From Hymenobacter sp. BRD128 (lineage in GTDB: Bacteria; Bacteroidota; Bacteroidia; Cytophagales; Hymenobacteraceae), in NCBI RefSeq assembly GCF_013256625.1, contig NZ_CP053908.1, forward strand, positions 868,001 to 932,000: a stretch of 64,000 bases of DNA, in the 5' to 3' direction. Position 1 is the stretch's first letter. Each line of letters starts with the position of its first letter. Below the pieces are notes generated by a model. The model had not been told where the DNA came from. It made no database searches and was given only the letters and a program-made list of their open reading frames with translations. The position numbers were made by a program, and so were the translations under genes. Below are positions 1-64,000 of this stretch, one piece after another.

Positions 1-1
1 G

Positions 2-313
2 CGCGTGCCTATTCCGGACGGCTCAACGACCGACCTGACCGTGATTCTGAAAAAAGAAGCTACCAAGCAGCAAATCAACGACGCCCTCAAGGCGGCGGCT
101 GAAGGCCCGCTGAAAGGCATCCTCGAATACAGCACCGACCCGCTGGTGAGCATCGACATCGTGGGCAACAAGCACTCGTGCATCTTCGACTCGGAGCTGA
201 CCTCGACCAATGGCACCCTGGCTAAGGTAGTGGGCTGGTACGACAACGAAACCGGCTACTCGACCCGCACCGCCGACCTTATCCAGAAGCTGGGTGAGAA
301 AATGGTAGGCTAG
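2..313 (+). CDS. gapA: Glyceraldehyde-3-phosphate dehydrogenase, C-terminal part (truncated by window edge)
   Basis: The reading frame is open to the left edge, so only about the last 104 residues of GAPDH are present; the real start lies outside the window. The fragment begins RVPIPDGS and carries the typical end of the catalytic domain, including the [18 protein letters not shown] stretch near the C-terminus that is conserved in GAPDH. The enzyme oxidises glyceraldehyde-3-phosphate to 1,3-bisphosphoglycerate in cytoplasmic glycolysis. The NAD-binding half and the catalytic cysteine are not visible here. A strong hairpin terminator follows the stop. Confidence 0.95.
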
Positions 314-344
314 CCAGTAGCTTTTTGCTGCGCAACTACTGACA

Positions 345-379
345 AAAGGCCTGCCTGCTAGGCAGGCCTTTTTGTTTTT
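345..379 (+). terminator. Intrinsic terminator after gapA
   Basis: Perfect 11-bp stem (345-355 with 361-371), 5-nt loop, followed by a T-rich run. It ends the gapA transcript just before the lipid kinase gene. Confidence 0.85.
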
Positions 380-412
380 CTTGAAAGTTGCCGCCGTTGG
401 GGCGGCGTTTGT

Positions 413-1288
413 ATGCCGCGTACTTGCTTTATTTTCAATCCGATGGCGGGCACTGGCCGCCGGGCCGATTTTCCGACGCTGCTGCAGCGGCATTTCGGCG
501 GCGCAGCGGGAGTTGAGTACCTGCTGCGGCCCACCGAAGGCCCCGGCCACGCCACCGAGCTGGCCCGCGAGGCCGCGCAGGCCGGCTGCCGGGTAGTAGT
601 AGCCGTGGGCGGCGATGGCACCGTGAATGAGGTGGGGCAGGGGCTGCTGGGCCAGCCCGGCGCGGCGCTGGGTATCGTGCCGCGCGGCTCGGGCAATGGG
701 CTGGCCCGCCACCTGCGGGTGCCGCTGGGCCTGCCGGCCGCGCTGCGGCGGCTGCGCCAGCCTACTTTCAGCCGCATGGATGTGGGCACCATTAATGGCC
801 GGCCGTTTTTCTGCACGGCCGGGCTGGGCTTTGATGCGCACGTGAGCCAGCATTTTGCGCAGGCGGGCACCCGCGGGGTGAGCACGTATTTGCGGGTGAC
901 GCTGCGCGAGTACGGCCACTTTCGGCCAGTGCCGGTGGAGGTCGATACCAACGGCCAGACCCTAGCCACCGACTGCTACGTGCTGGCCTTTGCCAATGCT
1001 TCGCAGTACGGCAACAATGCCTTTATTGCTCCGCAAGCCAACTTGCAGGACGGCCTGCTTGATATGTGCCTCATTGATGCGCTGCCGCCCTGGCGGGCCG
1101 TGCGGGTAGTGCTGGGCATGGCCCTGGGCACCCTGCCGCGCACGGGGGGCGCCGCCTACCGCCACACGCAGCACGCTCTGGTGCGGGCCGCCGCGCCCCT
1201 GGGCTACCACGCCGACGGCGACTACCTGGGCCACGCCACGGAGTTTGAGGTGGGCGTGCTGCCGCTAGCCCTGGAGGTAGCCGTGTAG
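413..1288 (+). CDS. Diacylglycerol/lipid kinase family protein (YegS-like)
   Basis: A 291-residue protein of the DAGK-catalytic family. The N-terminus has FNPMAGTGR and the diagnostic VVAVGGDGTVNEV motif (nucleotide binding, around residues 63-75), followed by GIVPRGSGNGLARHL. A C-terminal YegS-like beta domain follows, with FFCTAGLGFDAHV in it. Such kinases phosphorylate diacylglycerol, sphingoid bases or related lipids at the inner face of the membrane; the lipid used cannot be told from sequence. The length is normal. The ATG at 413 was chosen because the motif spacing from it matches the family. It stands alone between the gapA terminator and the DUF3050 gene. Confidence 0.85.
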   Translation: MPRTCFIFNPMAGTGRRADFPTLLQRHFGGAAGVEYLLRPTEGPGHATELAREAAQAGCRVVVAVGGDGTVNEVGQGLLGQPGAALGIVPRGSGNGLARHLRVPLGLPAALRRLRQPTFSRMDVGTINGRPFFCTAGLGFDAHVSQHFAQAGTRGVSTYLRVTLREYGHFRPVPVEVDTNGQTLATDCYVLAFANASQYGNNAFIAPQANLQDGLLDMCLIDALPPWRAVRVVLGMALGTLPRTGGAAYRHTQHALVRAAAPLGYHADGDYLGHATEFEVGVLPLALEVAV

Positions 1289-1417
1289 GCAATCTGGCGG
1301 CTAGCCCGATTACGGAGGGCCAGTCGCTGTCGGCATTTTTTTCTGCTGCTGGAAAAGCTAAAATGTCCCTGGTTTGTTAAAGTCAACAGCCACTTATCCG
1401 TTTATAATTCAAGGAAA

Positions 1418-2206
1418 ATGTCTCAGGATTTTGTTCAGGAATTGCAGGCGCAGTTCCGGCCGGCGCGCCAGCGCATGGTCGACCACGCGGTATACCGCCG
1501 TATCGAAACGCTGGCCGACCTGCGCGTATTTATGGCGCACCACGTGTACGCGGTGTGGGATTTTATGTCGCTGCTCAAAGCCTTGCAGCGCGAGCTGACC
1601 TGCGTTGAGTTGCCGTGGGTGCCAAAGGGCAGCCCCGCTACCCGCCGCCTCATCAACGACATTGTGCTGGAAGAAGAAACCGACCTCGACCCCGAAGGCC
1701 AGCCCACCAGCCACTTTGAACTGTACCTGCGCGCCATGCGCGAAGCCGGCGCCGATACCGCGCCCGCCGAGCGCCTGCTGGCCGCCCTGGCCCAAGGCGA
1801 CAGCGTGCCGGCGGCCCTCGCCGCCGCGCAGGCTCCGGCCAGCGTGCAAGAGTTTGTGAAGCACACGTTTAGCGTCATTGCCAGCGGGCAACCGCACGCG
1901 GTGGCGGCGGCCTTCACCTTCGGGCGCGAGGATGTGATACCCGATATGTTTCGCAGCCTGATTGCCGACCTGGGCCAGCGCTTTCCGGGCCAGCTCGATA
2001 CGTTTACGTACTACCTCAACCGCCATATCGAGCTTGATGAGGACCACCACGCGCCGCTAGCCCACCAGATGGTGCGCGACCTTTGCGGCACCGACCCGGC
2101 CCGCTGGCGCGAAGCCACCGAGGTGGCACAGCAGGGCATGGCCGCCCGCGTGGCGCTTTGGGACGGTATTGCGGCCGCGCTGGCTCAGGAGAAAGCTGCC
2201 GTTTAG
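1418..2206 (+). CDS. DUF3050 family protein
   Basis: A 262-residue soluble protein with the DUF3050 signature: an N-terminal helix with a conserved HAVY, then FMAHHVYAVWDFMSLLKALQ, and a later FYxY/HxxxDxxHH-like segment (YYLNRHIELDEDHHAPLA). The family has an all-helical, haem-oxygenase/TenA-like appearance and is common in Bacteroidota, but has no established reaction. The conserved His, Glu and Asp residues would fit a di-metal site, which is inference. It has no signal peptide, so it is probably cytoplasmic. It is monocistronic, with a perfect terminator after it. Confidence 0.8.
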   Translation: MSQDFVQELQAQFRPARQRMVDHAVYRRIETLADLRVFMAHHVYAVWDFMSLLKALQRELTCVELPWVPKGSPATRRLINDIVLEEETDLDPEGQPTSHFELYLRAMREAGADTAPAERLLAALAQGDSVPAALAAAQAPASVQEFVKHTFSVIASGQPHAVAAAFTFGREDVIPDMFRSLIADLGQRFPGQLDTFTYYLNRHIELDEDHHAPLAHQMVRDLCGTDPARWREATEVAQQGMAARVALWDGIAAALAQEKAAV

Positions 2207-2226
2207 CACCGGGTGGTTTGTGATAC

Positions 2227-2261
2227 AAAAAGGACGCTAGCCACTGGCTAGCGTCCTTTTT
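2227..2261 (+). terminator. Intrinsic terminator after the DUF3050 gene
   Basis: Perfect 16-bp stem (2227-2242 with 2246-2261), 3-nt loop, flanked by A and T runs, so it could work on both strands. GCTAGC occurs in both arms. Confidence 0.85.
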
Positions 2262-2308
2262 GCGTTGGGAGCGTGGTTGAAAAGTCCAGCATCCCGACCT
2301 TTGTAGGT

Positions 2309-2653
2309 ATGAAAAAAGACCAGTCGCGCCGCCAGGGAGTGATTTACTCAACCAATCCCGACTTCTCTTATCAATCTGACGAGCCAGCCGAGGCTGCGAC
2401 CCTGCCGCCTCAGCAGCAGCACTTGCGCGTGCAGCTCGACAAAAAGCAGCGCGGCGGCAAGCAGGTGACGCTCATTACGGGCTTCGCGGGGAAAGAGGAA
2501 GACTTGCAAACCCTCGGCAAGCTGCTCAAAACCAAGTGCGGCGTGGGCGGCAGTGCCAAGGATGGCGAAATTGTGGTGCAGGGAGACTTCCGGGCCAAGG
2601 TGCTCGAAGTATTGCTCAAGGAAGGCTACAAAGCCAAGCAGATTGGTGGCTAG
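2309..2653 (+). CDS. SUI1/eIF1-like translation factor (YciH family)
   Basis: About 114 residues. The C-terminal half is an SUI1 domain: a KKQRGGKQVTLITGF strand, then EEDLQTLGKLLKTKCGVGGSAKDGEIVVQGDF, the classical eIF1/YciH signature. In bacteria these proteins bind the small ribosomal subunit and can influence start-codon fidelity; they are not essential. The frame is open 12 codons further upstream, but the ATG at 2309 (MKKDQSRR) is preferred because it gives the usual family N-terminus and because a TTTG box lies just upstream. The N-terminal 50 residues are variable and Gln-rich. Confidence 0.85.
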   Translation: MKKDQSRRQGVIYSTNPDFSYQSDEPAEAATLPPQQQHLRVQLDKKQRGGKQVTLITGFAGKEEDLQTLGKLLKTKCGVGGSAKDGEIVVQGDFRAKVLEVLLKEGYKAKQIGG

Positions 2654-2671
2654 CTAGGCCATTGGCCAGTT

Positions 2672-5317
2672 TTACTCGCTCACTTCTTCCAGCGAACTGC
2701 CGCTGCTGAGGTCTTTGGCGATGGTGCGCGGGTGGCCGGCGTAGCGCACCACGCTGCCGCTGCTGAGGTCTACTTTCAGCTCGTCGGTGGCGCGCACCTT
2801 GGCCTGCGAGCCGCTGCTGAGGTCGATGTTGGCGCGAGTGGCGCTCAGGCTCAGCGCTTCGAGCTGGCTGGCGCTGGAGCCGTCCACGGTCAGCTCGTTG
2901 GCCGCGCCGGTGAGGTTTACCTGGCTGGCGCTGCTGAGCTGCAACTCCAGTTTAGGCACGTGCACGTCGAGGCGGGCCGACGAGGCGCTGGAGGCTTCGA
3001 GGCGCAGGTCTTCGTCGCGGAAGCCGCTGGCCTCGGCCTGGCAGGCACCGCTCAGCTCCAGGTGGCGCAGGCGGGGCAACGTGATTTGCACCAGAATCGG
3101 GTGGCGGCTCATGTCGAAGCCCGAAAACAGCCCCCCAGCGCGGTTGCGCACCACCAGGCGGTTGCCCCGAATGTCGAGGCGCACGTCGGCCAGGTCGGCG
3201 GGGCGGCCGGCGGCCTCGGCCTTATAGCTGTCGCCCTGGCTCAGCACTACCCGAAAGGGGCCGTGCACCTCCACTTCGCTAAACTCGTCGCTGCTGCTCG
3301 TGGCCTTGCGGCCGGTGCCGTAGTAGCCAGGGTCCGTGTTAAAGCGGTCGGCCTCGGAGCGGATATTCACGCGGGGCTCGTCGCCGTCAGTATTGACGCG
3401 CACCTGCGTTTTATTGCCGTTCACGTCCAGGTTCACCACCGCGTCGCCGTCGCTAGTGTCATCATTATCAGCCGAAGGCGGGCAGTCGAGGCAAGTAAAT
3501 TTGCCCTCGCGGGTGAAGCGGGCGCGGTAGGCGCGGTCGCCGCTAGGGCGGTGGCCGTTGGTAAAGTCTTCATCATCGAGCCGTTCGATAAAGAGCGGCG
3601 TGAGACGGTAGATTTTATTGAGCGGCAGGTGCAGGGTCAGGTTCAGCTTTTGCTCGCGGTAGGCAGCGCTGCTTTTCAGCGTAATGCCCTGGTCGAAGAT
3701 GATGGTCGAGTCGCGCTGAACGATGTTGTAGTTAATCGTTTGCTGGGCCGTGAGGCGGGCCGCCTCTTCGGTGCGGCCCCGGGCCCGGAATTCTTCTTCT
3801 ACAAAGGGTGCCGCGCCGCTGTCGGCCGGGGCCAGGGCCAGGTTCACCCGTTGAAAATGGTCTTCCACATTGCGCGAATCAAGCACGATGCCGGGGCCCG
3901 CGATGGGTTGCAGGCGCACGGTAGTAGTATAAGTGTCTTTGGCCTGAAAATCGCGGGCCACCTGCAAGCCAGCGGCCGTCGAGCCCACCACGCCCAGCAG
4001 CCATAGGCCCAGTAGTACCCCACTCGCCGAGCGGCCCAACACAGGGCGGCGCAGTAGTAAGCGCAGCCCCAGCAGCAGGAGGCCCAGGCCCGGAATGCCC
4101 AATAGCAGCGCCCCAGCTATCGCGCCCCAGGGCGGCAGGTTGCGCACCAGCGCCCCAAAGCTGTCATCAAACATAAAGCCGTTGCTGGTGTGCTCCACAG
4201 CCGTGAAGGGAATAATGCTCAGGGCTGCGCCCAGCACCGTCAGCACGCTAAATAGCCAGCTGCCACCCCAAAAAATCAGCAGTAACCCCACCACCCAGCG
4301 AATGAGCGTGCCCAGAAAATTTACGGCCGGCCGGGCACCCCTAGCCGCCGTTTCGAGGTAAGTGCCCAGCGGGCGGTTGGGGGCCGGCGGTATTTCTCCC
4401 TCAAAAGCATTGCTGCGCAGGTTGTTATCAATGCCCGAGAGCGTTACGGCATCGCCGCGCATCTGCATTTTCTCCGATACGGTGCGGGCTTCGGGCACTA
4501 CGGCCCACAGTATCAGGTAGATAATAAACGATGAGCCGCCCAAAAATAAGCCAATCAGGAAAAGTACCCGTACCAGCACCACGTCGGTCTGGAAATAAGC
4601 GGCTAGCCCCGCCGATACCCCGCCGACCTTGCCATTGTCGACGTCGCGAAAGAGCTTACGGCCGGTGAGCTTACCACCAAAGTCCAGCGTATCAATAGGT
4701 TCGGGGGCATCATCGCGCTTAGGTAGGGCTATCCACAGCACCACGTAGGCGATGAGGGCCAGGCCGCCAAAGTCGAAACGGTGGCGAAACATGCCGGTGC
4801 CGGGAATGTGGTCGTACACCCCAAACACGTTAGGCAGCAGCACCAAGGCCAGAAAAATGAGGCGCACCAGCAGCGGGTTCACCCGGAAGTACTGGGCCAG
4901 CCCGGCGCACACGCCCGCAATCTTGCGGTGGGCCAGGTCGCGGTAGAGGCGGCGGGGCTCCGTATCGGCCGGGGTAGGGCCACCGGTGAAAGCGCGGCCG
5001 GCGCCAGCCGCCGTAGCCGCCGGCTCGGCGTAGGTGTCTTCGTCCTCGTCGGGCGAGGTCTGGAAGTCGCTCACGCGGCCCATCTTGGCAGTCATCTCCT
5101 CCACGTCTTGGAGAGTGATAACCTGCTTGACTGGCGAAAGACGCGCCGAAAACAGCTCGGCGATGCGGCCCTCGATGTCGGCCACGATTTCTTCGTGGCC
5201 CTGGTAGCTGGCGAAGTGCGCCTTCACCTCTTGGAGGTAGCGGCTAAGCACTTCATAGCCATCATCTTCGAGGTGGAAGATGATGCCCTGCAGATTGATG
5301 CTGATGTTCTTTTTCAT
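2672..5317 (-). CDS. PspC-domain membrane protein with C-terminal GIN (DUF2807) adhesin-like domain
   Basis: An 881-residue envelope protein. Two PspC domains lie near residues 120-205 and 215-285 (LYRDLAHRKIAGVCAGLAQY and the later GKVGGVSAGLAAYFQ), each with a membrane segment. A multi-helix membrane region follows (about 340-450), then a long extracytoplasmic part. The last about 200 residues form a GIN/DUF2807 domain, rich in L-S-S-(G/A)-S repeats that suggest a right-handed beta-helix. PspC proteins respond to envelope stress; the exact role of this fusion type is unknown. It lies 75 bp downstream of a PadR regulator in the same direction, the usual arrangement in Bacteroidota, and is probably controlled by it. 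Confidence 0.85.
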   Translation of the reverse strand: MKKNISINLQGIIFHLEDDGYEVLSRYLQEVKAHFASYQGHEEIVADIEGRIAELFSARLSPVKQVITLQDVEEMTAKMGRVSDFQTSPDEDEDTYAEPAATAAGAGRAFTGGPTPADTEPRRLYRDLAHRKIAGVCAGLAQYFRVNPLLVRLIFLALVLLPNVFGVYDHIPGTGMFRHRFDFGGLALIAYVVLWIALPKRDDAPEPIDTLDFGGKLTGRKLFRDVDNGKVGGVSAGLAAYFQTDVVLVRVLFLIGLFLGGSSFIIYLILWAVVPEARTVSEKMQMRGDAVTLSGIDNNLRSNAFEGEIPPAPNRPLGTYLETAARGARPAVNFLGTLIRWVVGLLLIFWGGSWLFSVLTVLGAALSIIPFTAVEHTSNGFMFDDSFGALVRNLPPWGAIAGALLLGIPGLGLLLLGLRLLLRRPVLGRSASGVLLGLWLLGVVGSTAAGLQVARDFQAKDTYTTTVRLQPIAGPGIVLDSRNVEDHFQRVNLALAPADSGAAPFVEEEFRARGRTEEAARLTAQQTINYNIVQRDSTIIFDQGITLKSSAAYREQKLNLTLHLPLNKIYRLTPLFIERLDDEDFTNGHRPSGDRAYRARFTREGKFTCLDCPPSADNDDTSDGDAVVNLDVNGNKTQVRVNTDGDEPRVNIRSEADRFNTDPGYYGTGRKATSSSDEFSEVEVHGPFRVVLSQGDSYKAEAAGRPADLADVRLDIRGNRLVVRNRAGGLFSGFDMSRHPILVQITLPRLRHLELSGACQAEASGFRDEDLRLEASSASSARLDVHVPKLELQLSSASQVNLTGAANELTVDGSSASQLEALSLSATRANIDLSSGSQAKVRATDELKVDLSSGSVVRYAGHPRTIAKDLSSGSSLEEVSE

Positions 5318-5392
5318 GAGAAAGGCCGCAGGCGCGAAGCGCGGCAGGTTGAAGTCGGAGAAAGAAGGTTTAGCGGGTAAAAGCAGGGCCGG

Positions 5393-5728
5393 CTAGGGTC
5401 GGCGAGGCTGGCGAATGATGCCCACCGAGAGGGCCATTTCTTCCCAGGTCTGGCGCAGCTCCTCTAAAAACTGGCGGCCGGCCTCGGTGAGCGTGTAGTA
5501 TTTGCGGGGTGGCCCGGAGGTCGATTCCTTCCAGACGTAGTCGAGCAGGGCGGCATTTTTGAGGCGCGTGAGCAGCGGGTAGAGGGTGCCCTCCACCACT
5601 ATCATGCGGGCCGCGGTGAGTTCCTCCAGCATGTCACTGGCGTAGGCTTCCCCGCGGCCGATTATCTCCAGGATGCAGAATTCGAGGATGCCTTTGCGCA
5701 TCTGCACCTGGGTGTTCTCTAGTTTCAT
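5393..5728 (-). CDS. PadR family transcriptional regulator
   Basis: A 111-residue winged-helix protein typical of short (s2) PadR regulators: KGILEFCILEIIGRGEAYASDM at the start, then VEGTLYPLLTRL and the wing GPPRKYYTLTEAGRQFL. PadR proteins repress nearby operons and are released by small ligands or envelope stress. Here it is the first gene of a two-gene unit with the PspC-GIN protein. An inverted repeat about 60 bp upstream is a plausible autoregulatory operator. The ligand is unknown. Confidence 0.9.
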   Translation of the reverse strand: MKLENTQVQMRKGILEFCILEIIGRGEAYASDMLEELTAARMIVVEGTLYPLLTRLKNAALLDYVWKESTSGPPRKYYTLTEAGRQFLEELRQTWEEMALSVGIIRQPRRP

Positions 5729-5784
5729 GGGCGGTATGGGCTAGTAGTAGGTGAGGAACGGTACAAATGTACAGCTGGTACTTT

Positions 5785-5798
5785 GTATTGCATAATAC
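5785..5798. promoter_or_regulatory. Candidate operator upstream of padR
   Basis: GTATT-gcat-AATAC, a perfect 5-bp inverted repeat in the padR upstream region. On the minus strand it lies just upstream of a TACATTTG sequence (5764-5771) that fits the Bacteroidota -7 box. The position suits PadR autorepression; this is inference from location and symmetry. Confidence 0.35.
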
Positions 5799-6023
5799 TT
5801 GGTGTAAAAATTTTTGTTGTCTTTCGCAAATTTTTTTCGCTCCTCAAGCGGTCACGTATTTATTTTTTCCTATTCCACTTCGGCCAGCATCCAAAAATAT
5901 CGCGCCAACTGCACCATAATCAGCCAAATACAGCACAGGCGCTGAGGTAAGGAAAGCCAGTACGCACTATCTGGCAGTAACTTGCGTTGCTGCTCCGATT
6001 ATTCTTCAGGCTATCCATTCTCT

Positions 6024-7160
6024 ATGCTACAACTCTCCGCTAGCTACCGTTGCTGGGTGCTGCTGCTGGGCGTAGGCGCCGCGCTGGGGCTAGCCACGCC
6101 CGCCGCCCACGCCCAAACTTACACGCCTAAGTACAGCAACGAGTTTTTGAACCTGGGCGCCGGCGCCCGCTCGCTGGGCATGGGCAAGACCCAGGTGAGC
6201 CTGGCCAACGATGCCACCGCCGGCTACTGGAACCCGGCGGCCCTTACCAGCATCACCGCCAAGTACGACGGTGTGCTAATGCACTCCGAGCTGTTTTCGG
6301 GGGTAGTGAAAAACGACTACGCCGCTTTTGCCATGCCGCTCGATGACAAGAGCGCCATCGGCGTGACGGTGCTGCGGCTAGGCGTGGACAATATTGCCGA
6401 CACGCGCTCACTCATCAATGAGTACGGCTACATCGACTACGGCAAAATTAGTTATTTTTCAGTAGCTGACTACGCCTTGCTATTATCTTATGCCCGCAAG
6501 CTAGGGCCTGAAGGATTGAGTGTAGGTGCTACAGGTAAGTTAATTTATCGCAATGTTGGCTCTTATGCGAATGCATACGGCTTCGGAGTCGATGTAGGCG
6601 TGCAATATAATCGGGGTGGCCTGCGGTTAGGGTTATCTGCTCGCGATATAACTACTACTTTCAATGCTTGGAGCATTGAGGCCGACAAGTTTGCCAATAC
6701 AACCTTTCCCGGCGAGAGAGTACCTTCTAATACAACGGAGGTTACGCTACCTCATTTCATTCTGGGTGCGGGGTATCAGGTCAAGCTTCCAGCACAATTC
6801 ACAGCACTCGTGGCAGTAGATGCAGAGGCTACTACCGATGGACAACGCAATACACTCATTTCGGCAAAGTCTGTAAGTGTAGACCCACGTGTAGGTGTTG
6901 AAATAGGCTATCGCAACATGGTGTTTCTTCGTGGAGGAGCGGGTAATTATCAGAGAATTAGCACATTTGCTTATGACCTTGAATGGAAAGGCCAGTACAG
7001 CCTGGGCGCGGGCGTGGCCTTCAGCGGGCTGCGCGTGGATTTGGCGCTCTCGCGCCTGGCGGTAGAGAAGCTAGGCGCGACTTCCCAAACCAATTCGCTC
7101 ATCGTGAGCCTCGGCTACGGCCTGGGCAGCCGCGCGGGCAGTGTGCTAAATACCAACTAG
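6024..7160 (+). CDS. porV2: PorV/PorQ-like outer-membrane protein, PorV2 type (T9SS-associated)
   Basis: The frame opens at 5982, but the ATG at 6024 gives a clear signal peptide ending AHA-QTY, so that start is chosen (about 378 residues). After the signal comes the PorV/UPF0164 pattern (FLNLGAGARSLGMG, then ATAGYWNPAAL), predicted to fold as an outer-membrane beta-barrel. PorV proteins shuttle type IX cargo to the sortase at the cell surface. It lies 40 bp upstream of the PorU2-like peptidase and is co-directional, so the pair probably work together. The central part (about 6440-6990) is clearly less GC-rich than both ends, suggesting recombination within the gene. Confidence 0.8.
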   Translation: MLQLSASYRCWVLLLGVGAALGLATPAAHAQTYTPKYSNEFLNLGAGARSLGMGKTQVSLANDATAGYWNPAALTSITAKYDGVLMHSELFSGVVKNDYAAFAMPLDDKSAIGVTVLRLGVDNIADTRSLINEYGYIDYGKISYFSVADYALLLSYARKLGPEGLSVGATGKLIYRNVGSYANAYGFGVDVGVQYNRGGLRLGLSARDITTTFNAWSIEADKFANTTFPGERVPSNTTEVTLPHFILGAGYQVKLPAQFTALVAVDAEATTDGQRNTLISAKSVSVDPRVGVEIGYRNMVFLRGGAGNYQRISTFAYDLEWKGQYSLGAGVAFSGLRVDLALSRLAVEKLGATSQTNSLIVSLGYGLGSRAGSVLNTN

Positions 7161-7200
7161 CGTTATCTATTGACCTTGACAGACAGCTAATTGCTACATT

Positions 7201-10200
7201 ATGGATAAATCATACCCCACTATTTGGGCACGGGTGTTGGGCCGGGCCGTGGGCCTGGCCTGGCTAGCCCTGCTGCTGGGTGCTTTCACCACCGCGCAGG
7301 CCCAATCGGGCGCCTACGGCAACGAGTGGATAGTGCAGGGCCAGCCCTACTATAAAGTAAAAGTGTGGCGCGACGGCCTCTACCGCCTCGACTACGCCTA
7401 CCTGACCAGGCTGGGCGCGGGCGCGGTGGCGCCCACGCAGCTGCAGGTGTGGCGGCGCGGCAAAGAAGTGGCTGTGTATCAAGGTGGTAATTCGACCACG
7501 CTCGACAATACCAGTTTTGTCGAATTCTACGGCCAGCGCAACGATGCCGGGCTCGACAAGGAGTTTTATAAAAATATAAAAGACCAGGCCAACCCATTCT
7601 ATAGCTTTTATACCGATACGGCGGCCTATTTCGTGACCTGGGGCACCCGGCCGGGCAAGCGCATGGCGCAGCCCGTGGCTGCCGGCGGCACGCCCCACGG
7701 CTGGCGCATTCAGTCGCTGTTGACCCAAAAAGTAAGCAACTACGCCGAAGGCCCGACCGAGCAGACGTATACTTTTCTGCCGTGGATAGAGGCTGGGGAG
7801 GGCTTTTTTCAAGGCTTTTATTTTAGCCAATCCCAGGCGCTACCCCTCGATTCGGCGCTGCGGGCCGTGGCTACGGTGCCGGGCGTCCCTAGCCCTACAT
7901 TAGACGTAGTAGTACAGGGCGGGTTCCGTGATACCAATCATAAAACGGCGGTGCAGGTAGTTCCGCCCACAAGCGGGGCCACGCCCCGCACGCTTGGTAT
8001 ACTTAGCTACTATGGCTACGAGCATAGCTACGGCCGCTACCCGCTGCAAGCCAGCGACATTGGCAGCAATGGCTCGGTGCTGGTGAGCTTTGCTATTGCG
8101 CCGCAAGCGCCGCAGCGGTATGTCGATGTGTACCGGCTGTCGTGGTGGCGCGTGACGGCGCCGCAGCAAAACGTGTGGTTTAACGACCGGCAGCAACTGT
8201 TTTTTCAGAATGATTCGCTGCTGAGCGGGCCGGCCACCTACGAAGTCGATAATATTCCGCCCACCGTGAGTGGCTTTGACATCCACGACCCCTGGAATGT
8301 GCAGCGCGTTGCGCCTACTGCCGCCGCTACCCTGGGCAGCACTGGTCGCCGCTACGTGTTTCCGAGCGCTACCAGCCAGCAAACGCGCCGCCTGCTGCTG
8401 GCCGACGAAGCCCGCACGCTGGTGCCGCCACCCGCTCGCCGGGTCAACTTTCGCGCCATTGACCCGGTCAAGCCCACCTTCGTCATCATCACCCACCCCA
8501 AGCTGATGCAGGCGGCCGGGGGCGTACCCAACGTGGCGCTCGCCTACGCCAGCTACCGCGCCTCGGCCGCCGGCGGGGCCTACGATACGCTGATGGTGAC
8601 CGCCCCGCAGCTCTACGACCAGTTTCACTACGGCGAGCGCTCGGTGATTGCCCTGCGGCACTTTGCGCTGTGGCTGGCGGCCAAGGCGCCAGCCAACCAG
8701 ACCAAGTACCTGCTGCTGCTGGGCAAAGGCATTTCGCCGGGCTCAGCCGTGACGACTACCGTTAGCCCCGACTACACATTTGGCCTGGGTGGCGGGTTCG
8801 ACGCCTCGCAGTCGGCGCGGGTGCGGGGCGAAAATGGGCTGGACCTGGTACCCATCTCAACCCGCTCATCGTCCGATATTTTCCTGTCGAGCGACTGGCC
8901 CCACGACAACAACGTGCCGGCGCTGCCCACTGGCCGCGTCGTGGCTACTACCGCCCAGGAAGCCCTCGACTACCTGACCAAGCTGAAGGAATACGAAGCC
9001 CAGATTAACCCGAATCAGCTCAACCCCGACCCCTGGCACAAGAACTTTGTGCACCTGGGCGGCGGCCACGACCCAGCAGAAATCGCACTTTTCGGCAGCT
9101 ACCTCAATAAGTATAAGCGCCGCGCCGAGCACCCGCTACTGGGGGCTAGCGTCACGACCTACCAGCGGGTATACGACCCCAATAATCCGTTTGCGGGCGA
9201 GAAGAATATCTCCAGCGAAGTTAATGCGGGCCTGGGCCTGATTACGTACTTCGGCCACGGCTCGACCACGACATTTGACCTGAACATCGGCGACATCAAC
9301 GACCCGACTCAAGGCTACACCAATGCCAAAAAGTACCCGGTCATGATGTACAACGGCTGCTCAGCCGGCGCGGCGTTTTTCAATGCCCGCACCTTCGCCA
9401 CCGACTGGCTGCTGGCCCCCAGCAAGGGCTCGATTGGCATTATGGCGGAAAGCGGCGCCTCGTATGCCGACCTGCTCGACCCGGCCCAGGACCTGAGCTA
9501 CCAGCTGCTCTTCAATGACCCCGTTTGGTTTGGGCGACCCGTTGCCGAAGTGCGCCGCGAGGTAATCCGGCGCTTGCAGCCTACGGCGGCGTTTTTGCCG
9601 CTAGCAGGCAACCTTCGCGCCACCGAGCAGCTGCTGTGCACCATCTGGCAGGGCGACCCCGCCCTGCGCCTGTATGCCCCGGCCAAGCCCGACTTCGTGG
9701 CGAGCAGCGCCGCGCTCTCGCTCAGCCCCATTGCCCCCGACGTGGCCGTGACGGGCGCTTCGAGCAAGTTTACGCTCAATATCGGGGTAAGCAACCCCGC
9801 GCGCATCACCCGCGACTCGATTGAGATTCGGGTAACGCGCACGTACCCAACCGCCACCGGGCTAGCCCCCGAGGTCTACGTATTTAACAACCACAACGGC
9901 CTCAGGCCCTTCCCGCAGGCGTTCCGGCGCGATACAACCTATACGATTACGCTGAATAATCCCACGAGTGATTTTTCGGGTGATAACAAGTTTACCGTGG
10001 AGCTTGACTACCGCAATAAGGTGGCCGAGCTCGACGAAACCAATAACACGGCCACGCTCACATATTCCTTCCTGAAGCGCGGCCTCACGCTGCTGACACC
10101 CACCGAGTTTGCCATCATCGCGAGCAATAAGCCCCGCCTGGTGGCCCAGAGCAACGACCCCAATGGCCCGGTGCGCAGCTACGATTTTCAGGTCGACTCC

Positions 10201-12492
10201 GTGGCTAGCTTCACGAGCCCCGCCCTGCAAGTGGCCACTATCTCGGCCGGCGTAGTAGCTACCTGGACGCCCCCCAAGGCGCTCGCGGCCAAGGCCGACT
10301 CCACGGTGTGGTACTGGCGCGTGCGCTTTACTACCCCCGTGCCGCCCGAAGATGCCAGCTGGCAGGTAAGCTCATTCCGCGTCATTGCCAATGCCTTGAG
10401 TGGCGGCTGGTCGCAGAGCCACAACGGGCAGTTCAACCGCGACCAGCTGCAAGGCGTGGCTGTGGCAACCCCCAGCAACCACTGGAGCTTTGCAGCGCAG
10501 CAGCAGCCCCTGACGCTGCGCACGGGCGGTGGCGGCGGGCCCGGCGGCGCCTATACCTTCCTGGTGAGTGGCTACGGCATCAATGTTGGTAGCAGCGTGG
10601 CCGACGTGAGCAATTGCGGCGCAAAATCGCCCAACCTGCTGCTCGCCGTGTTCGACCCGCGCACGCTCAAGCAAATTCCCGTGGCGGGCTCGTACTCGCA
10701 GTGCGGGCCGGCTAGCCTGCCGTTCTACTCTTTCGGGGCCGACCCTACCAGTGGCGCCGATACCCTCGACAACCTCAACAATAGCGCCGCCCGCCGGGCG
10801 CAGCTGCTCGACTTTCTGGGCAAGGTGCCCGACGGCGCCTACGTAGCCCTGGTGAGCGAAAACCGCCTGCGCTACGCCGACCCCAACATGGCCGCCACGC
10901 TGCGCCAAGTGGCTAGCCTGCTCGGCAGCAAAGTGGTGACGACCCTCAAAAACGGCGACCCCTGGGCGCTGGTAAGCCAGAAGAAGGCTAGCGGCAGCGT
11001 GCTGCTGGCCGAGGCTGGTCCCAATGCCACGTCGAGCACGGCTAGCTACCTGCAAGGCATCACCTTGACTACCTCGCTCAGCGCGCCTAGCCAGGCGGGC
11101 AGCATTACCAGCACGCTCATCGGCCCGGCCGTGAAGTGGCAGGCGCTCTTCGACGTTATCAAGCCCGAAACGCCGACGGCCAGCTACACGCTCGCGCTGG
11201 TGGGCATCGATGCCACCAACAAAGCCACGGTGCTGCAACCCGACATCAAGACTAAGAATGTGGACCTGACCGGCTACTCGGCCACTACCTACCCCTACAT
11301 GCAGCTTCAGCTGGCCCTGCGCGACTCCGTGAACCGGGTGCCGCCGCAGCTCAAGCAGTGGCTTCTTACCTACAAGGGCAAGCCCGAGGGCGTGGTGCGC
11401 CGCGACTTGGTAGCGGCGGCCGTCTACGACTCGGTGAGCCTCAAGGCGCAGGCTACCACCGGCACCGGCTTCATCAAGTTCCCGGTTAAGTTCGACAATA
11501 TCTCACAGGAAGCCTTCGCCAGCCGCCTCCAGACGCAGGTGCAGCTCATCAACGCCGCCACCAACCTGCCGGTGAAAACCCTGCCGCTGCTCACCGCCAC
11601 CCGCGACCTGCTGCCCGGCGACAGCGCCCTCACCGTGAACGTGAGCATTGATATGCGCGGCTTATTTGGCAGATTTTACGTGCGCGTGTTCGTCAATCCG
11701 CAGCTGCAGCCCGAACTCTACTACTACAATAACGAGCTGAAAACGGCCACCTTCACGGTGCGCGACAACAACGTGCCGCCCACCCTCGACGTGGCCGTCG
11801 ATGGCCGCCACATTCTGGATGGCGAGCTGGTGGCGCCGCGCCCCGTGGTCACGATTCAGCTCAAGGATGAGGATAAGCTGCGCCTTATCACCGATGCGTC
11901 GTACTTCACGGTGTTTCTGCAAAAGCAGGGCGGCGCGACGGTACCGGTGAACGTGAATGGCCCGGAGGTGCACTTCAGCGTCGACAACACGTCGGGCAGC
12001 CTGGCTAAGCTCGACTATCAGCCTGGCCTGAGCGCGCCGCTGGCCGATGGGGTGTATACGCTGAGCGTGCAGGGCCGCGACCCTGCTGGCGCCAGCGCGG
12101 GCACCGTCAATTACCAGGTGAAGTTCACGGTGGTAAATGCCTCGCAAATCTCCAACGTGTACCCGTATCCAAATCCCGTCACGAGCAAAGCTAAGTTCGT
12201 GTTTACAGTGACGGGCGCGGAGCTGCCCCGCAACATGAAAATCCAGATTATGACCCTGACGGGCCGCGTGGTGCGCGAGATTTTCATGAGTGAGCTCGGC
12301 CCGCTGCACATCGGCAACAACATCACCGACTATGCCTGGGATGGCACCGACCAGTACGGCGACCGCCTTGCCAACGGTACGTACCTCTACCGCGTGGCCA
12401 TCGACGACCCTACCGGCGAGTTCAAGAAATTCACCACCGCTGGCGACCAGGCTTTCAAAAACGACTGGGGCAAGCTCGTGCTGCTGCGCTAG
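7201..12492 (+). CDS. porU2: Gingipain-like (C25) cysteine peptidase, T9SS sortase PorU2 type
   Basis: A 1763-residue exported protein. A signal peptide ends near AQAQSG. The peptidase C25 domain lies about residues 400-830; its catalytic dyad is seen as YFGHGS (His) and MMYNGCSAGAAFF (Cys), in the right order and spacing. CARDB/Ig-like beta domains follow (about 860-970 and 1010-1100) and then a long unassigned region. The C-terminus is FlgD-like or T9SS sorting-domain-like, with YPYPNPVTSKAKF and NGTYLYRV. PorU sortases cut the C-terminal signal of T9SS cargo and attach it to the surface; the large PorU2 group is a paralogue of less clear role. It follows porV2 directly and ends at a strong terminator. 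Confidence 0.85.
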   Translation: MDKSYPTIWARVLGRAVGLAWLALLLGAFTTAQAQSGAYGNEWIVQGQPYYKVKVWRDGLYRLDYAYLTRLGAGAVAPTQLQVWRRGKEVAVYQGGNSTTLDNTSFVEFYGQRNDAGLDKEFYKNIKDQANPFYSFYTDTAAYFVTWGTRPGKRMAQPVAAGGTPHGWRIQSLLTQKVSNYAEGPTEQTYTFLPWIEAGEGFFQGFYFSQSQALPLDSALRAVATVPGVPSPTLDVVVQGGFRDTNHKTAVQVVPPTSGATPRTLGILSYYGYEHSYGRYPLQASDIGSNGSVLVSFAIAPQAPQRYVDVYRLSWWRVTAPQQNVWFNDRQQLFFQNDSLLSGPATYEVDNIPPTVSGFDIHDPWNVQRVAPTAAATLGSTGRRYVFPSATSQQTRRLLLADEARTLVPPPARRVNFRAIDPVKPTFVIITHPKLMQAAGGVPNVALAYASYRASAAGGAYDTLMVTAPQLYDQFHYGERSVIALRHFALWLAAKAPANQTKYLLLLGKGISPGSAVTTTVSPDYTFGLGGGFDASQSARVRGENGLDLVPISTRSSSDIFLSSDWPHDNNVPALPTGRVVATTAQEALDYLTKLKEYEAQINPNQLNPDPWHKNFVHLGGGHDPAEIALFGSYLNKYKRRAEHPLLGASVTTYQRVYDPNNPFAGEKNISSEVNAGLGLITYFGHGSTTTFDLNIGDINDPTQGYTNAKKYPVMMYNGCSAGAAFFNARTFATDWLLAPSKGSIGIMAESGASYADLLDPAQDLSYQLLFNDPVWFGRPVAEVRREVIRRLQPTAAFLPLAGNLRATEQLLCTIWQGDPALRLYAPAKPDFVASSAALSLSPIAPDVAVTGASSKFTLNIGVSNPARITRDSIEIRVTRTYPTATGLAPEVYVFNNHNGLRPFPQAFRRDTTYTITLNNPTSDFSGDNKFTVELDYRNKVAELDETNNTATLTYSFLKRGLTLLTPTEFAIIASNKPRLVAQSNDPNGPVRSYDFQVDSVASFTSPALQVATISAGVVATWTPPKALAAKADSTVWYWRVRFTTPVPPEDASWQVSSFRVIANALSGGWSQSHNGQFNRDQLQGVAVATPSNHWSFAAQQQPLTLRTGGGGGPGGAYTFLVSGYGINVGSSVADVSNCGAKSPNLLLAVFDPRTLKQIPVAGSYSQCGPASLPFYSFGADPTSGADTLDNLNNSAARRAQLLDFLGKVPDGAYVALVSENRLRYADPNMAATLRQVASLLGSKVVTTLKNGDPWALVSQKKASGSVLLAEAGPNATSSTASYLQGITLTTSLSAPSQAGSITSTLIGPAVKWQALFDVIKPETPTASYTLALVGIDATNKATVLQPDIKTKNVDLTGYSATTYPYMQLQLALRDSVNRVPPQLKQWLLTYKGKPEGVVRRDLVAAAVYDSVSLKAQATTGTGFIKFPVKFDNISQEAFASRLQTQVQLINAATNLPVKTLPLLTATRDLLPGDSALTVNVSIDMRGLFGRFYVRVFVNPQLQPELYYYNNELKTATFTVRDNNVPPTLDVAVDGRHILDGELVAPRPVVTIQLKDEDKLRLITDASYFTVFLQKQGGATVPVNVNGPEVHFSVDNTSGSLAKLDYQPGLSAPLADGVYTLSVQGRDPAGASAGTVNYQVKFTVVNASQISNVYPYPNPVTSKAKFVFTVTGAELPRNMKIQIMTLTGRVVREIFMSELGPLHIGNNITDYAWDGTDQYGDRLANGTYLYRVAIDDPTGEFKKFTTAGDQAFKNDWGKLVLLR

Positions 12493-12513
12493 CCCTTGTT
12501 CATTCAGAAAAGC

Positions 12514-12549
12514 AAAAAGGTCGCCCGGCTGAGCCGGGCGACCTTTTTT
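12514..12549. terminator. Bidirectional terminator between porU2 and folA
   Basis: Perfect 16-bp stem (12514-12529 with 12533-12548), 3-nt loop, A run on one side and T run on the other, between convergent genes. Confidence 0.88.
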
Positions 12550-12562
12550 GTGGGCCCTAACC

Positions 12563-13060
12563 CTAGCGGCGGCGTAGTGTCACGAAGCTGTAGGCGAGGT
12601 CGTTTTTGGCGTCGGGCGCGTGGCGCTCACGGGTTTCCTCGCGCCACTCGGTGGGCGAGAGGGGCGGAAAAAACGTGTCGCCATCGGGCACGGTAGTGTG
12701 CACTTCGGTAAGGTACACTACATCGGCGGCGGGCAGCGCCTCGCGGTATATTTCGCCGCCGCCAATGATGCAGACTTCTTCACCACCCGGCTGCCGGGCG
12801 GCCAGCGCCAGCGCCTCGGGCAGCGAGTAGGCCAGCAGCACCCCGGCCGGCGCGCGCCAGGCCGCTTGGCCCGTTACTACGACGTTGGCCCGGCCCGGCA
12901 GCACCCGGCCAATGCTCTCAAACGTGCGCCGGCCCATCACGATGGGGTGGCCGAGCGTCAGTTTTTTGAAGTGCTGTAAATCGGCGGGCAAGTGCCAGGG
13001 CAGTTGACCCTGGCGGCCAATAACGTTGTTTTCGGCCGCAGCTACAATAATGGAAACCAT
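12563..13060 (-). CDS. folA: Dihydrofolate reductase
   Basis: A 165-residue DHFR of standard length. Seen features are the start MVSIIVAAAENNVIG, the substrate loop GQLPWHLPADLQHFK (with the Asp that protonates dihydrofolate), the NADPH-binding VMGRRTFESIG, and IIGGGEIYREALP. The enzyme reduces dihydrofolate to tetrahydrofolate with NADPH. Its neighbour fmt uses formyl-tetrahydrofolate, so the pair is metabolically linked; they are 38 bp apart on the same strand and probably cotranscribed. Confidence 0.96.
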   Translation of the reverse strand: MVSIIVAAAENNVIGRQGQLPWHLPADLQHFKKLTLGHPIVMGRRTFESIGRVLPGRANVVVTGQAAWRAPAGVLLAYSLPEALALAARQPGGEEVCIIGGGEIYREALPAADVVYLTEVHTTVPDGDTFFPPLSPTEWREETRERHAPDAKNDLAYSFVTLRRR

Positions 13061-13098
13061 AAGGAAAATTGATAGGTAGGAATGTAGAATTGGGGTGT

Positions 13099-14049
13099 TT
13101 ATACCTCCTTTCCGCTCCCTAGTTCCAGCTTAGTGCCGCGCAAAAACTCTTCTACACTCATCCGCTTTTTGCCTTCAAGCTGCACTTCGAGCAGGGCTAG
13201 CCAGCCGGTGGGCGTGGCCACGCGCAGGTGGTGGCGGCCATCGGTGGCCCAGGTACCCGCCGGGGCAGGGGGCTCGGCGGCTTCGGCCCGCGCCCGAAAT
13301 ACTTTCAGGGCCCGGCCGTCGGGCAGGGTGGTATAGGCGGCGGGCGCGGGGGCTAGGCCGCGCACCTGATTTACCAGCTCCTCGGCGGGGCGCGTGAAGT
13401 CGAGCCGGCCGGTTTCCTTGGTGAGCTTGGGGGCGGGGCGCAGGTCGGGGGTGGTAGGCTGCGGGGTGCTGGGGGCCGCCCCGGCCGCAATGGCCGCCAC
13501 CGTGCGCCGGGCCAGCGCCGCGCCGGCCACCTTCAGCTTATCATACAAGGAGCCAAAGTCGTCGCTGGGGGCAATGGCAATTTTATCCTGCAAGATGAGG
13601 TCGCCGGTATCAATCTCGTGGCGCAGAAAAAAGCTGCTGACGCCCGTTTCCTGGTCGCCGTGCATCAGGGCCCAGTTGATGGGCGCCGCGCCCCGGTACT
13701 GCGGCAGCAGCGAAGCATGGATATTGACCGAGCCCAGCCGGGGCATATGCCACACCGCCTCGGGCAGCATCCGGAAGGCTACTACTACTTGCAAATCAGC
13801 GGCGTAGCTTTTTAATTCTGCCTGAAAAGCCGGGTCTTTTAAATTAGGTGGTTGCAGCACCGGCAGGCCGTGGGCCAGGGCCGCCTGCTTCACGGCCGAA
13901 GCCTGCAGCTGCCGGCCCCGGCCAGCAGGCCGGTCGGGGCCGGTGATAACGGCTACGACCTGGGCTTCGGGCAAGGCCAGCAGGGTTTCGAGGGTAGGCA
14001 CCGCAAAATCGGGGGTGCCCATAAACACGATGCGAAGAGGAGAAAGCAT
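13099..14049 (-). CDS. fmt: Methionyl-tRNA formyltransferase
   Basis: A 316-residue enzyme with the full family pattern: LRIVFMGTPDFAVPTLE at the N-terminus, the catalytic NIHASLLPQYRGAAPI block, ETGVSSFFL and the Asp of DTGDLI. A C-terminal OB-like domain binds the tRNA acceptor. It formylates initiator Met-tRNA using 10-formyl-tetrahydrofolate in the cytoplasm. The start is the ATG at 14049 (MLSPLRIVF). Just upstream is a palindromic intergenic repeat, and folA follows downstream. Confidence 0.96.
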   Translation of the reverse strand: MLSPLRIVFMGTPDFAVPTLETLLALPEAQVVAVITGPDRPAGRGRQLQASAVKQAALAHGLPVLQPPNLKDPAFQAELKSYAADLQVVVAFRMLPEAVWHMPRLGSVNIHASLLPQYRGAAPINWALMHGDQETGVSSFFLRHEIDTGDLILQDKIAIAPSDDFGSLYDKLKVAGAALARRTVAAIAAGAAPSTPQPTTPDLRPAPKLTKETGRLDFTRPAEELVNQVRGLAPAPAAYTTLPDGRALKVFRARAEAAEPPAPAGTWATDGRHHLRVATPTGWLALLEVQLEGKKRMSVEEFLRGTKLELGSGKEV

Positions 14050-14074
14050 AAAGTAAGGGACTTATATAACCGGC

Positions 14075-14180
14075 TGTCATGCGGAGCCTGCGATGCATCG
14101 GGTCGCCGCAGAACGAAGCGGAATGGTGGTAAGCCAAACGGCGCAATGGCGAAAAGGGACTGCGCAAGCTCCGCATGACA
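14075..14180. repeat. Intergenic palindromic repeat, copy 1
   Basis: Terminal inverted arms TGTCATGCGGAGC (14075-14087) and its exact complement (14168-14180) enclose about 80 nt between namZ and fmt. The left end resembles the repeat at 44362-44444 (both read TGTCAT..GAGCCTG..GA.GCA.TCG), so the two belong to one dispersed family of REP-like elements. Confidence 0.65.
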
Positions 14181-14188
14181 AAGGAAGA

Positions 14189-15403
14189 TTACCGCTCGGG
14201 ATACAGCAGGTACTTCTTACGCAGCTGCTTGAACTTGCTCAGCCCCGGCTCCCAGCTGGCCCGGATACTGGCCTCCGAGCGCCCGGCTACCACCTGCGCC
14301 CGCAGCGAATCGGTGCCGGCCAGCTGCTCGAAGTACTTTGTAAAGAAATGCTCCTTATTCGTGCTTTGGTGGTAAAAATCAAGCAGATACTTTACCGTGA
14401 AGAACTGGCTGGCCTCGCCGGCGGCGGGCTGGTGCAGGTCGAAGCCGTAGCAGCGCTGGCCATTGAGTGGCGGCGTGGGCGAGCCCGCATTAGGCCGGGG
14501 CGTGAATTGGAAAGGCCGCGTAGCCGGCTGGCTAGGGCTGCCTATCACCTCAAACGGCCGGTCGGTGCCGCGCCCCACGCTCACGGTGGTGCCCTCGAAA
14601 AGGCACACGCTCGGGTAAAGCGCCACCGCCCGCGCCGTGGGCAGGTTGGGGGAGGGGCGCACGGGTAGCGCGTAGGGCGTGGCGTGGGTGTAGCCGCCCG
14701 CGATGGGGATTACCTGCAGGCGGCAGGGCTGGCCACCGGCCAGCCACTTTTCGCCATTAATCATCCTGGCTAGCTCGCCTACCGTGAGGCCATGGCAGAT
14801 GGGCAGCGGGTCGAGGCCCACAAATGAGCGGTGCTTGGCTTCGAGCACCGGGCCATCGACCAGTAGGCCGTTGGGGTTGGGCCGGTCGAGCACGATAACG
14901 GTTTTACCCTGCTCGGCGGCGGCCTCCATTATGTAGTGCAGCGTGCTGATGAAGGTGTAAAAGCGCGTGCCCACGTCCTGGATATCGAATACCAGCACAT
15001 CGACGTCGGCTAGCATCTCGGGGGTGGGCTTTTTGGTTTTGCCATACACCGAGCGCACGGGTACGCCGGTGCGGGCGTCGCGCCCGTCGGTAATGGTGGC
15101 GCCATCGGCCGCCTCGCCCCGAAAGCCGTGCTCGGGCGCGAAGATGGCCGTCAGGTTCACGCGCAGCGCTTTCAGCGTATCGACCAAGTAAGTGGAGCCT
15201 AGCCGCGAAGTCTGATTTACGACCAGGCCTACGCGCTTGCCTTGCAGCGCGGGCAGGTAGCGCGGCAGCTGGGCGGCACCCACTATGGGCAGTTTAGAAG
15301 GAGGAATAAAGCATGAGGAATTGCTAGAAGTAAATTCTGCATTCCCCATTCCTGCTGCTAAATTGCCCAATAGCCCGCCGGCCATAAAAATCCACTTTAT
15401 CAT
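14189..15403 (-). CDS. DUF1343 / NamZ-type exo-beta-N-acetylmuramidase, exported
   Basis: About 404 residues from the ATG at 15403. The frame is open further upstream, but that would overlap the divergent permease gene and gives no family sequence; MIKWIFMAGGLLGNLAAG is a plausible signal peptide. The DUF1343 core is clear: GLVVNQTS, FAPEHGFRGEADGA-like, DVDVLVFDIQDVGTRFYT and LDRPNPNG. Characterised NamZ proteins release MurNAc from the non-reducing end of peptidoglycan fragments, so a role in cell-wall recycling is likely. It is transcribed away from the permease at 15485. Confidence 0.85.
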   Translation of the reverse strand: MIKWIFMAGGLLGNLAAGMGNAEFTSSNSSCFIPPSKLPIVGAAQLPRYLPALQGKRVGLVVNQTSRLGSTYLVDTLKALRVNLTAIFAPEHGFRGEAADGATITDGRDARTGVPVRSVYGKTKKPTPEMLADVDVLVFDIQDVGTRFYTFISTLHYIMEAAAEQGKTVIVLDRPNPNGLLVDGPVLEAKHRSFVGLDPLPICHGLTVGELARMINGEKWLAGGQPCRLQVIPIAGGYTHATPYALPVRPSPNLPTARAVALYPSVCLFEGTTVSVGRGTDRPFEVIGSPSQPATRPFQFTPRPNAGSPTPPLNGQRCYGFDLHQPAAGEASQFFTVKYLLDFYHQSTNKEHFFTKYFEQLAGTDSLRAQVVAGRSEASIRASWEPGLSKFKQLRKKYLLYPER

Positions 15404-15484
15404 AGCCCAAAAGTAGCCCGCTGCGTAAGAAGCGCGCTGCTGCCCCGGCCCCAACCCCCGGCGCGGCGTAGCTTTACGGCACTT

Positions 15485-16699
15485 GTGAATATCGCCCGCT
15501 ACATATCGCGCCGCATGGACGGGGCCGACTCCGGCTCCTTCACCCACTCCGTGACGCGCATTGCCACGGTCAGCATTGCGCTGGGCATCGCCGTGATGAT
15601 AGTGTCATTCTCGATTCTGCACGGCTTTCGCGAGCAGATTCAGAATAAGATATTTTCCTTCGGCGCACACTTGCAGCTTTCGCGCTACGACACCAACAAC
15701 TCACTCGAAGTGGCGCCCATCTCCGAGCCCGAGCTGCGGCGCCAGCTGGCCCGCTACCCGCAGGTGGCCTCGGTGCAGCCTTTCGCCCGCAAAACGGCCA
15801 TCATCAAAACCACCGACGAGGTGCTGGGCGTGGTGCTGAAAGGGGTGTCGGAAAAGCACGACCTGAACTCGATGCGTCAGAATATGGTGGCCGGCAAGTT
15901 TATCGGCTTTACTGACACGGCCGCCAGCAACGACATCGTGATTTCGCAAAAAATCGCCGATAAGCTGCGCCTGCAAGTGGGCAGCCCAGCCTTGTTCTAC
16001 TTTATTCAGCAGCCACCGCGCGTGCGCAAATTCCGGGTGTCGGGCATCTACCAGACCGGCCTCGACGAGTTTGACGAGGTATACGTGCTCGGCGACTTAC
16101 GCCAGATTCAGGAACTCAATGCCTGGCCCGACTCGCTGGTGGGCGGCCTCGAAGTGCGCCTGCGCGACTTTTCGCGCCTCGACCGCACCTTCGACCAGTT
16201 CTACGAGCAGCTGCCCTACGAGGTGCGCATCGAAAAAATCACCGACCAGTACGCGCAGCTGTTCGACTGGCTTCAGCTGCTCAATCGCAACGTCATTATT
16301 TTCCTCATTCTAATAATTTTTGTGGCCACCTTCAACATGGTCGCCACCATTTTTATCATGATTCTGGAGCGCACCAAAATGATTGGTATCCTCAAAGCGG
16401 TGGGCGCTACCGACAATCAGATACGGGGCATGTTCTTTTTCCGGGGCATCTCCATCACGCTTAAGGGATTAGTGATTGGCAACTTTATCGCGCTGGGATT
16501 CTGCGCCTTGCAGTATTATTTCCGCATCATTCCGCTCGACCCCGAGAACTACTACATGGACCGCGTACCCGTGGCCTGGGACCCCCTGGTGATGGTGCTG
16601 CTCAATGTGGCTACGCTGGCCGCCTCCATTCTATCGGTGCTCATCCCGACCTACATGATTGCCCGCATCAAGCCGATGGTCGCCATCCGGTTTGACTAG
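15485..16699 (+). CDS. FtsX-like ABC transporter permease (LolC/LolE type)
   Basis: A 404-residue inner-membrane permease. There is an N-terminal membrane segment (VTRIATVSIALGIAVMIVSF), a large periplasmic MacB/core domain (about 50-250) and three C-terminal membrane helices with FNMVATIFIMILERTKMIGIL, the hallmark of the FtsX/LolC family, where the LERTKMIGILKAVGA part couples to the ATPase. It probably helps release lipoproteins towards the outer membrane. The start is the GTG at 15485, since no ATG is available before the first helix. The ATPase partner is not in this window. Confidence 0.88.
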   Translation: MNIARYISRRMDGADSGSFTHSVTRIATVSIALGIAVMIVSFSILHGFREQIQNKIFSFGAHLQLSRYDTNNSLEVAPISEPELRRQLARYPQVASVQPFARKTAIIKTTDEVLGVVLKGVSEKHDLNSMRQNMVAGKFIGFTDTAASNDIVISQKIADKLRLQVGSPALFYFIQQPPRVRKFRVSGIYQTGLDEFDEVYVLGDLRQIQELNAWPDSLVGGLEVRLRDFSRLDRTFDQFYEQLPYEVRIEKITDQYAQLFDWLQLLNRNVIIFLILIIFVATFNMVATIFIMILERTKMIGILKAVGATDNQIRGMFFFRGISITLKGLVIGNFIALGFCALQYYFRIIPLDPENYYMDRVPVAWDPLVMVLLNVATLAASILSVLIPTYMIARIKPMVAIRFD

Positions 16700-16893
16700 G
16701 TGCGCGGGCCAGCTAGCCAGTAAATGCGGGGAAACTGCGCGGCAAAAACTCGGCGTTGAGCGACAAAACCGGGCGGGTTTGGCGAACCTGGCGTAATTTA
16801 GCCGGGCCAATTGGGCTAGTCAAAAATAAAAGCCGGGTGCAACCTGTTTACTGCTCGGTACGCTCTCTTGGGTACAATAACTCTCTTTTTTTC

Positions 16894-17961
16894 ATGAAAA
16901 ATTTTCCTCGGCTAGCCGGCCGTATGCTGGCGCTGCTGCTGGTGCTAGGTGGCCTCGGCCTGAGTAGCTGCCACAAAGACACCACCACTACCGTGTATGG
17001 CAACTGGCAGAAGGGCAACTCATTTCCGGGTACGATTCGTAGCAATGCAGTAAGCTTCGTTGTCAATGGTGTGGCCTATGTTGGTACTGGTATTGATGGC
17101 AATAGCGTGAAGTACAATGACTTCTATTCTTTTAATCCGGCCACGGGCAGCTGGCTGCGCCTCACGCCTTTTCCAGGGGTAGCGCGCTATAACGCTACCG
17201 CCTTTTCGGTAGGCAGCTTTGGCTATGTGGGCACCGGCTACGACGGCACCAACTACCTGAAGGATATGTGGAAGTTTGACCCCTCGCAAAACACCACGAC
17301 GACGACGGGTACGACGACGGTGACTACGGTAGGCAAATGGACGCAGATTGCCGACCTGCCAGTTAGTCCCGGCACTGCGGGCCGCTACGGCGCCGTGGCC
17401 GGTAGCGTGGGCAACTACGGCTACGTAGGCTGCGGCTTTGATGGCAACAATGAGAAGGATTTCTACCGCTACGACCCCACGGCCAACACCTGGAGCACGT
17501 TCGCTGGCTTCCCCGGCGACAAGCGTATCAATGCGGTGGCCTTCACTATCAACAATGTGCTGTACGTGGGCACGGGGATTAACAACGGTCAGTATACCAC
17601 TGACTTCTACGCCTACGACCCCGCCAAAGACGCCTGGACGACTAAGAGCCAGCTGGCCAACATCAGCAACTCGACCGCTTCGTATGATTACAGCAAAGTG
17701 GCGCGTTCGCAGGCCGTCGCCTTCACGGTAGGCAACTACGGCTACGTGACTACCGGCAGCAATGGCGCCGTAACTACCAGCTGCTACCAGTACGACCCGA
17801 CGCAGGATATCTGGACGGCAATGAACCCGTTCCTGGGTACGGGCCGCAATGCCGCCGTTGGGTTTGGTATTGGCAGCTTCGGCTACGTGGGTACCGGCAA
17901 TTCGGGCAGCAATCGCTTAGATGACTTCTGGACGTTTGACCCTAATGTCACGCAGCAGTAA
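16894..17961 (+). CDS. Kelch-repeat beta-propeller lipoprotein
   Basis: About 355 residues from the ATG at 16894; the frame extends upstream to 16756, but the 16894 start gives a lipoprotein signal ending LGLSSCHKD. Around six kelch-type blades follow, each with a pattern like FxxxGxxYVGTGxDG then DFYxYDPxxxxW, so it should fold as a beta-propeller on the envelope surface. A Thr-rich insert coded by an ACG-rich stretch lies near 17300. Such proteins often occur with DUF4270 lipoproteins, as here, where the next gene overlaps by 17 bp. The ligand is unknown. Confidence 0.85.
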   Translation: MKNFPRLAGRMLALLLVLGGLGLSSCHKDTTTTVYGNWQKGNSFPGTIRSNAVSFVVNGVAYVGTGIDGNSVKYNDFYSFNPATGSWLRLTPFPGVARYNATAFSVGSFGYVGTGYDGTNYLKDMWKFDPSQNTTTTTGTTTVTTVGKWTQIADLPVSPGTAGRYGAVAGSVGNYGYVGCGFDGNNEKDFYRYDPTANTWSTFAGFPGDKRINAVAFTINNVLYVGTGINNGQYTTDFYAYDPAKDAWTTKSQLANISNSTASYDYSKVARSQAVAFTVGNYGYVTTGSNGAVTTSCYQYDPTQDIWTAMNPFLGTGRNAAVGFGIGSFGYVGTGNSGSNRLDDFWTFDPNVTQQ

Positions 17962-19297
17962 GCCACACCTGGCCCTGGCCGCCTGGGGCCGGCTGCTGGC
18001 TCTGCTAGGCTTGGTGGCGCTGGCCGCCAGCTGCACCAACACCGTGAGCGACATTGGTGTGGGCCTGCCTGACGCCAATGCCGACACCGGAGCATTCCTG
18101 ATTGATACCCTGACGGTGCGCTCCTCCACGGTGCTGCGCGACTCGGTGCCCAGCTCCAACTCGACCTACCTGTTTGTGGGTCAGTATACTGACCCGCTGC
18201 TGGGTAAACTCACGGCGCGGAGCGCATTCCGGCTGGGGTTGGCGGGGGCCTTCACGCCCGACCCCACGGCCGTATTCGATTCCGTTACGCTCATTCTGAA
18301 GCCGGATAACTACCGCTACGGCGATACGACCAAGACGCAGTCGCTGGTAGAGGTGCATCGGTTGAGCCGTCAGACGCCTATTTCAATCACGAAGTATTCC
18401 TATGTTGCACCTCGGCTGACGCCGATGGGGTATGACTCGACCCATGTTGATAGCTTGCTGAATCTAAATCACCGGGTACCTAAAGGCCGGGCCCGGCCGA
18501 ATCTCACCACGCTACGCATACCATTGGATAACGCTTTTGGGAAGGAGTTGCTAGACCGTGGCAAAGCTGGCCAGCTTAGCACGCAGGACGATTTTGATGC
18601 CTACCTGCCGGGATTGGTTATCACGCCGGGTGCCAACGACGAAGGCGCAATTATTCGCCTGAACGCCACCTCGACTGATGCAGCAATGCGCTTGTATTAC
18701 CATGTGCCGACCGACCCAACTACGGTCATTACCAGTGATTTTTCATTGGCTGCCGGCGCGCGGCACTTTTTCCAGATACGCGCCAACCGAAACCGCCTGC
18801 GGAACATTCCCACTGCCTCATTAGGGGTTGCTGCTTCGGCTAAGACGGGTGAGCAAACTATCATCGAAGGCGCGCTGGGCCTGCAAACCCGCCTGGAATT
18901 TCCGTACCTGACCGACCTGCGGCAGTTTGGCAACAACCTGACGATTACGAATGCGCAGATTACGGCCTCGGTGCCTACGGCCACGCTTATGCCGTTTGTG
19001 CCCGCACCGCCCGCGCTCAGCCTCTACTATACGGACGCTTACAACCACCCCATCAGCGTTTACCAGTCGAATATTACCTACAATACGGGTATTTCGACCC
19101 TGACCGGTATTGAGCAGGGCACGTATAATTGGTCGATGACTTCTTATATCCAGTCGGTGCTGGCGAATAGAATTCCGAATAATGGTCTGCTGCTCGCATC
19201 GGCTACGCCCGAGGTGCCTAGCCGGGTATTTATCGGCAGTACCCGCAACTCGCAGTATAAGCTCGCCTTCCGCGTTTACTTTATCCGGGTGCAGTAA
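17945..19297 (+). CDS. DUF4270 family lipoprotein
   Basis: About 450 residues from the ATG at 17945 (MSRSSKPHLA), which overlaps the end of the kelch gene by 17 bp and so suggests translational coupling. The frame also has an ATG at 17921. A lipobox ends in LAASCTN. The body is beta-rich with the DUF4270 pattern: ...DTLTVRSSTVLRDSV near the start and YVGQYTDPLLG-like text (FVGQYTDPLLGKLTA). The family is restricted to Bacteroidota, lies in the outer envelope and has no defined function. A perfect terminator follows. Confidence 0.82.
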   Translation: MSRSSKPHLALAAWGRLLALLGLVALAASCTNTVSDIGVGLPDANADTGAFLIDTLTVRSSTVLRDSVPSSNSTYLFVGQYTDPLLGKLTARSAFRLGLAGAFTPDPTAVFDSVTLILKPDNYRYGDTTKTQSLVEVHRLSRQTPISITKYSYVAPRLTPMGYDSTHVDSLLNLNHRVPKGRARPNLTTLRIPLDNAFGKELLDRGKAGQLSTQDDFDAYLPGLVITPGANDEGAIIRLNATSTDAAMRLYYHVPTDPTTVITSDFSLAAGARHFFQIRANRNRLRNIPTASLGVAASAKTGEQTIIEGALGLQTRLEFPYLTDLRQFGNNLTITNAQITASVPTATLMPFVPAPPALSLYYTDAYNHPISVYQSNITYNTGISTLTGIEQGTYNWSMTSYIQSVLANRIPNNGLLLASATPEVPSRVFIGSTRNSQYKLAFRVYFIRVQ

Positions 19298-19333
19298 GTG
19301 TTGGGCGCTTAAAAATAGCTTGTGGTAACGCTA

Positions 19334-19375
19334 CCAAAAGCCCCGCAGTAGCCGCTGCGGGGCTTTTGGCTTTTT
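19334..19375. terminator. Intrinsic terminator after the DUF4270 gene
   Basis: Perfect 15-bp stem (19334-19348 with 19355-19369), 6-nt loop, then a T run. Confidence 0.85.
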
Positions 19376-19441
19376 AGCGCGCTGCCAGTCAGGATTCCGG
19401 CATTTGGGGAGACTTTTTGCCCAAACGACTGTTAGCCTAAT

Positions 19442-20161
19442 GTGTCCGACCAGTTTTTGCCGCCCGCCCCGCGCCCCGACCTGCTTCGGGTGTCGTATGA
19501 TGACTACCGCGCCCTGCCCGCCATCGCCAACTCTGACCTCTCGCGCCTGCGCGATGCCCTCGACGGCCGCCCCCCGCGCCAAGATTCGGGGTCGGGGGCA
19601 CTGAGCTTCGGCACGGCTTTTCACACGGCCTTGCTTGAGCCCGGCGATTACCGGCCGGGCCAGCCTGGCCTCAACGACACGCTTATCTGGTGGCTGGTAG
19701 AAGGCGTAAGGCTTAATACGGAGTTGAGCCGCCTGCTCGAAAATGGCGTAACCGAGCGGAGCGCGCTTTTTACTGAGCCTAGCACCGATACGCTTTGCAA
19801 GCTGCGGGCCGACCTCGTGCTCGACCAGCCCGGCCAGCCCTACACCGTTATCGATTTTAAAACCACGATGGCCCGCGATGCCGAGCACTTTCGCTGGCAG
19901 TGCTCGGCCTACGACTACGACCGCCAAGCTGCGTTCTACACTGATGCGCTGCACGCCGACCGTTTTCTGCTGGTGGGCGTGCAGAAAGTTGAGCCGTTCG
20001 GCGTTTTTCCTATTGAGGTGCCCGCCACTATGCTAGCCGAAGGCCGCCGCAAGTATCTGCACCTGCTAAAGCTGCTGCGAGCGCCCGCCACCGCGCCCGC
20101 CTACCGGGCCCAGGCGGTGCAGGCCGCCGCCGAGGCACTAGGCCACGGTGGGTCCGCGTAA
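19442..20161 (+). CDS. PD-(D/E)XK nuclease-like protein, RecE/exonuclease VIII type
   Basis: A 239-residue soluble protein. SYDDYRALPAIANSDLSRLRDAL near the N-terminus and GTAFHTALLEP match the exodeoxyribonuclease VIII/PDDEXK-like (DUF3799) family. The catalytic core is seen as RADLVL followed by VIDFKTT (Asp and Lys of the D-x-K motif), then QAAFYTDAL. Relatives are phage or prophage 5'-3' recombination exonucleases, but here there is no RecT-like annealing partner and no prophage around it, so the role is open. The GTG at 19442 is the likely start; an overlapping ATG at 19440 is in another frame. Confidence 0.75.
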   Translation: MSDQFLPPAPRPDLLRVSYDDYRALPAIANSDLSRLRDALDGRPPRQDSGSGALSFGTAFHTALLEPGDYRPGQPGLNDTLIWWLVEGVRLNTELSRLLENGVTERSALFTEPSTDTLCKLRADLVLDQPGQPYTVIDFKTTMARDAEHFRWQCSAYDYDRQAAFYTDALHADRFLLVGVQKVEPFGVFPIEVPATMLAEGRRKYLHLLKLLRAPATAPAYRAQAVQAAAEALGHGGSA

Positions 20162-20240
20162 GGGGGTGAATAGCAGCGCGAGGCAGGAGTGGTTTTATAG
20201 TATTTAGCCTTGCATGCCGATTGATAGTAACGGGGTTATG

Positions 20241-21200
20241 CTACATGCCCTCGTGGCCGTTGGCTGCTACTTCACGCAGTACCTGCCGCAAGCTGGCCGG
20301 CTCTTGCAAGTGCCGTGCTAGCTGTATTAAGTAGTCGGTTTCGGCCCGCAGGCTGCGTTTTATATCGCGTAGCCGGGTGCGCTGCTGCTTTTCGGTGCCG
20401 CTCCAGGGTGCATGCTCGTCGGGCCGTCGGGCAGCTGCCAGCTGCTGGCTTAGTCGGGCTTGTTGCTGCGCCAGGGCCTCGGCCTCGGCACTGGGTGGGG
20501 TAGCAGTATCCGTCGTAGCGAGCAGCGAAAGCAGCGCTGCTAGGTCGCCCGCCGCGTAGGCAGCCGTGATGCGCTGCATAAGTGCCGTCTGAGCTTGCTG
20601 CGTGTCTGCATCGGCCCGGGCCGCGCGGTCGGGGTGGTGCAGGCGGGCCAGCTGGCGGTAGGCAGCTTTCGTGTTTTCCAGTAAGGCTTGGTTTTCATGC
20701 TCCGTAGCCTGGGTTTGCGTGGTGCGGGCCCGCTGGCGGTGGGCGCGGGCTGCTGCTGCTTGCTCGTGGGGCGGTGGCCCGGGGCTAGCCTGCGGCGTGG
20801 CGGCGTCCGGTTTCGCTTCTAGTGGCGGTGGCGGCGGGGCATAGCGAGCCAATATTTCAGCCTCATCTTCCCCAAAGCGCTCCTGCAGGCTGCGGGCATT
20901 GTGCACCAGTAGTTCCGTTACCTGCTGTAGTTCAGCCCGGTTGAGGTAGCCGCTGGTTAAGGCGGTTTCTAGGGGCGCGTATAAGGCACGGCGGGCGGTT
21001 ACGGCTGCGGCAGCTACTGGCCCCACCTGTTGCCAGTAGGCCTGCCGGGTGGTCGCCTGGCTAGCCCGCAGGCGCTGCAACTCCTCGCGCAGGGTATTCA
21101 CTTGATGCAGTGCGTGGCGAAAAGCCAGCTGAGCGGGCGAGCCGGCTGGTGCAGCTGCCACCCGTGCGGGTAGCCGTTGGCGTTGAGGTAGATTAGGCAC
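20241..21200 (-). CDS. J-domain-containing protein
   Basis: A 319-residue protein rich in Ala and Gln, largely coiled coil. A J-domain lies in the C-terminal half (about residues 180-240): AYRQLARLHHPDRAARAD has the HPD tripeptide needed to stimulate Hsp70 ATPase, and LMQRITAAYAAGDLAALLSL fits helix III. A Pro-rich linker (around 130-150) precedes it, and further helices follow. It probably acts as a specialised DnaK co-chaperone; the client is unknown. It is transcribed away from the non-coding region that precedes rtcB. Confidence 0.7.
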   Translation of the reverse strand: MPNLPQRQRLPARVAAAPAGSPAQLAFRHALHQVNTLREELQRLRASQATTRQAYWQQVGPVAAAAVTARRALYAPLETALTSGYLNRAELQQVTELLVHNARSLQERFGEDEAEILARYAPPPPPLEAKPDAATPQASPGPPPHEQAAAARAHRQRARTTQTQATEHENQALLENTKAAYRQLARLHHPDRAARADADTQQAQTALMQRITAAYAAGDLAALLSLLATTDTATPPSAEAEALAQQQARLSQQLAAARRPDEHAPWSGTEKQQRTRLRDIKRSLRAETDYLIQLARHLQEPASLRQVLREVAANGHEGM

Positions 21201-21356
21201 AGGTTGTAAAATTACGCCAAAATAATACCTCCTGGGTAATGCTTCCGTTTAGGGTTTTTCAAGTAATTGCATTAGTTAAAAGGCAAAGCAAATCGTAGAT
21301 TATTTGATTAATTGGCGCTCTTGTTTTAATTATTTTTAAAATAATTTGCCAATTAG

Positions 21357-21387
21357 TTGTGCAATCGAAATAATTATCGCATCTTTG
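21357..21387 (+). promoter_or_regulatory. Candidate promoter of a small transcription unit
   Basis: A TTG at 21357-21359 and CATCTTTG at 21380-21387, separated by 20 nt, fit the Bacteroidota primary-sigma pattern (TTG then TAnnTTTG) with one mismatch in the -7 box. No annotated gene starts just downstream, but a hairpin terminator does follow. Confidence 0.45.
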
Positions 21388-21393
21388 CGGTAC

Positions 21394-21545
21394 CAAACCC
21401 CCACAGCCATGTATCGACTGACAGTCAATTTTCGCAGTTCGGATAAGATGCAGCCAGAAAAACTGGTATGGCCTGGTACGTTTGCCTGATTTTAGCGCCT
21501 CGCTAAAACTGTCGCCGCCCGAGCCCATAAAGCTCGGGTTTTTTG
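21394..21545 (+). ncRNA. Candidate small RNA / sORF unit with own promoter and terminator
   Basis: Between the promoter-like site at 21357 and a terminator hairpin (21518-21524 with 21532-21538, then six T) lies about 150 nt. It holds a 26-codon open frame (21409-21489, starting MYRLTVNF) and a perfect 8-bp hairpin (21490-21497 with 21501-21508). It may be an independent sRNA, a short peptide gene, or the remnant of a larger gene. It lies upstream of the broken Ro60 gene and reads in the same direction. No family was recognised. Confidence 0.4.
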
Positions 21546-21667
21546 TTGTTGCCCGGTTATCAGCTGCTTAGCTATTACCTCGATGCTCGCCCAGCCTTCC
21601 GGTTGCCAGTTTGAGTTGCCCCGGTAGCCGTCGGCCCAAGGCTAGCCGGTGCGTCATATTCAGATTT

Positions 21668-21719
21668 TTTATTTGCATAATAATTGCCGATAACTATCGG
21701 CAATTATTATGCAAATAAA
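21668..21719. repeat. Perfect 24-bp inverted repeat, AT-rich
   Basis: Arms 21668-21691 and 21696-21719 are exact complements with a 4-nt loop, and the outer flanks are partly complementary too. No long T run follows directly, so it is not a standard terminator. It lies between the small unit and the Ro60 remnant and could be a structured RNA, a MITE-like remnant or a protein-binding site. Confidence 0.7.
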
Positions 21720-21740
21720 ATCAGACTTTTAATTTTATTA

Positions 21741-21767
21741 TCGAATAAAATATAATTTTTTATTCGA
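21741..21767. repeat. Second AT-rich inverted repeat
   Basis: TCGAATAAAA (21741-21750) and its exact complement (21758-21767) with a 7-nt loop. With the larger palindrome 22 bp upstream it forms a two-hairpin AT-rich block ahead of the Ro60 remnant. Confidence 0.6.
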
Positions 21768-21850
21768 CCGGAATACTTGCGTCCAATTAAAATTAAAAAA
21801 TACCATTCAAATTTTCCTTTGCCCGTTTTCCACCATTAGCATTTCTTGCC

Positions 21851-22054
21851 ATGCGTTTCAATTGCGACTTGCCCACGAAAGCTGCGCCAGTTCGCAATCA
21901 CGAAACCGCTCCCGTCGCGCAATAGCTATACGCTGCCGCTACGGCCGCCCTCAGCGACCGGTTTTAGAAGCAGGCCGGCACCCGGCTAGCCCGCTTGCGG
22001 GCGCTGGTAGCTCATAATAGGTCGCAGTTCGTGGTGCGGCTGGCGGTATATGCG
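21851..22054 (+). pseudogene. rsr: Ro60 / TROVE-domain protein (rsr), N-terminal remnant
   Basis: The frame from ATG 21851 reads MRFN..PTKAAPVRNHE, then LYAAATAALSDRF, KQAGTRLARLRALVAHN and QFVVRLAVYA. These pieces appear in the order and spacing of the N-terminus of bacterial Ro60 (TROVE) proteins. It is broken by TAG codons at 21923-21925 and 21965-21967, a short internal deletion, and loss of similarity after 22054, where about 400 more codons would be expected. Intact bacterial Ro60 (Rsr) forms a HEAT-repeat ring that binds Y RNA and misfolded RNA, and is often encoded beside rtcB. rtcB lies 455 bp downstream here, in the same direction. This assignment comes from remembered family sequence and has not been searched. 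Confidence 0.65.
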
Positions 22055-22168
22055 CTTATCGCCCGGTATTCCAAAGTTGGCCGAATAATTGTCTAACTCT
22101 TTACCCGCAGCATAGTCATGCTTCACGACTTAGGCAAACGACTGACCCCTTAATGGCAGTCGCTAGCC

Positions 22169-22214
22169 GGAACGGCTACCCGCCGGGGCCCAGTTTGCTC
22201 CGGCGGCCCGTTCC
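22169..22214. other. GC-rich two-step hairpin
   Basis: GGAACGG (22169-22175) pairs with 22208-22214, and inside it CCGCCGG (22180-22186) pairs with 22200-22206. This gives a stable, bulged stem-loop between the Ro60 remnant and the tRNA-like region, possibly part of the same structured RNA. Confidence 0.45.
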
Positions 22215-22237
22215 AAACCAGTCGCATTTCCTTCGTG

Positions 22238-22325
22238 GGTGAGTGCCGGAGGCTAGCGCTACTTCGTGATAAAGTTATCGGGTGCAATGCGTTGCATCTC
22301 GTGGGGTCGAATCCTGTTGCTCACC
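22238..22325 (+). ncRNA. tRNA-like structure with long variable arm (candidate Y RNA module or tRNA remnant)
   Basis: The 88 nt fold as a degenerate cloverleaf. An acceptor-like stem GGTGAGTG (22238-22245) pairs with the last 8 nt (two G-U pairs). A 4-bp anticodon-like arm has a 7-nt loop. An 8-bp variable arm with a 4-nt loop lies at about 22280-22299. A T-arm carries GTCGAAT in place of TTCGAAT. Defects are a very short D-arm, a G at position 33 and no encoded CCA, so it is unlikely to be a working tRNA. Bacterial Y RNAs of the YrlA type carry such tRNA mimics and sit between rsr and rtcB, which matches this position. The orientation is the same as rtcB. Confidence 0.4.
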
Positions 22326-22330
22326 TGGCT

Positions 22331-22389
22331 AGCGGTAGCGTAGTGGGTAGCGCACCTTAAAATCGCAGGCCTCACGCCTGGTGCCCGCT
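22331..22389 (+). ncRNA. Second tRNA-like segment with canonical D-arm
   Basis: AGCGG (22331-22335) can pair with CCGCT (22385-22389). Directly inside are TA (the U8/A9 positions) and a textbook D-arm, GCG-TAGTGGGTAG-CGC (22338-22353). An ACCTTAAAATCG segment and a perfect hairpin CAGGC-ctcac-GCCTG (22366-22380) follow. There is no T-arm, so it is either a partial tRNA mimic or a decayed one. It follows the first tRNA-like element within 6 nt. Confidence 0.35.
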
Positions 22390-22508
22390 TTTGCTGAAAG
22401 CTGCCGGATGCCGTAGGTCGGCGCTACTGCGACCCGTCCCGTTGCCCACGTGCACCGTCCGCTCATTGCTGCGGCGATTTTTTCTTTCAATTTCACAATC
22501 AACTGCTT

Positions 22509-23909
22509 ATGGCCACACAATTACGCGGCAACGACTTGCGGCAGCTCGGGTTTCCTGAGGGCCGTGCCATTGGGCTGGCACTCGCCCAGCTGCAACGCAA
22601 AGAATTCAAGCGCCTGTCGCAAACCGACCAGCTAGCGCTGCTAACAACCATTCTGGCTAGCCCCTCATCTTTTCTTACCGACTTGGCCTGGAGCCACGTG
22701 GCCGGCGCGCTCTTGCCGCCTCCGTCGCGGCACGTCGAGCTGGTAGCGCGCAAGGAGTAGGCCACCTTCGGGGCCGAACATATTGATGCCAGCGCCATCC
22801 ATCAGATGGAAACGGCCATGAAGCTGCCCGTGACGGTGGCCGGCGCGCTCATGCCCGATGCCCACCACGGCTATGGCCTGCCCATCGGCGGCGTGCTGGC
22901 TGCCGATAATGCCGTGATTCCCTACGCCGTGGGCGTGGACATTGGCTGCCGCATGGCTCTGTCGGTGTTCGACCTGCCAGCCAAGTACCTTGCCCAGCGC
23001 ACCCAGGAACTGCGCAAAGTGCTGCTAGACAACACGCGCTTTGGTAGTGGCCGGGGGTGGGAGCGGGGCCAGCGCCTAAACCACGACGTGCTCGAGCGCG
23101 ACGAGTTTCAGGCCGTGCCATTCTTGAAAAACAAGCTCGCCACGGCCGCCGAGCAGCTTGGCACTTCGGGCTCGGGCAACCACTTCGCGGAGTTTGGCTT
23201 AGTGGATATTACCGACCCGGCCAACGAGCTGGGCCTGCCACTGGGCCAGTACGTGGGCGTGCTTTCGCATTCGGGCTCGCGGGGCCTGGGTGCCAGCGTG
23301 GCGCAGCACTACACCGGCCTGGCCAAAGACGTGTGCAAGCTCCCCGCCGAGGCCCAGCACTTGGCCTGGCTAGGCCTCGATACCGAGGCCGGCCAGGAAT
23401 ACTGGGCCGCCATGACTCTGGCCGGCGACTACGCTTCGGCCTGCCACGAGCACATTCACCGCCGGCTGGCCAAGGCGCTGGGCGAGAAGCCCCTGGCGAA
23501 AGTGGAAAACCACCACAACTTCGCCTGGAAGGAACACTTGGCCGATGGCCGCGAGGTCATCACGCACCGCAAGGGCGCCACCCCGGCCGGCGCTGGTGTG
23601 CTCGGCATCATTCCCGGCTCCATGACGGCCCCTGGCTTTATTGTGCGGGGGCGCGGTGCGGCAGCTTCGCTGGCATCAGCCGCGCACGGGGCCGGGCGGC
23701 TCCTGTCGCGCACCCGCGCCAAGGCCGAGCTGAGCGAAGCGCAGGTGCGCCGCACCCTCGCCGACCACGGCATCGAGCTCATTGGTGGGGGGCTCGACGA
23801 GGCGCCGCAGGCCTACAAAGACATTCACACCGTGATGGCTAGCCAGCACGAACTGGTAGAGATTCTCGGCTCCTTTACCCCAAAAATCGTGCGGATGGAC
23901 GGCGCGTAG
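22509..23909 (+). pseudogene. rtcB: RtcB RNA ligase interrupted by one in-frame TAG
   Basis: The frame from ATG 22509 to 23909 encodes one RtcB-family protein of about 466 codons, broken only by TAG at 22758-22760 (codon 84). The N-terminal piece (MATQLRGNDLRQLGFPEGRA) and the following ATFGAEHIDASAIHQMETAM match the usual Bacteroidota RtcB N-terminal part. Downstream all active-site blocks are intact: VGVDIGCRM (metal Asp and Cys), GSGNHFAEFG, SHSGSRGLG, HHNFAWKEH and SAAHGAGR (the His that becomes guanylylated). RtcB joins 2',3'-cyclic phosphate or 3'-phosphate RNA ends to 5'-OH ends using GTP and Mn2+. Restart at ATG 22806 or 22818 would give a protein lacking about 100 residues. It may be a young pseudogene, a readthrough case or an assembly error. 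Confidence 0.85.
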
Positions 23910-23985
23910 AAAAAAGTATGCTAGCGCGAAATCCGGCCGGGCCGACCACTGCGTAGAGTAGTGCAGGCTCATCAGAGCCGTGTTT

Positions 23986-24570
23986 TCATAGCTCAGAAAG
24001 CCCGTTGCCTTTGGCTGCGGGTTTTTTATTTGCTGGCTGGTCGGCCGGTGCGGAGCCGGGCAGCACGCGCACCACGTCGCCCACCCGCAAGTGGCCACCC
24101 TGCGCAATGTGCGCCGTGAGTCCGCCGTGGCCGCGCATCGCATTGTAGCCGCCGGGGCCCAATTCCTCTTCCATACGCGAGCAGGGGTGGCACTCGCCCG
24201 TAATGTCGAGGATAACGGCCTCCCCAATCTGAATTTGGCGCCCTTTGAGAGCTAGCAGATTGAGGCCGCTCACTACCAGGTTGCGGCGCAGCCGGCCCGG
24301 CGCCACCGGTTCAGCTAGCCCCAGAAAGCCCGCTACCGCCGCCAGGTGCTCGTGCTGAATAAGCGTAATCTGCCGCTTGCCGCCCGCCTTTGGGCTCGCG
24401 TGGTCGCCGGCCAAGTGGCGGTCGGTAATCACTTCGGCCTCAAATACCGCGTCTGGCTCAGTGCGCCGGGCCGGGCGCAGGCCTATCCATTCGAGCCGGC
24501 CCTCCTGAGGTAGAGTGGCCAGCAGCCGCGCCACCGTCGATTTGTCGTCGCCAAAGAAAGGAAATGCCAT
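23986..24570 (-). CDS. MOSC-domain protein
   Basis: A 194-residue protein with a MOSC fold: RLEWIGLRPARRTEP near the start, HLAGDHA, KRQITLIQHEHL, LRRNLVVSGLNLLALKGRQIQIG, then the key cysteine in ITGECHPCSRM and GHGGLTAHI. MOSC proteins carry sulfur on a conserved Cys or bind molybdenum cofactor; this short stand-alone type (YiiM-like) may handle N-hydroxylated or sulfur compounds. The last dozen codons are Lys/Ala-rich and overlap the terminator of rtcB on the other strand. Confidence 0.85.
   Translation of the reverse strand: MAFPFFGDDKSTVARLLATLPQEGRLEWIGLRPARRTEPDAVFEAEVITDRHLAGDHASPKAGGKRQITLIQHEHLAAVAGFLGLAEPVAPGRLRRNLVVSGLNLLALKGRQIQIGEAVILDITGECHPCSRMEEELGPGGYNAMRGHGGLTAHIAQGGHLRVGDVVRVLPGSAPADQPANKKPAAKGNGLSEL
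24001..24027 (+). terminator. Terminator downstream of rtcB
   Basis: CCCGTTGCC (24001-24009) pairs imperfectly with GGCTGCGGG (24013-24021), then six T. It lies about 90 bp after the rtcB stop, within the 3' end of the convergent MOSC gene. Confidence 0.6.
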
Positions 24571-24596
24571 TTTCAGTCAGGTATTTGCGATAAATA

Positions 24597-25058
24597 TTAC
24601 AGCTCGTCGGGCGTGCCGAAGCCCTCCCGAATTTCGGGGTGGCTGATTTGCCCACCCAGGTTGCCGGCCCGGGCCAGCAGCCCAACGCTCAGCACGGCTC
24701 CGAGCAGCGTGCCCCAGGCTAGCTGCCGAGTGCGCGGCGTTTGCTGCTGCTGCGCCAGCACCAGCAGCGCCAGCGTGCCCGTGGCTACCAGCACCCAATA
24801 GCCCAGCCGCGCCGCCTGCGCATGATTCTGAATAAGCGCCTGGCTTACCCGCGGCATATCCTTGACAACCTGCGCCGCGCCGGGGCCCGTCAGCTGGGCC
24901 GGCAGCCCTAGCGCCACGGCCAGCACCAGCGCCCACAGGCCTGCACGCAGCACGGCTTCCTGCCGCTTTAGCAAGCCCGCGCCGAGCAGCAACACCCCGG
25001 CCAAAGCGCCAAAAATGGGCGCGTGATTAAAAAGCAGATGCCAGTGCGCTTGGTTCAT
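24597..25058 (-). CDS. Small integral membrane protein, four helices
   Basis: A 153-residue protein with four predicted membrane helices, at about 12-30, 38-56, 85-103 and 112-130. The N-terminus HWHLLFNHAPIFGALAGVLLL has histidines close to the first helix, and a further NHAQAARLGYW precedes helix 3, a layout seen in DUF2231-like or cytochrome-b-like membrane proteins. No catalytic motif is recognised, so the function is unknown. It lies 26 bp upstream of the MOSC gene on the same strand, so they may be cotranscribed. Confidence 0.65.
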   Translation of the reverse strand: MNQAHWHLLFNHAPIFGALAGVLLLGAGLLKRQEAVLRAGLWALVLAVALGLPAQLTGPGAAQVVKDMPRVSQALIQNHAQAARLGYWVLVATGTLALLVLAQQQQTPRTRQLAWGTLLGAVLSVGLLARAGNLGGQISHPEIREGFGTPDEL

Positions 25059-25142
25059 ACCGAAAAGAAGCCCCGGCCGGATAACGAAGCCAGGGCACCC
25101 GCAAAGGTAACAGACCCCCTAGCCGGCGGGCGGGCCCGGCAG

Positions 25143-25613
25143 TTAGTCGTTGCGATGGGCGGCTAGCTTCTCGTGATGGTTGTCTTCGGCTTCTTCTACC
25201 GAGTGAGTTTCACCCAAGTCGTTGTCGGCCTTGGCTTTATCGGCTAGCAGGCAATAGAACTGGTGAATAAGCCGGATTTCCTCTTCCGAAAAATCCTGGG
25301 CATTGATGAGGCGGTTGCTGGCGCCTTTAGTAGCCGCTAGCAACTCATTTAACTTCAGATGCAACACCAGCGAATCCTTGTTTTGAGCGCGCTGAATGAG
25401 AAAAACCATCAAAAAGGTGATGATGGTAGTGCCCGTGTTGATAACAAGCTGCCAGGTTTCGGAGTAGTGAAATGCCGGTCCCGTTACGGCCCACAACAGC
25501 ACAATGCCTACCGCACCCACAAACACCGCGGTAGTGCCCGAATATTTAGTGGTTTGTTCGGCAAAGCGACCGAAAAATGAAGCCTTTCTGGCGGGTTGGG
25601 AAGAAGCAGCCAT
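25143..25613 (-). CDS. Low-affinity iron permease family protein
   Basis: A 156-residue protein with two membrane helices (GTTAVFVGAVGIVLLWAVTGP and the segment with TGTTIITFLMVFLIQRAQNKD). IQRAQNKDSLVLHLKLNELL is characteristic of the iron permease/FET4-like family PF04120. Yeast Fet4 carries low-affinity ferrous iron; bacterial members are untested and often annotated only by homology. The C-terminal tail is acidic and His-rich. It stands alone, transcribed away from tRNA-Leu. Confidence 0.85.
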   Translation of the reverse strand: MAASSQPARKASFFGRFAEQTTKYSGTTAVFVGAVGIVLLWAVTGPAFHYSETWQLVINTGTTIITFLMVFLIQRAQNKDSLVLHLKLNELLAATKGASNRLINAQDFSEEEIRLIHQFYCLLADKAKADNDLGETHSVEEAEDNHHEKLAAHRND

Positions 25614-25730
25614 GTAATAAAAGTTAAAAAACGACGCATTCTGCGCGGCTAATACCTTGCCAAGTAAGCAATAAGACAGTTCGCAGCCTCTTCCTTCCGT
25701 AGTTTTTTACGCCGAAAGCAGCTGCAGGAT

Positions 25731-25760
25731 TTGAAAAAGCCGCGCGCCGTAGTACATTTG
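25731..25760 (+). promoter_or_regulatory. Promoter of tRNA-Leu
   Basis: TTG at 25731-25733 and an exact TAnnTTTG box, TACATTTG, at 25753-25760, with 19 nt between: the Bacteroidota -33/-7 consensus. Transcription would begin about 60 nt before the mature tRNA. Confidence 0.7.
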
Positions 25761-25827
25761 CACCCGCTTCGCCGCCTCAGCGAAGCCGGCCGCTGGTCCA
25801 GGCCTACAAGTTACCGATTGCCTATCT

Positions 25828-25909
25828 GCGCACGTGGTGAAACTGGTAGACACGCCATCTTGAGGGGGTGGTGCCTTCGGGTGTGGGAGTTCGAATCTCC
25901 CCGCGCGCA
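25828..25909 (+). tRNA. tRNA-Leu (anticodon GAG)
   Basis: An 82-nt class II tRNA. The acceptor stem is GCGCACG paired with CGCGCGC (one A-C mismatch), then T8 G9, a D-arm with AAACTGGTAGA, an anticodon stem CCATC/GGTGG with loop TTGAGGG (anticodon GAG at 25862-25864), a variable arm with a CCTTCGGG hairpin, and a T-arm GGGAG-TTCGAAT-CTCCC. The discriminator is A and CCA is not encoded. It decodes CUC and CUU. Confidence 0.95.
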
Positions 25910-25924
25910 CGCAGAACGAAAAAG

Positions 25925-25947
25925 CCCGCTACGCAGCGGGTTTTTTT
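25925..25947 (+). terminator. Terminator after tRNA-Leu
   Basis: CCCGCT-acgc-AGCGGG stem-loop (25925-25940) followed by seven T. It also lies just after the stop of the convergent NFACT gene. Confidence 0.85.
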
Positions 25948-25955
25948 GTGCTCCA

Positions 25956-27527
25956 TTATTTCTCAAATGGATTAGCCGGTACCACCAGCACCACGCGCTC
26001 GCGCTCCACGAGCACCTGGCCGGGCAGGGCGCCCTTAGGCTTGCGCACAAACTTTTTGGGCGTCACCGTAACCGGGCACAACGAGTCGTGCTGGCGCCTG
26101 GAGTACCAGCCCGCTAGCTGGGCTGCGTGCTCTACTACCGGCTCGGGCACCGGCTGCCCCGCCCGGTGCCGGATAACAACGTGCGAGCCGCTCACATCCT
26201 TGGCATGCAGCCATAGGTCATCCTTGTGCGCGTACTTCTGGGTTAGCAGGTCGTTGTTCTGCGCATTGCGGCCTACCAAGATGGTAAAGCCTTGGTCTTC
26301 AAACACCTTAAAGGGTAATTCGCTGGATGCCTTGGCGGAGGCGGGGCTAGGGTCGAGGGCGTGCTGCTTGCGCCAGGCGCGCAGGCCGCGCAGCTCCGCT
26401 AGGGCCGGCTGGGCCTCTAATTCTTCGAGCAGCTCCAGCGCTTGCAGAGCCTCGGTTTCGCGGGTTGCTACGCGGGCCTGAAGCTGACGTTCTTCGATTT
26501 GCTGGTTTTTAGCTTTGCGGTAGAGATTTTCGGCCATGCGCTGCGGCTTTTCGAGCGGCTTTAGCTTGATGACCACTGGCTCATTGGTGTAAAAATCTAC
26601 AATTTCGACCTGGCTAGCCCCCGGCGCAATGGCGTGCAAATTGGCCATGATGAGGTCGGCGCGGTGGCGGTAGCCAGCCTCGTGGGCCAGCGCGTGCAGG
26701 CGCTGGCTGGCCAGGTGGGCGCTGGTACTGGCCTCTTCGGCACGGCGCGTGAGCAGCTGGTGCAGCTGCCGGCGCTCGGTTTCGAGGGCGCGGCGGGCCA
26801 GGGCCAGTGGCACGAAGCGCCGCAGCGCGCCAATGGGGTCGGTGCCAGGCAGCGTTTCCAAAATCTCGCCCAGCGGCACCAGGCTCAGGCGGGTGCGGCC
26901 GTCGAGGTAAATAAGGTAATAGTGCGGCGGATTCTCCAGCTCGACTTGCAGCTCCTGGGCTAGCCGCTGCTTTACCTCGGCGGGCGCCGGGTCGTAGCCG
27001 CGCTGCTCGCGGAGGTAGCGCGCCGGCAGGTCGGCCAGGGCCGGCGGCAGCTTGCCAGTGGCGCCGATGGCTGGGCTAGCTTCGGCGGCCGGCGCGGGCG
27101 TGAGGTCGGCATCGGTCGCGTAGCGCTGGTGAAAAAGCTGGGCCGGCACGCCCGGCGCAGCCCGGAAAATAGCATTTGGCCGGGGACCGTAAAGCTTAAA
27201 CGCTAACGTGGCCGCGTCTTCTATAAAATTGATTTGTAGCACTCTGTCTTGCGGCCAGACCACGACGCTGGCTACCGTGCGGCCCAGCAGCTCGGGCAGT
27301 AGGTCCACCGAGTTTTGGCGGGCGCGGTGAAAAGCTTCGGGCAGCGCCAGTGCCGGAAACGCCGCGCCCAGCTGCGCTTTGAGCCAAAACTCGGCACCCG
27401 TTTCGTTCAGTAGGCCCAGCACCAATTCGTCCTTTTCCTGCGAAAAGCAGCTTGCCACGCGGTAGCCGCGCAATTGCTCAGTGAGAGCCGGGGCTAGCTG
27501 GCGCAGGAAATAATAATTGGTGTGCAT
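25956..27527 (-). CDS. NFACT family protein (Rqc2/RqcH-like)
   Basis: A 523-residue protein. The N-terminal NFACT-N domain starts MHTNYYFLRQLAPALTEQL and includes the PRPNAIF motif; a long coiled coil (about 270-380) follows; the C-terminal NFACT-R domain has FTILVGRNAQNNDLLTQKYA and DLWLHAKDVSGSHVVIR. Homologues (RqcH, Rqc2, FbpA) bind stalled 50S-peptidyl-tRNA complexes and add C-terminal alanine tails in ribosome rescue. The Bacteroidota branch is more divergent, so the exact activity is inferred. It is a complete gene, convergent with the tRNA. Confidence 0.88.
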   Translation of the reverse strand: MHTNYYFLRQLAPALTEQLRGYRVASCFSQEKDELVLGLLNETGAEFWLKAQLGAAFPALALPEAFHRARQNSVDLLPELLGRTVASVVVWPQDRVLQINFIEDAATLAFKLYGPRPNAIFRAAPGVPAQLFHQRYATDADLTPAPAAEASPAIGATGKLPPALADLPARYLREQRGYDPAPAEVKQRLAQELQVELENPPHYYLIYLDGRTRLSLVPLGEILETLPGTDPIGALRRFVPLALARRALETERRQLHQLLTRRAEEASTSAHLASQRLHALAHEAGYRHRADLIMANLHAIAPGASQVEIVDFYTNEPVVIKLKPLEKPQRMAENLYRKAKNQQIEERQLQARVATRETEALQALELLEELEAQPALAELRGLRAWRKQHALDPSPASAKASSELPFKVFEDQGFTILVGRNAQNNDLLTQKYAHKDDLWLHAKDVSGSHVVIRHRAGQPVPEPVVEHAAQLAGWYSRRQHDSLCPVTVTPKKFVRKPKGALPGQVLVERERVVLVVPANPFEK

Positions 27528-27562
27528 AATTGGTAAGAAGGCAACCTGCCAAGCTGGTAGGC

Positions 27563-28075
27563 TCAGATTTCCGCTAGCTTTAATAGCTGTATTAGTAGCG
27601 GGCGTGACTTACGCACTTCTAGCCAAGAGGGCACAGCGAGGAAAAGAACACCTATAACTACTATTCCTAAGGAAAATGTTATACCACCGGCATGGTCACG
27701 TAGCGGCGTTACTGTGGTTACATCTGCACTTAGCCAAACACCAGCAAACACGCAGGCAACGGCAGACGGTGCTGCAGGCGCAAAAAGCTGCCTCGCGCAG
27801 AGTCGAGCCTGACAACACCCGTTATGTGCGGCAGCATTGAATTGCGACTACTAATAATGCGATGCATCGTAAATGAATTACCATCTACTAGGCCTTCGAA
27901 GACTGCATGCGTAACGGACCGGCCAAAAAAAGTAACGGGAGCATTTCTCACCGTGCTACTAGCGACCTGCTGCAATAGCTCAACGGGAGCTAAAGGTGAA
28001 TGAAACTCTTCCGTAAGCCAAGGAAAAAAAGCATCAGTTTCTGCAAAAAAACACGCTGTATAAATCGCCGCGTAT
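27563..28075 (-). pseudogene. Hypothetical membrane protein broken by frameshifts
   Basis: Two minus-strand frames join into one plausible protein of about 170 residues. The first (from about 28075 to 27730) reads ...FFPWLTEEFHSPLAPVELL, then TFFGRSVTHAVFEGLVDGN. The second (27751-27563) adds a hydrophobic helix (ITFSLGIVVIGVLFLAVPSW) and EVRKSRPLLIQLLKLAEI. They are shifted relative to each other near 27735-27785, close to an A5 run. The first frame also lacks a good start; the ATG ahead of a T7 run at about 28024-28030 is in another frame. GC content is lower than in the neighbours. The family is not known; either decay or sequencing error could explain it. Confidence 0.5.
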
Positions 28076-28849
28076 CTACTCTGGTACCTCCACTAGCAGC
28101 CCATCGTATGCCAGCCGCACCCAGGGCGGCAGCGTGGCCTCTACCTCGCGGTGGCGGCCTAGCTGGTGGCTAATGTGGGTGAGAAATGCCTGGCGTGGCT
28201 TCAGCTCTTCCAGAATAGCCACGGCCTCGCCCAGCGTGAAATGTGAGAGGTGCGGCTCGTGGCGCAGGGCATTGAGCACGATGGTATCGCAGCCTTGTAA
28301 CTGGGCTAGGGTGCTGTCGGGCAAGAAGTTGGCATCAGTGAGATAGGCTAGCCCACCGAGGCGGAAGCCCAATACCGGCAGTTTATGGTGCAGGGCGCGC
28401 AGCGGCTGCACGGCTAGGCCCAACACGTCGAAAGACTTCTGGTCGTCTAGTATCGGGTGCAGGCCCACCTGCGGCACACCGGGGTATTTGTGCTCGGCAA
28501 ACACGTAAGCATACTCGCGCTTGAGCTGCTCGATAACGCGCGGTTCGGCAAAAACTGGCATTTCCTGCTGCTGCCGAAAATTGAAGGCCCGCACGTCGTC
28601 GAGGCCAGCAGTATGGTCCTTGTGCTCGTGGGTAAATAAAATACCATCGAGCCGCCTGATGTGAGCGCGCAGCATCTGCTGCCGAAAATCGGGGCCGGTG
28701 TCGACAACCAGGCTGCGCCCCGCCACCGCCAGGTGCACCGATACCCGCAGGCGCTGGTCGCGGTAGTCGAGCGAGCGGCATACCGGGCAAGTGCAGCCAA
28801 TCATGGGCACCCCCGAAGAAGTGCCCGTGCCCAGAAAGGTTAAGGTCAT
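28076..28849 (-). CDS. MBL-fold metallo-hydrolase (PhnP/RNase Z-like)
   Basis: A 257-residue metallo-beta-lactamase-fold enzyme. MTLTFLGTGTSSGVPMIGC at the start, FTHEHKDHTAGLDD with the HxHxDH metal motif, then YLTDANF and FLTHISHQLG supply the other ligands. CTCPVCRS near the N-terminus could be a structural zinc site, as in PhnP. Such enzymes are phosphodiesterases, for example on cyclic phosphates; the substrate is not evident. The start is the ATG at 28849. Confidence 0.9.
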   Translation of the reverse strand: MTLTFLGTGTSSGVPMIGCTCPVCRSLDYRDQRLRVSVHLAVAGRSLVVDTGPDFRQQMLRAHIRRLDGILFTHEHKDHTAGLDDVRAFNFRQQQEMPVFAEPRVIEQLKREYAYVFAEHKYPGVPQVGLHPILDDQKSFDVLGLAVQPLRALHHKLPVLGFRLGGLAYLTDANFLPDSTLAQLQGCDTIVLNALRHEPHLSHFTLGEAVAILEELKPRQAFLTHISHQLGRHREVEATLPPWVRLAYDGLLVEVPE

Positions 28850-28860
28850 AAAAGAATGTA

Positions 28861-28888
28861 AAGATGTGCAAAAGCAGACAATGAGCTG
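28861..28888. repeat. Degenerate copy of the repeat found at 35234-35303
   Basis: AAGATGTGCAAA and CAATGAGCTG occur here in the same order as in the left arm of the perfect palindrome near 35.25 kb, with a shorter spacer. An inverted GCACATCT lies further on (about 28922-28929), so a decayed palindrome is likely. Confidence 0.4.
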
Positions 28889-28960
28889 ATTGCTGGGGCA
28901 GCGCTAAGGAAGCTAGCCCGCAAAGCACATCTCCTCTTTTCTCACATTCTCACATCAAAA

Positions 28961-29347
28961 TTATCCCACGTACTGGCGCACTACCCGCACTAGCGCATCA
29001 AAGTCCAGTGGCTTAGGAAGATAATCCGTTACACCGGCTTCCCTAAACTGCTCCATTGAGTAGTTATTGGCGTTGCCGGTGATGGCAATAACGGGCAGCT
29101 GGCTGATGCGCGGGTCGGCGTGAGCCCGGATGTCGCGGGTGCATTCGATGCCGTTTCTGACCGGAATATTTATATCCATCAAGACCCCATCGATGGGTTG
29201 GCTTTCGAGTTGACGAATTACTTCGCCGCCGTTTTTGGCCAGTATAATCCGGTATTTCTGCTGCTCCAGGATTTTGCGCGTCAGGCTGAGAATAACCGAG
29301 CTATCCTCCGCAATGAGGATGGTTTTGGGGGTAGCGGTGGGGGTCAT
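28961..29347 (-). CDS. Single-domain response regulator (CheY-like)
   Basis: A 128-residue receiver domain: TILIAEDSSVI (acidic pocket), GVLMDINIP with the phosphoacceptor Asp, PVIAITGNAN (Thr switch) and YLPKPLDFDAL (Lys). There is no output domain, so it must act by protein contact or in a phosphorelay. It is 60 bp downstream of the REC-HPt gene and on the same strand, so it probably receives phosphate from that HPt domain. Confidence 0.92.
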   Translation of the reverse strand: MTPTATPKTILIAEDSSVILSLTRKILEQQKYRIILAKNGGEVIRQLESQPIDGVLMDINIPVRNGIECTRDIRAHADPRISQLPVIAITGNANNYSMEQFREAGVTDYLPKPLDFDALVRVVRQYVG

Positions 29348-29407
29348 GTGGAAAAAATACGGGTGGACAAGAAAATGAAGGGAAAGATACCAGGCCGCCG
29401 CCGCCAG

Positions 29408-30163
29408 CTAGGCGGCACTGGCGGTGAGCAAGCCGGGATAATTGGCGATAAAAAGTGCAAATATCTGATTAAGCTCGGGCAACCCACTCGCCAGCACCTG
29501 AGTTTGCTGCTGCTTGATGGCTTTCTCCAAAGCTAATGCCTGCGTAGCCAGCTTGGTTAGGCCAAGCGTGCCGGCCGTGCCCTTAAGCTGGTGGAGCAGT
29601 GGGTGGAGCTTTTCTATCTCAGTAGCTTGCCAGTGGGCGTTTATTTGGGCCAGCAAATCGGTCGTTTCCTCAATAAACTCGCCGTAGAGCTCAGCCGTAA
29701 ACTCTTCGCCCCCTAGCTGAAGCAGCTGCTTTAGCACCTCGGGGTCAACGATAGCCGGGGCAGGAGTGGGGGCTGCCGGCGGCGCGGGCGCTTCCGAATC
29801 CGGCGCCGCGACCCAACGGGCCAGCATCTGGGCCAGTTGCTGGTGCTTCACGGGCTTGGCCAGGTAGTCGTCGAGGCCGGCCTCGACGAAGCGGGCCGCA
29901 TCATCGGGCATCGAGTAGGCTGTCATGGCCACGATGGGCGGGCTGGTCGGCCCCAGCTGCGCCTTAATAGCGCGGGTGGCGGCGATGCCATCGAGACCCG
30001 GCATTTGAATGTCCATCAGGATAATCTGATAGGCCGCGCCCGGCGCCGTGGCGCGGGTAATTGCTTCGTAGCCATCGCTGGCAATGTCCACCTCGCAATT
30101 AAGCTTGGCCAGCAGGCGCGCCGCCACTTTCTGGTTGATGATGTTATCATCGACCAGGAGCAC
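29408..30163 (-). CDS. Receiver-HPt protein, probably the C-terminal part of the upstream kinase
   Basis: A receiver domain (LLVDDNIINQKVAARLLAKL; phosphoacceptor in IILMDIQMPGLDG; YLAKPV) followed by a histidine phosphotransfer domain (about 160-250) with HQLKGTAGTLG. The listed start is a GTG at 30163, but the frame is open upstream as a Pro/Ala-rich linker reaching the C7 run at 30224-30230. In that frame it would join the histidine kinase as a hybrid kinase, the usual architecture. So this may be a domain rather than a separate gene. It feeds phosphate to a response regulator, possibly the one at 28961. Confidence 0.85.
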   Translation of the reverse strand: MLLVDDNIINQKVAARLLAKLNCEVDIASDGYEAITRATAPGAAYQIILMDIQMPGLDGIAATRAIKAQLGPTSPPIVAMTAYSMPDDAARFVEAGLDDYLAKPVKHQQLAQMLARWVAAPDSEAPAPPAAPTPAPAIVDPEVLKQLLQLGGEEFTAELYGEFIEETTDLLAQINAHWQATEIEKLHPLLHQLKGTAGTLGLTKLATQALALEKAIKQQQTQVLASGLPELNQIFALFIANYPGLLTASAA

Positions 30164-30189
30164 ACGGGCGGCGGGGCCGGCCAGGGCAC

Positions 30190-32994
<2,805 letters not shown>

Positions 32995-33097
32995 AGAGAG
33001 CTACAAACGCATTGCCGGGGCGGAAGTTATAGCCGGCGGGAGCAGTAGAAGTAGATTTGGGCGGAATTTACGGCCGCCGCGCCGTTTTACCTAGTCC

Positions 33098-34230
33098 GTG
33101 CCTATTTCTCCCACCCGGCTGGTTTTTGCCGTCACCACCGACCTGAGCTACGACCAGCGCATGCAGCGCATCTGCGCCAGCCTGGCGCAGGCCGGCTACG
33201 CCGTGTTGCTGGTGGGCTGGCAGCGGCCCCATTCGGTGCCGCTGGGCCCGCAGCCTTATCAACAGCACCGACTGCGCGGCTGGTTTCAGCACGGCAAATT
33301 ATTTTACCTGGAGTATAATCTGCGGCTATTGCTGTATCTGCTAAGGCAGCGCGCCGCCGCCTGGGCCTGCGCCGACCTCGATGCTGCGCTGCCCACCTGG
33401 CTGCGCGCCCGGCTAGGGGGCCAGCCGTTCATCTACGACGCCCACGAGTTGTTTACGGAGGTGCCCGAAGTGGTGGCCCGCCCCGCGTGCAACGCGTGTG
33501 GCAGTGGGTCGAAAATGTTATCGTGCCCCGCGCCCGGCTGCGCTACACAGTGGGGCCAGCGCTGGCTAGCCTCTTCGAGGCGCGGCACCCGGGGCGCGCC
33601 TTTGCAGTGGTGCGCAACGTGCCGGTGGCGGCGCCCGCCATCAGTAGCCCGCAGCTGCCGGCTGGCGCGCCCCCGGTGCTGCTGTATCAGGGTGCGCTCA
33701 ACGTAGGCCGGGGGCTAGCCGAGCTGCTCGCCGCCATGCCCCGGGTGCCGGCGCGGCTCATTGTCTGCGGCGAGGGCGACTGCTCGGCGGCCCTGCGCGC
33801 GCAGGCCCAGTCGCTGGGCTTGCTGACGTCGGGCCAGGTCGAATTCCGGGGCTACGTGCTGCCCGCCGAGTTGCGCCTGCTCACCGCCCAAGCTACCGTG
33901 GGTATTATGCTGCTCGAAAACGTGGGTCTGAGTTACTACTACTCGCTGGCTAATAAGTTTTTCGACTACGTGCAGGCCGGTATTCCGCAGCTCTGCATCG
34001 ACTTTCCCGAGTATCGTGCCCTCAATACCCGGCATGAGGTGGCCGAGCTGGTGCCCGACCTGGCGCCCGCGACCCTGGCCGCCGCCCTGGCCCGGCTGCT
34101 GCCCGGAGGCCGGCCCGGTGCCCGCTACCAGCAGCTGGCCGCCAACTGCCGCCAGGCCCGCCAGGAGTGGAACTGGCAGCAGGAAGAAAAAACGTTGGTG
34201 CAGCTGTACGCTGCGCTCAATTTGAACTAA
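33098..34230 (+). pseudogene. Glycosyltransferase (group 1/GT4-like), frameshifted
   Basis: The first frame (33098 to about 33484) gives the N-terminal Rossmann half: RLVFAVTTDLSYDQRMQRI and FIYDAHELFTEVPEVVARP. The second (from about 33487) continues with RVQRVWQWVENVIVPRARLR and the C-terminal half (VLLYQGALNVGRGLAELL, GEGDC, GYVLPAELRLL, YYYSLANKFFDYVQAGIPQL). The text joins perfectly if one C is added to the CCCC run at 33481-33484, so a one-base deletion is the likely cause. Intact, it would transfer a sugar for envelope polysaccharide or glycolipid; donor and acceptor are unknown. Confidence 0.8.
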
Positions 34231-34310
34231 AGAAGCAGGAAGCTGGCGTGCGGAATGATTGCCAGGAGAATTTCGCCCGCCAGCCTCTTAATTCCCAATA
34301 AAGTAACAGC

Positions 34311-35233
34311 ATGCTTGCTCCTCATATTCTCGCCCGGCTAGCCCCCACCGCCGCCGACCCGCGCCCCGTGCTGCTGGCCGTGGCTGGACCCACTGCCGTG
34401 GGCAAAACGGCCCTCACCGTGGCCTTGGCGCGGCAGCTCGGCACCGAAATAATTTCGGCCGACTCGCGCCAGTTCTTCCGCGAAATGAGTATCGGCACGG
34501 CCAAGCCCACGCCCGCCGAGAGGCAGGGCGTGCCGCACCACTTCGTTGATTCGCACAGCATTACCGAAGACTACAGCGCCGGCCGCTTCGCCGCCGAGGC
34601 GGAGGCGCGGCTAGCCAGGCTCTTTGCCCGCCACCCGGTCGTCATTGCTACCGGTGGCTCGGGGCTGTATTTGCAGGCCCTTACCGATGGCCTCGACGAG
34701 CTGCCGCCCGTGCTGCCCGCCGTGCGCCAGCAGCTACAGCACGAGCTCGCCACGCAGGGGCTAGCCCCGCTCGTGGCCGAGCTGGCCGCCACTGACCCCA
34801 TAGCCCACGCCCGCCTCGATTTGCAAAATCACCAGCGCGTGCTGCGCGCCCTCGAAATCACGCGTGGCACGGGCCGGCCGTTTTCTAGCTTTCACCGGGG
34901 CCGGCGGCCGTGGCCGGCAAGGCGGCGGCTAGGCCGTTTCGGGTCGAGAAAGTGGCGCTCACCCGCGACCGCGAAGAACTGTATAGGCGCATCGACCAGC
35001 GCGTGCTGCAAATGCTGGAAATGGGGCTGGTGGCCGAAGTTGAGCGGCTGCTGCCCCACCGCCACCAGCAGGCACTGCAAACGGTGGGCTACCAGGAAAT
35101 CTTTGGCTACCTCGACGGCGCCTACGACTACGCCGAGGCCGTGCGCCTGCTGCAGCGCAATACCCGCCACTACGCCAAGCGTCAGCTTACCTGGCTGCGC
35201 CGCGACGCGGGCTACGCCTGGGCCGAAATGTGA
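34311..35233 (+). pseudogene. miaA: tRNA dimethylallyltransferase, frameshifted
   Basis: The N-terminal frame from ATG 34311 has the P-loop GPTAVGKTALTVALA, ISADSRQFFREMSIGTAKP, GVPHHFVDS, ATGGSGLYLQALTDGL and LQNHQRVLRALEI. After FSSFHRG the frame is lost; the other frame resumes with AVAGKAAARPFRVEKVALTR, ELYRRIDQRV and TVGYQEIFGYLDG, to the stop at 35233. One extra G in the GGGG run at 34897-34900 would restore a normal MiaA of about 307 residues. MiaA adds an isopentenyl group to A37 of tRNAs reading UNN codons. The loss, if real, should reduce translation fidelity. Confidence 0.88.
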
Positions 35234-35303
35234 AGATGTGCAAATTGATAACTGTGGCAATGAGCTGGCGTAGTCATTGCCACAGTTATCAATTTGCACA
35301 TCT
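35234..35303. repeat. Perfect 30-bp inverted repeat between miaA and pfkA
   Basis: Arms 35234-35263 and 35274-35303 are exact complements with a 10-nt loop. It begins at the miaA stop codon and ends 5 bp before the pfkA stop, so RNA from both genes would fold it. There is no T run, so it is not a classical terminator. A degenerate copy lies at 28861-28888. Confidence 0.85.
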
Positions 35304-35308
35304 GCCAA

Positions 35309-36280
35309 TCATACGGAAAGTATCTCGACCATGCGCATAAAGCTCTGGTTGATGACTTTGCGCTTATTGATGGTATCATCAAATGGCGTGTACATGAGCT
35401 TGCGGTCTACGATGCCAGCCATCACGTTTTTCATGCCGTTGAGCAAGCCCTCTACCGCCGCGATGCCGAGTTGCGAAGCTAGCAGGCGGTCGGAGGCGGT
35501 GGGCGAGCCGCCGCGCTGAATGTGGCCCACGATGGTTACGCGCGTGTCGAGCTGCGGAATGGCTTCCTTCACGCGCTTGGCTACTTTGTGGACGTTGCCT
35601 TCTTCCTCGCCCTCGGCCACGATGACGATAAAGGAGGTTTTGTGGCGGGCGTAGCTGGTTTGCAGCGACTCAATTACCGCCTCCACGCTCATGGCCGTTT
35701 CGGGCACCATCACGATTTCGGCGCCGCCGCCGATGGCGCACGGAATGGCAATGTAGCCCGAATCGCGGCCCATCACTTCCACAAAAAAGCAGCGGTCGTG
35801 CGAGTCGGCCGTATCGCGGATTTTGTCGATAGCCTCCAGCGCCGTGTTCACGGCCGTGTCGTAGCCGATGGTGTAGTCGGTGCCGTAGAGGTCGTTGTCG
35901 ATGGTGCCCGGCGCGCCCACCGTCGGGATGCCAAACTCCTTTTCAAAGATGGTGGCGCCCGTAAACGTGCCGTTGCCGCCAATGGCCACCAGGCCCTCAA
36001 TGCCGTGATTGGTGAGCTGGTCGAACGCCTCCTGGCGGCCTTCCTTGGTCATAAACTTCTGCGAGCGGGCCGATTTCAGAATCGTGCCGCCGCGCTGCAC
36101 CGTGTTCGACACCGAGGCCGAATCCATGCGCACAAATTCGCCCTTAATCATGCCGCTGTAGCCCCGCATGATGCCATACACCTCAATGCCGTGGTACACG
36201 CCCGCCCGCACCACTGCCCGCAGGCAGGCATTCATGCCGGGCGCGTCGCCCCCACTCGTAAAAACTCCAATTCTCTTCAT
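35309..36280 (-). CDS. pfkA: ATP-dependent 6-phosphofructokinase
   Basis: About 323 residues from the ATG at 36280 (MKRIGVFTSGGDAPGMN); a TTG two codons upstream is less likely. Standard PfkA motifs are present: GGDAPGMNACLRAVV, GGNGTFTGA, GAPGTIDNDLYGTDYTIGYDTA with the catalytic Asp, EVMGRDSGYIA and LGHIQRGGSPTA-like text (IVGHIQRGGSPTASDR). It phosphorylates fructose-6-phosphate in glycolysis and is normally controlled by allosteric effectors. GGNGT in place of GGDGS at the ATP site is a known variation. It is convergent with miaA. Confidence 0.96.
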   Translation of the reverse strand: MKRIGVFTSGGDAPGMNACLRAVVRAGVYHGIEVYGIMRGYSGMIKGEFVRMDSASVSNTVQRGGTILKSARSQKFMTKEGRQEAFDQLTNHGIEGLVAIGGNGTFTGATIFEKEFGIPTVGAPGTIDNDLYGTDYTIGYDTAVNTALEAIDKIRDTADSHDRCFFVEVMGRDSGYIAIPCAIGGGAEIVMVPETAMSVEAVIESLQTSYARHKTSFIVIVAEGEEEGNVHKVAKRVKEAIPQLDTRVTIVGHIQRGGSPTASDRLLASQLGIAAVEGLLNGMKNVMAGIVDRKLMYTPFDDTINKRKVINQSFMRMVEILSV

Positions 36281-36504
36281 GGTCAAAAGTCAGCTAAATG
36301 CGCCCGCTGCCAACTCAGGGTTGGCTTTAAGCCCGCAAAGGTCGGTAGCCGAACGCACTTGCCCGATAGAGCGGAACAATTTGTGCCCGACATTTTTTCG
36401 GCGATTACGTAGAAGTAGGCGAAAACGTAGAGCAGCTTCTTGGTTATTAGGCGTTTCATGCCTACTTTTCGCTATCTCATCGCCCACCTTCAACCCGCAC
36501 GCTT

Positions 36505-36951
36505 ATGTTTGGTTTTTTCGAAAACGAGCAGGCCAAAAAAATAAAAGGCCACCTCTGCAATCTCGCCGCCCTAGCCAAAGCCGACGGCCACGTGGACGAC
36601 CGGGAAATGAACTTTATCATCACCGTTGGTAAGAAAAACGGCGTGTCGGCCAATGACGTGCGCAAGCTGGTGGCCGGCCAAACCAACTGCCTGGCCGACT
36701 TGCCCGGCAACGATTCTGAGCGCTTCGACCAGATTTTCGACCTCGTAGACATGATGCTTGCTGATGGCATCGTGGACGAAACCGAAATGGATTTTTGCAT
36801 TATGATGGCCGAGAAGCTGGGCTTCCGCAAAGCCATTGTGGGCGTGCTGGTACGCAAGATTTCGCAGGGCGTAAAGGATGCCGTGCCCCGCGAGCGCATC
36901 AAGGAGGAAAGCCTTTCCTTCTTGAATTACAATAACTTGCCGGTGCGGTAA
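36505..36951 (+). CDS. TerB-like (tellurite resistance/co-chaperone type) protein
   Basis: A 148-residue helical protein. LCNLAALAKADGHVDDREMNFI and later VDMMLADGIVDETEMDFC are the paired acidic, metal-binding helices of TerB-like domains. The family is widespread and often unrelated to tellurite; roles near membranes or with DnaJ-like partners have been proposed. No ter gene cluster surrounds it. It is followed by a strong terminator. Confidence 0.8.
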   Translation: MFGFFENEQAKKIKGHLCNLAALAKADGHVDDREMNFIITVGKKNGVSANDVRKLVAGQTNCLADLPGNDSERFDQIFDLVDMMLADGIVDETEMDFCIMMAEKLGFRKAIVGVLVRKISQGVKDAVPRERIKEESLSFLNYNNLPVR

Positions 36952-36974
36952 AATTATATTTTTGCCCAGCCTTA

Positions 36975-37025
36975 GCTAGCCCCACCAAGCGCACTTTACT
37001 GCGCTTGATGGGGCTAGCCGCTTTT
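36975..37025. terminator. Terminator between the TerB-like and aminotransferase genes
   Basis: A 19-bp stem (36975-36993 with 37000-37018) with one mismatch and a 6-nt loop, then a T run. It lies between convergent genes and contains GCTAGC in both arms. Confidence 0.85.
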
Positions 37026-37031
37026 TTGGCC

Positions 37032-38213
37032 TTACCCGATAGCCCGCAGCAGCCCGGCCACGGCCGCGTCAAGCTCGGCCTCGGTAATGGTGAGCGGCGG
37101 CGCGATGCGCAGCGAGTTGTCGCAGAACAAAAACCAGTCGGTAAGGATACCTTCCTCGGCCAGCGCGCGGTCGATAATCGGCTTAAGAACTTCAAACGAC
37201 TCAAATTCCACGGCCATCAGCAGGCCGCAGTTGCGCACTTCCCGAATAGCCGGGTGCACCAGCTGCGCCCGCAGGCGTGCGGCTTTGGCCGCTACGCCGG
37301 CCAGCAGGTTTTCTTCCTGAATGACCTGGAGCGTGGCTAGCGAGGCCGCGCAGCTCACCGGGTGCCCGCCAAAGGTGGTGCAGTGCCCCAGGATGGGGTT
37401 AGTTTGAAAGCCCGCCATGATAGTGGGCGAAGAAATAAATGCCCCGATGGGCATGCCGCCGCCCATGCCTTTGGCGCACACCAGGATGTCGGGCACCACC
37501 CCAAACTGCTCGAAGGCCCACTGCGTGCCCGTGCGCCCAAAGCCACACTGAATCTCATCCAGAATCAGCAGCGCGCCCACCTCGGTGCAGCGCCGCCGCA
37601 CGGCCGGCAGGTAGCCGGGCTGCGGCAGCCGCACGCCGGCCTCGCCCTGCACGGTTTCGAGCACCACGGCGGCGGTGTGCTCGGTTATTAACGTCAAGTC
37701 GGCCAGTTCGTTGTAGCGCAGGTGCGTCACGGCGGGCAGTAGGGGCCGGTAGCTGTTTTTAAAGCCCTCGGAGCCGGTGATGGACAGCGCGCCGTGCGTG
37801 GAGCCGTGGTAGGCGTTGAAAGCCGAAACCAGGCCCGGGCGGCCGGTGTGGCGCTTGGCCAGCTTGAGCGCGCCTTCGATGGCCTCGGTACCCGAGTTGG
37901 TGAAATACACTGTGTCGAGCGGGGCGGGCAGGGTGGCAGCCAGCGCCTGAGCTAGCCGGGCGGGCGGGGCCTGCACCAGCTCGCCATACACCATCAGGTG
38001 GAGGTACTTATCAAGCTGGTCGTGAATGGCTTGCAGCACCTTTGGGTGCCGGTGCCCCACGTTGCTGACGCCGATGCCGGAAATCAAATCCAGAATCGGC
38101 CGGCCCTCGGGGGTATACATGTACGCGCCCTCGGCCCGCTCAATTTCCAGCAAGAGTGGAAATTCTGAAGTTTGGGCCTGGTGGCGTAAAAAAAGCTGGC
38201 GGGGGGTGAGCAT
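37032..38213 (-). CDS. Class-III PLP-dependent aminotransferase (ArgD-like)
   Basis: A 393-residue fold-type I aminotransferase. Seen features are the N-terminal ISGIGVSNVGHRHPKV, FTNSGTEAIEGALKLAKR, VQGEAGVRLP, ILDEIQCGFGRTG (Asp to the pyridine ring), and CAKGMGGGMPIGAF with the PLP-binding Lys. The family moves amino groups from ornithine, acetylornithine, GABA or similar to 2-oxoglutarate; the substrate is not settled by sequence and no arginine genes are adjacent. The length is normal. The frame starts at the ATG at 38213. Confidence 0.88.
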   Translation of the reverse strand: MLTPRQLFLRHQAQTSEFPLLLEIERAEGAYMYTPEGRPILDLISGIGVSNVGHRHPKVLQAIHDQLDKYLHLMVYGELVQAPPARLAQALAATLPAPLDTVYFTNSGTEAIEGALKLAKRHTGRPGLVSAFNAYHGSTHGALSITGSEGFKNSYRPLLPAVTHLRYNELADLTLITEHTAAVVLETVQGEAGVRLPQPGYLPAVRRRCTEVGALLILDEIQCGFGRTGTQWAFEQFGVVPDILVCAKGMGGGMPIGAFISSPTIMAGFQTNPILGHCTTFGGHPVSCAASLATLQVIQEENLLAGVAAKAARLRAQLVHPAIREVRNCGLLMAVEFESFEVLKPIIDRALAEEGILTDWFLFCDNSLRIAPPLTITEAELDAAVAGLLRAIG

Positions 38214-38246
38214 ATCGCCCGCAAAGGTACCGCCGCTAGGGGTGGG

Positions 38247-38735
38247 CTAGCGCACGGGCTGGTCGGCGGGCGGCGGGGCCGGGGCGTTTTGGCCGGCCAC
38301 CCGCTTGAGGACTTCCTTGGTAAAGTCGCGCTCGGCCTGATACAGCTGGGCCACCTGGCGCAGGGCCAGTACTTTCTGTAATTTCTCGAAATAATCTTTT
38401 TCGAGATTGAGTTGCTGCTGGCGGATGGCAAAGTCCTGGGTAAAATTGTCACGAAGCTGGGCATCGCTCAGGCCAGGGTTGTCGGCATCGCGGCGCAGTT
38501 GGCGGGCCGAGCGATTAAGCTCGCGGCGCTTGGTCACAAAGTCGTTGTACACGGGCCAGAAGCGCTGCGCCTGGTCCTGGGTCAGCGTGAGGCGGGAGGT
38601 GATGAAGGCAATCTTCGCATTGTCGAGCTGGCTGATGCTGGCACCGGGCCGGCGTGCCTGCGCCTGCGCTGGCTGGCGGCTGGCCAGGGCCACTAGCAGT
38701 AAACAGCTCAGAATAAAAAATCGTAACGTATTCAT
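38247..38735 (-). CDS. Spy/CpxP-like periplasmic protein
   Basis: A 162-residue exported helical protein. A signal peptide ends PAQAQA. FITSRLTLTQDQAQRFWPVYNDF resembles the LTxxQ element of Spy/CpxP and the zinc-resistance-associated family, which act as periplasmic chaperones or stress sensors. The C-terminus is Pro-rich. It is the last gene of a minus-strand unit with an ECF sigma factor and an anti-sigma-like membrane protein, an arrangement in which it may sense or buffer envelope stress. That link is inference. Confidence 0.7.
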   Translation of the reverse strand: MNTLRFFILSCLLLVALASRQPAQAQARRPGASISQLDNAKIAFITSRLTLTQDQAQRFWPVYNDFVTKRRELNRSARQLRRDADNPGLSDAQLRDNFTQDFAIRQQQLNLEKDYFEKLQKVLALRQVAQLYQAERDFTKEVLKRVAGQNAPAPPPADQPVR

Positions 38736-38753
38736 GGCTAGTAAAAAATGCGC

Positions 38754-39209
38754 TTACAAAAGCCCGGCCTCATTGGTGGGCTGTGCGTCGAGCGCCTCAG
38801 TAAGCTCGGTGGGGGAGAGCCGCAGGTATTGTTTGGTAATGCCCAGGTGGTGCGTCGGCAGTTCGGCCAGGTCCAGCATATCCACGTGCGTCTCGCCACT
38901 AGTCAGGTAGTCTACCAGCTGCGCCTGGGGCACCGCGTCGAGGCTGGCGGGGCGGGCCGGGCTGCTCAATGAGGCGCCACCCAGCCACAGCGAGGCCGCA
39001 AACGTGCCCAGCAGCAGCGTCGAGGCTAGCCCCGTGCGCAGGTAGGCCGGCGCGCGTAGCAGCCAGGCTAGCGGCTGCGGGCGGCTGGCCGGCGGGGCCA
39101 CCTGGGCCATTATTCGCGTGGGAAGCTGCTCGAAGTAGCCGGCGGGCGGGCTGCTTAGCGGCTGCGGCCAGCGGCGCGGGTGCTCATCAAGGCGAAAAGG
39201 CGTTTTCAT
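38754..39209 (-). CDS. Putative anti-sigma factor, single membrane helix
   Basis: About 151 residues from the ATG at 39209 (MKTPFRLDEHPRRW). There is a Pro-rich cytoplasmic N-terminal part with GYFEQLPTRIMAQV, one membrane helix (about 70-88; LASTLLLGTFAASLWLGG) and a periplasmic tail. The YFxxLPxRI pattern next to a membrane helix is common in small proteins that follow ECF sigma genes in Bacteroidota. No zinc-binding anti-sigma motif is seen. Its place between sigma factor and Spy-like protein supports an anti-sigma role. Confidence 0.65.
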   Translation of the reverse strand: MKTPFRLDEHPRRWPQPLSSPPAGYFEQLPTRIMAQVAPPASRPQPLAWLLRAPAYLRTGLASTLLLGTFAASLWLGGASLSSPARPASLDAVPQAQLVDYLTSGETHVDMLDLAELPTHHLGITKQYLRLSPTELTEALDAQPTNEAGLL

Positions 39210-39239
39210 GAACATTAGATAAAAGAGCGGGGGCTAAGT

Positions 39240-39812
39240 TTAAGCGGCTTCGTCGGAGTTGATGGCCGGGTTGTCGGCCTGGGTCACGTATTCCTCGATT
39301 TTGCGGGCGGCATGGTGGTAGCTGGCCTTCAGCGCGCCCACGCTGGTGCCGGTTACTTCGGCCATTTGCTCGTAGGGCATTTCGTCGTAGTAGCGCAGGT
39401 TAAATACGAGGCGCTGCTTGTCAGGCAGGCGCAGAATGGCCCTTTGCAGCTTCAGCTCAATCTCATCGCCGGCCACGGCCGGGTCGGCCTCAATTTTGGC
39501 AACTAGTTCGGCGCTTACGTCATTGAGCGGCAGCAAAAACTTGCGCCGCTTGCTTTGCAGAAAGCTTAGGCACTCGTTGGTGGCGATGCGGTAAATCCAG
39601 GTGAAAAGCTGGGCATCCTGCCGGAAGCTCCCTAGGTGTTGAAACACCTTCACAAATACGTCCTGGGTGAGGTCGTCGGCGTCATCGTGGTCGATTACCA
39701 TCTTGCGCACGTGCCAATACACCTTCTGCTGATACTTGCGCACCAGTTGGTTAAAGGCCAGGTTGCGGCTGGCCGGCTCGTGAAACTTGGCGAGGATTTC
39801 GTGGTCTTCCAA
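39240..39812 (-). CDS. ECF-type RNA polymerase sigma factor
   Basis: A 190-residue sigma-70 family protein with only regions 2 and 4. Region 2 reads FNQLVRKYQQKVYWHVRKMV, then HDDADDLTQDVFVKVFQHL and TWIYRIATNECLSFL. Region 4 has LPDKQRLVFNLRYYDEMPYEQMAEVTGTSVGALK, the helix-turn-helix that reads the -35 element. It directs RNA polymerase to stress genes and is probably autoregulated. Two co-directional genes follow within 31 and 19 bp. Confidence 0.93.
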   Translation of the reverse strand: MEDHEILAKFHEPASRNLAFNQLVRKYQQKVYWHVRKMVIDHDDADDLTQDVFVKVFQHLGSFRQDAQLFTWIYRIATNECLSFLQSKRRKFLLPLNDVSAELVAKIEADPAVAGDEIELKLQRAILRLPDKQRLVFNLRYYDEMPYEQMAEVTGTSVGALKASYHHAARKIEEYVTQADNPAINSDEAA

Positions 39813-39888
39813 GCGCAGGATGGGGGCGATTGTGCGGGTTGGACGCCGGAAATAAGCCAGGGTTTAATGGCTGGCTGGCAAACGGATT

Positions 39889-41310
39889 TCACCGCCCGAA
39901 AATGCTCAGCGAAGTCGTCTGGGCCGAGCGAATGGTAAAATTTCGCACGTCCGTAAACTTGCTGCCGGTGCTGGTAGCCGTGCGAAACACCAGCCGGTAG
40001 GCGCCCGGCTGCATGGCCAGGTTCACCTTGCTGCTGGCCTCGGGCAGGTTATAAATCCAAGTCTGCGACTCGTCGTCGTTGAGCTTGTAGATGCTGCCAA
40101 AACCTTTGAGGTCGGACGTGATATTGAGGGTGCCGGGCACGGCGTAAGTCACGGTTGTCGTCTGGCCCTGGTGCACACTCACGCGCTGGGTGCTGCGCGG
40201 CAGGGTCAGTATTTCCACCTCGTAGTTGCCGGCCAGCATTTTCTGGCGCGTGCCAAACGGCAGGGCTAGCCCCGTAGTTGGGCTGCCCGCCGCCCGCACC
40301 ACCGCCTGCACTGCCCCGCCGTAGGGATTAGGCGAGATAGTAGCCGGCTGAAGCACCAGCGTGCCCTGCGGCGTCTTGAAATTCAAGACGTTGGCCCTGC
40401 CAGCCTTAATGACCAGGTTGGGCTGGCGCACGGCCGGCACGGTGTTTATCACCAGGTCGTAGCTCTGCAAGGCGTCGATGTCGAGCACGTCGGCCTTGCC
40501 CTGGGCGTCGCGGTAATGCACGTAGTTGTACTCGGGCTGCCCGGTCACGTTGTTGACGAACGTCATGTTTACGTTCGATTCCACCGGCCGGCCAGCCTCG
40601 TCGGTGAGGTTGATGGCCACCGTGGTCTTGGCCAGCGTTTGGGCAATTACATCGTTGAGCACCGTCTGGAAGGTCTTCACCTCGGCCGCGTTGTAGTATT
40701 TACCCAGACATTCGAGCGAGCGCCCAAAGTCCTTTTCGGCCCCGATGCCAATCACAAACGGCTTCAGAAACACGCGCTTGCGCTGCAATGCTAGCGAGGC
40801 GGCGCAGGGGTCGCCCTTGCACGACTCCACGCCGTCGGTGATGAGCAGCAGCACGTTGCGCGAGGTTTTATCCAGCGGAAAGTCCTTGGCTGATTGTTCC
40901 AATGAATACGTAATGGGGGTGTTGCCCTGCGCCTTCAGCGTCTTGAGCCGGGCCTTGATGGCGGCGGCATTTTTGGGGGCGAAGGGCACTTCGAGGCGCG
41001 AGTCTTCGCAGTTTTGCTCGGCGTTGGCGTGCTGGTGGCCGTACACGCGCAGGCCCAGCTCCAAATTGGGGTAGGCATTGAGCGAGTCGGCTATCTTGGC
41101 TAGCAGGCGCTTGGCTACCTCCCAGCGCGGCTGGCCCTCCCAGGGCGCCATCATCGAGCCCGAAGCATCGAGCAGAAACAGGATGCGCGTCACCTTAGGC
41201 TTTTCGGGCGGCGCATTTTGCGCCCGGCTAACGAAGCAAACGGTCAAAAGCAGCCAGGCTAGCAGGCAGCCAGCAGCTCGGCGGACAGAAAAACGGGGCG
41301 GGAGTAGCAT
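39889..41310 (-). CDS. Exported VWA-domain protein
   Basis: A 473-residue protein with a signal peptide (LAWLLLTVCFVSRAQ). A von Willebrand factor A domain (about 40-215) carries the metal-ion adhesion motif as FLLDASGSM, a Thr in NTPITYSLE, and LLITDGVESCKGDPC. The C-terminal 250 residues are beta-rich, with carboxypeptidase-regulatory-like repeats. VWA proteins bind partners through a metal ion; this one probably acts in the periplasm or at the surface. The partner is unknown. It is a separate unit from the sigma operon. Confidence 0.82.
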   Translation of the reverse strand: MLLPPRFSVRRAAGCLLAWLLLTVCFVSRAQNAPPEKPKVTRILFLLDASGSMMAPWEGQPRWEVAKRLLAKIADSLNAYPNLELGLRVYGHQHANAEQNCEDSRLEVPFAPKNAAAIKARLKTLKAQGNTPITYSLEQSAKDFPLDKTSRNVLLLITDGVESCKGDPCAASLALQRKRVFLKPFVIGIGAEKDFGRSLECLGKYYNAAEVKTFQTVLNDVIAQTLAKTTVAINLTDEAGRPVESNVNMTFVNNVTGQPEYNYVHYRDAQGKADVLDIDALQSYDLVINTVPAVRQPNLVIKAGRANVLNFKTPQGTLVLQPATISPNPYGGAVQAVVRAAGSPTTGLALPFGTRQKMLAGNYEVEILTLPRSTQRVSVHQGQTTTVTYAVPGTLNITSDLKGFGSIYKLNDDESQTWIYNLPEASSKVNLAMQPGAYRLVFRTATSTGSKFTDVRNFTIRSAQTTSLSIFGR

Positions 41311-41364
41311 CGCCGAAATTTACACCGCTGCGGCGGGTTTGCTATTGCTCAGCCACACGGCAAC

Positions 41365-41904
41365 TTACGCCCCTAGCAGCCCCAGGTGCGCCAAATGGTG
41401 CCGCCCGTGCCAGGCGTACTGCACCAAGGCTTGCTCCAGCGTGCTAGTGGTTTGGTAGCGCGGGTGGTAGAAGGTACGCTGCCACTGCGCCTCGCTCAGC
41501 TGCTCCAGCAGCATTACCCAGCGCACGTGCAGGCTAGCCAGCAGCTCCAGCGACACGGCTAGGGGCGTCACGGCCACATCGGGTAGCTCGGCCCAGGCCT
41601 GCTCATCAAAGGGCCGCACGGTTGGGTTGTCCTCCGTGAGCGCCAGCCGAAAGCGGCTGTATAAGTTGGGGTGCGTATCGGCCAGGTGGTGCACCACCTG
41701 CCGGCCCGTCCACCCGCCGGGGCGGTAGGGCTGCTCCAGGCGCGCCGGCCCGGCCCGCTCCACGGCCGCCTTCAGCAGCGCCGGAAACTCGGCCAACTGT
41801 TGCAGATACAGGGCGCGCCCGGCCGGCGTGAGGGGCGCGGTAGGCAGCTGCGGCCGGCCAATGGGAAAGCGTAGGTGGTTGTCGTCGGGAGTGGGGGAGG
41901 TCAT
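41365..41904 (-). CDS. DinB/YfiT-type metal-dependent hydrolase-like protein
   Basis: About 179 residues from the ATG at 41904 (MTSPTPDDNHLRFPIGRP); the longer frame would add 21 hydrophobic residues that do not fit the family. RFPIGRP, GGWTGRQVVHHLADTHPNLY and QYAWHGRHHLAHL match the YfiT/DinB fold, whose three histidines (VHHLAD, WHGRHHLAHL) bind a metal. Relatives include bacillithiol S-transferase BstA (YfiT) and other thiol transferases; the true thiol cofactor here is unknown. Confidence 0.85.
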   Translation of the reverse strand: MTSPTPDDNHLRFPIGRPQLPTAPLTPAGRALYLQQLAEFPALLKAAVERAGPARLEQPYRPGGWTGRQVVHHLADTHPNLYSRFRLALTEDNPTVRPFDEQAWAELPDVAVTPLAVSLELLASLHVRWVMLLEQLSEAQWQRTFYHPRYQTTSTLEQALVQYAWHGRHHLAHLGLLGA

Positions 41905-41970
41905 GACGGAGAGAGTTTGTGATATGGCTGCAAACAAAAACAGCACCCTGGTAAGGGTGCTGCTCATAAT

Positions 41971-42183
41971 TTATCGGCTTTTCAATTCATGCCATCTCGG
42001 CTCGAAAAGTTTTAAGTCCTCTTCTGTAACACAGTAGGTTAATAGCGCTTGTTCTCTCTCTAACGTGCCTCGAGCGGCAACGTCTAAGGCGGACCAGGTA
42101 CGACTCTTTCGCGCTGCTACTGTGCATATAGGCTCTTCCTTTTGTTTAACTGCTTGAGCATCAGCAATGAGTTGCGCAATCAT
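41971..42183 (-). CDS. Small hypothetical protein, AT-rich island gene 2
   Basis: A 70-residue soluble protein (MIAQLIADAQAVKQKEEP...) with no signal or membrane segment. The N-terminal half is helical and charged, and it ends PRWHELKSR. It begins 12 bp after the 238-residue gene on the same strand, so the two are probably cotranslated. GC content is lower than in the flanking genes. No family was recognised; a partner or immunity role for the larger protein is only a guess from the arrangement. Confidence 0.55.
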   Translation of the reverse strand: MIAQLIADAQAVKQKEEPICTVAARKSRTWSALDVAARGTLEREQALLTYCVTEEDLKLFEPRWHELKSR

Positions 42184-42195
42184 AATTGTAAAAGG

Positions 42196-42912
42196 TTATA
42201 TGAGTCCTAAGTAGGTTTCGAATAGCTCACGTTTCAGTGAGTTTTGCAAATCTAATACACCGTTCCAACTTCTTCCTCTTAATAACGACTTTCCTCCTGG
42301 AGAAGTTGCTAGGTCGCGCATAGGGAAGGGGGCATCCGGCGGATTCTGGGCATAAAAATCGGCAAAAATCTTTAAGTGGAGAGACGACTGGGCGAGAGTT
42401 ATATCTGGGTGAGCCCGACCAAGCTCTATAATTTCTACTACAGTTGTAGGCTCAGTAGCTTCAAATCCATACAAAGCCCATGCATATCCACCAATAAATT
42501 TACCTGCAAGTACTTCTATGCGTTGAATAGAAGCTGATACATACTGTTTGTAAAAAGCCAGTAATATTACTTTGGCTTTTCCCTGTCCCTGTAATCTCTC
42601 TGGTAAAGTAAATATATCGTGAATTGCCGTTCTCACACCATCTCTTAGTAAAAGTGTCCGTTCCAGCAAAAAATCATAAGTTGAATTATCTCGCGCAACC
42701 CATTCCATATGAAATGTTTGCGCATTAATACCAGCAGCTATAAAATCAAAAAACAAGCTATTGTCACTTGCGAAGCTATCAATGTCTTGTGTTAAAGTTA
42801 AGAAATCGAACCCCACAAAATTTGTGGAAAAGTAATCTGAAACTTCACTAAGAGAGTTATCGAAAACTACGCCATAATCGTTTTCACATGTAAATAACTG
42901 CACCTCTGTCAT
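42196..42912 (-). CDS. Hypothetical protein, AT-rich island gene 1
   Basis: A 238-residue soluble protein starting MTEVQLFTCENDYGVVFD, with many aromatic and acidic residues and a predicted alpha/beta makeup. No signal peptide and no known catalytic motif. Its third positions are strongly AT-rich, unlike the GC-rich genes on both sides (DinB-like and icd), and GCTAGC is absent, so horizontal acquisition is likely. With the 70-residue gene it forms a compact two-gene cassette of unknown function between conserved genes. Confidence 0.6.
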   Translation of the reverse strand: MTEVQLFTCENDYGVVFDNSLSEVSDYFSTNFVGFDFLTLTQDIDSFASDNSLFFDFIAAGINAQTFHMEWVARDNSTYDFLLERTLLLRDGVRTAIHDIFTLPERLQGQGKAKVILLAFYKQYVSASIQRIEVLAGKFIGGYAWALYGFEATEPTTVVEIIELGRAHPDITLAQSSLHLKIFADFYAQNPPDAPFPMRDLATSPGGKSLLRGRSWNGVLDLQNSLKRELFETYLGLI

Positions 42913-42943
42913 TATTAATTTCTAATCTTTTTCATTTAAAAGA

Positions 42944-42985
42944 AAACCCCCGCGCCAGCCTCTCAGCCAACGCGGGGGTTTATAT
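42944..42985 (-). terminator. Terminator after icd
   Basis: An 11-bp perfect stem (42944-42954 with 42971-42981) with a T-rich run on the minus strand, directly downstream of icd. Confidence 0.75.
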
Positions 42986-43006
42986 TAATTGGCGATTGCC
43001 AAACTA

Positions 43007-44272
43007 CTACATGTTTTTGATAATCTCGTCGCCAAACTCACTCGTTTTGAGCAGGGTAGCGCCTTCCATCTGGCGCTCGAAGTCGTAGGTGACGCGCTTG
43101 CTGGCGATGGCGGCTTCGAGGCCTTTGTTGATGAGGGCGGCGGCTTCTTTCCAGCCCAGGTGCTCGAGCATCATTACGCCCGAGAGGATAACCGAGCCGG
43201 GGTTCACCTTGTCCTGGTTGGCGTACTTGGGCGCAGTGCCGTGGGTAGCCTCGAAGATGGCGTGGCCGGTGAGGTAGTTGATATTGGCGCCCGGCGCGAT
43301 GCCGATACCGCCCACGATGGCGGCCAGCGCGTCGGAGATATAGTCGCCGTTCAGGTTCAGCGTCGCCACTACCGAGTACTCGGCGGGGCGCAGCAAAATC
43401 TGCTGCAAAAAGGCATCGGCGATGCTGTCCTTGATAATCAGCTTACCCTGGTCCTGGGCTTGCTTTTGCAGGGCGTCGGCTACCGACTGGCCCTGCTTGG
43501 CCACGATTTTATCGTACTGCGCCCAGGTAAATACCTTCGCGCCAAACTCCTTCTCGGCTAGCTCGTAGCCCCAGGTTTTGAATGCGCCTTCGGTAAATTT
43601 CATAATGTTGCCCTTGTGCACCAGCGTCACCGACGGCAGCTTGTGCTCCAAGGCATACTTGATGGCGGCGCGCACGAGGCGCTCGGTGCCTTCTTTCGAT
43701 ACGGGCTTAATGCCGAACGACGACGACTCGGGGAAGCGGATTTTCTTCACGCCCATCTCGTCTTGCAGGAATTCGAGCATTTTCTGGGCCTGCGGCGTGC
43801 CGTTCATGTACTCGATGCCGGCGTAGATGTCCTCCGTGTTTTCGCGGAAGATGACCATGTTGGTCAGCTCGGGGTGCTTCACGGGTGAGGGCACGCCGTC
43901 GTAGTAGCGCACGGGGCGCACGCAGGCGTAGAGGTCCAGCTCCTGGCGCAGGGCCACATTGAGTGAGCGGATGCCGCCGCCCACGGGCGTCGTCAGCGGG
44001 CCTTTAATGCCTACCAGGTATTCGCGGAAGGCCTCCAGCGTTTCGTTCGGGAGCCAGTTATTGAGTTGCTTGTAGGCTTTTTCACCGGCTAGCACTTCCT
44101 TCCACACCAGCTTCTTCTTGCCGCCGTAGGCTTTTTCAACCGCGGCATCGAATACGCGCTGCGAGGCCCGCCAAATGTCCGGACCCGTGCCGTCGCCCTC
44201 GATGTAGGGGATGGTCGGTTGGTCGGGTACATTCAGCTTGCCATTTTTAATGGTGATTTTTTGCTCTGCCAT
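43007..44272 (-). CDS. icd: NADP-dependent isocitrate dehydrogenase
   Basis: A 421-residue enzyme of the bacterial (IcdA) type. Seen features are [14 protein letters not shown] at the start, the substrate loop [52 protein letters not shown] (catalytic Lys) and [18 protein letters not shown], and the NADP-binding [14 protein letters not shown] with [11 protein letters not shown]. It oxidatively decarboxylates isocitrate to 2-oxoglutarate in the TCA cycle. It is a single-gene unit with a palindromic repeat upstream and a terminator downstream. Confidence 0.97.
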
Positions 44273-44361
44273 GAGGAAAAAGATTGTCTAGTAGTCAGTT
44301 GTCAAGTTCAGGTGGGAAGTCTCGTTCAGTGCTAGCTTTGTTCGTGGCTAGCCCCGCCTGT

Positions 44362-44444
44362 CATTGTGAGCCTGTGAAGCAATCGCACCAGAACGTTGTC
44401 GTTCGGGTGTCGTTTCGGTGCGATTGCTTCGCAGGCTCGCAATG
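44362..44444. repeat. Intergenic palindromic repeat, copy 2
   Basis: Arms 44362-44389 and 44417-44444 are nearly perfect 28-bp complements (two mismatched or wobble positions), and a smaller GAACG-CGTTC hairpin lies inside. It sits between icd and the M16 protease gene. Its left end matches copy 1 at 14075. Confidence 0.75.
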
Positions 44445-44464
44445 AAAAACGGCATTCTTTAAAA

Positions 44465-47461
44465 TCAATACCCAAAAATCTCTTTCAGGGTCAGTTGCTG
44501 GACGGTGCCGTATTTGGCCAGCTCCTTGAAATTCAGCCGGTCCTTGGCGCCGATAACCAGAATAACCTGGTTCTGGCCCCGAATCTTGGCCTGCTGAAAT
44601 TTCTGCAATTCGGCAAACGTCATATTCTGGGTTTGGTCGTACACGTCGCGGCGCAGGTCGTAGTCGAGGCCTAGCCGGCGGGCGCGCTCGTAGCTGAGCA
44701 ACACGCCCTCGTGAGTGATGCGGTCGGTGGCAATGCTGTTGCGGATACTCTGCTTGGCAATCACCAGGTTGGCGTCGGCCAGGGGCATATCGGTGAGCAG
44801 GCCTTCCATGCCGGCCATGGCCTCGGGCAGCTTGTCGCTCTGCGTGCCGATGTAGCTGAGGATGTAGTTCGAGCGGCCCGTCTTGTCGGCGTTCGCGTAG
44901 CGCGACATGGCAGAGTAGGCCAGCGCCTTGCTCTCGCGCAAGTCCTGGAAAACGATGCTGCCCATGCCGCCGCCGAAGTACTCGTTGTAGAGCGCCACGG
45001 TGGGCACCATCAGGCGGTCGTAGGTATCGCCCTTGGTCAGGAACAGGATTTCGGCCTGCACCATCTTGTAGTCAACCCAGTAGACTTTTTTATCTTTCAG
45101 CGGCTGCTCGGCGAAGTCCTTGGCGGGCGGCACGGGCTTGAGGCTAGCGGGCGTTTTGTGAACGGTCTTTATTAACTTGGCAATGCCAGGGGTGGTCACA
45201 TAGCCAAGGTTGTCGTTGACTTCACGCGGGCCATAATACAGTACCCGATGCTGATACGTCGGCAGCGACTTCAGCAAAGCCGTCAGTTGCTCGGGCTTCA
45301 ATGCCTTCAACTGCGCCTCCGGCACCATGTTCGTAAACGGATTGCGCGGGCCGTACTTGGCGTAGTTTAGCATGGCCTGATTCAGAATCACGCCCTTGTT
45401 GAGCTTGGCATCCTGGCGCTGCTTCAAAATGCCGGCCACCTGGTTTTTGAGGGCCGCCGCGTCGGGGCGCGGGTTGTTGAGCAGCTGTTCAAACAGCTGC
45501 ATGGCCGGCTCCAGGTTGCTGTCGAGCCCGCTCAGGCTGATGAGCACGCGGTCCTGGCTGCTGCTGACGGCAAACGAGCAGCCCAGCTTGTAAAACTCCT
45601 GCTGGAGCTGCGCCGCCGAGTACTGGCCGGTACCCAGGTACTGCAAATAATCTGTGGCTACGTCGAGCAGCGGGTTGTTATTGGTACCGAGGTCGATGGC
45701 GTAGAACAGGCTAAACAGGCCGTTCTCGGTGTTCTTGGTGTAGTACAGCGGCAGGCCGGGCTTGATGTCGGCCGTTTGAATATCCTTCTTATAGTCAAGG
45801 AAAACCGGCTTCAGCTCGGTGCTAGGCAGCTTCGATACCTCAGTGTAAAAAGCCGAGGCCGCGTCGCGGTTGGCGGGCACCGGCGTGATGGCTGGCTTCA
45901 CCACCTTCACCTTATTCGGGTCTTCGCCGGTGCGCTTGAACACGGCCACGTAGTTCGGGCCGTAGTGGTCGTTGGCAAACTGGACGATTTCAGCCTTCGT
46001 GATGGTGGCAAAATCCTCGTTCTGCTTGAGGTAGTCGGTCCAGCTTACGCGCTCGATAAAGGCCTCGTACATGGCGCTGGCTCGCGCCTCGTTGCTTTCG
46101 TAGCTTTTGGTGCGGCTCAGCTTCTCATTGTTTACGATGGCCGGGATGAGCCAATCGGGGAAGTCGCCGCGTTTCACTTTGGCTACCTCGGCTAGCATCA
46201 GCGCCTGTACCTCTTCCAGCTTCTGGCCCTGGCGCGGGGTGCCGTAGAGCACGTGCGTCGAGTAGTCGTCGTTGAGGTCGGCAAAGGTCTGGGCTTGCAG
46301 CACTTTCTGCTGCTGGTTCAGGTCGAGGTCGAAGAGGCCGGCCTGGCCGTTGGTCAGGATTTTGTCCAGCATCCGCAGGCGCAGCGCGTCGCGGGTAGCC
46401 TTGCCCGGAAAGCGGTAGCCCAGCATCACGTTTTCCGACTGCGGCCCCACCACTTCCTTCACGATGGGCGCGGTAATGGGCTTTTCCACCGGCGGATTGA
46501 AAGCCGGCACCGGCTTGCTGGCTAGCCCGCCAAAATACTTGTCAATCAGCCGAATGGTCTGGTCGTAGTCCAGGTCGCCGCTCAGGCAGAGCGCGATATT
46601 ATTCGGCACGTAGTACTGGCCGAAGTACTTCTTAATCTCAGTTATCGACGGGTTTTGCAGGTGCTCAATCGTGCCGATGGTCGTCTGCGTGCCGTAGGGG
46701 TGGGTGGGGTAGAGGCTAGCGTTCAGCGCCTCAAACTCCTTGCTAAAATCGGAGTCCAGGCCACGGTTTTTCTCCTCGTATACGGCCTCCAGCTCGGTGT
46801 GAAACAGGCGCGGCACCATTTCCTGAAAGCGCTCGCTCTGCACGGCGGCCCACTTTTCGAGCTGGTTGCTCGGAATATCTTCCTGATACACCGTTTCCTC
46901 ATTCGAGGTGTGCGCATTCGAGCCCTTGGCCCCGATGCTACCCATTAGCTTATCGTACTCGTTGGGCACGGCGTAGCGCGCGGCCACGCCCGAAATAGAG
47001 TCAATCTGGTGGTAGGTGCGCTTGCGGGCCACCGGGTCGTTGCGCTCGCCCCGGTAGGTTTCGTACAGCGCCTCAATCTTATTCAGCTCCAGCTTTTCCT
47101 TGCTCCAGTCCTTGGTGCCGAGCTTTGAGGTACCCTTAAACACCATGTGCTCCAGGTAGTGGGCTAGCCCGGTGGCGGTGGCCGGGTCGTTCTTCGAGCC
47201 GGCGCGCACGGCCACGTAGGTCTGGATGCGCGGCGCGTTCTTGTAGTCTGACAGATAGACCGTCAGGCCATTATCCAGCTTGTACACGCGCACGCCGAGC
47301 GGGTCGTTGGGCGCCGTCTCGTAGCGATAGTCTTTGGCCGGGGCCGGGCTGGCGGCGGGGGCAGTGGTGGCCGCCACGGCGGCCGGCTTGCTCGACTGGC
47401 ACTGCGTAGTGAGGCCGAGGGCCGCCAGCGCGGGCAGCAGGAGCAACAACGGTCGATTCAC
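44465..47461 (-). CDS. M16 family metallopeptidase, lipoprotein
   Basis: About 998 residues from the GTG at 47461, which gives a lipoprotein signal (VNRPLLLLLPALAALGLTTQC). The longer frame to 47503 is unlikely, because a TACCTTTG promoter box lies exactly at its start. The first M16 domain carries the zinc motif HYLEHMVFKGT (HxxEH) with the downstream Glu in EAVYEEKNRG; the second M16 half (about 640-990) lacks HxxEH and is structural, as usual. The pair forms a clam-shell that degrades peptides in the periplasm or at the outer membrane. Confidence 0.88.
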   Translation of the reverse strand: MNRPLLLLLPALAALGLTTQCQSSKPAAVAATTAPAASPAPAKDYRYETAPNDPLGVRVYKLDNGLTVYLSDYKNAPRIQTYVAVRAGSKNDPATATGLAHYLEHMVFKGTSKLGTKDWSKEKLELNKIEALYETYRGERNDPVARKRTYHQIDSISGVAARYAVPNEYDKLMGSIGAKGSNAHTSNEETVYQEDIPSNQLEKWAAVQSERFQEMVPRLFHTELEAVYEEKNRGLDSDFSKEFEALNASLYPTHPYGTQTTIGTIEHLQNPSITEIKKYFGQYYVPNNIALCLSGDLDYDQTIRLIDKYFGGLASKPVPAFNPPVEKPITAPIVKEVVGPQSENVMLGYRFPGKATRDALRLRMLDKILTNGQAGLFDLDLNQQQKVLQAQTFADLNDDYSTHVLYGTPRQGQKLEEVQALMLAEVAKVKRGDFPDWLIPAIVNNEKLSRTKSYESNEARASAMYEAFIERVSWTDYLKQNEDFATITKAEIVQFANDHYGPNYVAVFKRTGEDPNKVKVVKPAITPVPANRDAASAFYTEVSKLPSTELKPVFLDYKKDIQTADIKPGLPLYYTKNTENGLFSLFYAIDLGTNNNPLLDVATDYLQYLGTGQYSAAQLQQEFYKLGCSFAVSSSQDRVLISLSGLDSNLEPAMQLFEQLLNNPRPDAAALKNQVAGILKQRQDAKLNKGVILNQAMLNYAKYGPRNPFTNMVPEAQLKALKPEQLTALLKSLPTYQHRVLYYGPREVNDNLGYVTTPGIAKLIKTVHKTPASLKPVPPAKDFAEQPLKDKKVYWVDYKMVQAEILFLTKGDTYDRLMVPTVALYNEYFGGGMGSIVFQDLRESKALAYSAMSRYANADKTGRSNYILSYIGTQSDKLPEAMAGMEGLLTDMPLADANLVIAKQSIRNSIATDRITHEGVLLSYERARRLGLDYDLRRDVYDQTQNMTFAELQKFQQAKIRGQNQVILVIGAKDRLNFKELAKYGTVQQLTLKEIFGY

Positions 47462-47502
47462 AAACAGGCTAGTCAGAGCGCGGGGGACTTCAATAAGGGG
47501 CA

Positions 47503-47510
47503 CAAAGGTA
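47503..47510 (-). promoter_or_regulatory. -7 box upstream of the M16 gene
   Basis: TACCTTTG on the minus strand, an exact TAnnTTTG match about 42 bp before the GTG start at 47461. A TTG at the ideal distance is not seen, so the -33 element is weak. Confidence 0.5.
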
Positions 47511-47774
47511 GAAGTTCGTGCGGGGAATAAAAAACAAAAAAATCAATTCCGCTGACTTACCTTGCGCGATTGCACTGGCAGTACTAGCAGCTTAAAAGAC
47601 ACGCATTTGCACGAAAACGTTGCGACCGCTTCCCCGAAAAGCTGCGCCGTTTTGCTAGCCTGCCGCACTCATTTTTCCAAGGGCTTAGCTGGTCCTGTAA
47701 GCTGCTACGAGTCCTTTCGCTGGCCCCTACCAAGAAAGAACTACCACCCGGTTTTGGGCAATGAGTGCTAATGC
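47511..47774. other. Intergenic region without a gene
   Basis: About 260 nt between the M16 promoter and the helicase terminator. No convincing ORF, RNA gene or long repeat was seen; a short A/T-rich block lies at 47527-47545. Confidence 0.5.
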
Positions 47775-47810
47775 CAAACGCCCGGCCAACCTGCGTCAGC
47801 CGGGCGTTTG
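47775..47810. terminator. Hairpin after the DEAD-box helicase gene
   Basis: Perfect 12-bp stem (47775-47786 with 47799-47810), GC-rich, 16 bp after the helicase stop on the minus strand. The T run is short, so it is a weaker terminator. Confidence 0.65.
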
Positions 47811-47825
47811 CGTAGAGTAGTCGGG

Positions 47826-49547
47826 TTATTCGGCGTCCGGGGCGGGCGCCGAAGCGGCGGGAATGGTGCCATCTGCCGGGCGCGGGCCTTTACCGCCCCG
47901 GTTGCGGCCGCCGCGCTTGCGGCGGCGCTGCCCTTCGGGCTTGTCGCCCTCGGCGCGCGGCGCGCGCGGGCTAGCCGCTTCACCTTCAGCGCGCGGCTCG
48001 CGTGGTGGGTGCGGGGCCTCAGTGCCGCCCGCTACTGCGCCTTCGGGGCGCGGGGTGCGGGGCGGGCGGGCCTCGCGGGGCGGAGCTACGTAGGCCGTTA
48101 CGGGCGTCTGGCCGGCATCAATGGCGGCGAGGCGGGCGGCAGCCTGGGCTAGCCGCTCGGCGCGCTGCGGGTCATTCTTGGCGTCGCCGTCGCGGCGGGG
48201 TCCCCGGTCGCGGCCACCCTGGCGGTCGCCTTCGGCGCGGGGCGGGCGCGAGTCAGTGCCGCCGTCGCGGCGCGGACCACGGTCACGGCCGCCGCTGCCA
48301 CCCCGGCCGCCTTCGCGCGGGCCAGTTTTGCCACGCAGGCCGCTAAAGCGCCTGGGGTCAAACTCGGGCGCCGGGCCGTAGCCGAGGCCTTCGGTAATGG
48401 CCTGCTTCTCAATCTCGCGCTCGATGAGTTTCTCGATTTTGACGATACGGTCCTGGTCCTGGTCGGCAATGAAAGTGATGGCCGTGCCCGTGGTAGCGGC
48501 CCTGGCCGTGCGCCCGATGCGGTGCACGTAGTCTTCGGCGGCGCGGGGCACGTCGAAGTTCACCACGTGGCTAAGCGAGTCAATATCAATGCCTCGGCTC
48601 ACCACGTCGGTAGCCACCAGGATGGGAAATTGCTTGTTCTTAAAAGCGCGCATGGTGGCCTCGCGCTCCTCCTGGGTGCGGTCAGAGCTGATACCCTGGG
48701 CCGGGTAGCCCAGCTTATTGAGCGAGCGCACGATGCCGGCCACCGCCGCTTTCTTGCTGGTAAAGAGCACCATGCTCTGCACGTCCTGCGCCTTGATGAG
48801 GTGCTCCAGCACGGGCAGCTTCTGGTGGTCGAAGGTCATGTAAAACTGCTGGTTGATGCCGGCAGCGGGCTTGCTCACGGCTAGCCGCACCTCGTCGGGC
48901 TCGTGCAAAATCTGCTGCGAGAAGTCGCGGATTTTGCTCGGCATAGTGGCCGAAAACAGCAGCGTCTGGCGCGACTTAGGCAGCTGGCGCACGATGTTCA
49001 GAATGTCATCGGCAAAGCCCATATCCATCATCTTGTCGGCCTCATCAAGCACCAGATACTTTAGGTCGTCGAACTTGACGTACCCGAGCTGCATGTGCGC
49101 GATGAGGCGGCCCGGCGTGGCAATGATAATGTCGGCGCCGCTCGTGAGGGCGCGCTTCTGCTGCTCCCAGTTTTCGCTTTTGCCGCCGCCGTAAATGGCA
49201 ATGGAGGAGGCCTCTACAAAGTAGCCGAAGCCCGTTACCTGCTCGTCAATCTGGGTGGCTAGCTCGCGGGTGGGCACCAGCACCAGCGTGGAGGTGGTGC
49301 CGTGCTTGGCGTGCGAAATCTTATCAAGCAGCGGCACGAGGTAGGCGGCCGTTTTGCCGGTGCCGGTCTGGGCGCAGGCAATGAGGTCTTTGCCGGCCAA
49401 AATCTTCGGAATCGCCTGCTCCTGAATGGGCGTGGCGTTGAGGTAGTTCATGGCGTCCACGCCGGCCAGCAGGTCGTCGTGAAGATTAAAATCGTGGAAA
49501 GTCAACGGGTCAGCTAATGAGGTGAAAAATAGGGGCTGACCGTGCAT
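47826..49547 (-). CDS. DEAD-box ATP-dependent RNA helicase with long basic RG-rich tail
   Basis: A 573-residue helicase. The Q motif (TFHDFNLHDDLL...TPIQEQAIP), Walker A AQTGTGKT, PTRELATQ, LDEADKMMDMGF, LFSATMP, and HRIGRTARA are all present in about 370 residues. The last about 180 residues are low-complexity, rich in Arg, Gly, Pro and Glu (RGGSGGRDRGPRRDG type), ending in a basic KRGGRNRGGKG patch for RNA binding. It probably remodels mRNA or pre-ribosomes, including in the cold. A TACCTTTG box at 49578-49585 (minus) is the likely promoter. Confidence 0.93.
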   Translation of the reverse strand: MHGQPLFFTSLADPLTFHDFNLHDDLLAGVDAMNYLNATPIQEQAIPKILAGKDLIACAQTGTGKTAAYLVPLLDKISHAKHGTTSTLVLVPTRELATQIDEQVTGFGYFVEASSIAIYGGGKSENWEQQKRALTSGADIIIATPGRLIAHMQLGYVKFDDLKYLVLDEADKMMDMGFADDILNIVRQLPKSRQTLLFSATMPSKIRDFSQQILHEPDEVRLAVSKPAAGINQQFYMTFDHQKLPVLEHLIKAQDVQSMVLFTSKKAAVAGIVRSLNKLGYPAQGISSDRTQEEREATMRAFKNKQFPILVATDVVSRGIDIDSLSHVVNFDVPRAAEDYVHRIGRTARAATTGTAITFIADQDQDRIVKIEKLIEREIEKQAITEGLGYGPAPEFDPRRFSGLRGKTGPREGGRGGSGGRDRGPRRDGGTDSRPPRAEGDRQGGRDRGPRRDGDAKNDPQRAERLAQAAARLAAIDAGQTPVTAYVAPPREARPPRTPRPEGAVAGGTEAPHPPREPRAEGEAASPRAPRAEGDKPEGQRRRKRGGRNRGGKGPRPADGTIPAASAPAPDAE

Positions 49548-49624
49548 TCCCGGGCCAGCAAACCGCTTGATTTAGAACAAAGGTAAGCCGGATAAGTGCC
49601 CCGCTTGCGCCTACCTTCGCCGGC

Positions 49625-50365
49625 ATGGCCCTCGACCGCTTTTCCGCCCAGGCCGCGCACTACGCGCGCTACCGCATTGACTACCCGCCCGAACTCTACG
49701 CCTGGCTGTTGCCCCAAGTGCCCAACCGCCTGCGGGCCTGGGACTGCGCCACCGGCAACGGCCAGGTAGCGGCCGTGCTGGCCCAGTACTTTCGCGATGT
49801 AGAGGCTACGGACCTTAGTGCCAGCCAGCTAGCCGAAGCCCCCAAGCTGCCTAATGTGCATTATCAGGTGGCTACCGCCGAGCGCACGCCCTTCCCCGAC
49901 GAGTATTTTGACCTCATCACGGTGGGCCAGGCCGTGCATTGGTTCGACCCCGAGGCCTATCACCGCGAGGTGCGGCGGGTGGCCGGCCCCGGCACCGTGC
50001 TGGCCGAGTGGGGCTATGGTCTGGGCCAGACGGCTAGCCCGGAGCTGAATGCACTCATCCGGCGCTTTCACGACGATACCGTGGGGCCGTACTGGGATGC
50101 CAACCGCTGGCACGTGCTCGATGAGTATGCGCGGCTGCCTTTTCCCTTCGCCAGGGTGCGCCGGGCGCATTTTGAGGTGCGCCGGCAGTGGTCGGCCGCG
50201 TGGTATCTCGACTACCTGCGCACGTGGTCGGCGGTGGTCAACTATGCCCGCCAGCACGACGGCGCCGATGCCGTGCGGCTGGTGGCCGACGAGCTAACGC
50301 AGCTGTGGGGGGCGGACGAGCGCGAAATTGTATTCCCCATTTTTGCGCGCGCCGGGGTAGTATAG
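49625..50365 (+). CDS. Class I SAM-dependent methyltransferase
   Basis: A 246-residue methyltransferase of the Methyltransf_11 type. FSAQAAHYARYRIDYPPELYAWLL at the start is typical of the Tmt1/YafE-like group. The SAM-binding loop is WDCATGNGQVA, then an Asp at the end of the second strand (VEATDLSASQL), and FDLITVGQAVHWFDPEAYHREV follows, with the conserved HWF. Enzymes of this group methylate small carboxylic acids or other small molecules; the substrate is unknown. It is divergent from the helicase. Confidence 0.88.
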   Translation: MALDRFSAQAAHYARYRIDYPPELYAWLLPQVPNRLRAWDCATGNGQVAAVLAQYFRDVEATDLSASQLAEAPKLPNVHYQVATAERTPFPDEYFDLITVGQAVHWFDPEAYHREVRRVAGPGTVLAEWGYGLGQTASPELNALIRRFHDDTVGPYWDANRWHVLDEYARLPFPFARVRRAHFEVRRQWSAAWYLDYLRTWSAVVNYARQHDGADAVRLVADELTQLWGADEREIVFPIFARAGVV

Positions 50366-50444
50366 CCGCTAGGGTAGCCGTTGTAATAGTAATACACGGG
50401 CGCAGGTGGCGATGCAGCTGGGGCGCCCTATTTGCTTATAAATT

Positions 50445-51587
50445 ATGACTCCCAACTTACCCTTCGCTGGCCTGCGCGTGTTGGAGCTGGCCGCCGTGCT
50501 TGCCGGCCCGCAGGTGGGCCAATTCTTCGCCGAGCTGGGGGCCGACGTGCTCAAAATTGAACCCCCGACGGGCGATGTGACCCGCACCTGGCGCACGCCC
50601 GGCGATGCCCCCGACAGCTCGGTATCGGCTTATTTTGCGGCTTCCAACTGGGGCAAAGCCTCACTGGTGCTCGACCTCACCGAGCCCGAGGCGCAGGCCG
50701 CGCTGCACCGGCTGGCCACCGAGGCCGACGTGCTCCTCTTAAGCTACAAGCCCGGCGATGCCGAGAAGCTGGGCGTGGGCTATGCGGCGCTGTCCGCCGC
50801 TAATCCGCGCCTTATCTACGCGCACCTCACCGGCTACGGCCCGGCTAGCCCCCGCGTGGGCTACGACGCCGTGCTGCAAGCCGAAACCGGCTTTATGCAC
50901 CTCAACGCGGCCAGCCCCGCCGACCCGCCTCAGAAGATGCCCGTGGCGCTCATCGACCTGCTGGCCGCCCATCAGCTCAAGGAAGGTATCCTCACGGCCC
51001 TGTACCAGCGGGAGAAAACCGGCCGGGGCGCGCTGTTGTCGGTGAGCCTGCTCGACAGCGCGCTAGCCTCGCTGGCCAACCAGGGTGCCACTTGGCTCGT
51101 GACCGGGCACGACCCCCGGCCGCTAGGGTCGGGCCACCCCGGCATTGTGCCCTACGGCACCGTGTACCGCACTGCCGATGGCCAGCGCCTGGTGCTGGCC
51201 ATCGGCACCGACGCGCAGTTTCGGCAGCTGTGCCTGGTACTGATGCGCCCCCGCTGGGCCGATGAGCCGCGCTTTGCCACCAACCCGGCGCGGGTGCGCC
51301 ACCGCGCCGCCCTCGAAGAGCTGCTGCTGGTGCGCATTGCTGAGCTCAACGGTGCCACGCTGCTGCACGAGCTGGCCCGGCTAGGGGTGCCGGCCGGCGC
51401 CGTGCGCACGGTGGGCGAGGCCCTGAGCCAGGAGGCGGCCCAGGCCATGCTACTGCCGCCGCAAAGCCCGGCGTTCCCTTTCGCGGGGTTGCGCACCGTA
51501 GCGTTTCGCAGCTCGGTGTGGCCGGTAGTGGGGCAGCTGGCACCGCCGCCAGGGCTAGCCCCGGACTATCAGCCCACTACCGGGTAA
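50445..51587 (+). CDS. CaiB/BaiF-type CoA-transferase family protein
   Basis: A 380-residue class III CoA-transferase. LRVLELAAVLAGPQVGQFFAELGADVLKIE is the classical N-terminal signature, and the catalytic Asp is in MPVALIDLLAAHQLKEGIL; GRGALLSVSLLDSALASL and VPYGTVYRTADGQRLVLAIG follow. Such enzymes move CoA between carboxylic acids, or act as alpha-methylacyl-CoA racemases. The proteins interlock as dimers. The acid used is not clear from neighbours. It is on the same strand as the methyltransferase but 79 bp away. Confidence 0.9.
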   Translation: MTPNLPFAGLRVLELAAVLAGPQVGQFFAELGADVLKIEPPTGDVTRTWRTPGDAPDSSVSAYFAASNWGKASLVLDLTEPEAQAALHRLATEADVLLLSYKPGDAEKLGVGYAALSAANPRLIYAHLTGYGPASPRVGYDAVLQAETGFMHLNAASPADPPQKMPVALIDLLAAHQLKEGILTALYQREKTGRGALLSVSLLDSALASLANQGATWLVTGHDPRPLGSGHPGIVPYGTVYRTADGQRLVLAIGTDAQFRQLCLVLMRPRWADEPRFATNPARVRHRAALEELLLVRIAELNGATLLHELARLGVPAGAVRTVGEALSQEAAQAMLLPPQSPAFPFAGLRTVAFRSSVWPVVGQLAPPPGLAPDYQPTTG

Positions 51588-51646
51588 GCTCGGCGGTGCA
51601 ACGCGGGAGGAGGCTTTGCCGTTGAGCAGTTTCCTTACGCTTTGCC

Positions 51647-52924
51647 ATGAAATCTGCATTTTTATCGCGCCTGCTGGGGGCGCTACTGCTAGGGCTATTG
51701 CTGCTGGCGCAGCGCCCGGCGCGGGCTTATTCGGTGCTTAGCCACCAAGCCAATATTGACTCGTGCTGGCTGCCTTGCCTGCGGCCGGCCATCGAGCGGC
51801 GATTTCCGGGCGGCACTCCCGATGAGCTGCGCGAAGCCAAGGCCTATGCCTATGGCGGCTCTATTATTCAGGACATGGGCTATTATCCGTTTGGCTCTAA
51901 GCTATTCACAAACCTAACGCACTATGTGCGCTCGGGTGACTTTGTCGAGAACCTGTTGAAAGAAGCGCACGACCGCAACGAGTACGCGTTTGCCCTCGGC
52001 GCCCTAGCCCACTACGCGGCCGATATCTACGGCCACGAGCTGGGTATCAATAAAGCAGTGCCGCTGCTTTTCCCCAAGCTGAAGGCCGAATACGGCCCGG
52101 TAGTTACCTACGAGCAAAACCCGGTGGCGCACGGGCGCACCGAGTTTGCCTTCGACGTGACGCAGCTGGCGGCCGGCAAGTACCGCTCGGCCGCCTATCA
52201 CGACTTTATCGGCTTTAAGGTCAGTAAGGAAGCACTGGAGCGCGCTTTTGCCCGCACCTATGGCCTGGAACTGAAGCAGATTATTTTCAACGTTGACCTG
52301 GCGCTGGGCTCTTATCGCTTTGCCGTGCGCAACTTAATTCCGCTGGCTAGCCGCGCAGCCTGGCGGGCCAATCGCCACCAGCTACGCAAAGTGAACAGTC
52401 GTATTCGCCGCCGCGATTACGTCTATAAACAGGGCAAGGATGAGTTTGAAAAGGAATATGGTACCGTTTATGAGCATCCCAAGCTTGGCGCGCGCATTGT
52501 GGCGGGCATTATTGACATTCTGCCCAAAGTAGGCAAGCTAAAGAGCCTGAAGTTTATCGCTCCCTCGCCCGAAGCTCAGGCCCTGTTTCGGGCTAGCTTC
52601 CAGCAGACGATGAAAACGCTGTGCACGTTTACGAATGAGCAGATGGCCGTTACCAAGCCCGCCCCCGACCTGCTCAACACTGACTTCGACACCGGCCATC
52701 CCACTAAAATCGGGGAGTATAGCCTGGCCGACCGCACGTATGGCGAATGGGTGCGCGAACTGGCCAAGAACGACTTCAAGGAAATATCTGTGCCCATGCG
52801 CCAGAATATCCTGGCCTTTTTTGCCGACACCTCCCGCAATCCGGTCGATGTGGAAGAGAAAGAAAAAGACAACCGGGCCAAGACCGAAGAGGCCCTGGCC
52901 CGGCTGCGGGCCCTCAAGCTGTAA
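51647..52924 (+). CDS. Exported zinc-dependent phospholipase C-like protein
   Basis: A 425-residue protein with a signal peptide ending PARAYS. The mature N-terminus YSVLSHQANIDS and then YAYGGSIIQDMGYYPFGS, LTHYVRSGDF and ALGALAHYAADIYGHELG supply the His and Asp ligands of the Zn_dep_PLPC family (PF00882), related to bacterial phospholipase C and P1-type fold. It may cleave phospholipids in the periplasm or outside the cell. The C-terminal 200 residues are less conserved and end in a charged helix. Confidence 0.82.
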   Translation: MKSAFLSRLLGALLLGLLLLAQRPARAYSVLSHQANIDSCWLPCLRPAIERRFPGGTPDELREAKAYAYGGSIIQDMGYYPFGSKLFTNLTHYVRSGDFVENLLKEAHDRNEYAFALGALAHYAADIYGHELGINKAVPLLFPKLKAEYGPVVTYEQNPVAHGRTEFAFDVTQLAAGKYRSAAYHDFIGFKVSKEALERAFARTYGLELKQIIFNVDLALGSYRFAVRNLIPLASRAAWRANRHQLRKVNSRIRRRDYVYKQGKDEFEKEYGTVYEHPKLGARIVAGIIDILPKVGKLKSLKFIAPSPEAQALFRASFQQTMKTLCTFTNEQMAVTKPAPDLLNTDFDTGHPTKIGEYSLADRTYGEWVRELAKNDFKEISVPMRQNILAFFADTSRNPVDVEEKEKDNRAKTEEALARLRALKL

Positions 52925-52940
52925 GACTGGCTAGCGGTGG

Positions 52941-53396
52941 TTACTCATCACCTCGGTTGCTGGGTAGGCCGGGCGGGGGCGTGCCCTGGCTGCCGCGCAG
53001 CGTGGGGATGCCCATCTTTTCCTCGCGCTTCTGCTGGTAGCGCGCGAACTGAACGGGCGTGAGCACATCCTTCAGCTGGTCGAGCCTGGCTAGGCTCACA
53101 TCGTCGATGTAGCTTTTCAGCTTGGCAGGATTATCATGGTAGCGCTGCCGGGCCGTTTCCACGTTGCGCACCGACGTTAGGTTGATTGCCCGCACTTTCT
53201 CCGTCTGGGCCGGCGTCAGAGCCAGGGCTTGGCTCATGTTGGTCGTCAGGGCCTCAGCGCGGGCCGAAGTGCTGGCCGAAGCCGGCGTGGCAGGTGTTTT
53301 GGGAGCGTGGGGCGTAACGGAAGCAGTAGTCTGACCCATTGCCGAAAGTGCCACACCAGTGCTCAGTAGGAGCCCGCAGAAAATTTTAGAAAGCAT
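52941..53396 (-). CDS. Second Spy/CpxP-like exported protein
   Basis: About 151 residues from the ATG at 53396 (MLSKIFCGLLLSTGVALSA), giving a signal peptide; the longer frame adds 37 unrelated residues. A Thr/Pro/Ser-rich linker follows, then a helical region with LALTPAQTEKVRAINL and DQLKDVLTPVQFARYQQKREEKM, which repeats the LTxxQ pattern of periplasmic stress proteins. It is convergent with the phospholipase gene and separate from the sus operon, whose terminator lies upstream. Confidence 0.65.
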   Translation of the reverse strand: MLSKIFCGLLLSTGVALSAMGQTTASVTPHAPKTPATPASASTSARAEALTTNMSQALALTPAQTEKVRAINLTSVRNVETARQRYHDNPAKLKSYIDDVSLARLDQLKDVLTPVQFARYQQKREEKMGIPTLRGSQGTPPPGLPSNRGDE

Positions 53397-53490
53397 GAGG
53401 CAGAAAGAAAAAACGGTAAAAGCTGAGGTAATCCCCGTAACGGTGTACTGCCCAACATAGATACAATGTGTGTTGGTGCGCTGAGGGGTG

Positions 53491-53528
53491 TAAAAAAAAG
53501 GAGCCACTGTGCCTAACAGTGGCTCCTT
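53491..53528 (-). terminator. Terminator of the sus operon
   Basis: A 13-bp perfect stem (53498-53510 with 53516-53528), 5-nt loop, with a run of eight T on the minus strand, about 30 bp after the susE stop. Confidence 0.85.
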
Positions 53529-53558
53529 CGCACTAAACCGAGGAACAAACTATTTGTG

Positions 53559-54356
53559 TTACTTGACTACTGCCGTACCGCCTACCACGGCACCGCTTGC
53601 GTCCGTGTTGACCGATAGGGTAATGGTGTAGGTGCCAGCGGTAGCAATGCTAAGGTTAGGGCCATTGGTAGTGAGAGCAGCCCCCTTACTCAAATCGCCG
53701 TTGCCGCCGAGGTTTACACTCCAGTCGTTATTAGCCCGAAACTTAAATTCTCCGGCGTTCAGCGCAGAGCGCAGCGTAAACGTCTGAGTGTAGCAGTCAT
53801 ACGTTAGGGCCCGGTCGCTCGACCAGCCATCGCCGGCCGGACCAATCAGGCTCCAGCTGCCACCAAAGGTGTTGGCAACGCAGAGCGGCGTGGGGGTGCC
53901 CGTGATGGTTACGACCGGCGAGGCCTGCTGCGGGGCACTGGCGTTGCCTACCGTTGCCACCACGCGAGCATCCACCTGGGAAGTGGAGTTATAGGTATAG
54001 CCTAGGTTGGTAAATACTTTTACGAGCTGCGCCGTAGTGAGCGTGATGGCCCCAGCGGCGGTCCCGCCAGGATAAGAAACGGGGCTGCTGAAATTACCAC
54101 CCTTTTTATCAAACTGCAGCGTGTAGGTCGTAGCCGACTGGTACCCAAAATTAGCAGCCGTGTACGTGAAAGTAGCTGCCGTTGCGTTGCTGTTCGTCGT
54201 CGTCAGCGCAAGGTTAGGGGTTGTAGTTGAGGCCGTAAGGGCCGGAGCAGCCGTGGGCTTAATAACTACCTGCGACTCATCCTTTTTACAGGAGGTGAGG
54301 TTAGCCGCTGCCAGCAGAAGCACGCCGGCAGTCAGGCGAGTAAACCAACTAGTCAT
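53559..54356 (-). CDS. SusE/SusF-like outer-membrane lipoprotein
   Basis: About 265 residues from the ATG at 54356 (MTSWFTRLTAGVLLLAAANLTSC), with a lipobox ending TSC-KKDE. The N-terminal SusE domain has TATTFTYTAANFGY-like text (AATFTYTAANFGYQSATTYTLQFDKKGGNF), and a C-terminal starch-binding-type domain has WSLIGPAGDGWSSDRALTYD and GEFKFRANNDWSVNLGG. These proteins bind glycan at the surface and help SusD capture it. It is the third gene of the susCDE operon; it is short compared with SusE of Bacteroides, with only one binding domain after the first. Confidence 0.85.
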   Translation of the reverse strand: MTSWFTRLTAGVLLLAAANLTSCKKDESQVVIKPTAAPALTASTTTPNLALTTTNSNATAATFTYTAANFGYQSATTYTLQFDKKGGNFSSPVSYPGGTAAGAITLTTAQLVKVFTNLGYTYNSTSQVDARVVATVGNASAPQQASPVVTITGTPTPLCVANTFGGSWSLIGPAGDGWSSDRALTYDCYTQTFTLRSALNAGEFKFRANNDWSVNLGGNGDLSKGAALTTNGPNLSIATAGTYTITLSVNTDASGAVVGGTAVVK

Positions 54357-54464
54357 AAACTTTAAAAGCAAGGGGGTGAGAAATAGAAGAGTTCTGTGCA
54401 AGCGCAACTTCAGGCCCCGAACATGCCGCCTGAGCGAAGAAATTCGGGACCTGAGAAAGCGTCC

Positions 54465-56078
54465 TTAATACCCAGGATTCTGCGGCAGATTGGAGTTGGC
54501 TACGCGGTCGGTATTCGGAATGGGAAACAGCGAGCGGAACGACTCTACGTCCTTACCAGCTTTTACCCCACCCTTATAAGCCCAGTTGTAGCCGGTAGTA
54601 TACACGCCAAAGCGAATGAGGTCGGTGCGGCGGTGGCCTTCCCAGAACAGCTCGCGGGCGCGCTCATCAAGGATTGAGTTGAGCGTAAAGGCTCCGGTTG
54701 TGGTTGGGGCTGCCCCTGCCCGGGCCCGAATGGCATTGACGTAGGCTAGGGCTTGCGTAGCCGAGCCGCCCGTGCCGCCACGCAGTACAGCCTCCGCATA
54801 CATCAGCATTACGTCGGCCAGCCGGAACATCGGGAAGTCGGTATCCGGGAAGGTAAGGTTCGAGCCCGGCGTGCCGGTCGAAGTAACGTTCCGGTACTTC
54901 GAAATCAGCACGCCGCTGGTGAACTGCCCCAGCGTATCAACGTTGGGGTTCTGGCCCTTGAAGACAAACATCTGCGAGCGGACGTCGGTCGGATTATTAG
55001 TCGTAGTCGAGCCAAACAGCGCCGTAATGCTAGGCTTAGTGCGCAGGCCCGACCAGCCGCCATCAATACCAACCGAAGAGGCCGTAATGGCCCGGCCGGT
55101 AGGCGCGTGCACGAGGTAGGTCATGCCCCCGTAAGTCTGGGTGCGGGTGCCATCAAACGTAATAGGGAAAATAATCTCGTTACGCGCCGTCGAGGTGTTA
55201 TTGTCAGCCAAAAACAGGTTGGCGTAGCTCGGACTCAGGCTGTAGCCCGCGCCGAGCACCTTATTGGCGTAGGTAATTGCGTCGGTCGAGCGGTCAGCAC
55301 CCGTGTAGGTCTTGGCATTCAGGTAAAGCTTGGTAAGCAGCGTCCAGAGTACGCCTTTATCAGCGCGGGCATACACGGCGCGCGGGTCGAGAAGCGCGCC
55401 GCTGGAAGTATCGAGGCCATCGAGTGCTTTAAGCTCCGATTCTACGTAAGTAAACATATCCGCGCCCTTTTTATACTGCGGCGTAGTGCCGATAGCATCG
55501 GCTTCGGTAGCAAAAGGCCCACCACCAAACAAGTCGATAGCGTGCCAGTAGCAAAGCGCGCGCAGTAAGCGGGCCTCCGAGCGGTAGGTACGCACGGTGT
55601 TGGCAGTAGCACCCGTGATGCCGCGCGACGACAAGTTAGCGTCCGAGGTCTGCCGGATGAACTCGTTGCAGAGGGATATTTCGTAGAAGACGCGGTCGTA
55701 AGTAGCCCGGACAAACTCGTTGTCAGCATTCCACTGCAAAGTATTCAGGCTGGGTAGGTTGCCATCGTTCCAGCCAATTACGGCCTCATCGGTGGTTACT
55801 TCCTGAATCTGCCAGTACTGGCGCAGATAGTTTGAAAAACCTTCATCAATGCCAGAAATATCAGGGTTGCCAGCGGGGCCCTGTTGCCCACTCACGGCAA
55901 ACGTAGCGTAGAGTCGGGCCAGCACTTGCAGAATCTGGGCTGGGTCGCTGTACACGACGTTGGAGGTGGCCGAGTAGGTCGGTACCTGATTCAGGTCTTT
56001 CGTGCACGACGAAGACAACCCTGACAAGCCGGCCGCCAGCGATAATATCCCCAGGGTGCGGGTTAGGTTACGTTGCAT
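54465..56078 (-). CDS. SusD/RagB family nutrient-binding lipoprotein
   Basis: A 537-residue outer-membrane lipoprotein with lipobox LSSSC-TKDLNQ. TPR-like helices are interspersed with the SusD pattern: SEARLLRALCYWHAIDLFGGGPF, and at the C-terminus YVNAIRARAGA, NSILDERARELFWEGHRRTDLIRFG, then FPIPNTDRVANSNLPQNPGY. SusD forms the lid over SusC and binds the substrate. It begins 20 bp after the susC stop and is clearly in the same operon. Confidence 0.95.
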   Translation of the reverse strand: MQRNLTRTLGILSLAAGLSGLSSSCTKDLNQVPTYSATSNVVYSDPAQILQVLARLYATFAVSGQQGPAGNPDISGIDEGFSNYLRQYWQIQEVTTDEAVIGWNDGNLPSLNTLQWNADNEFVRATYDRVFYEISLCNEFIRQTSDANLSSRGITGATANTVRTYRSEARLLRALCYWHAIDLFGGGPFATEADAIGTTPQYKKGADMFTYVESELKALDGLDTSSGALLDPRAVYARADKGVLWTLLTKLYLNAKTYTGADRSTDAITYANKVLGAGYSLSPSYANLFLADNNTSTARNEIIFPITFDGTRTQTYGGMTYLVHAPTGRAITASSVGIDGGWSGLRTKPSITALFGSTTTNNPTDVRSQMFVFKGQNPNVDTLGQFTSGVLISKYRNVTSTGTPGSNLTFPDTDFPMFRLADVMLMYAEAVLRGGTGGSATQALAYVNAIRARAGAAPTTTGAFTLNSILDERARELFWEGHRRTDLIRFGVYTTGYNWAYKGGVKAGKDVESFRSLFPIPNTDRVANSNLPQNPGY

Positions 56079-56098
56079 AAGGAAATGGGTGGGAAAAA

Positions 56099-59000
56099 TT
56101 AAATGCCGAGGTTGAGGCCGACCGTGAACGTGCGCGGACGGGGATAAATCGTGTTGTCGATGCCACCAATTATCTCCGGGTCAAGCCCTTTGTAGTTGGT
56201 AATCAAGAACAAATTCTGCGCGGCGAACGACAGATTCAAACTGGTGCCCTTCTTAATAAGTTCGCCAAAATTGTACCCTAGCGTCAGGTTCTGCAGCCGC
56301 AGGAAAGAGCCGTTTTCGACGAAGTAATCCGAAAAGTACTGAGCCGTGGTAAAGCGCGAGGCCAGGAATTCCTGGTTCTTATTACTTACGAAGCCCGCCG
56401 AGTTTTGGTCGTAGTAGCTGCTCGAACGCAAGTTGTTATATACGTAGTTGCCCAGGTTGGCCCGGAGCGTGAAAGCCAGGTTGAAGCCACGGTAGCTGGC
56501 GTTGGCCCCGCCGCCCAGAATCCACTGCGGGCGTGCCGACTTGTAGATATAGCGGTCCGAGCTGTTGATGACGCCGTTGCCATCGCGGTCTACGTAGACC
56601 CCTTCCAGCGGCTGGCCATTCTGGTCGTATACCTGCTGGTTGACGTAGAACGAGTTGGCCGGGTAGCCCACGCGGTTAATCTGAATCGTGTTGCCCACGC
56701 CGCCGCCAATACCACCCGTCAGCTGGTCGCCGCCGTTGCCATTAACTGAGAGCTGCGTAATCTCGTTGTGGTTGTAAGTGGCGTTAGCATTCACCGTGAT
56801 GTTGAGCTTATCACCTTTCACCAGGTCCAGGTTGGTAATCAATTCAACGCCACGGTTGGTGAGCGAGCCCACGTTTGCGTTGCCAGCGTTAGAAAGCGTC
56901 GCTAGGTCAGGGAAATTCACGTAGTTGAGCAGGTTCTTGGTATCGCGGCGATACACGTCAACCGAGCCGTAGAAGCGCCCATCGAAGAAGCCATAGTCAA
57001 GGCCTGCGTTATAAGTCGTAGTCGTTTCCCAGGTAATGTTCGGGTTGTACTGGTCCGAGCGCAGGGTGCGGTAGAAAGTATTGCCAAACTGATACTGCGC
57101 CGCCAGGTTGCTGAGCGTAAGCGAAGCCAGGAAGGGGTAGTAACTAGGGCCCAGGTCTTGCTGGCCCGTTTGCCCGTAGCCGAAGCGGAGCTTCAGGTCC
57201 GAAACAGCCGTGTTATCCTTCAGGAAATTCTCGCCTTTAATACGCCAGGCGAAAGCCCCTGAGGGGAAGTAGCCCGTGCGCTTGCCTTCGGCAAAGCGGG
57301 AAGTGTTATCGGCACGAAGTGTACCCGTAAAGAGATACTTGTCGGCGATGTTGTAGTTAGCCCGCCCGTAGACGCTAAGCAGGACGTTGGTATTGAGGAA
57401 GGTATTATCACCCGAATAAGACAGCGAGGCGGGCTGGTACTCAATCCCATTGGCCAGGTAGTCGCCGAAAGCGTAGGAGCGATTCTGGAATTTCTGGTAA
57501 GAATAGCCCGCCAGCAGGTCGAGGCGGCCAGGCCCTACCGTGTTCTCATACTTGAGATAGGCTTCCAGAATGGTGTTGTTCAGGTCCTGTGCATACTGGT
57601 TGTTAACCCCGCCGCGATACGTGGTGCCGTTGACCATGATGGAGCGGTTGTAGTTAGACGCCGCGCTGGCTGGAATTAACGTGTTGCCGCGCCCGCGCTG
57701 AATGTCGTAGCCAACGTTCAGGTTGGCGCTCAAGCCTTTAATATAAGGCAGCTTATAATTGATTTGCACATTGCCAATGCTGCGGCGTACCGTGCTGATG
57801 TTACGGTTCTGATTAACCAAGCCAACCGGGTTGCGGGTAGCGAGGGGCAATATTGCGCCGCTGGCATCCGTCGACTCATAATAGCCGCCAAAGGGCGAAT
57901 TTGCTGCGTAGATAGGCTGCGTAGGGTCGAAATTGACGGCGGCTCCCACGGCGCTCTGGTCCGAGAAGTTATTATCAATCCACGAGCCCTTCAGGTTAAG
58001 GTCGATACGCAGGTTACCGTCAAGCAATACCGGCGACAGGTTCAGGGCGCCGCTGTAGCGCTTCAGGTCATTGCGCTTGAGGATGCCCTCCTGGTAGAGA
58101 TAGCCCGTCGATATGCGGTAGGGCAGAAAGCCTGCCGCCCCGCTTAAGCTCACATTATTGTCAGCAGTGTAGGCGGTGCGGTAGATTTCACGCTGCCAAT
58201 CGGTGCTAGCTGAACCCAGCACAGCTTGCTGGTTACCGGTGCCATATTGCTTTACTACCGAGCGGAATTGGTCGGCCGTGAGCACTGGCACGTACTTAGC
58301 CGGGGCGGCCAGCGACTGCTGGGTCGAGACGGCTACGTGCATCTGGTCGCCCTGCACGCCTTTCTTGGTAGTCACCAGGATAACGCCATTCGAGGCACGC
58401 ACCCCGTAGATAGCGGTCGAAGAAGCATCTTTCAGTACGGTAATACTCTCAATATCATTAGGGTTGATTAGCGACAAGGGATTAGAAGCACCAGCTAGGC
58501 CGGTATTATCAACCGGCACACCATCGATGACAATAAGCGGCGCGTTGGAGGCCGACAGCGACGAGCCCCCGCGAATCAGAATCTGGGTGCTGGCACCCGG
58601 CGCACCACCACCAGTGGTAATCTGCACACCAGCCACTTTACCCTGTATCAGTTGCTCAGGGTTAGTCACTTGGCCTTTTACAAACTGCTTTTCTGAAATC
58701 TGCTCTACCGCGCCCGTCAGGTCCTGGCGGCGCTGCGTGCCGTAGCCGATTACTACGGCCTCGCCGAGAGCTGTAGCATTTTCAGCCAGGCTTTGGGCAG
58801 CTACGTTCGTAGTCTGGCCGGCCCGCACCGTCACGGGTACGCGGCTGGTAGCATAGCCCACAAAGGAGATAACCAGCGTGTGGCCACCAGCCGGCACGCC
58901 CGAAATAGTATAAGTACCGTCGGCATTAGTAGAACCACCAACGTTAGTGCCTTCAACAAGCACCGTCACGCCGGGTAGGCCGCCATTTTTGGCATCGGTT

Positions 59001-59113
59001 ACGCGGCCGCTTACTGTGCCGGTACCCGCCTGGGCCCAAGCGCCTAGCGAAGTAGTCAGGCCTAGTACTAACAGAAGGAGAAACCGTAGTTTCACCAAGT
59101 AGGGTTGTTTCAT
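56099..59113 (-). CDS. SusC/RagA family TonB-linked outer-membrane transporter
   Basis: A 1004-residue TonB-dependent barrel. The signal peptide ends SLGAWAQ. An N-terminal carboxypeptidase-D-like domain (GRVTDAKNGGLPGVTVLVEG, ADGTYTISGVPAGGHTLVISFVGY) comes next. The plug has the SusC-type AVVIGYGTQRRQDLTGAVEQ and IRGGSSLSASNAPLIVIDGVP, and the barrel ends in FTVGLNLGI. Energised by TonB-ExbBD, it imports an oligomer presented by SusD and SusE. No glycoside hydrolase, protease or regulator gene is in the operon, so the substrate is unknown. Confidence 0.96.
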   Translation of the reverse strand: MKQPYLVKLRFLLLLVLGLTTSLGAWAQAGTGTVSGRVTDAKNGGLPGVTVLVEGTNVGGSTNADGTYTISGVPAGGHTLVISFVGYATSRVPVTVRAGQTTNVAAQSLAENATALGEAVVIGYGTQRRQDLTGAVEQISEKQFVKGQVTNPEQLIQGKVAGVQITTGGGAPGASTQILIRGGSSLSASNAPLIVIDGVPVDNTGLAGASNPLSLINPNDIESITVLKDASSTAIYGVRASNGVILVTTKKGVQGDQMHVAVSTQQSLAAPAKYVPVLTADQFRSVVKQYGTGNQQAVLGSASTDWQREIYRTAYTADNNVSLSGAAGFLPYRISTGYLYQEGILKRNDLKRYSGALNLSPVLLDGNLRIDLNLKGSWIDNNFSDQSAVGAAVNFDPTQPIYAANSPFGGYYESTDASGAILPLATRNPVGLVNQNRNISTVRRSIGNVQINYKLPYIKGLSANLNVGYDIQRGRGNTLIPASAASNYNRSIMVNGTTYRGGVNNQYAQDLNNTILEAYLKYENTVGPGRLDLLAGYSYQKFQNRSYAFGDYLANGIEYQPASLSYSGDNTFLNTNVLLSVYGRANYNIADKYLFTGTLRADNTSRFAEGKRTGYFPSGAFAWRIKGENFLKDNTAVSDLKLRFGYGQTGQQDLGPSYYPFLASLTLSNLAAQYQFGNTFYRTLRSDQYNPNITWETTTTYNAGLDYGFFDGRFYGSVDVYRRDTKNLLNYVNFPDLATLSNAGNANVGSLTNRGVELITNLDLVKGDKLNITVNANATYNHNEITQLSVNGNGGDQLTGGIGGGVGNTIQINRVGYPANSFYVNQQVYDQNGQPLEGVYVDRDGNGVINSSDRYIYKSARPQWILGGGANASYRGFNLAFTLRANLGNYVYNNLRSSSYYDQNSAGFVSNKNQEFLASRFTTAQYFSDYFVENGSFLRLQNLTLGYNFGELIKKGTSLNLSFAAQNLFLITNYKGLDPEIIGGIDNTIYPRPRTFTVGLNLGI

Positions 59114-59804
59114 AAACTTGAAACTGGGGTGGGGAAAAGTGAAATAGAAATAACGGAGAGAAAGGCTTTTTGCCAGCTAATACAACTATCAAAAAGGACA
59201 GTGTTGAGGAAGGAAGCTAGCCTAAACAAAAGAGAAGAAAAAGGGTGTGCAAGCCCTGCAATCGATTGCGGATTGAGTATGGCAGAATGTTAAAAAATTG
59301 TTAGAATTCATGGCAAGATAAGCCAGTAGCCAAGCAGAAACCAACTAAAAACCCCTGGCTAGCACGTGTGCACAAACCGGGTTTTTTACGAAGGCAAAGA
59401 TGCAGGACTTTCTTCGGGACCAGATATTTTTTATAAGTTAATAAATTTTAATAATCTAATAATTTAAAATAATAAAATTTACATTGTTTTAAGTGTTTTT
59501 TAATAAAATGAAAATTAGTAAGTTGCTACATGAATTGCTTAGGTAAACAGTTGGAAGAATGAGCTGTGGATTGGCTAGAATGGCGAAGCAGGTGAGGACT
59601 ATTTAATTTGTTCAGAACTTATCCGGCCAAGAATAAAGCTCGGAAAGATGCCCGCTCCAATTGCCAATTTGTGCTAGCTAACCGATAATTAACCAGGCAA
59701 AACTTGCCAAGCGGCCGTCATTACTAACAACAGTTAGCTTTTGCGTTTTAAAACGACGCAGAAATCAGCGAGCCCCAACGCTCGGTCACTAATACAACGA
59801 AGAT
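59114..59804. other. AT-rich intergenic region upstream of susC
   Basis: About 690 nt without a convincing gene. It holds a hairpin with AAAAACCC/GGGTTTTT arms (59347-59354 with 59379-59386), which could end transcription in either direction. A very AT-rich stretch (about 59418-59525) follows. The susC promoter must lie in the first 200 nt. No regulator binding site could be named. Confidence 0.5.
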
Positions 59805-59836
59805 TTGCCAGCTACGAAGCGCTCTCCGTACTTTTG
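59805..59836 (+). promoter_or_regulatory. Promoter of the 59856 gene
   Basis: TTG at 59805-59807 and an exact TAnnTTTG box (TACTTTTG, 59829-59836), separated by 21 nt. The chosen ATG at 59856 lies 20 bp further. Confidence 0.6.
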
Positions 59837-59855
59837 GCTGATTTCGCCTGCTTTC

Positions 59856-60572
59856 ATGAAACCATTCCAGTATTCTTTAGCGCTGAGTTTGTTGCTGCTG
59901 CTCCTGGCAGCCAGTGCCCGCGCCCAAACCCGGCGGCCGACCCCTGGCCGGCCCGTGCCTGGCAAAACGACCACAAAAGGTCGTTCTGGAACCAAGGCGC
60001 CGCCGCCACCGCCGGCACCTATTGAAGCCGCCAAGCGCGTTGAAACCTCGACCGAGGATGATAAGCCGCCGCTCGTTATCAATAGGATAAAGCTCAAAGA
60101 CCCCGTACTGGTATTTTATCAGCAGGCCGGCCCCACCAATGCCGTGCAGCAATTGCTGATGGACGAAAAAAGCCTGGCACTGTTGAAAACTACGCCGCTG
60201 GAAGAGTTGGTAGCCCGCCGCGAAGTATTTATCGATGGGCTCGGCAACTACGACCCTCCCAAGGGTACGGCCGATGCGCAGAAATACCGCCTGGCCGGCG
60301 TGAGCCTGCTGGCCAACAGCGAAAGGCGCAAAACGGCCCCCGATGGCCGCAGTACCTACGCCCGCCTGAAAGTGCCTAGCCCCGGCGATTTGTATGTGGT
60401 GCGCGAATCGGCCGAGGAATACCGCCACTTTGTGAGCGGTCCTCAGAAAAAAGGCTCGCGTATCGACTTTAGTGTCAATGGGTTGCCCGGAGTCGATTCG
60501 GTGCGGGCCGTGTATACGCTGCGCAAAATAGACTCGTCGGAGCGCGGCACGGGCGGCGATATCATTCGCTAG
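59856..60572 (+). CDS. Exported hypothetical protein
   Basis: About 238 residues from the ATG at 59856 (MKPFQYSLALSLLLLLLAASARAQTRR), which gives a clean signal peptide and lies just behind a consensus promoter; the frame is open 17 codons further upstream. A Pro/Lys/Thr-rich linker (about 25-60) is followed by a folded part with DPVLVFYQQAGPTNAVQQLLMDEKSLALL, VFIDGLGNYDPPKG and LYVVRESAEEYRHFVSGPQ. No family was recognised. A periplasmic or surface location is inferred. It is followed by the esterase gene, with a gap of 76 bp. Confidence 0.65.
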   Translation: MKPFQYSLALSLLLLLLAASARAQTRRPTPGRPVPGKTTTKGRSGTKAPPPPPAPIEAAKRVETSTEDDKPPLVINRIKLKDPVLVFYQQAGPTNAVQQLLMDEKSLALLKTTPLEELVARREVFIDGLGNYDPPKGTADAQKYRLAGVSLLANSERRKTAPDGRSTYARLKVPSPGDLYVVRESAEEYRHFVSGPQKKGSRIDFSVNGLPGVDSVRAVYTLRKIDSSERGTGGDIIR

Positions 60573-60648
60573 CCCAGCCGTGAACTTCCTGAAAATTTCT
60601 GGGTCAGCTCATTATTCTAAAAAATCTGGTTTGTAGCCAGCAGGCCAA

Positions 60649-61833
60649 ATGAGCAAGTTTGCTAAAGCTGCGCTACCCTTATTGGGCGCATTCCTGCTGG
60701 TGCCGGCCTTGGCCCAGACGACGCTGCGCCTCACGGCGGTGCCCGCTGCCACGCCGGCTGACCAGCCTATCTACGTGTCGGGCACATTTACTAACTGGGA
60801 CCCCAGTGCCGCCGGCTTCGCCCTGGCCCGCCAAGCCGACGGTAGCTACCAGCTCACTTTGCCGGCCACGGTAAGCGGCGCGCAGGAGTTTAAATTTACG
60901 CGCGGCTCCTGGGCCACTAGCGAAGCCGATGCAAGCTTCCAAGCAGTTGCTAATCGCCGCGCCGAGTTTGGGGCTAGCCCCGCCACGCTCACGTTTCAGG
61001 TTGCCAGCTGGCAGGACCAGCGCCCCGGCGGTACGGCCCCGGCTGGCCCCAAGCCGCATACGCTGGCGTCCAACGTGCATATTCTCACCGACTCATTCCG
61101 GCTGCCGCAGCTGGGCGGGCGGGCGCGGCGGGTGTGGCTCTATCTGCCGCCCGGCTACGCTGCCGCGCGGCGCAAGCGCTACCCCGTGCTGTATCTACAG
61201 GATGGGCAGAATGTGTTTGACGAGGCTACGTCCTTTTCGGGCGAGTGGGGCGTCGATGAAACGCTAAACCAGCTGGCGGCGGCGGGTGAGCGCAATGCCG
61301 AGTGCATTGTGGTCGCTATCGACAATGACGGCGCGCATCGCCTCGACGAATACTCGCCCTGGGCAAACGCCGAGTATAAGAAAGGCGGCGAAGGCGACCA
61401 GTACACCAACTTCTTGGCGCTCACCCTAAAACCGTATATTGACGCGCACTACCGCACCCGGCCCGATGCCGCCCACACGGCCATTGCCGGCGCCAGCATG
61501 GGCGGCCTCATTGCGCTATACGCGGGGCTGAAATACCCCATGCTCTTCGGGCGGGTAGGCGTGTTTTCGCCGGCCATCTGGTTTGCCAAAGATTCCATGC
61601 TGGCCTATGAGCGCCGCCGGCCCGTGCCGCTAGCCAGCCGTTTCTACTTCGTGGCGGGTCCTGGCGAAAGCGAAACCATGCTGCCACTCATGACGGAAGC
61701 GCGTAATGGCTTGCTGGCTAAGGGAGTGCAGCCTAATCACATTGAATTCAAAGCCCCGGCCGACGGCAAACATGCCGAATGGTTTTGGCGGCGCGAGTTT
61801 GGGCCCGCCTACCGCTGGCTGCTGGCCGAATAG
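60649..61833 (+). CDS. Exported alpha/beta-hydrolase (esterase D type) with N-terminal CBM48-like domain
   Basis: A 394-residue protein with a signal peptide ending ALAQT. The N-terminal domain (about 25-120) has YVSGTFTNWDPSAAGFAL and EFKFTRGSWATSEAD, like AMPK/CBM48 glycan-binding modules. The catalytic domain (about 140-394) is of the esterase D family: RVWLYLPPGY, PVLYLQDGQNVFD, the nucleophile in AGASMGGLIALYAG, and HAEWFW with the likely catalytic His. It probably removes ester groups from a carbohydrate or siderophore outside the cell. The exact substrate is unknown. Confidence 0.85.
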   Translation: MSKFAKAALPLLGAFLLVPALAQTTLRLTAVPAATPADQPIYVSGTFTNWDPSAAGFALARQADGSYQLTLPATVSGAQEFKFTRGSWATSEADASFQAVANRRAEFGASPATLTFQVASWQDQRPGGTAPAGPKPHTLASNVHILTDSFRLPQLGGRARRVWLYLPPGYAAARRKRYPVLYLQDGQNVFDEATSFSGEWGVDETLNQLAAAGERNAECIVVAIDNDGAHRLDEYSPWANAEYKKGGEGDQYTNFLALTLKPYIDAHYRTRPDAAHTAIAGASMGGLIALYAGLKYPMLFGRVGVFSPAIWFAKDSMLAYERRRPVPLASRFYFVAGPGESETMLPLMTEARNGLLAKGVQPNHIEFKAPADGKHAEWFWRREFGPAYRWLLAE

Positions 61834-61879
61834 CTAGGAACCTGGCAGCGGGGACATTGAAAAATAATCTGTCGAAAAG

Positions 61880-61909
61880 TTGCGGATATTGAAGCTAACC
61901 GTATATTTG
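61880..61909 (+). promoter_or_regulatory. Consensus promoter of a small transcription unit
   Basis: TTG at 61880-61882 and an exact TAnnTTTG box, TATATTTG, at 61902-61909, 19 nt apart: the best promoter match seen besides that of tRNA-Leu. Only a short sORF follows before a terminator. Confidence 0.7.
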
Positions 61910-61915
61910 CCACCG

Positions 61916-62091
61916 TATGAACCGCCGCCAGCTAGTCATTACCGCGATGAATTACCGACCCAAACCGGGCCTCGGAATCGCGCGTCATGGCCAGCTGCCC
62001 CGGGCACTCAGCAACTAAAAATGCTGCCGCCCTGCCCGTTCAGCTCAGCTTTACAGCCCGATTCCAGAAACCTGGAATCGGGCTTTTTTTT
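61916..62091 (+). ncRNA. Candidate small RNA or leader with 33-codon sORF
   Basis: From the expected start point (about 61916) to a strong terminator (12-bp perfect stem 62055-62066 with 62073-62084, then eight T) runs about 175 nt. A 33-codon frame begins at once with ATG 61917 and stops at 62018 (MNRRQLVITAMNYRPKPG...), with almost no leader. It could be an sRNA, a leaderless small protein, or an attenuator for the gene at 62115. No family was recognised. Confidence 0.5.
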
Positions 62092-62114
62092 GGTGTTTCC
62101 TTTTCGTTACCGCT

Positions 62115-62966
62115 ATGTCACTGCACTTGCTTGCCCGCCCGCACCACCCCGCCGCGCCCGCCTCGGGCATGGTCTGGAAGATGTTGTTCGACCGCCAGCA
62201 GGCGCTGCTGCACCGCTGGGCTAGCCCGGTATTTGGCCGCGCCCTCGCCGAGCTGGGTTTGCGCCGCGATGCGCTGCCCAACCTTGCGCACATCGGCCAG
62301 GTAGTACACCAGCGCACGGGCTGGACGTTGCTGCTCACCGGCGCACCCATAAGTGAAACGACCTACTGCGCCGCCCTGGCCCGGCGCGAATTGCCGGTAG
62401 TGTCGCGGCTGCGCAGCTTCAGCGAGTTTGACCAGCCGCCGGGCGGCCCCGACCTGTTTGCCGACCTCTTCGGCCGGGTGCCGCTGCTGCTGGAGCCCGG
62501 CTACGCCGACGCGCTGCAAGCTCTGGGGCAAGCCTGGGCATTGGCTACTTCGCCAGCGGCGCTGGCGCTGCTGCAACGGTTCACGCGCGCCACGTTCGAG
62601 CGGGGCTTGCTGGCCGCCCCCGGCGGGCGGCCGCACTTTTACGGCGCGGCCCTGCTGACTTCGGCCCGCCACCTGCACGCCGCCGCCGCCGCCGAAGCGA
62701 CGGCTCACCAACCCCTAGCCAGCGCTGTGCTGCACCTGAACCAGCCCGAATCAACCGAGGCTAGCCTGCTGGCCGTGGAAGCACCTGTCTACTACGTAGC
62801 TGGCAGCTGGGCCGACCTGGGTGCGGCCTTGCAGGAGCTGCACCAGCAACTCCTAAAAATACAGCGGCAGCTGCTGGCCGGCCGGCCGCTGCCATTTGCC
62901 GGCGTGCCCGCCGCGCCCAGTGGCCGGGAGCTGGCATTCGCGGCGCGCATCCCAGGGCTGCGCTAA
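62115..62966 (+). CDS. Aromatic amino acid hydroxylase-like protein lacking the iron-binding histidines
   Basis: A 283-residue protein whose middle follows the biopterin-dependent hydroxylase (phenylalanine-4-hydroxylase) fold pattern: RQQALLHRWASPVFGRALAEL, LPNLAHIGQVVHQRTGWTLLL, YCAALARRELPVVSRLRS and GGPDLFADLFGRVPLLLEPG. In true hydroxylases the last block reads DIFHDxFGH, where the two His bind iron. Here they are Ala116 and Arg121, while the Glu ligand may be kept (Glu162 in ATFERGL). So it is probably not an iron hydroxylase. The family assignment is from memory of the motif order, and the function is unknown. Confidence 0.6.
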   Translation: MSLHLLARPHHPAAPASGMVWKMLFDRQQALLHRWASPVFGRALAELGLRRDALPNLAHIGQVVHQRTGWTLLLTGAPISETTYCAALARRELPVVSRLRSFSEFDQPPGGPDLFADLFGRVPLLLEPGYADALQALGQAWALATSPAALALLQRFTRATFERGLLAAPGGRPHFYGAALLTSARHLHAAAAAEATAHQPLASAVLHLNQPESTEASLLAVEAPVYYVAGSWADLGAALQELHQQLLKIQRQLLAGRPLPFAGVPAAPSGRELAFAARIPGLR

Positions 62967-62989
62967 AGCTTGACCCTGTTTCCGAATAC

Positions 62990-63027
62990 AAAAGTGCCTG
63001 CTTCGCGTAAGAAGCAGGCACTTTTTT
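62990..63027. terminator. Bidirectional terminator between convergent genes
   Basis: Perfect 15-bp stem (62990-63004 with 63011-63025), 6-nt loop, A run before and T run after. Confidence 0.88.
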
Positions 63028-63044
63028 AGTACGTCAAGAGGCTT

Positions 63045-63908
63045 TTATGCCTTGAGACGAGCCTTCAAATAAGCCAGGGCGCGCTGGTGCGCATCCGCCG
63101 CTAGCTCCTTGTTGTACTTAGGGTTAGAGGGGTTGGCAAAGGCGTGGTCGGCAGGATATTCTTTCACCGTTACTTTTTTGCCGGCGGTAGCCATGTCTTT
63201 TTCAAACTGCTTCACCACCTCGGGATTAATCCACTTATCCTGCTCCGCAAATAAGCCGAGCACGTCCGAGTTCAAGGTTTTGAGCTTGGCCACGTCCTTT
63301 TCGGGCATACCGTAGTACATCACGCAGCCCACGGTTTGCTTGCCGCCGAGCAGGGCGCTTTGCAGGCTCCAGCCGCCGCCAAAGCACCAGCCCACCGAGG
63401 CAAACTGCGCCTTGGGGCCAGCGTACAGCTGCGCGCCTTTAATGATGGCCTGCGCGCGTTCGGTCTTCACGCCTTGCATCAGCTTGCCGGCTTCTTCGGG
63501 CGTGGTGGCTACCTGGCCATCGTAGAGGTCTAGCGCAATGACGTTTACGCCGGGCAGTTCCTGGGCGTAGGTAGCAGCTTCTTTCTTGATATAGTCGTTC
63601 AGGCCCCACCACTCGTGGATGACGAACAGGTATTTGTTGCTTGGCTTGGCGCTCTTAATCTCGAAGCCGTGGCCGGTCTGGCCGTCGGTGGTTTTGAAGG
63701 TAATCATCTGGCCTTCGCCCTCGTAGGAGTAGGGCAGCGGCGCATCGTGGCCGCCCGAGAAGTCCTTGTCGGTGGCCAGCATAGCGAAGGCCTCGGTGGC
63801 GCTGGTCGTGGCCGGGCGGGCACAGCAGCTCAGCACCGTGGCCGTAGTCTGGGCCGTGGCAGTGCCTAGCGAAAAGGCGGCGGCTACTAACAGAAGTAGT
63901 TTTTTCAT
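63045..63908 (-). CDS. Exported dienelactone hydrolase family protein
   Basis: A 287-residue protein with a signal peptide (KKLLLLVAAAFSLGTATAQ). The DLH fold is clear: FVIHEWWGLNDYIKKEAATYA, VIALDLYDGQVATTPEEAGKLM, the nucleophile Cys in ASVGWCFGGGWSL, the Asp region LGLFAEQDKWINPE, and the catalytic His in YPADHAFANPSN. True dienelactone hydrolases open lactone rings in catechol degradation; exported Bacteroidota members are of unknown substrate. It is transcribed towards the 62115 gene, and the window ends 92 bp upstream of it. Confidence 0.88.
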   Translation of the reverse strand: MKKLLLLVAAAFSLGTATAQTTATVLSCCARPATTSATEAFAMLATDKDFSGGHDAPLPYSYEGEGQMITFKTTDGQTGHGFEIKSAKPSNKYLFVIHEWWGLNDYIKKEAATYAQELPGVNVIALDLYDGQVATTPEEAGKLMQGVKTERAQAIIKGAQLYAGPKAQFASVGWCFGGGWSLQSALLGGKQTVGCVMYYGMPEKDVAKLKTLNSDVLGLFAEQDKWINPEVVKQFEKDMATAGKKVTVKEYPADHAFANPSNPKYNKELAADAHQRALAYLKARLKA

Positions 63909-64000
63909 GTAGGTAAAAAGAAAAATGGTCCGGAAAGGTGCTACCCTAACCAGACCATCTCGCAGAGGTTTTCGGAATGCCGGGCGGGCTAGCCCACGTA

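Follow-up and report, generated by a model that had tools for sequence, protein, structure and literature searches.

The Y RNA YrlA tethers PNPase to Rsr and is recognised by tRNA-modifying enzymes (PMC8394870). In Salmonella, the rsr-yrlBA-rtcBA operon holds two Y RNAs placed between the Ro60 gene and rtcB. A further partnership of this kind is RYPER of Deinococcus, which consists of Ro60, Y RNA and PNPase (PMC8394870). Our literature search returned no publication dealing with Hymenobacter Y RNAs. The window, that is, the whole stretch of 64,000 nucleotides from Hymenobacter sp. BRD128 that was analysed, contains the feature discussed here between a leftward gene (20241-21200) and the start of rtcB, whose closest relatives are those of other Hymenobacter. 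The feature directly before rtcB is, in our view, very probably what remains of a Ro60-Y RNA array: compared with YrlA, the copy in the window is a decayed chimera deprived of Ro60, and the lack of this protein also distinguishes the genome from Deinococcus and its RYPER.

The relatives provide the template against which the window copy has to be read. Orthologous Hymenobacter loci carry a TROVE (Ro60) gene upstream, followed by a row of Y RNAs and rtcB, a placement that resembles that of the Salmonella operon. The ancestral locus consisted of rsr, about 5-9 tandem Y RNAs (compared with the two units of Salmonella) and rtcB. For instance, two of the arrays (L034 3316-5629 and L039 4325-5516) have 8 or 9 units between Ro60 and rtcB, among them Lys-, Leu- and Ser-like tRNA mimics; unlike those of Salmonella, the Hymenobacter arrays include units that imitate class II tRNAs (Leu, Ser) and have a variable arm. 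Intact units follow the plan GGGTGCCGTAG..., T-arm, closed hairpin, D-arm, ...TGTTGCCCC, and they resemble YrlA (RF02553) in having a T-arm, a closed acceptor hairpin and a D-arm inside a basal stem. RF02553 is also the best Rfam match of the intact relatives, with scores (30-44 bits) below the gathering score of 69. Thirty-five Y RNAs from related Hymenobacter were aligned to obtain what we call the class I covariance model; 21 of the 35 pairs of this alignment present two-sided changes, 96.4% of the cells are paired, with a covariation score of 0.446 as opposed to 0.157 in shuffles, none of which (0/500) was as high. In the class I unit, a Y-type basal stem bears a circularly permuted tRNA body; such a unit is a YrlA-like Y RNA. 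Tandem Y RNAs were also observed upstream of rtcB in other Bacteroidota, including Cyclobacteriaceae, Chitinophagaceae and Pedobacter (L102 2818-3275, L097 5126-5618, L099 5265-5508 and L095 4524-4994).

The initial annotation described two tandem tRNA-like structures at this place in the window. Their arms are indeed present as strings, but they form one permuted unit, as indicated by the alignment with the sister genome G076 and by the class I model (R1), which matches 22239-22388 with 33.4 bits (E 3.7e-9 in a search over 1.7 kb). As this match is full length (model positions 1-137, basal stem included), one of the two structures described is the T-half, and the other the D-half, of a single unit. 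The score of the window unit on the unit-1 model (R3) is 30.8 bits. The scores of well-matching intact units are 100-148 bits with the class I model and 71-115 with the unit-1 model, and those of the window unit rank among the lowest of the Y RNA family on both.

It was stated that no normal tRNA is made here, and neither ARAGORN nor Rfam at its gathering score calls one at 22238-22389. It is also very improbable that the feature derives from a tandem pair of degenerate tRNA genes, or from pieces of tRNA, that came to lie beside rtcB. The tRNA-like arms are certainly visible, and the class I model must be used with the caveat that it also matches genuine tandem tRNA junctions; such matches, however, are partial (positions 29-115), whereas that in the window runs from one end of the model to the other and takes in the basal stem. 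In addition, the T-arm precedes the D-arm, so that the cloverleaf order (acceptor, D, anticodon, T, acceptor) is not followed, and the halves fit no particular tRNA: no convincing identity was obtained for either of them, with best scores of 13-14, whereas the halves of the better-matching intact units score about 18-25 each. The homologous Y RNA arrays at the same place in the relatives contradict this origin directly.

The individual arms have suffered to different degrees. The variable arm of 8 bp, already recognised in the initial annotation, is real, since the homologues keep it with compensating sequences (in G076, L031, L034, L041 and L016). Of the proposed T-arm, the loop string GTCGAAT is present, but its stem is predicted not to form, with a pairing probability of 0.05 in the window unit as compared with a median of 0.54, with wide scatter, in 104 homologous units. 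Similarly, the D-arm thought to be canonical exists as a string, but the pairing probability of its stem in the predicted ensemble is 0. The outer stem is still pairable (predicted probability of 0.74). The Ro-binding motif of the basal stem is present in altered form, with GTGCCGGAG instead of GTGCCGTAG and GGTGCC-CGC instead of GTTGCCCC. As for the supposed acceptor-like stem of 8 bp, the pairing GGTGAGTG/TGCTCACC (22238-22245/22318-22325, with two G-U) does exist, but it is conserved in no homologue and is probably fortuitous; in G076, its 3′ bases are one side of the closed acceptor hairpin. The tRNA-like module of the window unit is homologous by sequence to that of the relatives, where it is foldable, but its T- and D-stems are predicted to be unformed.

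The folding energy of the window unit is at the level of shuffled sequences (z of 0.1-0.9), as would be expected if the arms were chance strings in GC-rich DNA. This is, however, weak evidence on the integrity of the unit, because many intact homologues also have z-scores near 0 (the mean for intact class I units is -0.6), and folding energy fails to tell intact from decayed copies in this GC-rich family. Moreover, chance would have to account for model matches with E-values of 4e-9 and 7e-13 in the two Y RNA units of the window, for a recognisable Y RNA in G076 that is 84% identical and for a Ro60 pseudogene next door; homology refutes this explanation, the least probable of those considered.

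The comparison with G076 (L171) also reveals how the unit was put together. The window is 84% identical to this genome over 22077-22335, a stretch that includes the intact first Y RNA of G076, and the similarity ends at CTAGCGG; the best matches of this front part are the first units of L034 and L031. The remainder fits best the 3′ halves of other units, in L025, L011, L015, L051, L034 and L041. Since the similarity to G076 stops at 22335 and what follows resembles the 3′ halves of other units, the window unit is a chimera produced by a deletion within the array, with the breakpoint probably at a GCGG repeat, near 22336. Its descent from the Y RNAs of the rsr-rtcB locus is well supported by these sequence relationships. 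Rfam RF02553 gave no match anywhere in the window.

Table 1. Features of the locus from the Ro60 stub to rtcB (window positions)
Feature	Position	Strand	Remarks
Ro60 (rsr, TROVE) pseudogene stub	21851..22054	+	codons 1-75 of ~509, two in-frame stops, rest deleted
Conserved two-hairpin element	22126..22225	+	directly upstream of first Y RNA
Decayed chimeric Y RNA (YrlA-like)	22239..22388	+	strands of the basal stem at either end; T-half precedes D-half
Chimera front, from first unit of the array	22239..22335	+	5′ Ro-stem strand, variable arm, T-arm, acceptor hairpin
Variable-arm-like hairpin, 8 bp (two G-U)	22280..22299	+	pairs kept, with differing sequences, in six homologous units
Degenerate T-arm, loop GTCGAAT	22301..22317	+	2 of 5 stem pairs Watson-Crick
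Chimera back, from another unit	22336..22388	+	D-arm and 3′ Ro-stem strand; junction at GCGG repeat
D-arm string GCG-TAGTGGGTAG-CGC	22338..22353	+	read from sequence
Relic of a second Y RNA, of the short type lacking a tRNA module	22404..22474	+	model R2, 51.9 bits, E 7e-13
rtcB, 466 codons	22509..23909	+	in-frame TAG at 22758-22760 (Tyr codon in relatives)

The gene for the expected protein partner is found in its ancestral place, but it is dead. The rsr stub was recognised by tblastn with the TROVE protein of L041 (48% identity, E 8e-6), and it is 71% identical at the DNA level to the rsr stub of G076 (alignment E 4e-104). No TROVE protein was found elsewhere in the genome of the window (G000, 99.9% complete). 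Because this genome has only a dead stub of the gene, the window element cannot be here the ligand of Ro60 that had been suggested. Shortened rsr genes were also seen in G088 (L170 6169-6535), without residues ~90-475, and in G076 (L171 3180-3508), without residues ~84-470; the similar extent of these deletions reflects either one common event or a deletion hot spot. Upstream of the stub, a small ORF (MYRLTVNFRSSDKMQPEKLVWPGTFA, 21410-21490) is followed by a terminator-like hairpin, and similar short ORFs occupy the same place in G076 and in BRD67 (G005/L032). Just before the stub, there is a long and near-perfect AT-rich inverted repeat (ATTTGCATAATAATTGCCGATA, 21662-21727), and the low-threshold Rfam matches to plant miRNA families at this position are artefacts of it.

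Across 120 genomes of the genus, strong Y RNA matches were found in all 84 TROVE-positive genomes and in only one of the 36 TROVE-negative ones (Fisher p ~2e-29, counting genomes as independent despite their relatedness). The single exception, G088, carries a fresh internal deletion in rsr, and its Y RNAs are little decayed, the best of them scoring 112 bits. The Ro60-less genomes can be placed in a series. After G088 comes G076 (54 bits on the class I model), in an intermediate state: its rsr is shortened, and its unit 1 is unfused and still scores 83 on the unit-1 model; then BRD67, with a unit 1 of 82.7 bits, in the intact range, and a poor short unit; then the window, with the chimera and a poor short unit; and finally G008, G013 and G036, which have none beside rtcB. 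The covariation that the initial annotation wished to see in related genomes is strong in the homologues, which lie between Ro60 and rtcB, and the sequence does belong with the tRNA mimicry of Y RNAs that it invoked, but the window copy is a decayed chimera.

It was also proposed that the RNA might be a substrate or regulator of RtcB. In a broader form, the collapsed Y RNA would be a functional, Ro60-independent RNA that acts as ligand or substrate of RtcB or as a cis-regulator of rtcB expression. We consider this improbable, despite the position of the element directly upstream of a gene that is itself under purifying selection (dN/dS of 0.04-0.17, similar to that of the relatives), the pairable ends of its basal stem and the case of BRD67, which retains one well-formed unit without Ro60; the intact-range score of the latter possibly reflects either some remaining function without Ro60 or a very slow loss. 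Position is, however, the sole tie to RtcB, and rtcB persists intact without an adjoining upstream Y RNA in the Ro60-less G008, G013 and G036. Furthermore, neither the T-stem nor the D-stem of the window unit is predicted to form, its scores are among the lowest of the family and the window rtcB itself contains a stop codon. Because the gene is otherwise under purifying selection, this TAG is either very recent or a sequencing error. A TAG was also observed inside the rtcB match of an order-level relative (G054).

Two further elements accompany the chimera. The second Y RNA relic scores only modestly under the intact range, as its model (R2) gives 58-94 bits in Ro60-positive loci and 50.8 in BRD67. 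No database family matched this unit; it and its homologues share with short Y RNAs the basal stem motif (GATGCCGTAG...TGTTGCTCC) and have no T- or D-arm. The two-hairpin element is present in nearly every array (nhmmer E 2.5e-26, 36 loci aligned), with compensatory changes in the second hairpin and fold z-scores of about -3 to -4. Loci that lack Y RNAs also have a copy of it ahead of rtcB (L177 2613-2675, a weak match, and L047 5451-5526). That this element is very well kept speaks against reading the locus as a relic, as do the score of the short Y RNA, so near the intact range, and the well-formed unit 1 of BRD67.

Considering the whole locus, we still favour its interpretation as a relic of a Ro60-Y RNA array. 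In the lineage of the window, rsr was deleted down to a stub, and the array collapsed into one chimeric unit, with the front of unit 1 and the back of another, plus one short Y RNA. With Ro60 gone, the Y RNAs would have lost both their protector and their job and would now be drifting, and RtcB would have stayed under selection, working independently of them. In the intact ancestor, the Ro60 ring would have served as the dock for the basal stem, and the permuted tRNA body may have been offered to PNPase, by analogy with RYPER, which is the likely kind of partnership, or, as a decoy, to tRNA-cleaving nucleases. Because both a Ro60 partner and a foldable tRNA module are missing, we do not class the window unit as a working Y RNA. 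Most likely, the element does nothing in the present genome, and its RNA would be absent or useless today.

The possible job of the intact arrays may be approached through their resemblance to particular tRNAs. When the T-half and the D-half of 67 intact units were scored separately against the tRNA set of a relative (G034), both halves pointed to the same isotype in 32 units, as opposed to 11 expected by shuffling (maximum of 20 in 2000 shuffles), a comparison whose p-value is optimistic, given that the units are homologous across genomes. The agreeing units are of the Lys (14), Leu (9), Ser (5), Gly (3) and Thr (1) types, and a variable arm is part of those of Leu and Ser type. Additionally, a hairpin of 3 bp and 7 nt, with T at the second loop position, precedes the T-arm in 34 of the 67 units (5.4 in shuffles), and its commonest loop, CTTTTAA, is the anticodon loop of tRNA-Lys(TTT). 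We know of no earlier report of isotype-specific sets of Y RNAs. As a tentative proposal, the intact arrays might be sets of isotype-specific tRNA mimics (Lys-like, often with the loop CTTTTAA, Leu- and Ser-like, with their variable arms, and Gly-like), each a permuted body on a Ro60-binding stem. Such mimics could decoy or bait nucleases that cleave tRNA, next to the repair ligase RtcB, the set decaying after Ro60 loss, as in the window.

Together, the window and its relatives suggest an order of events in which Ro60 is lost, the Y RNAs decay and RtcB is still selected. Such an order, if true, would mean that the Y RNAs depend on Ro60 here and that RtcB does not. The question that the living relatives raise is why as many as about nine Y RNAs are maintained at a Ro60-RtcB locus, with several of them imitating different tRNAs.
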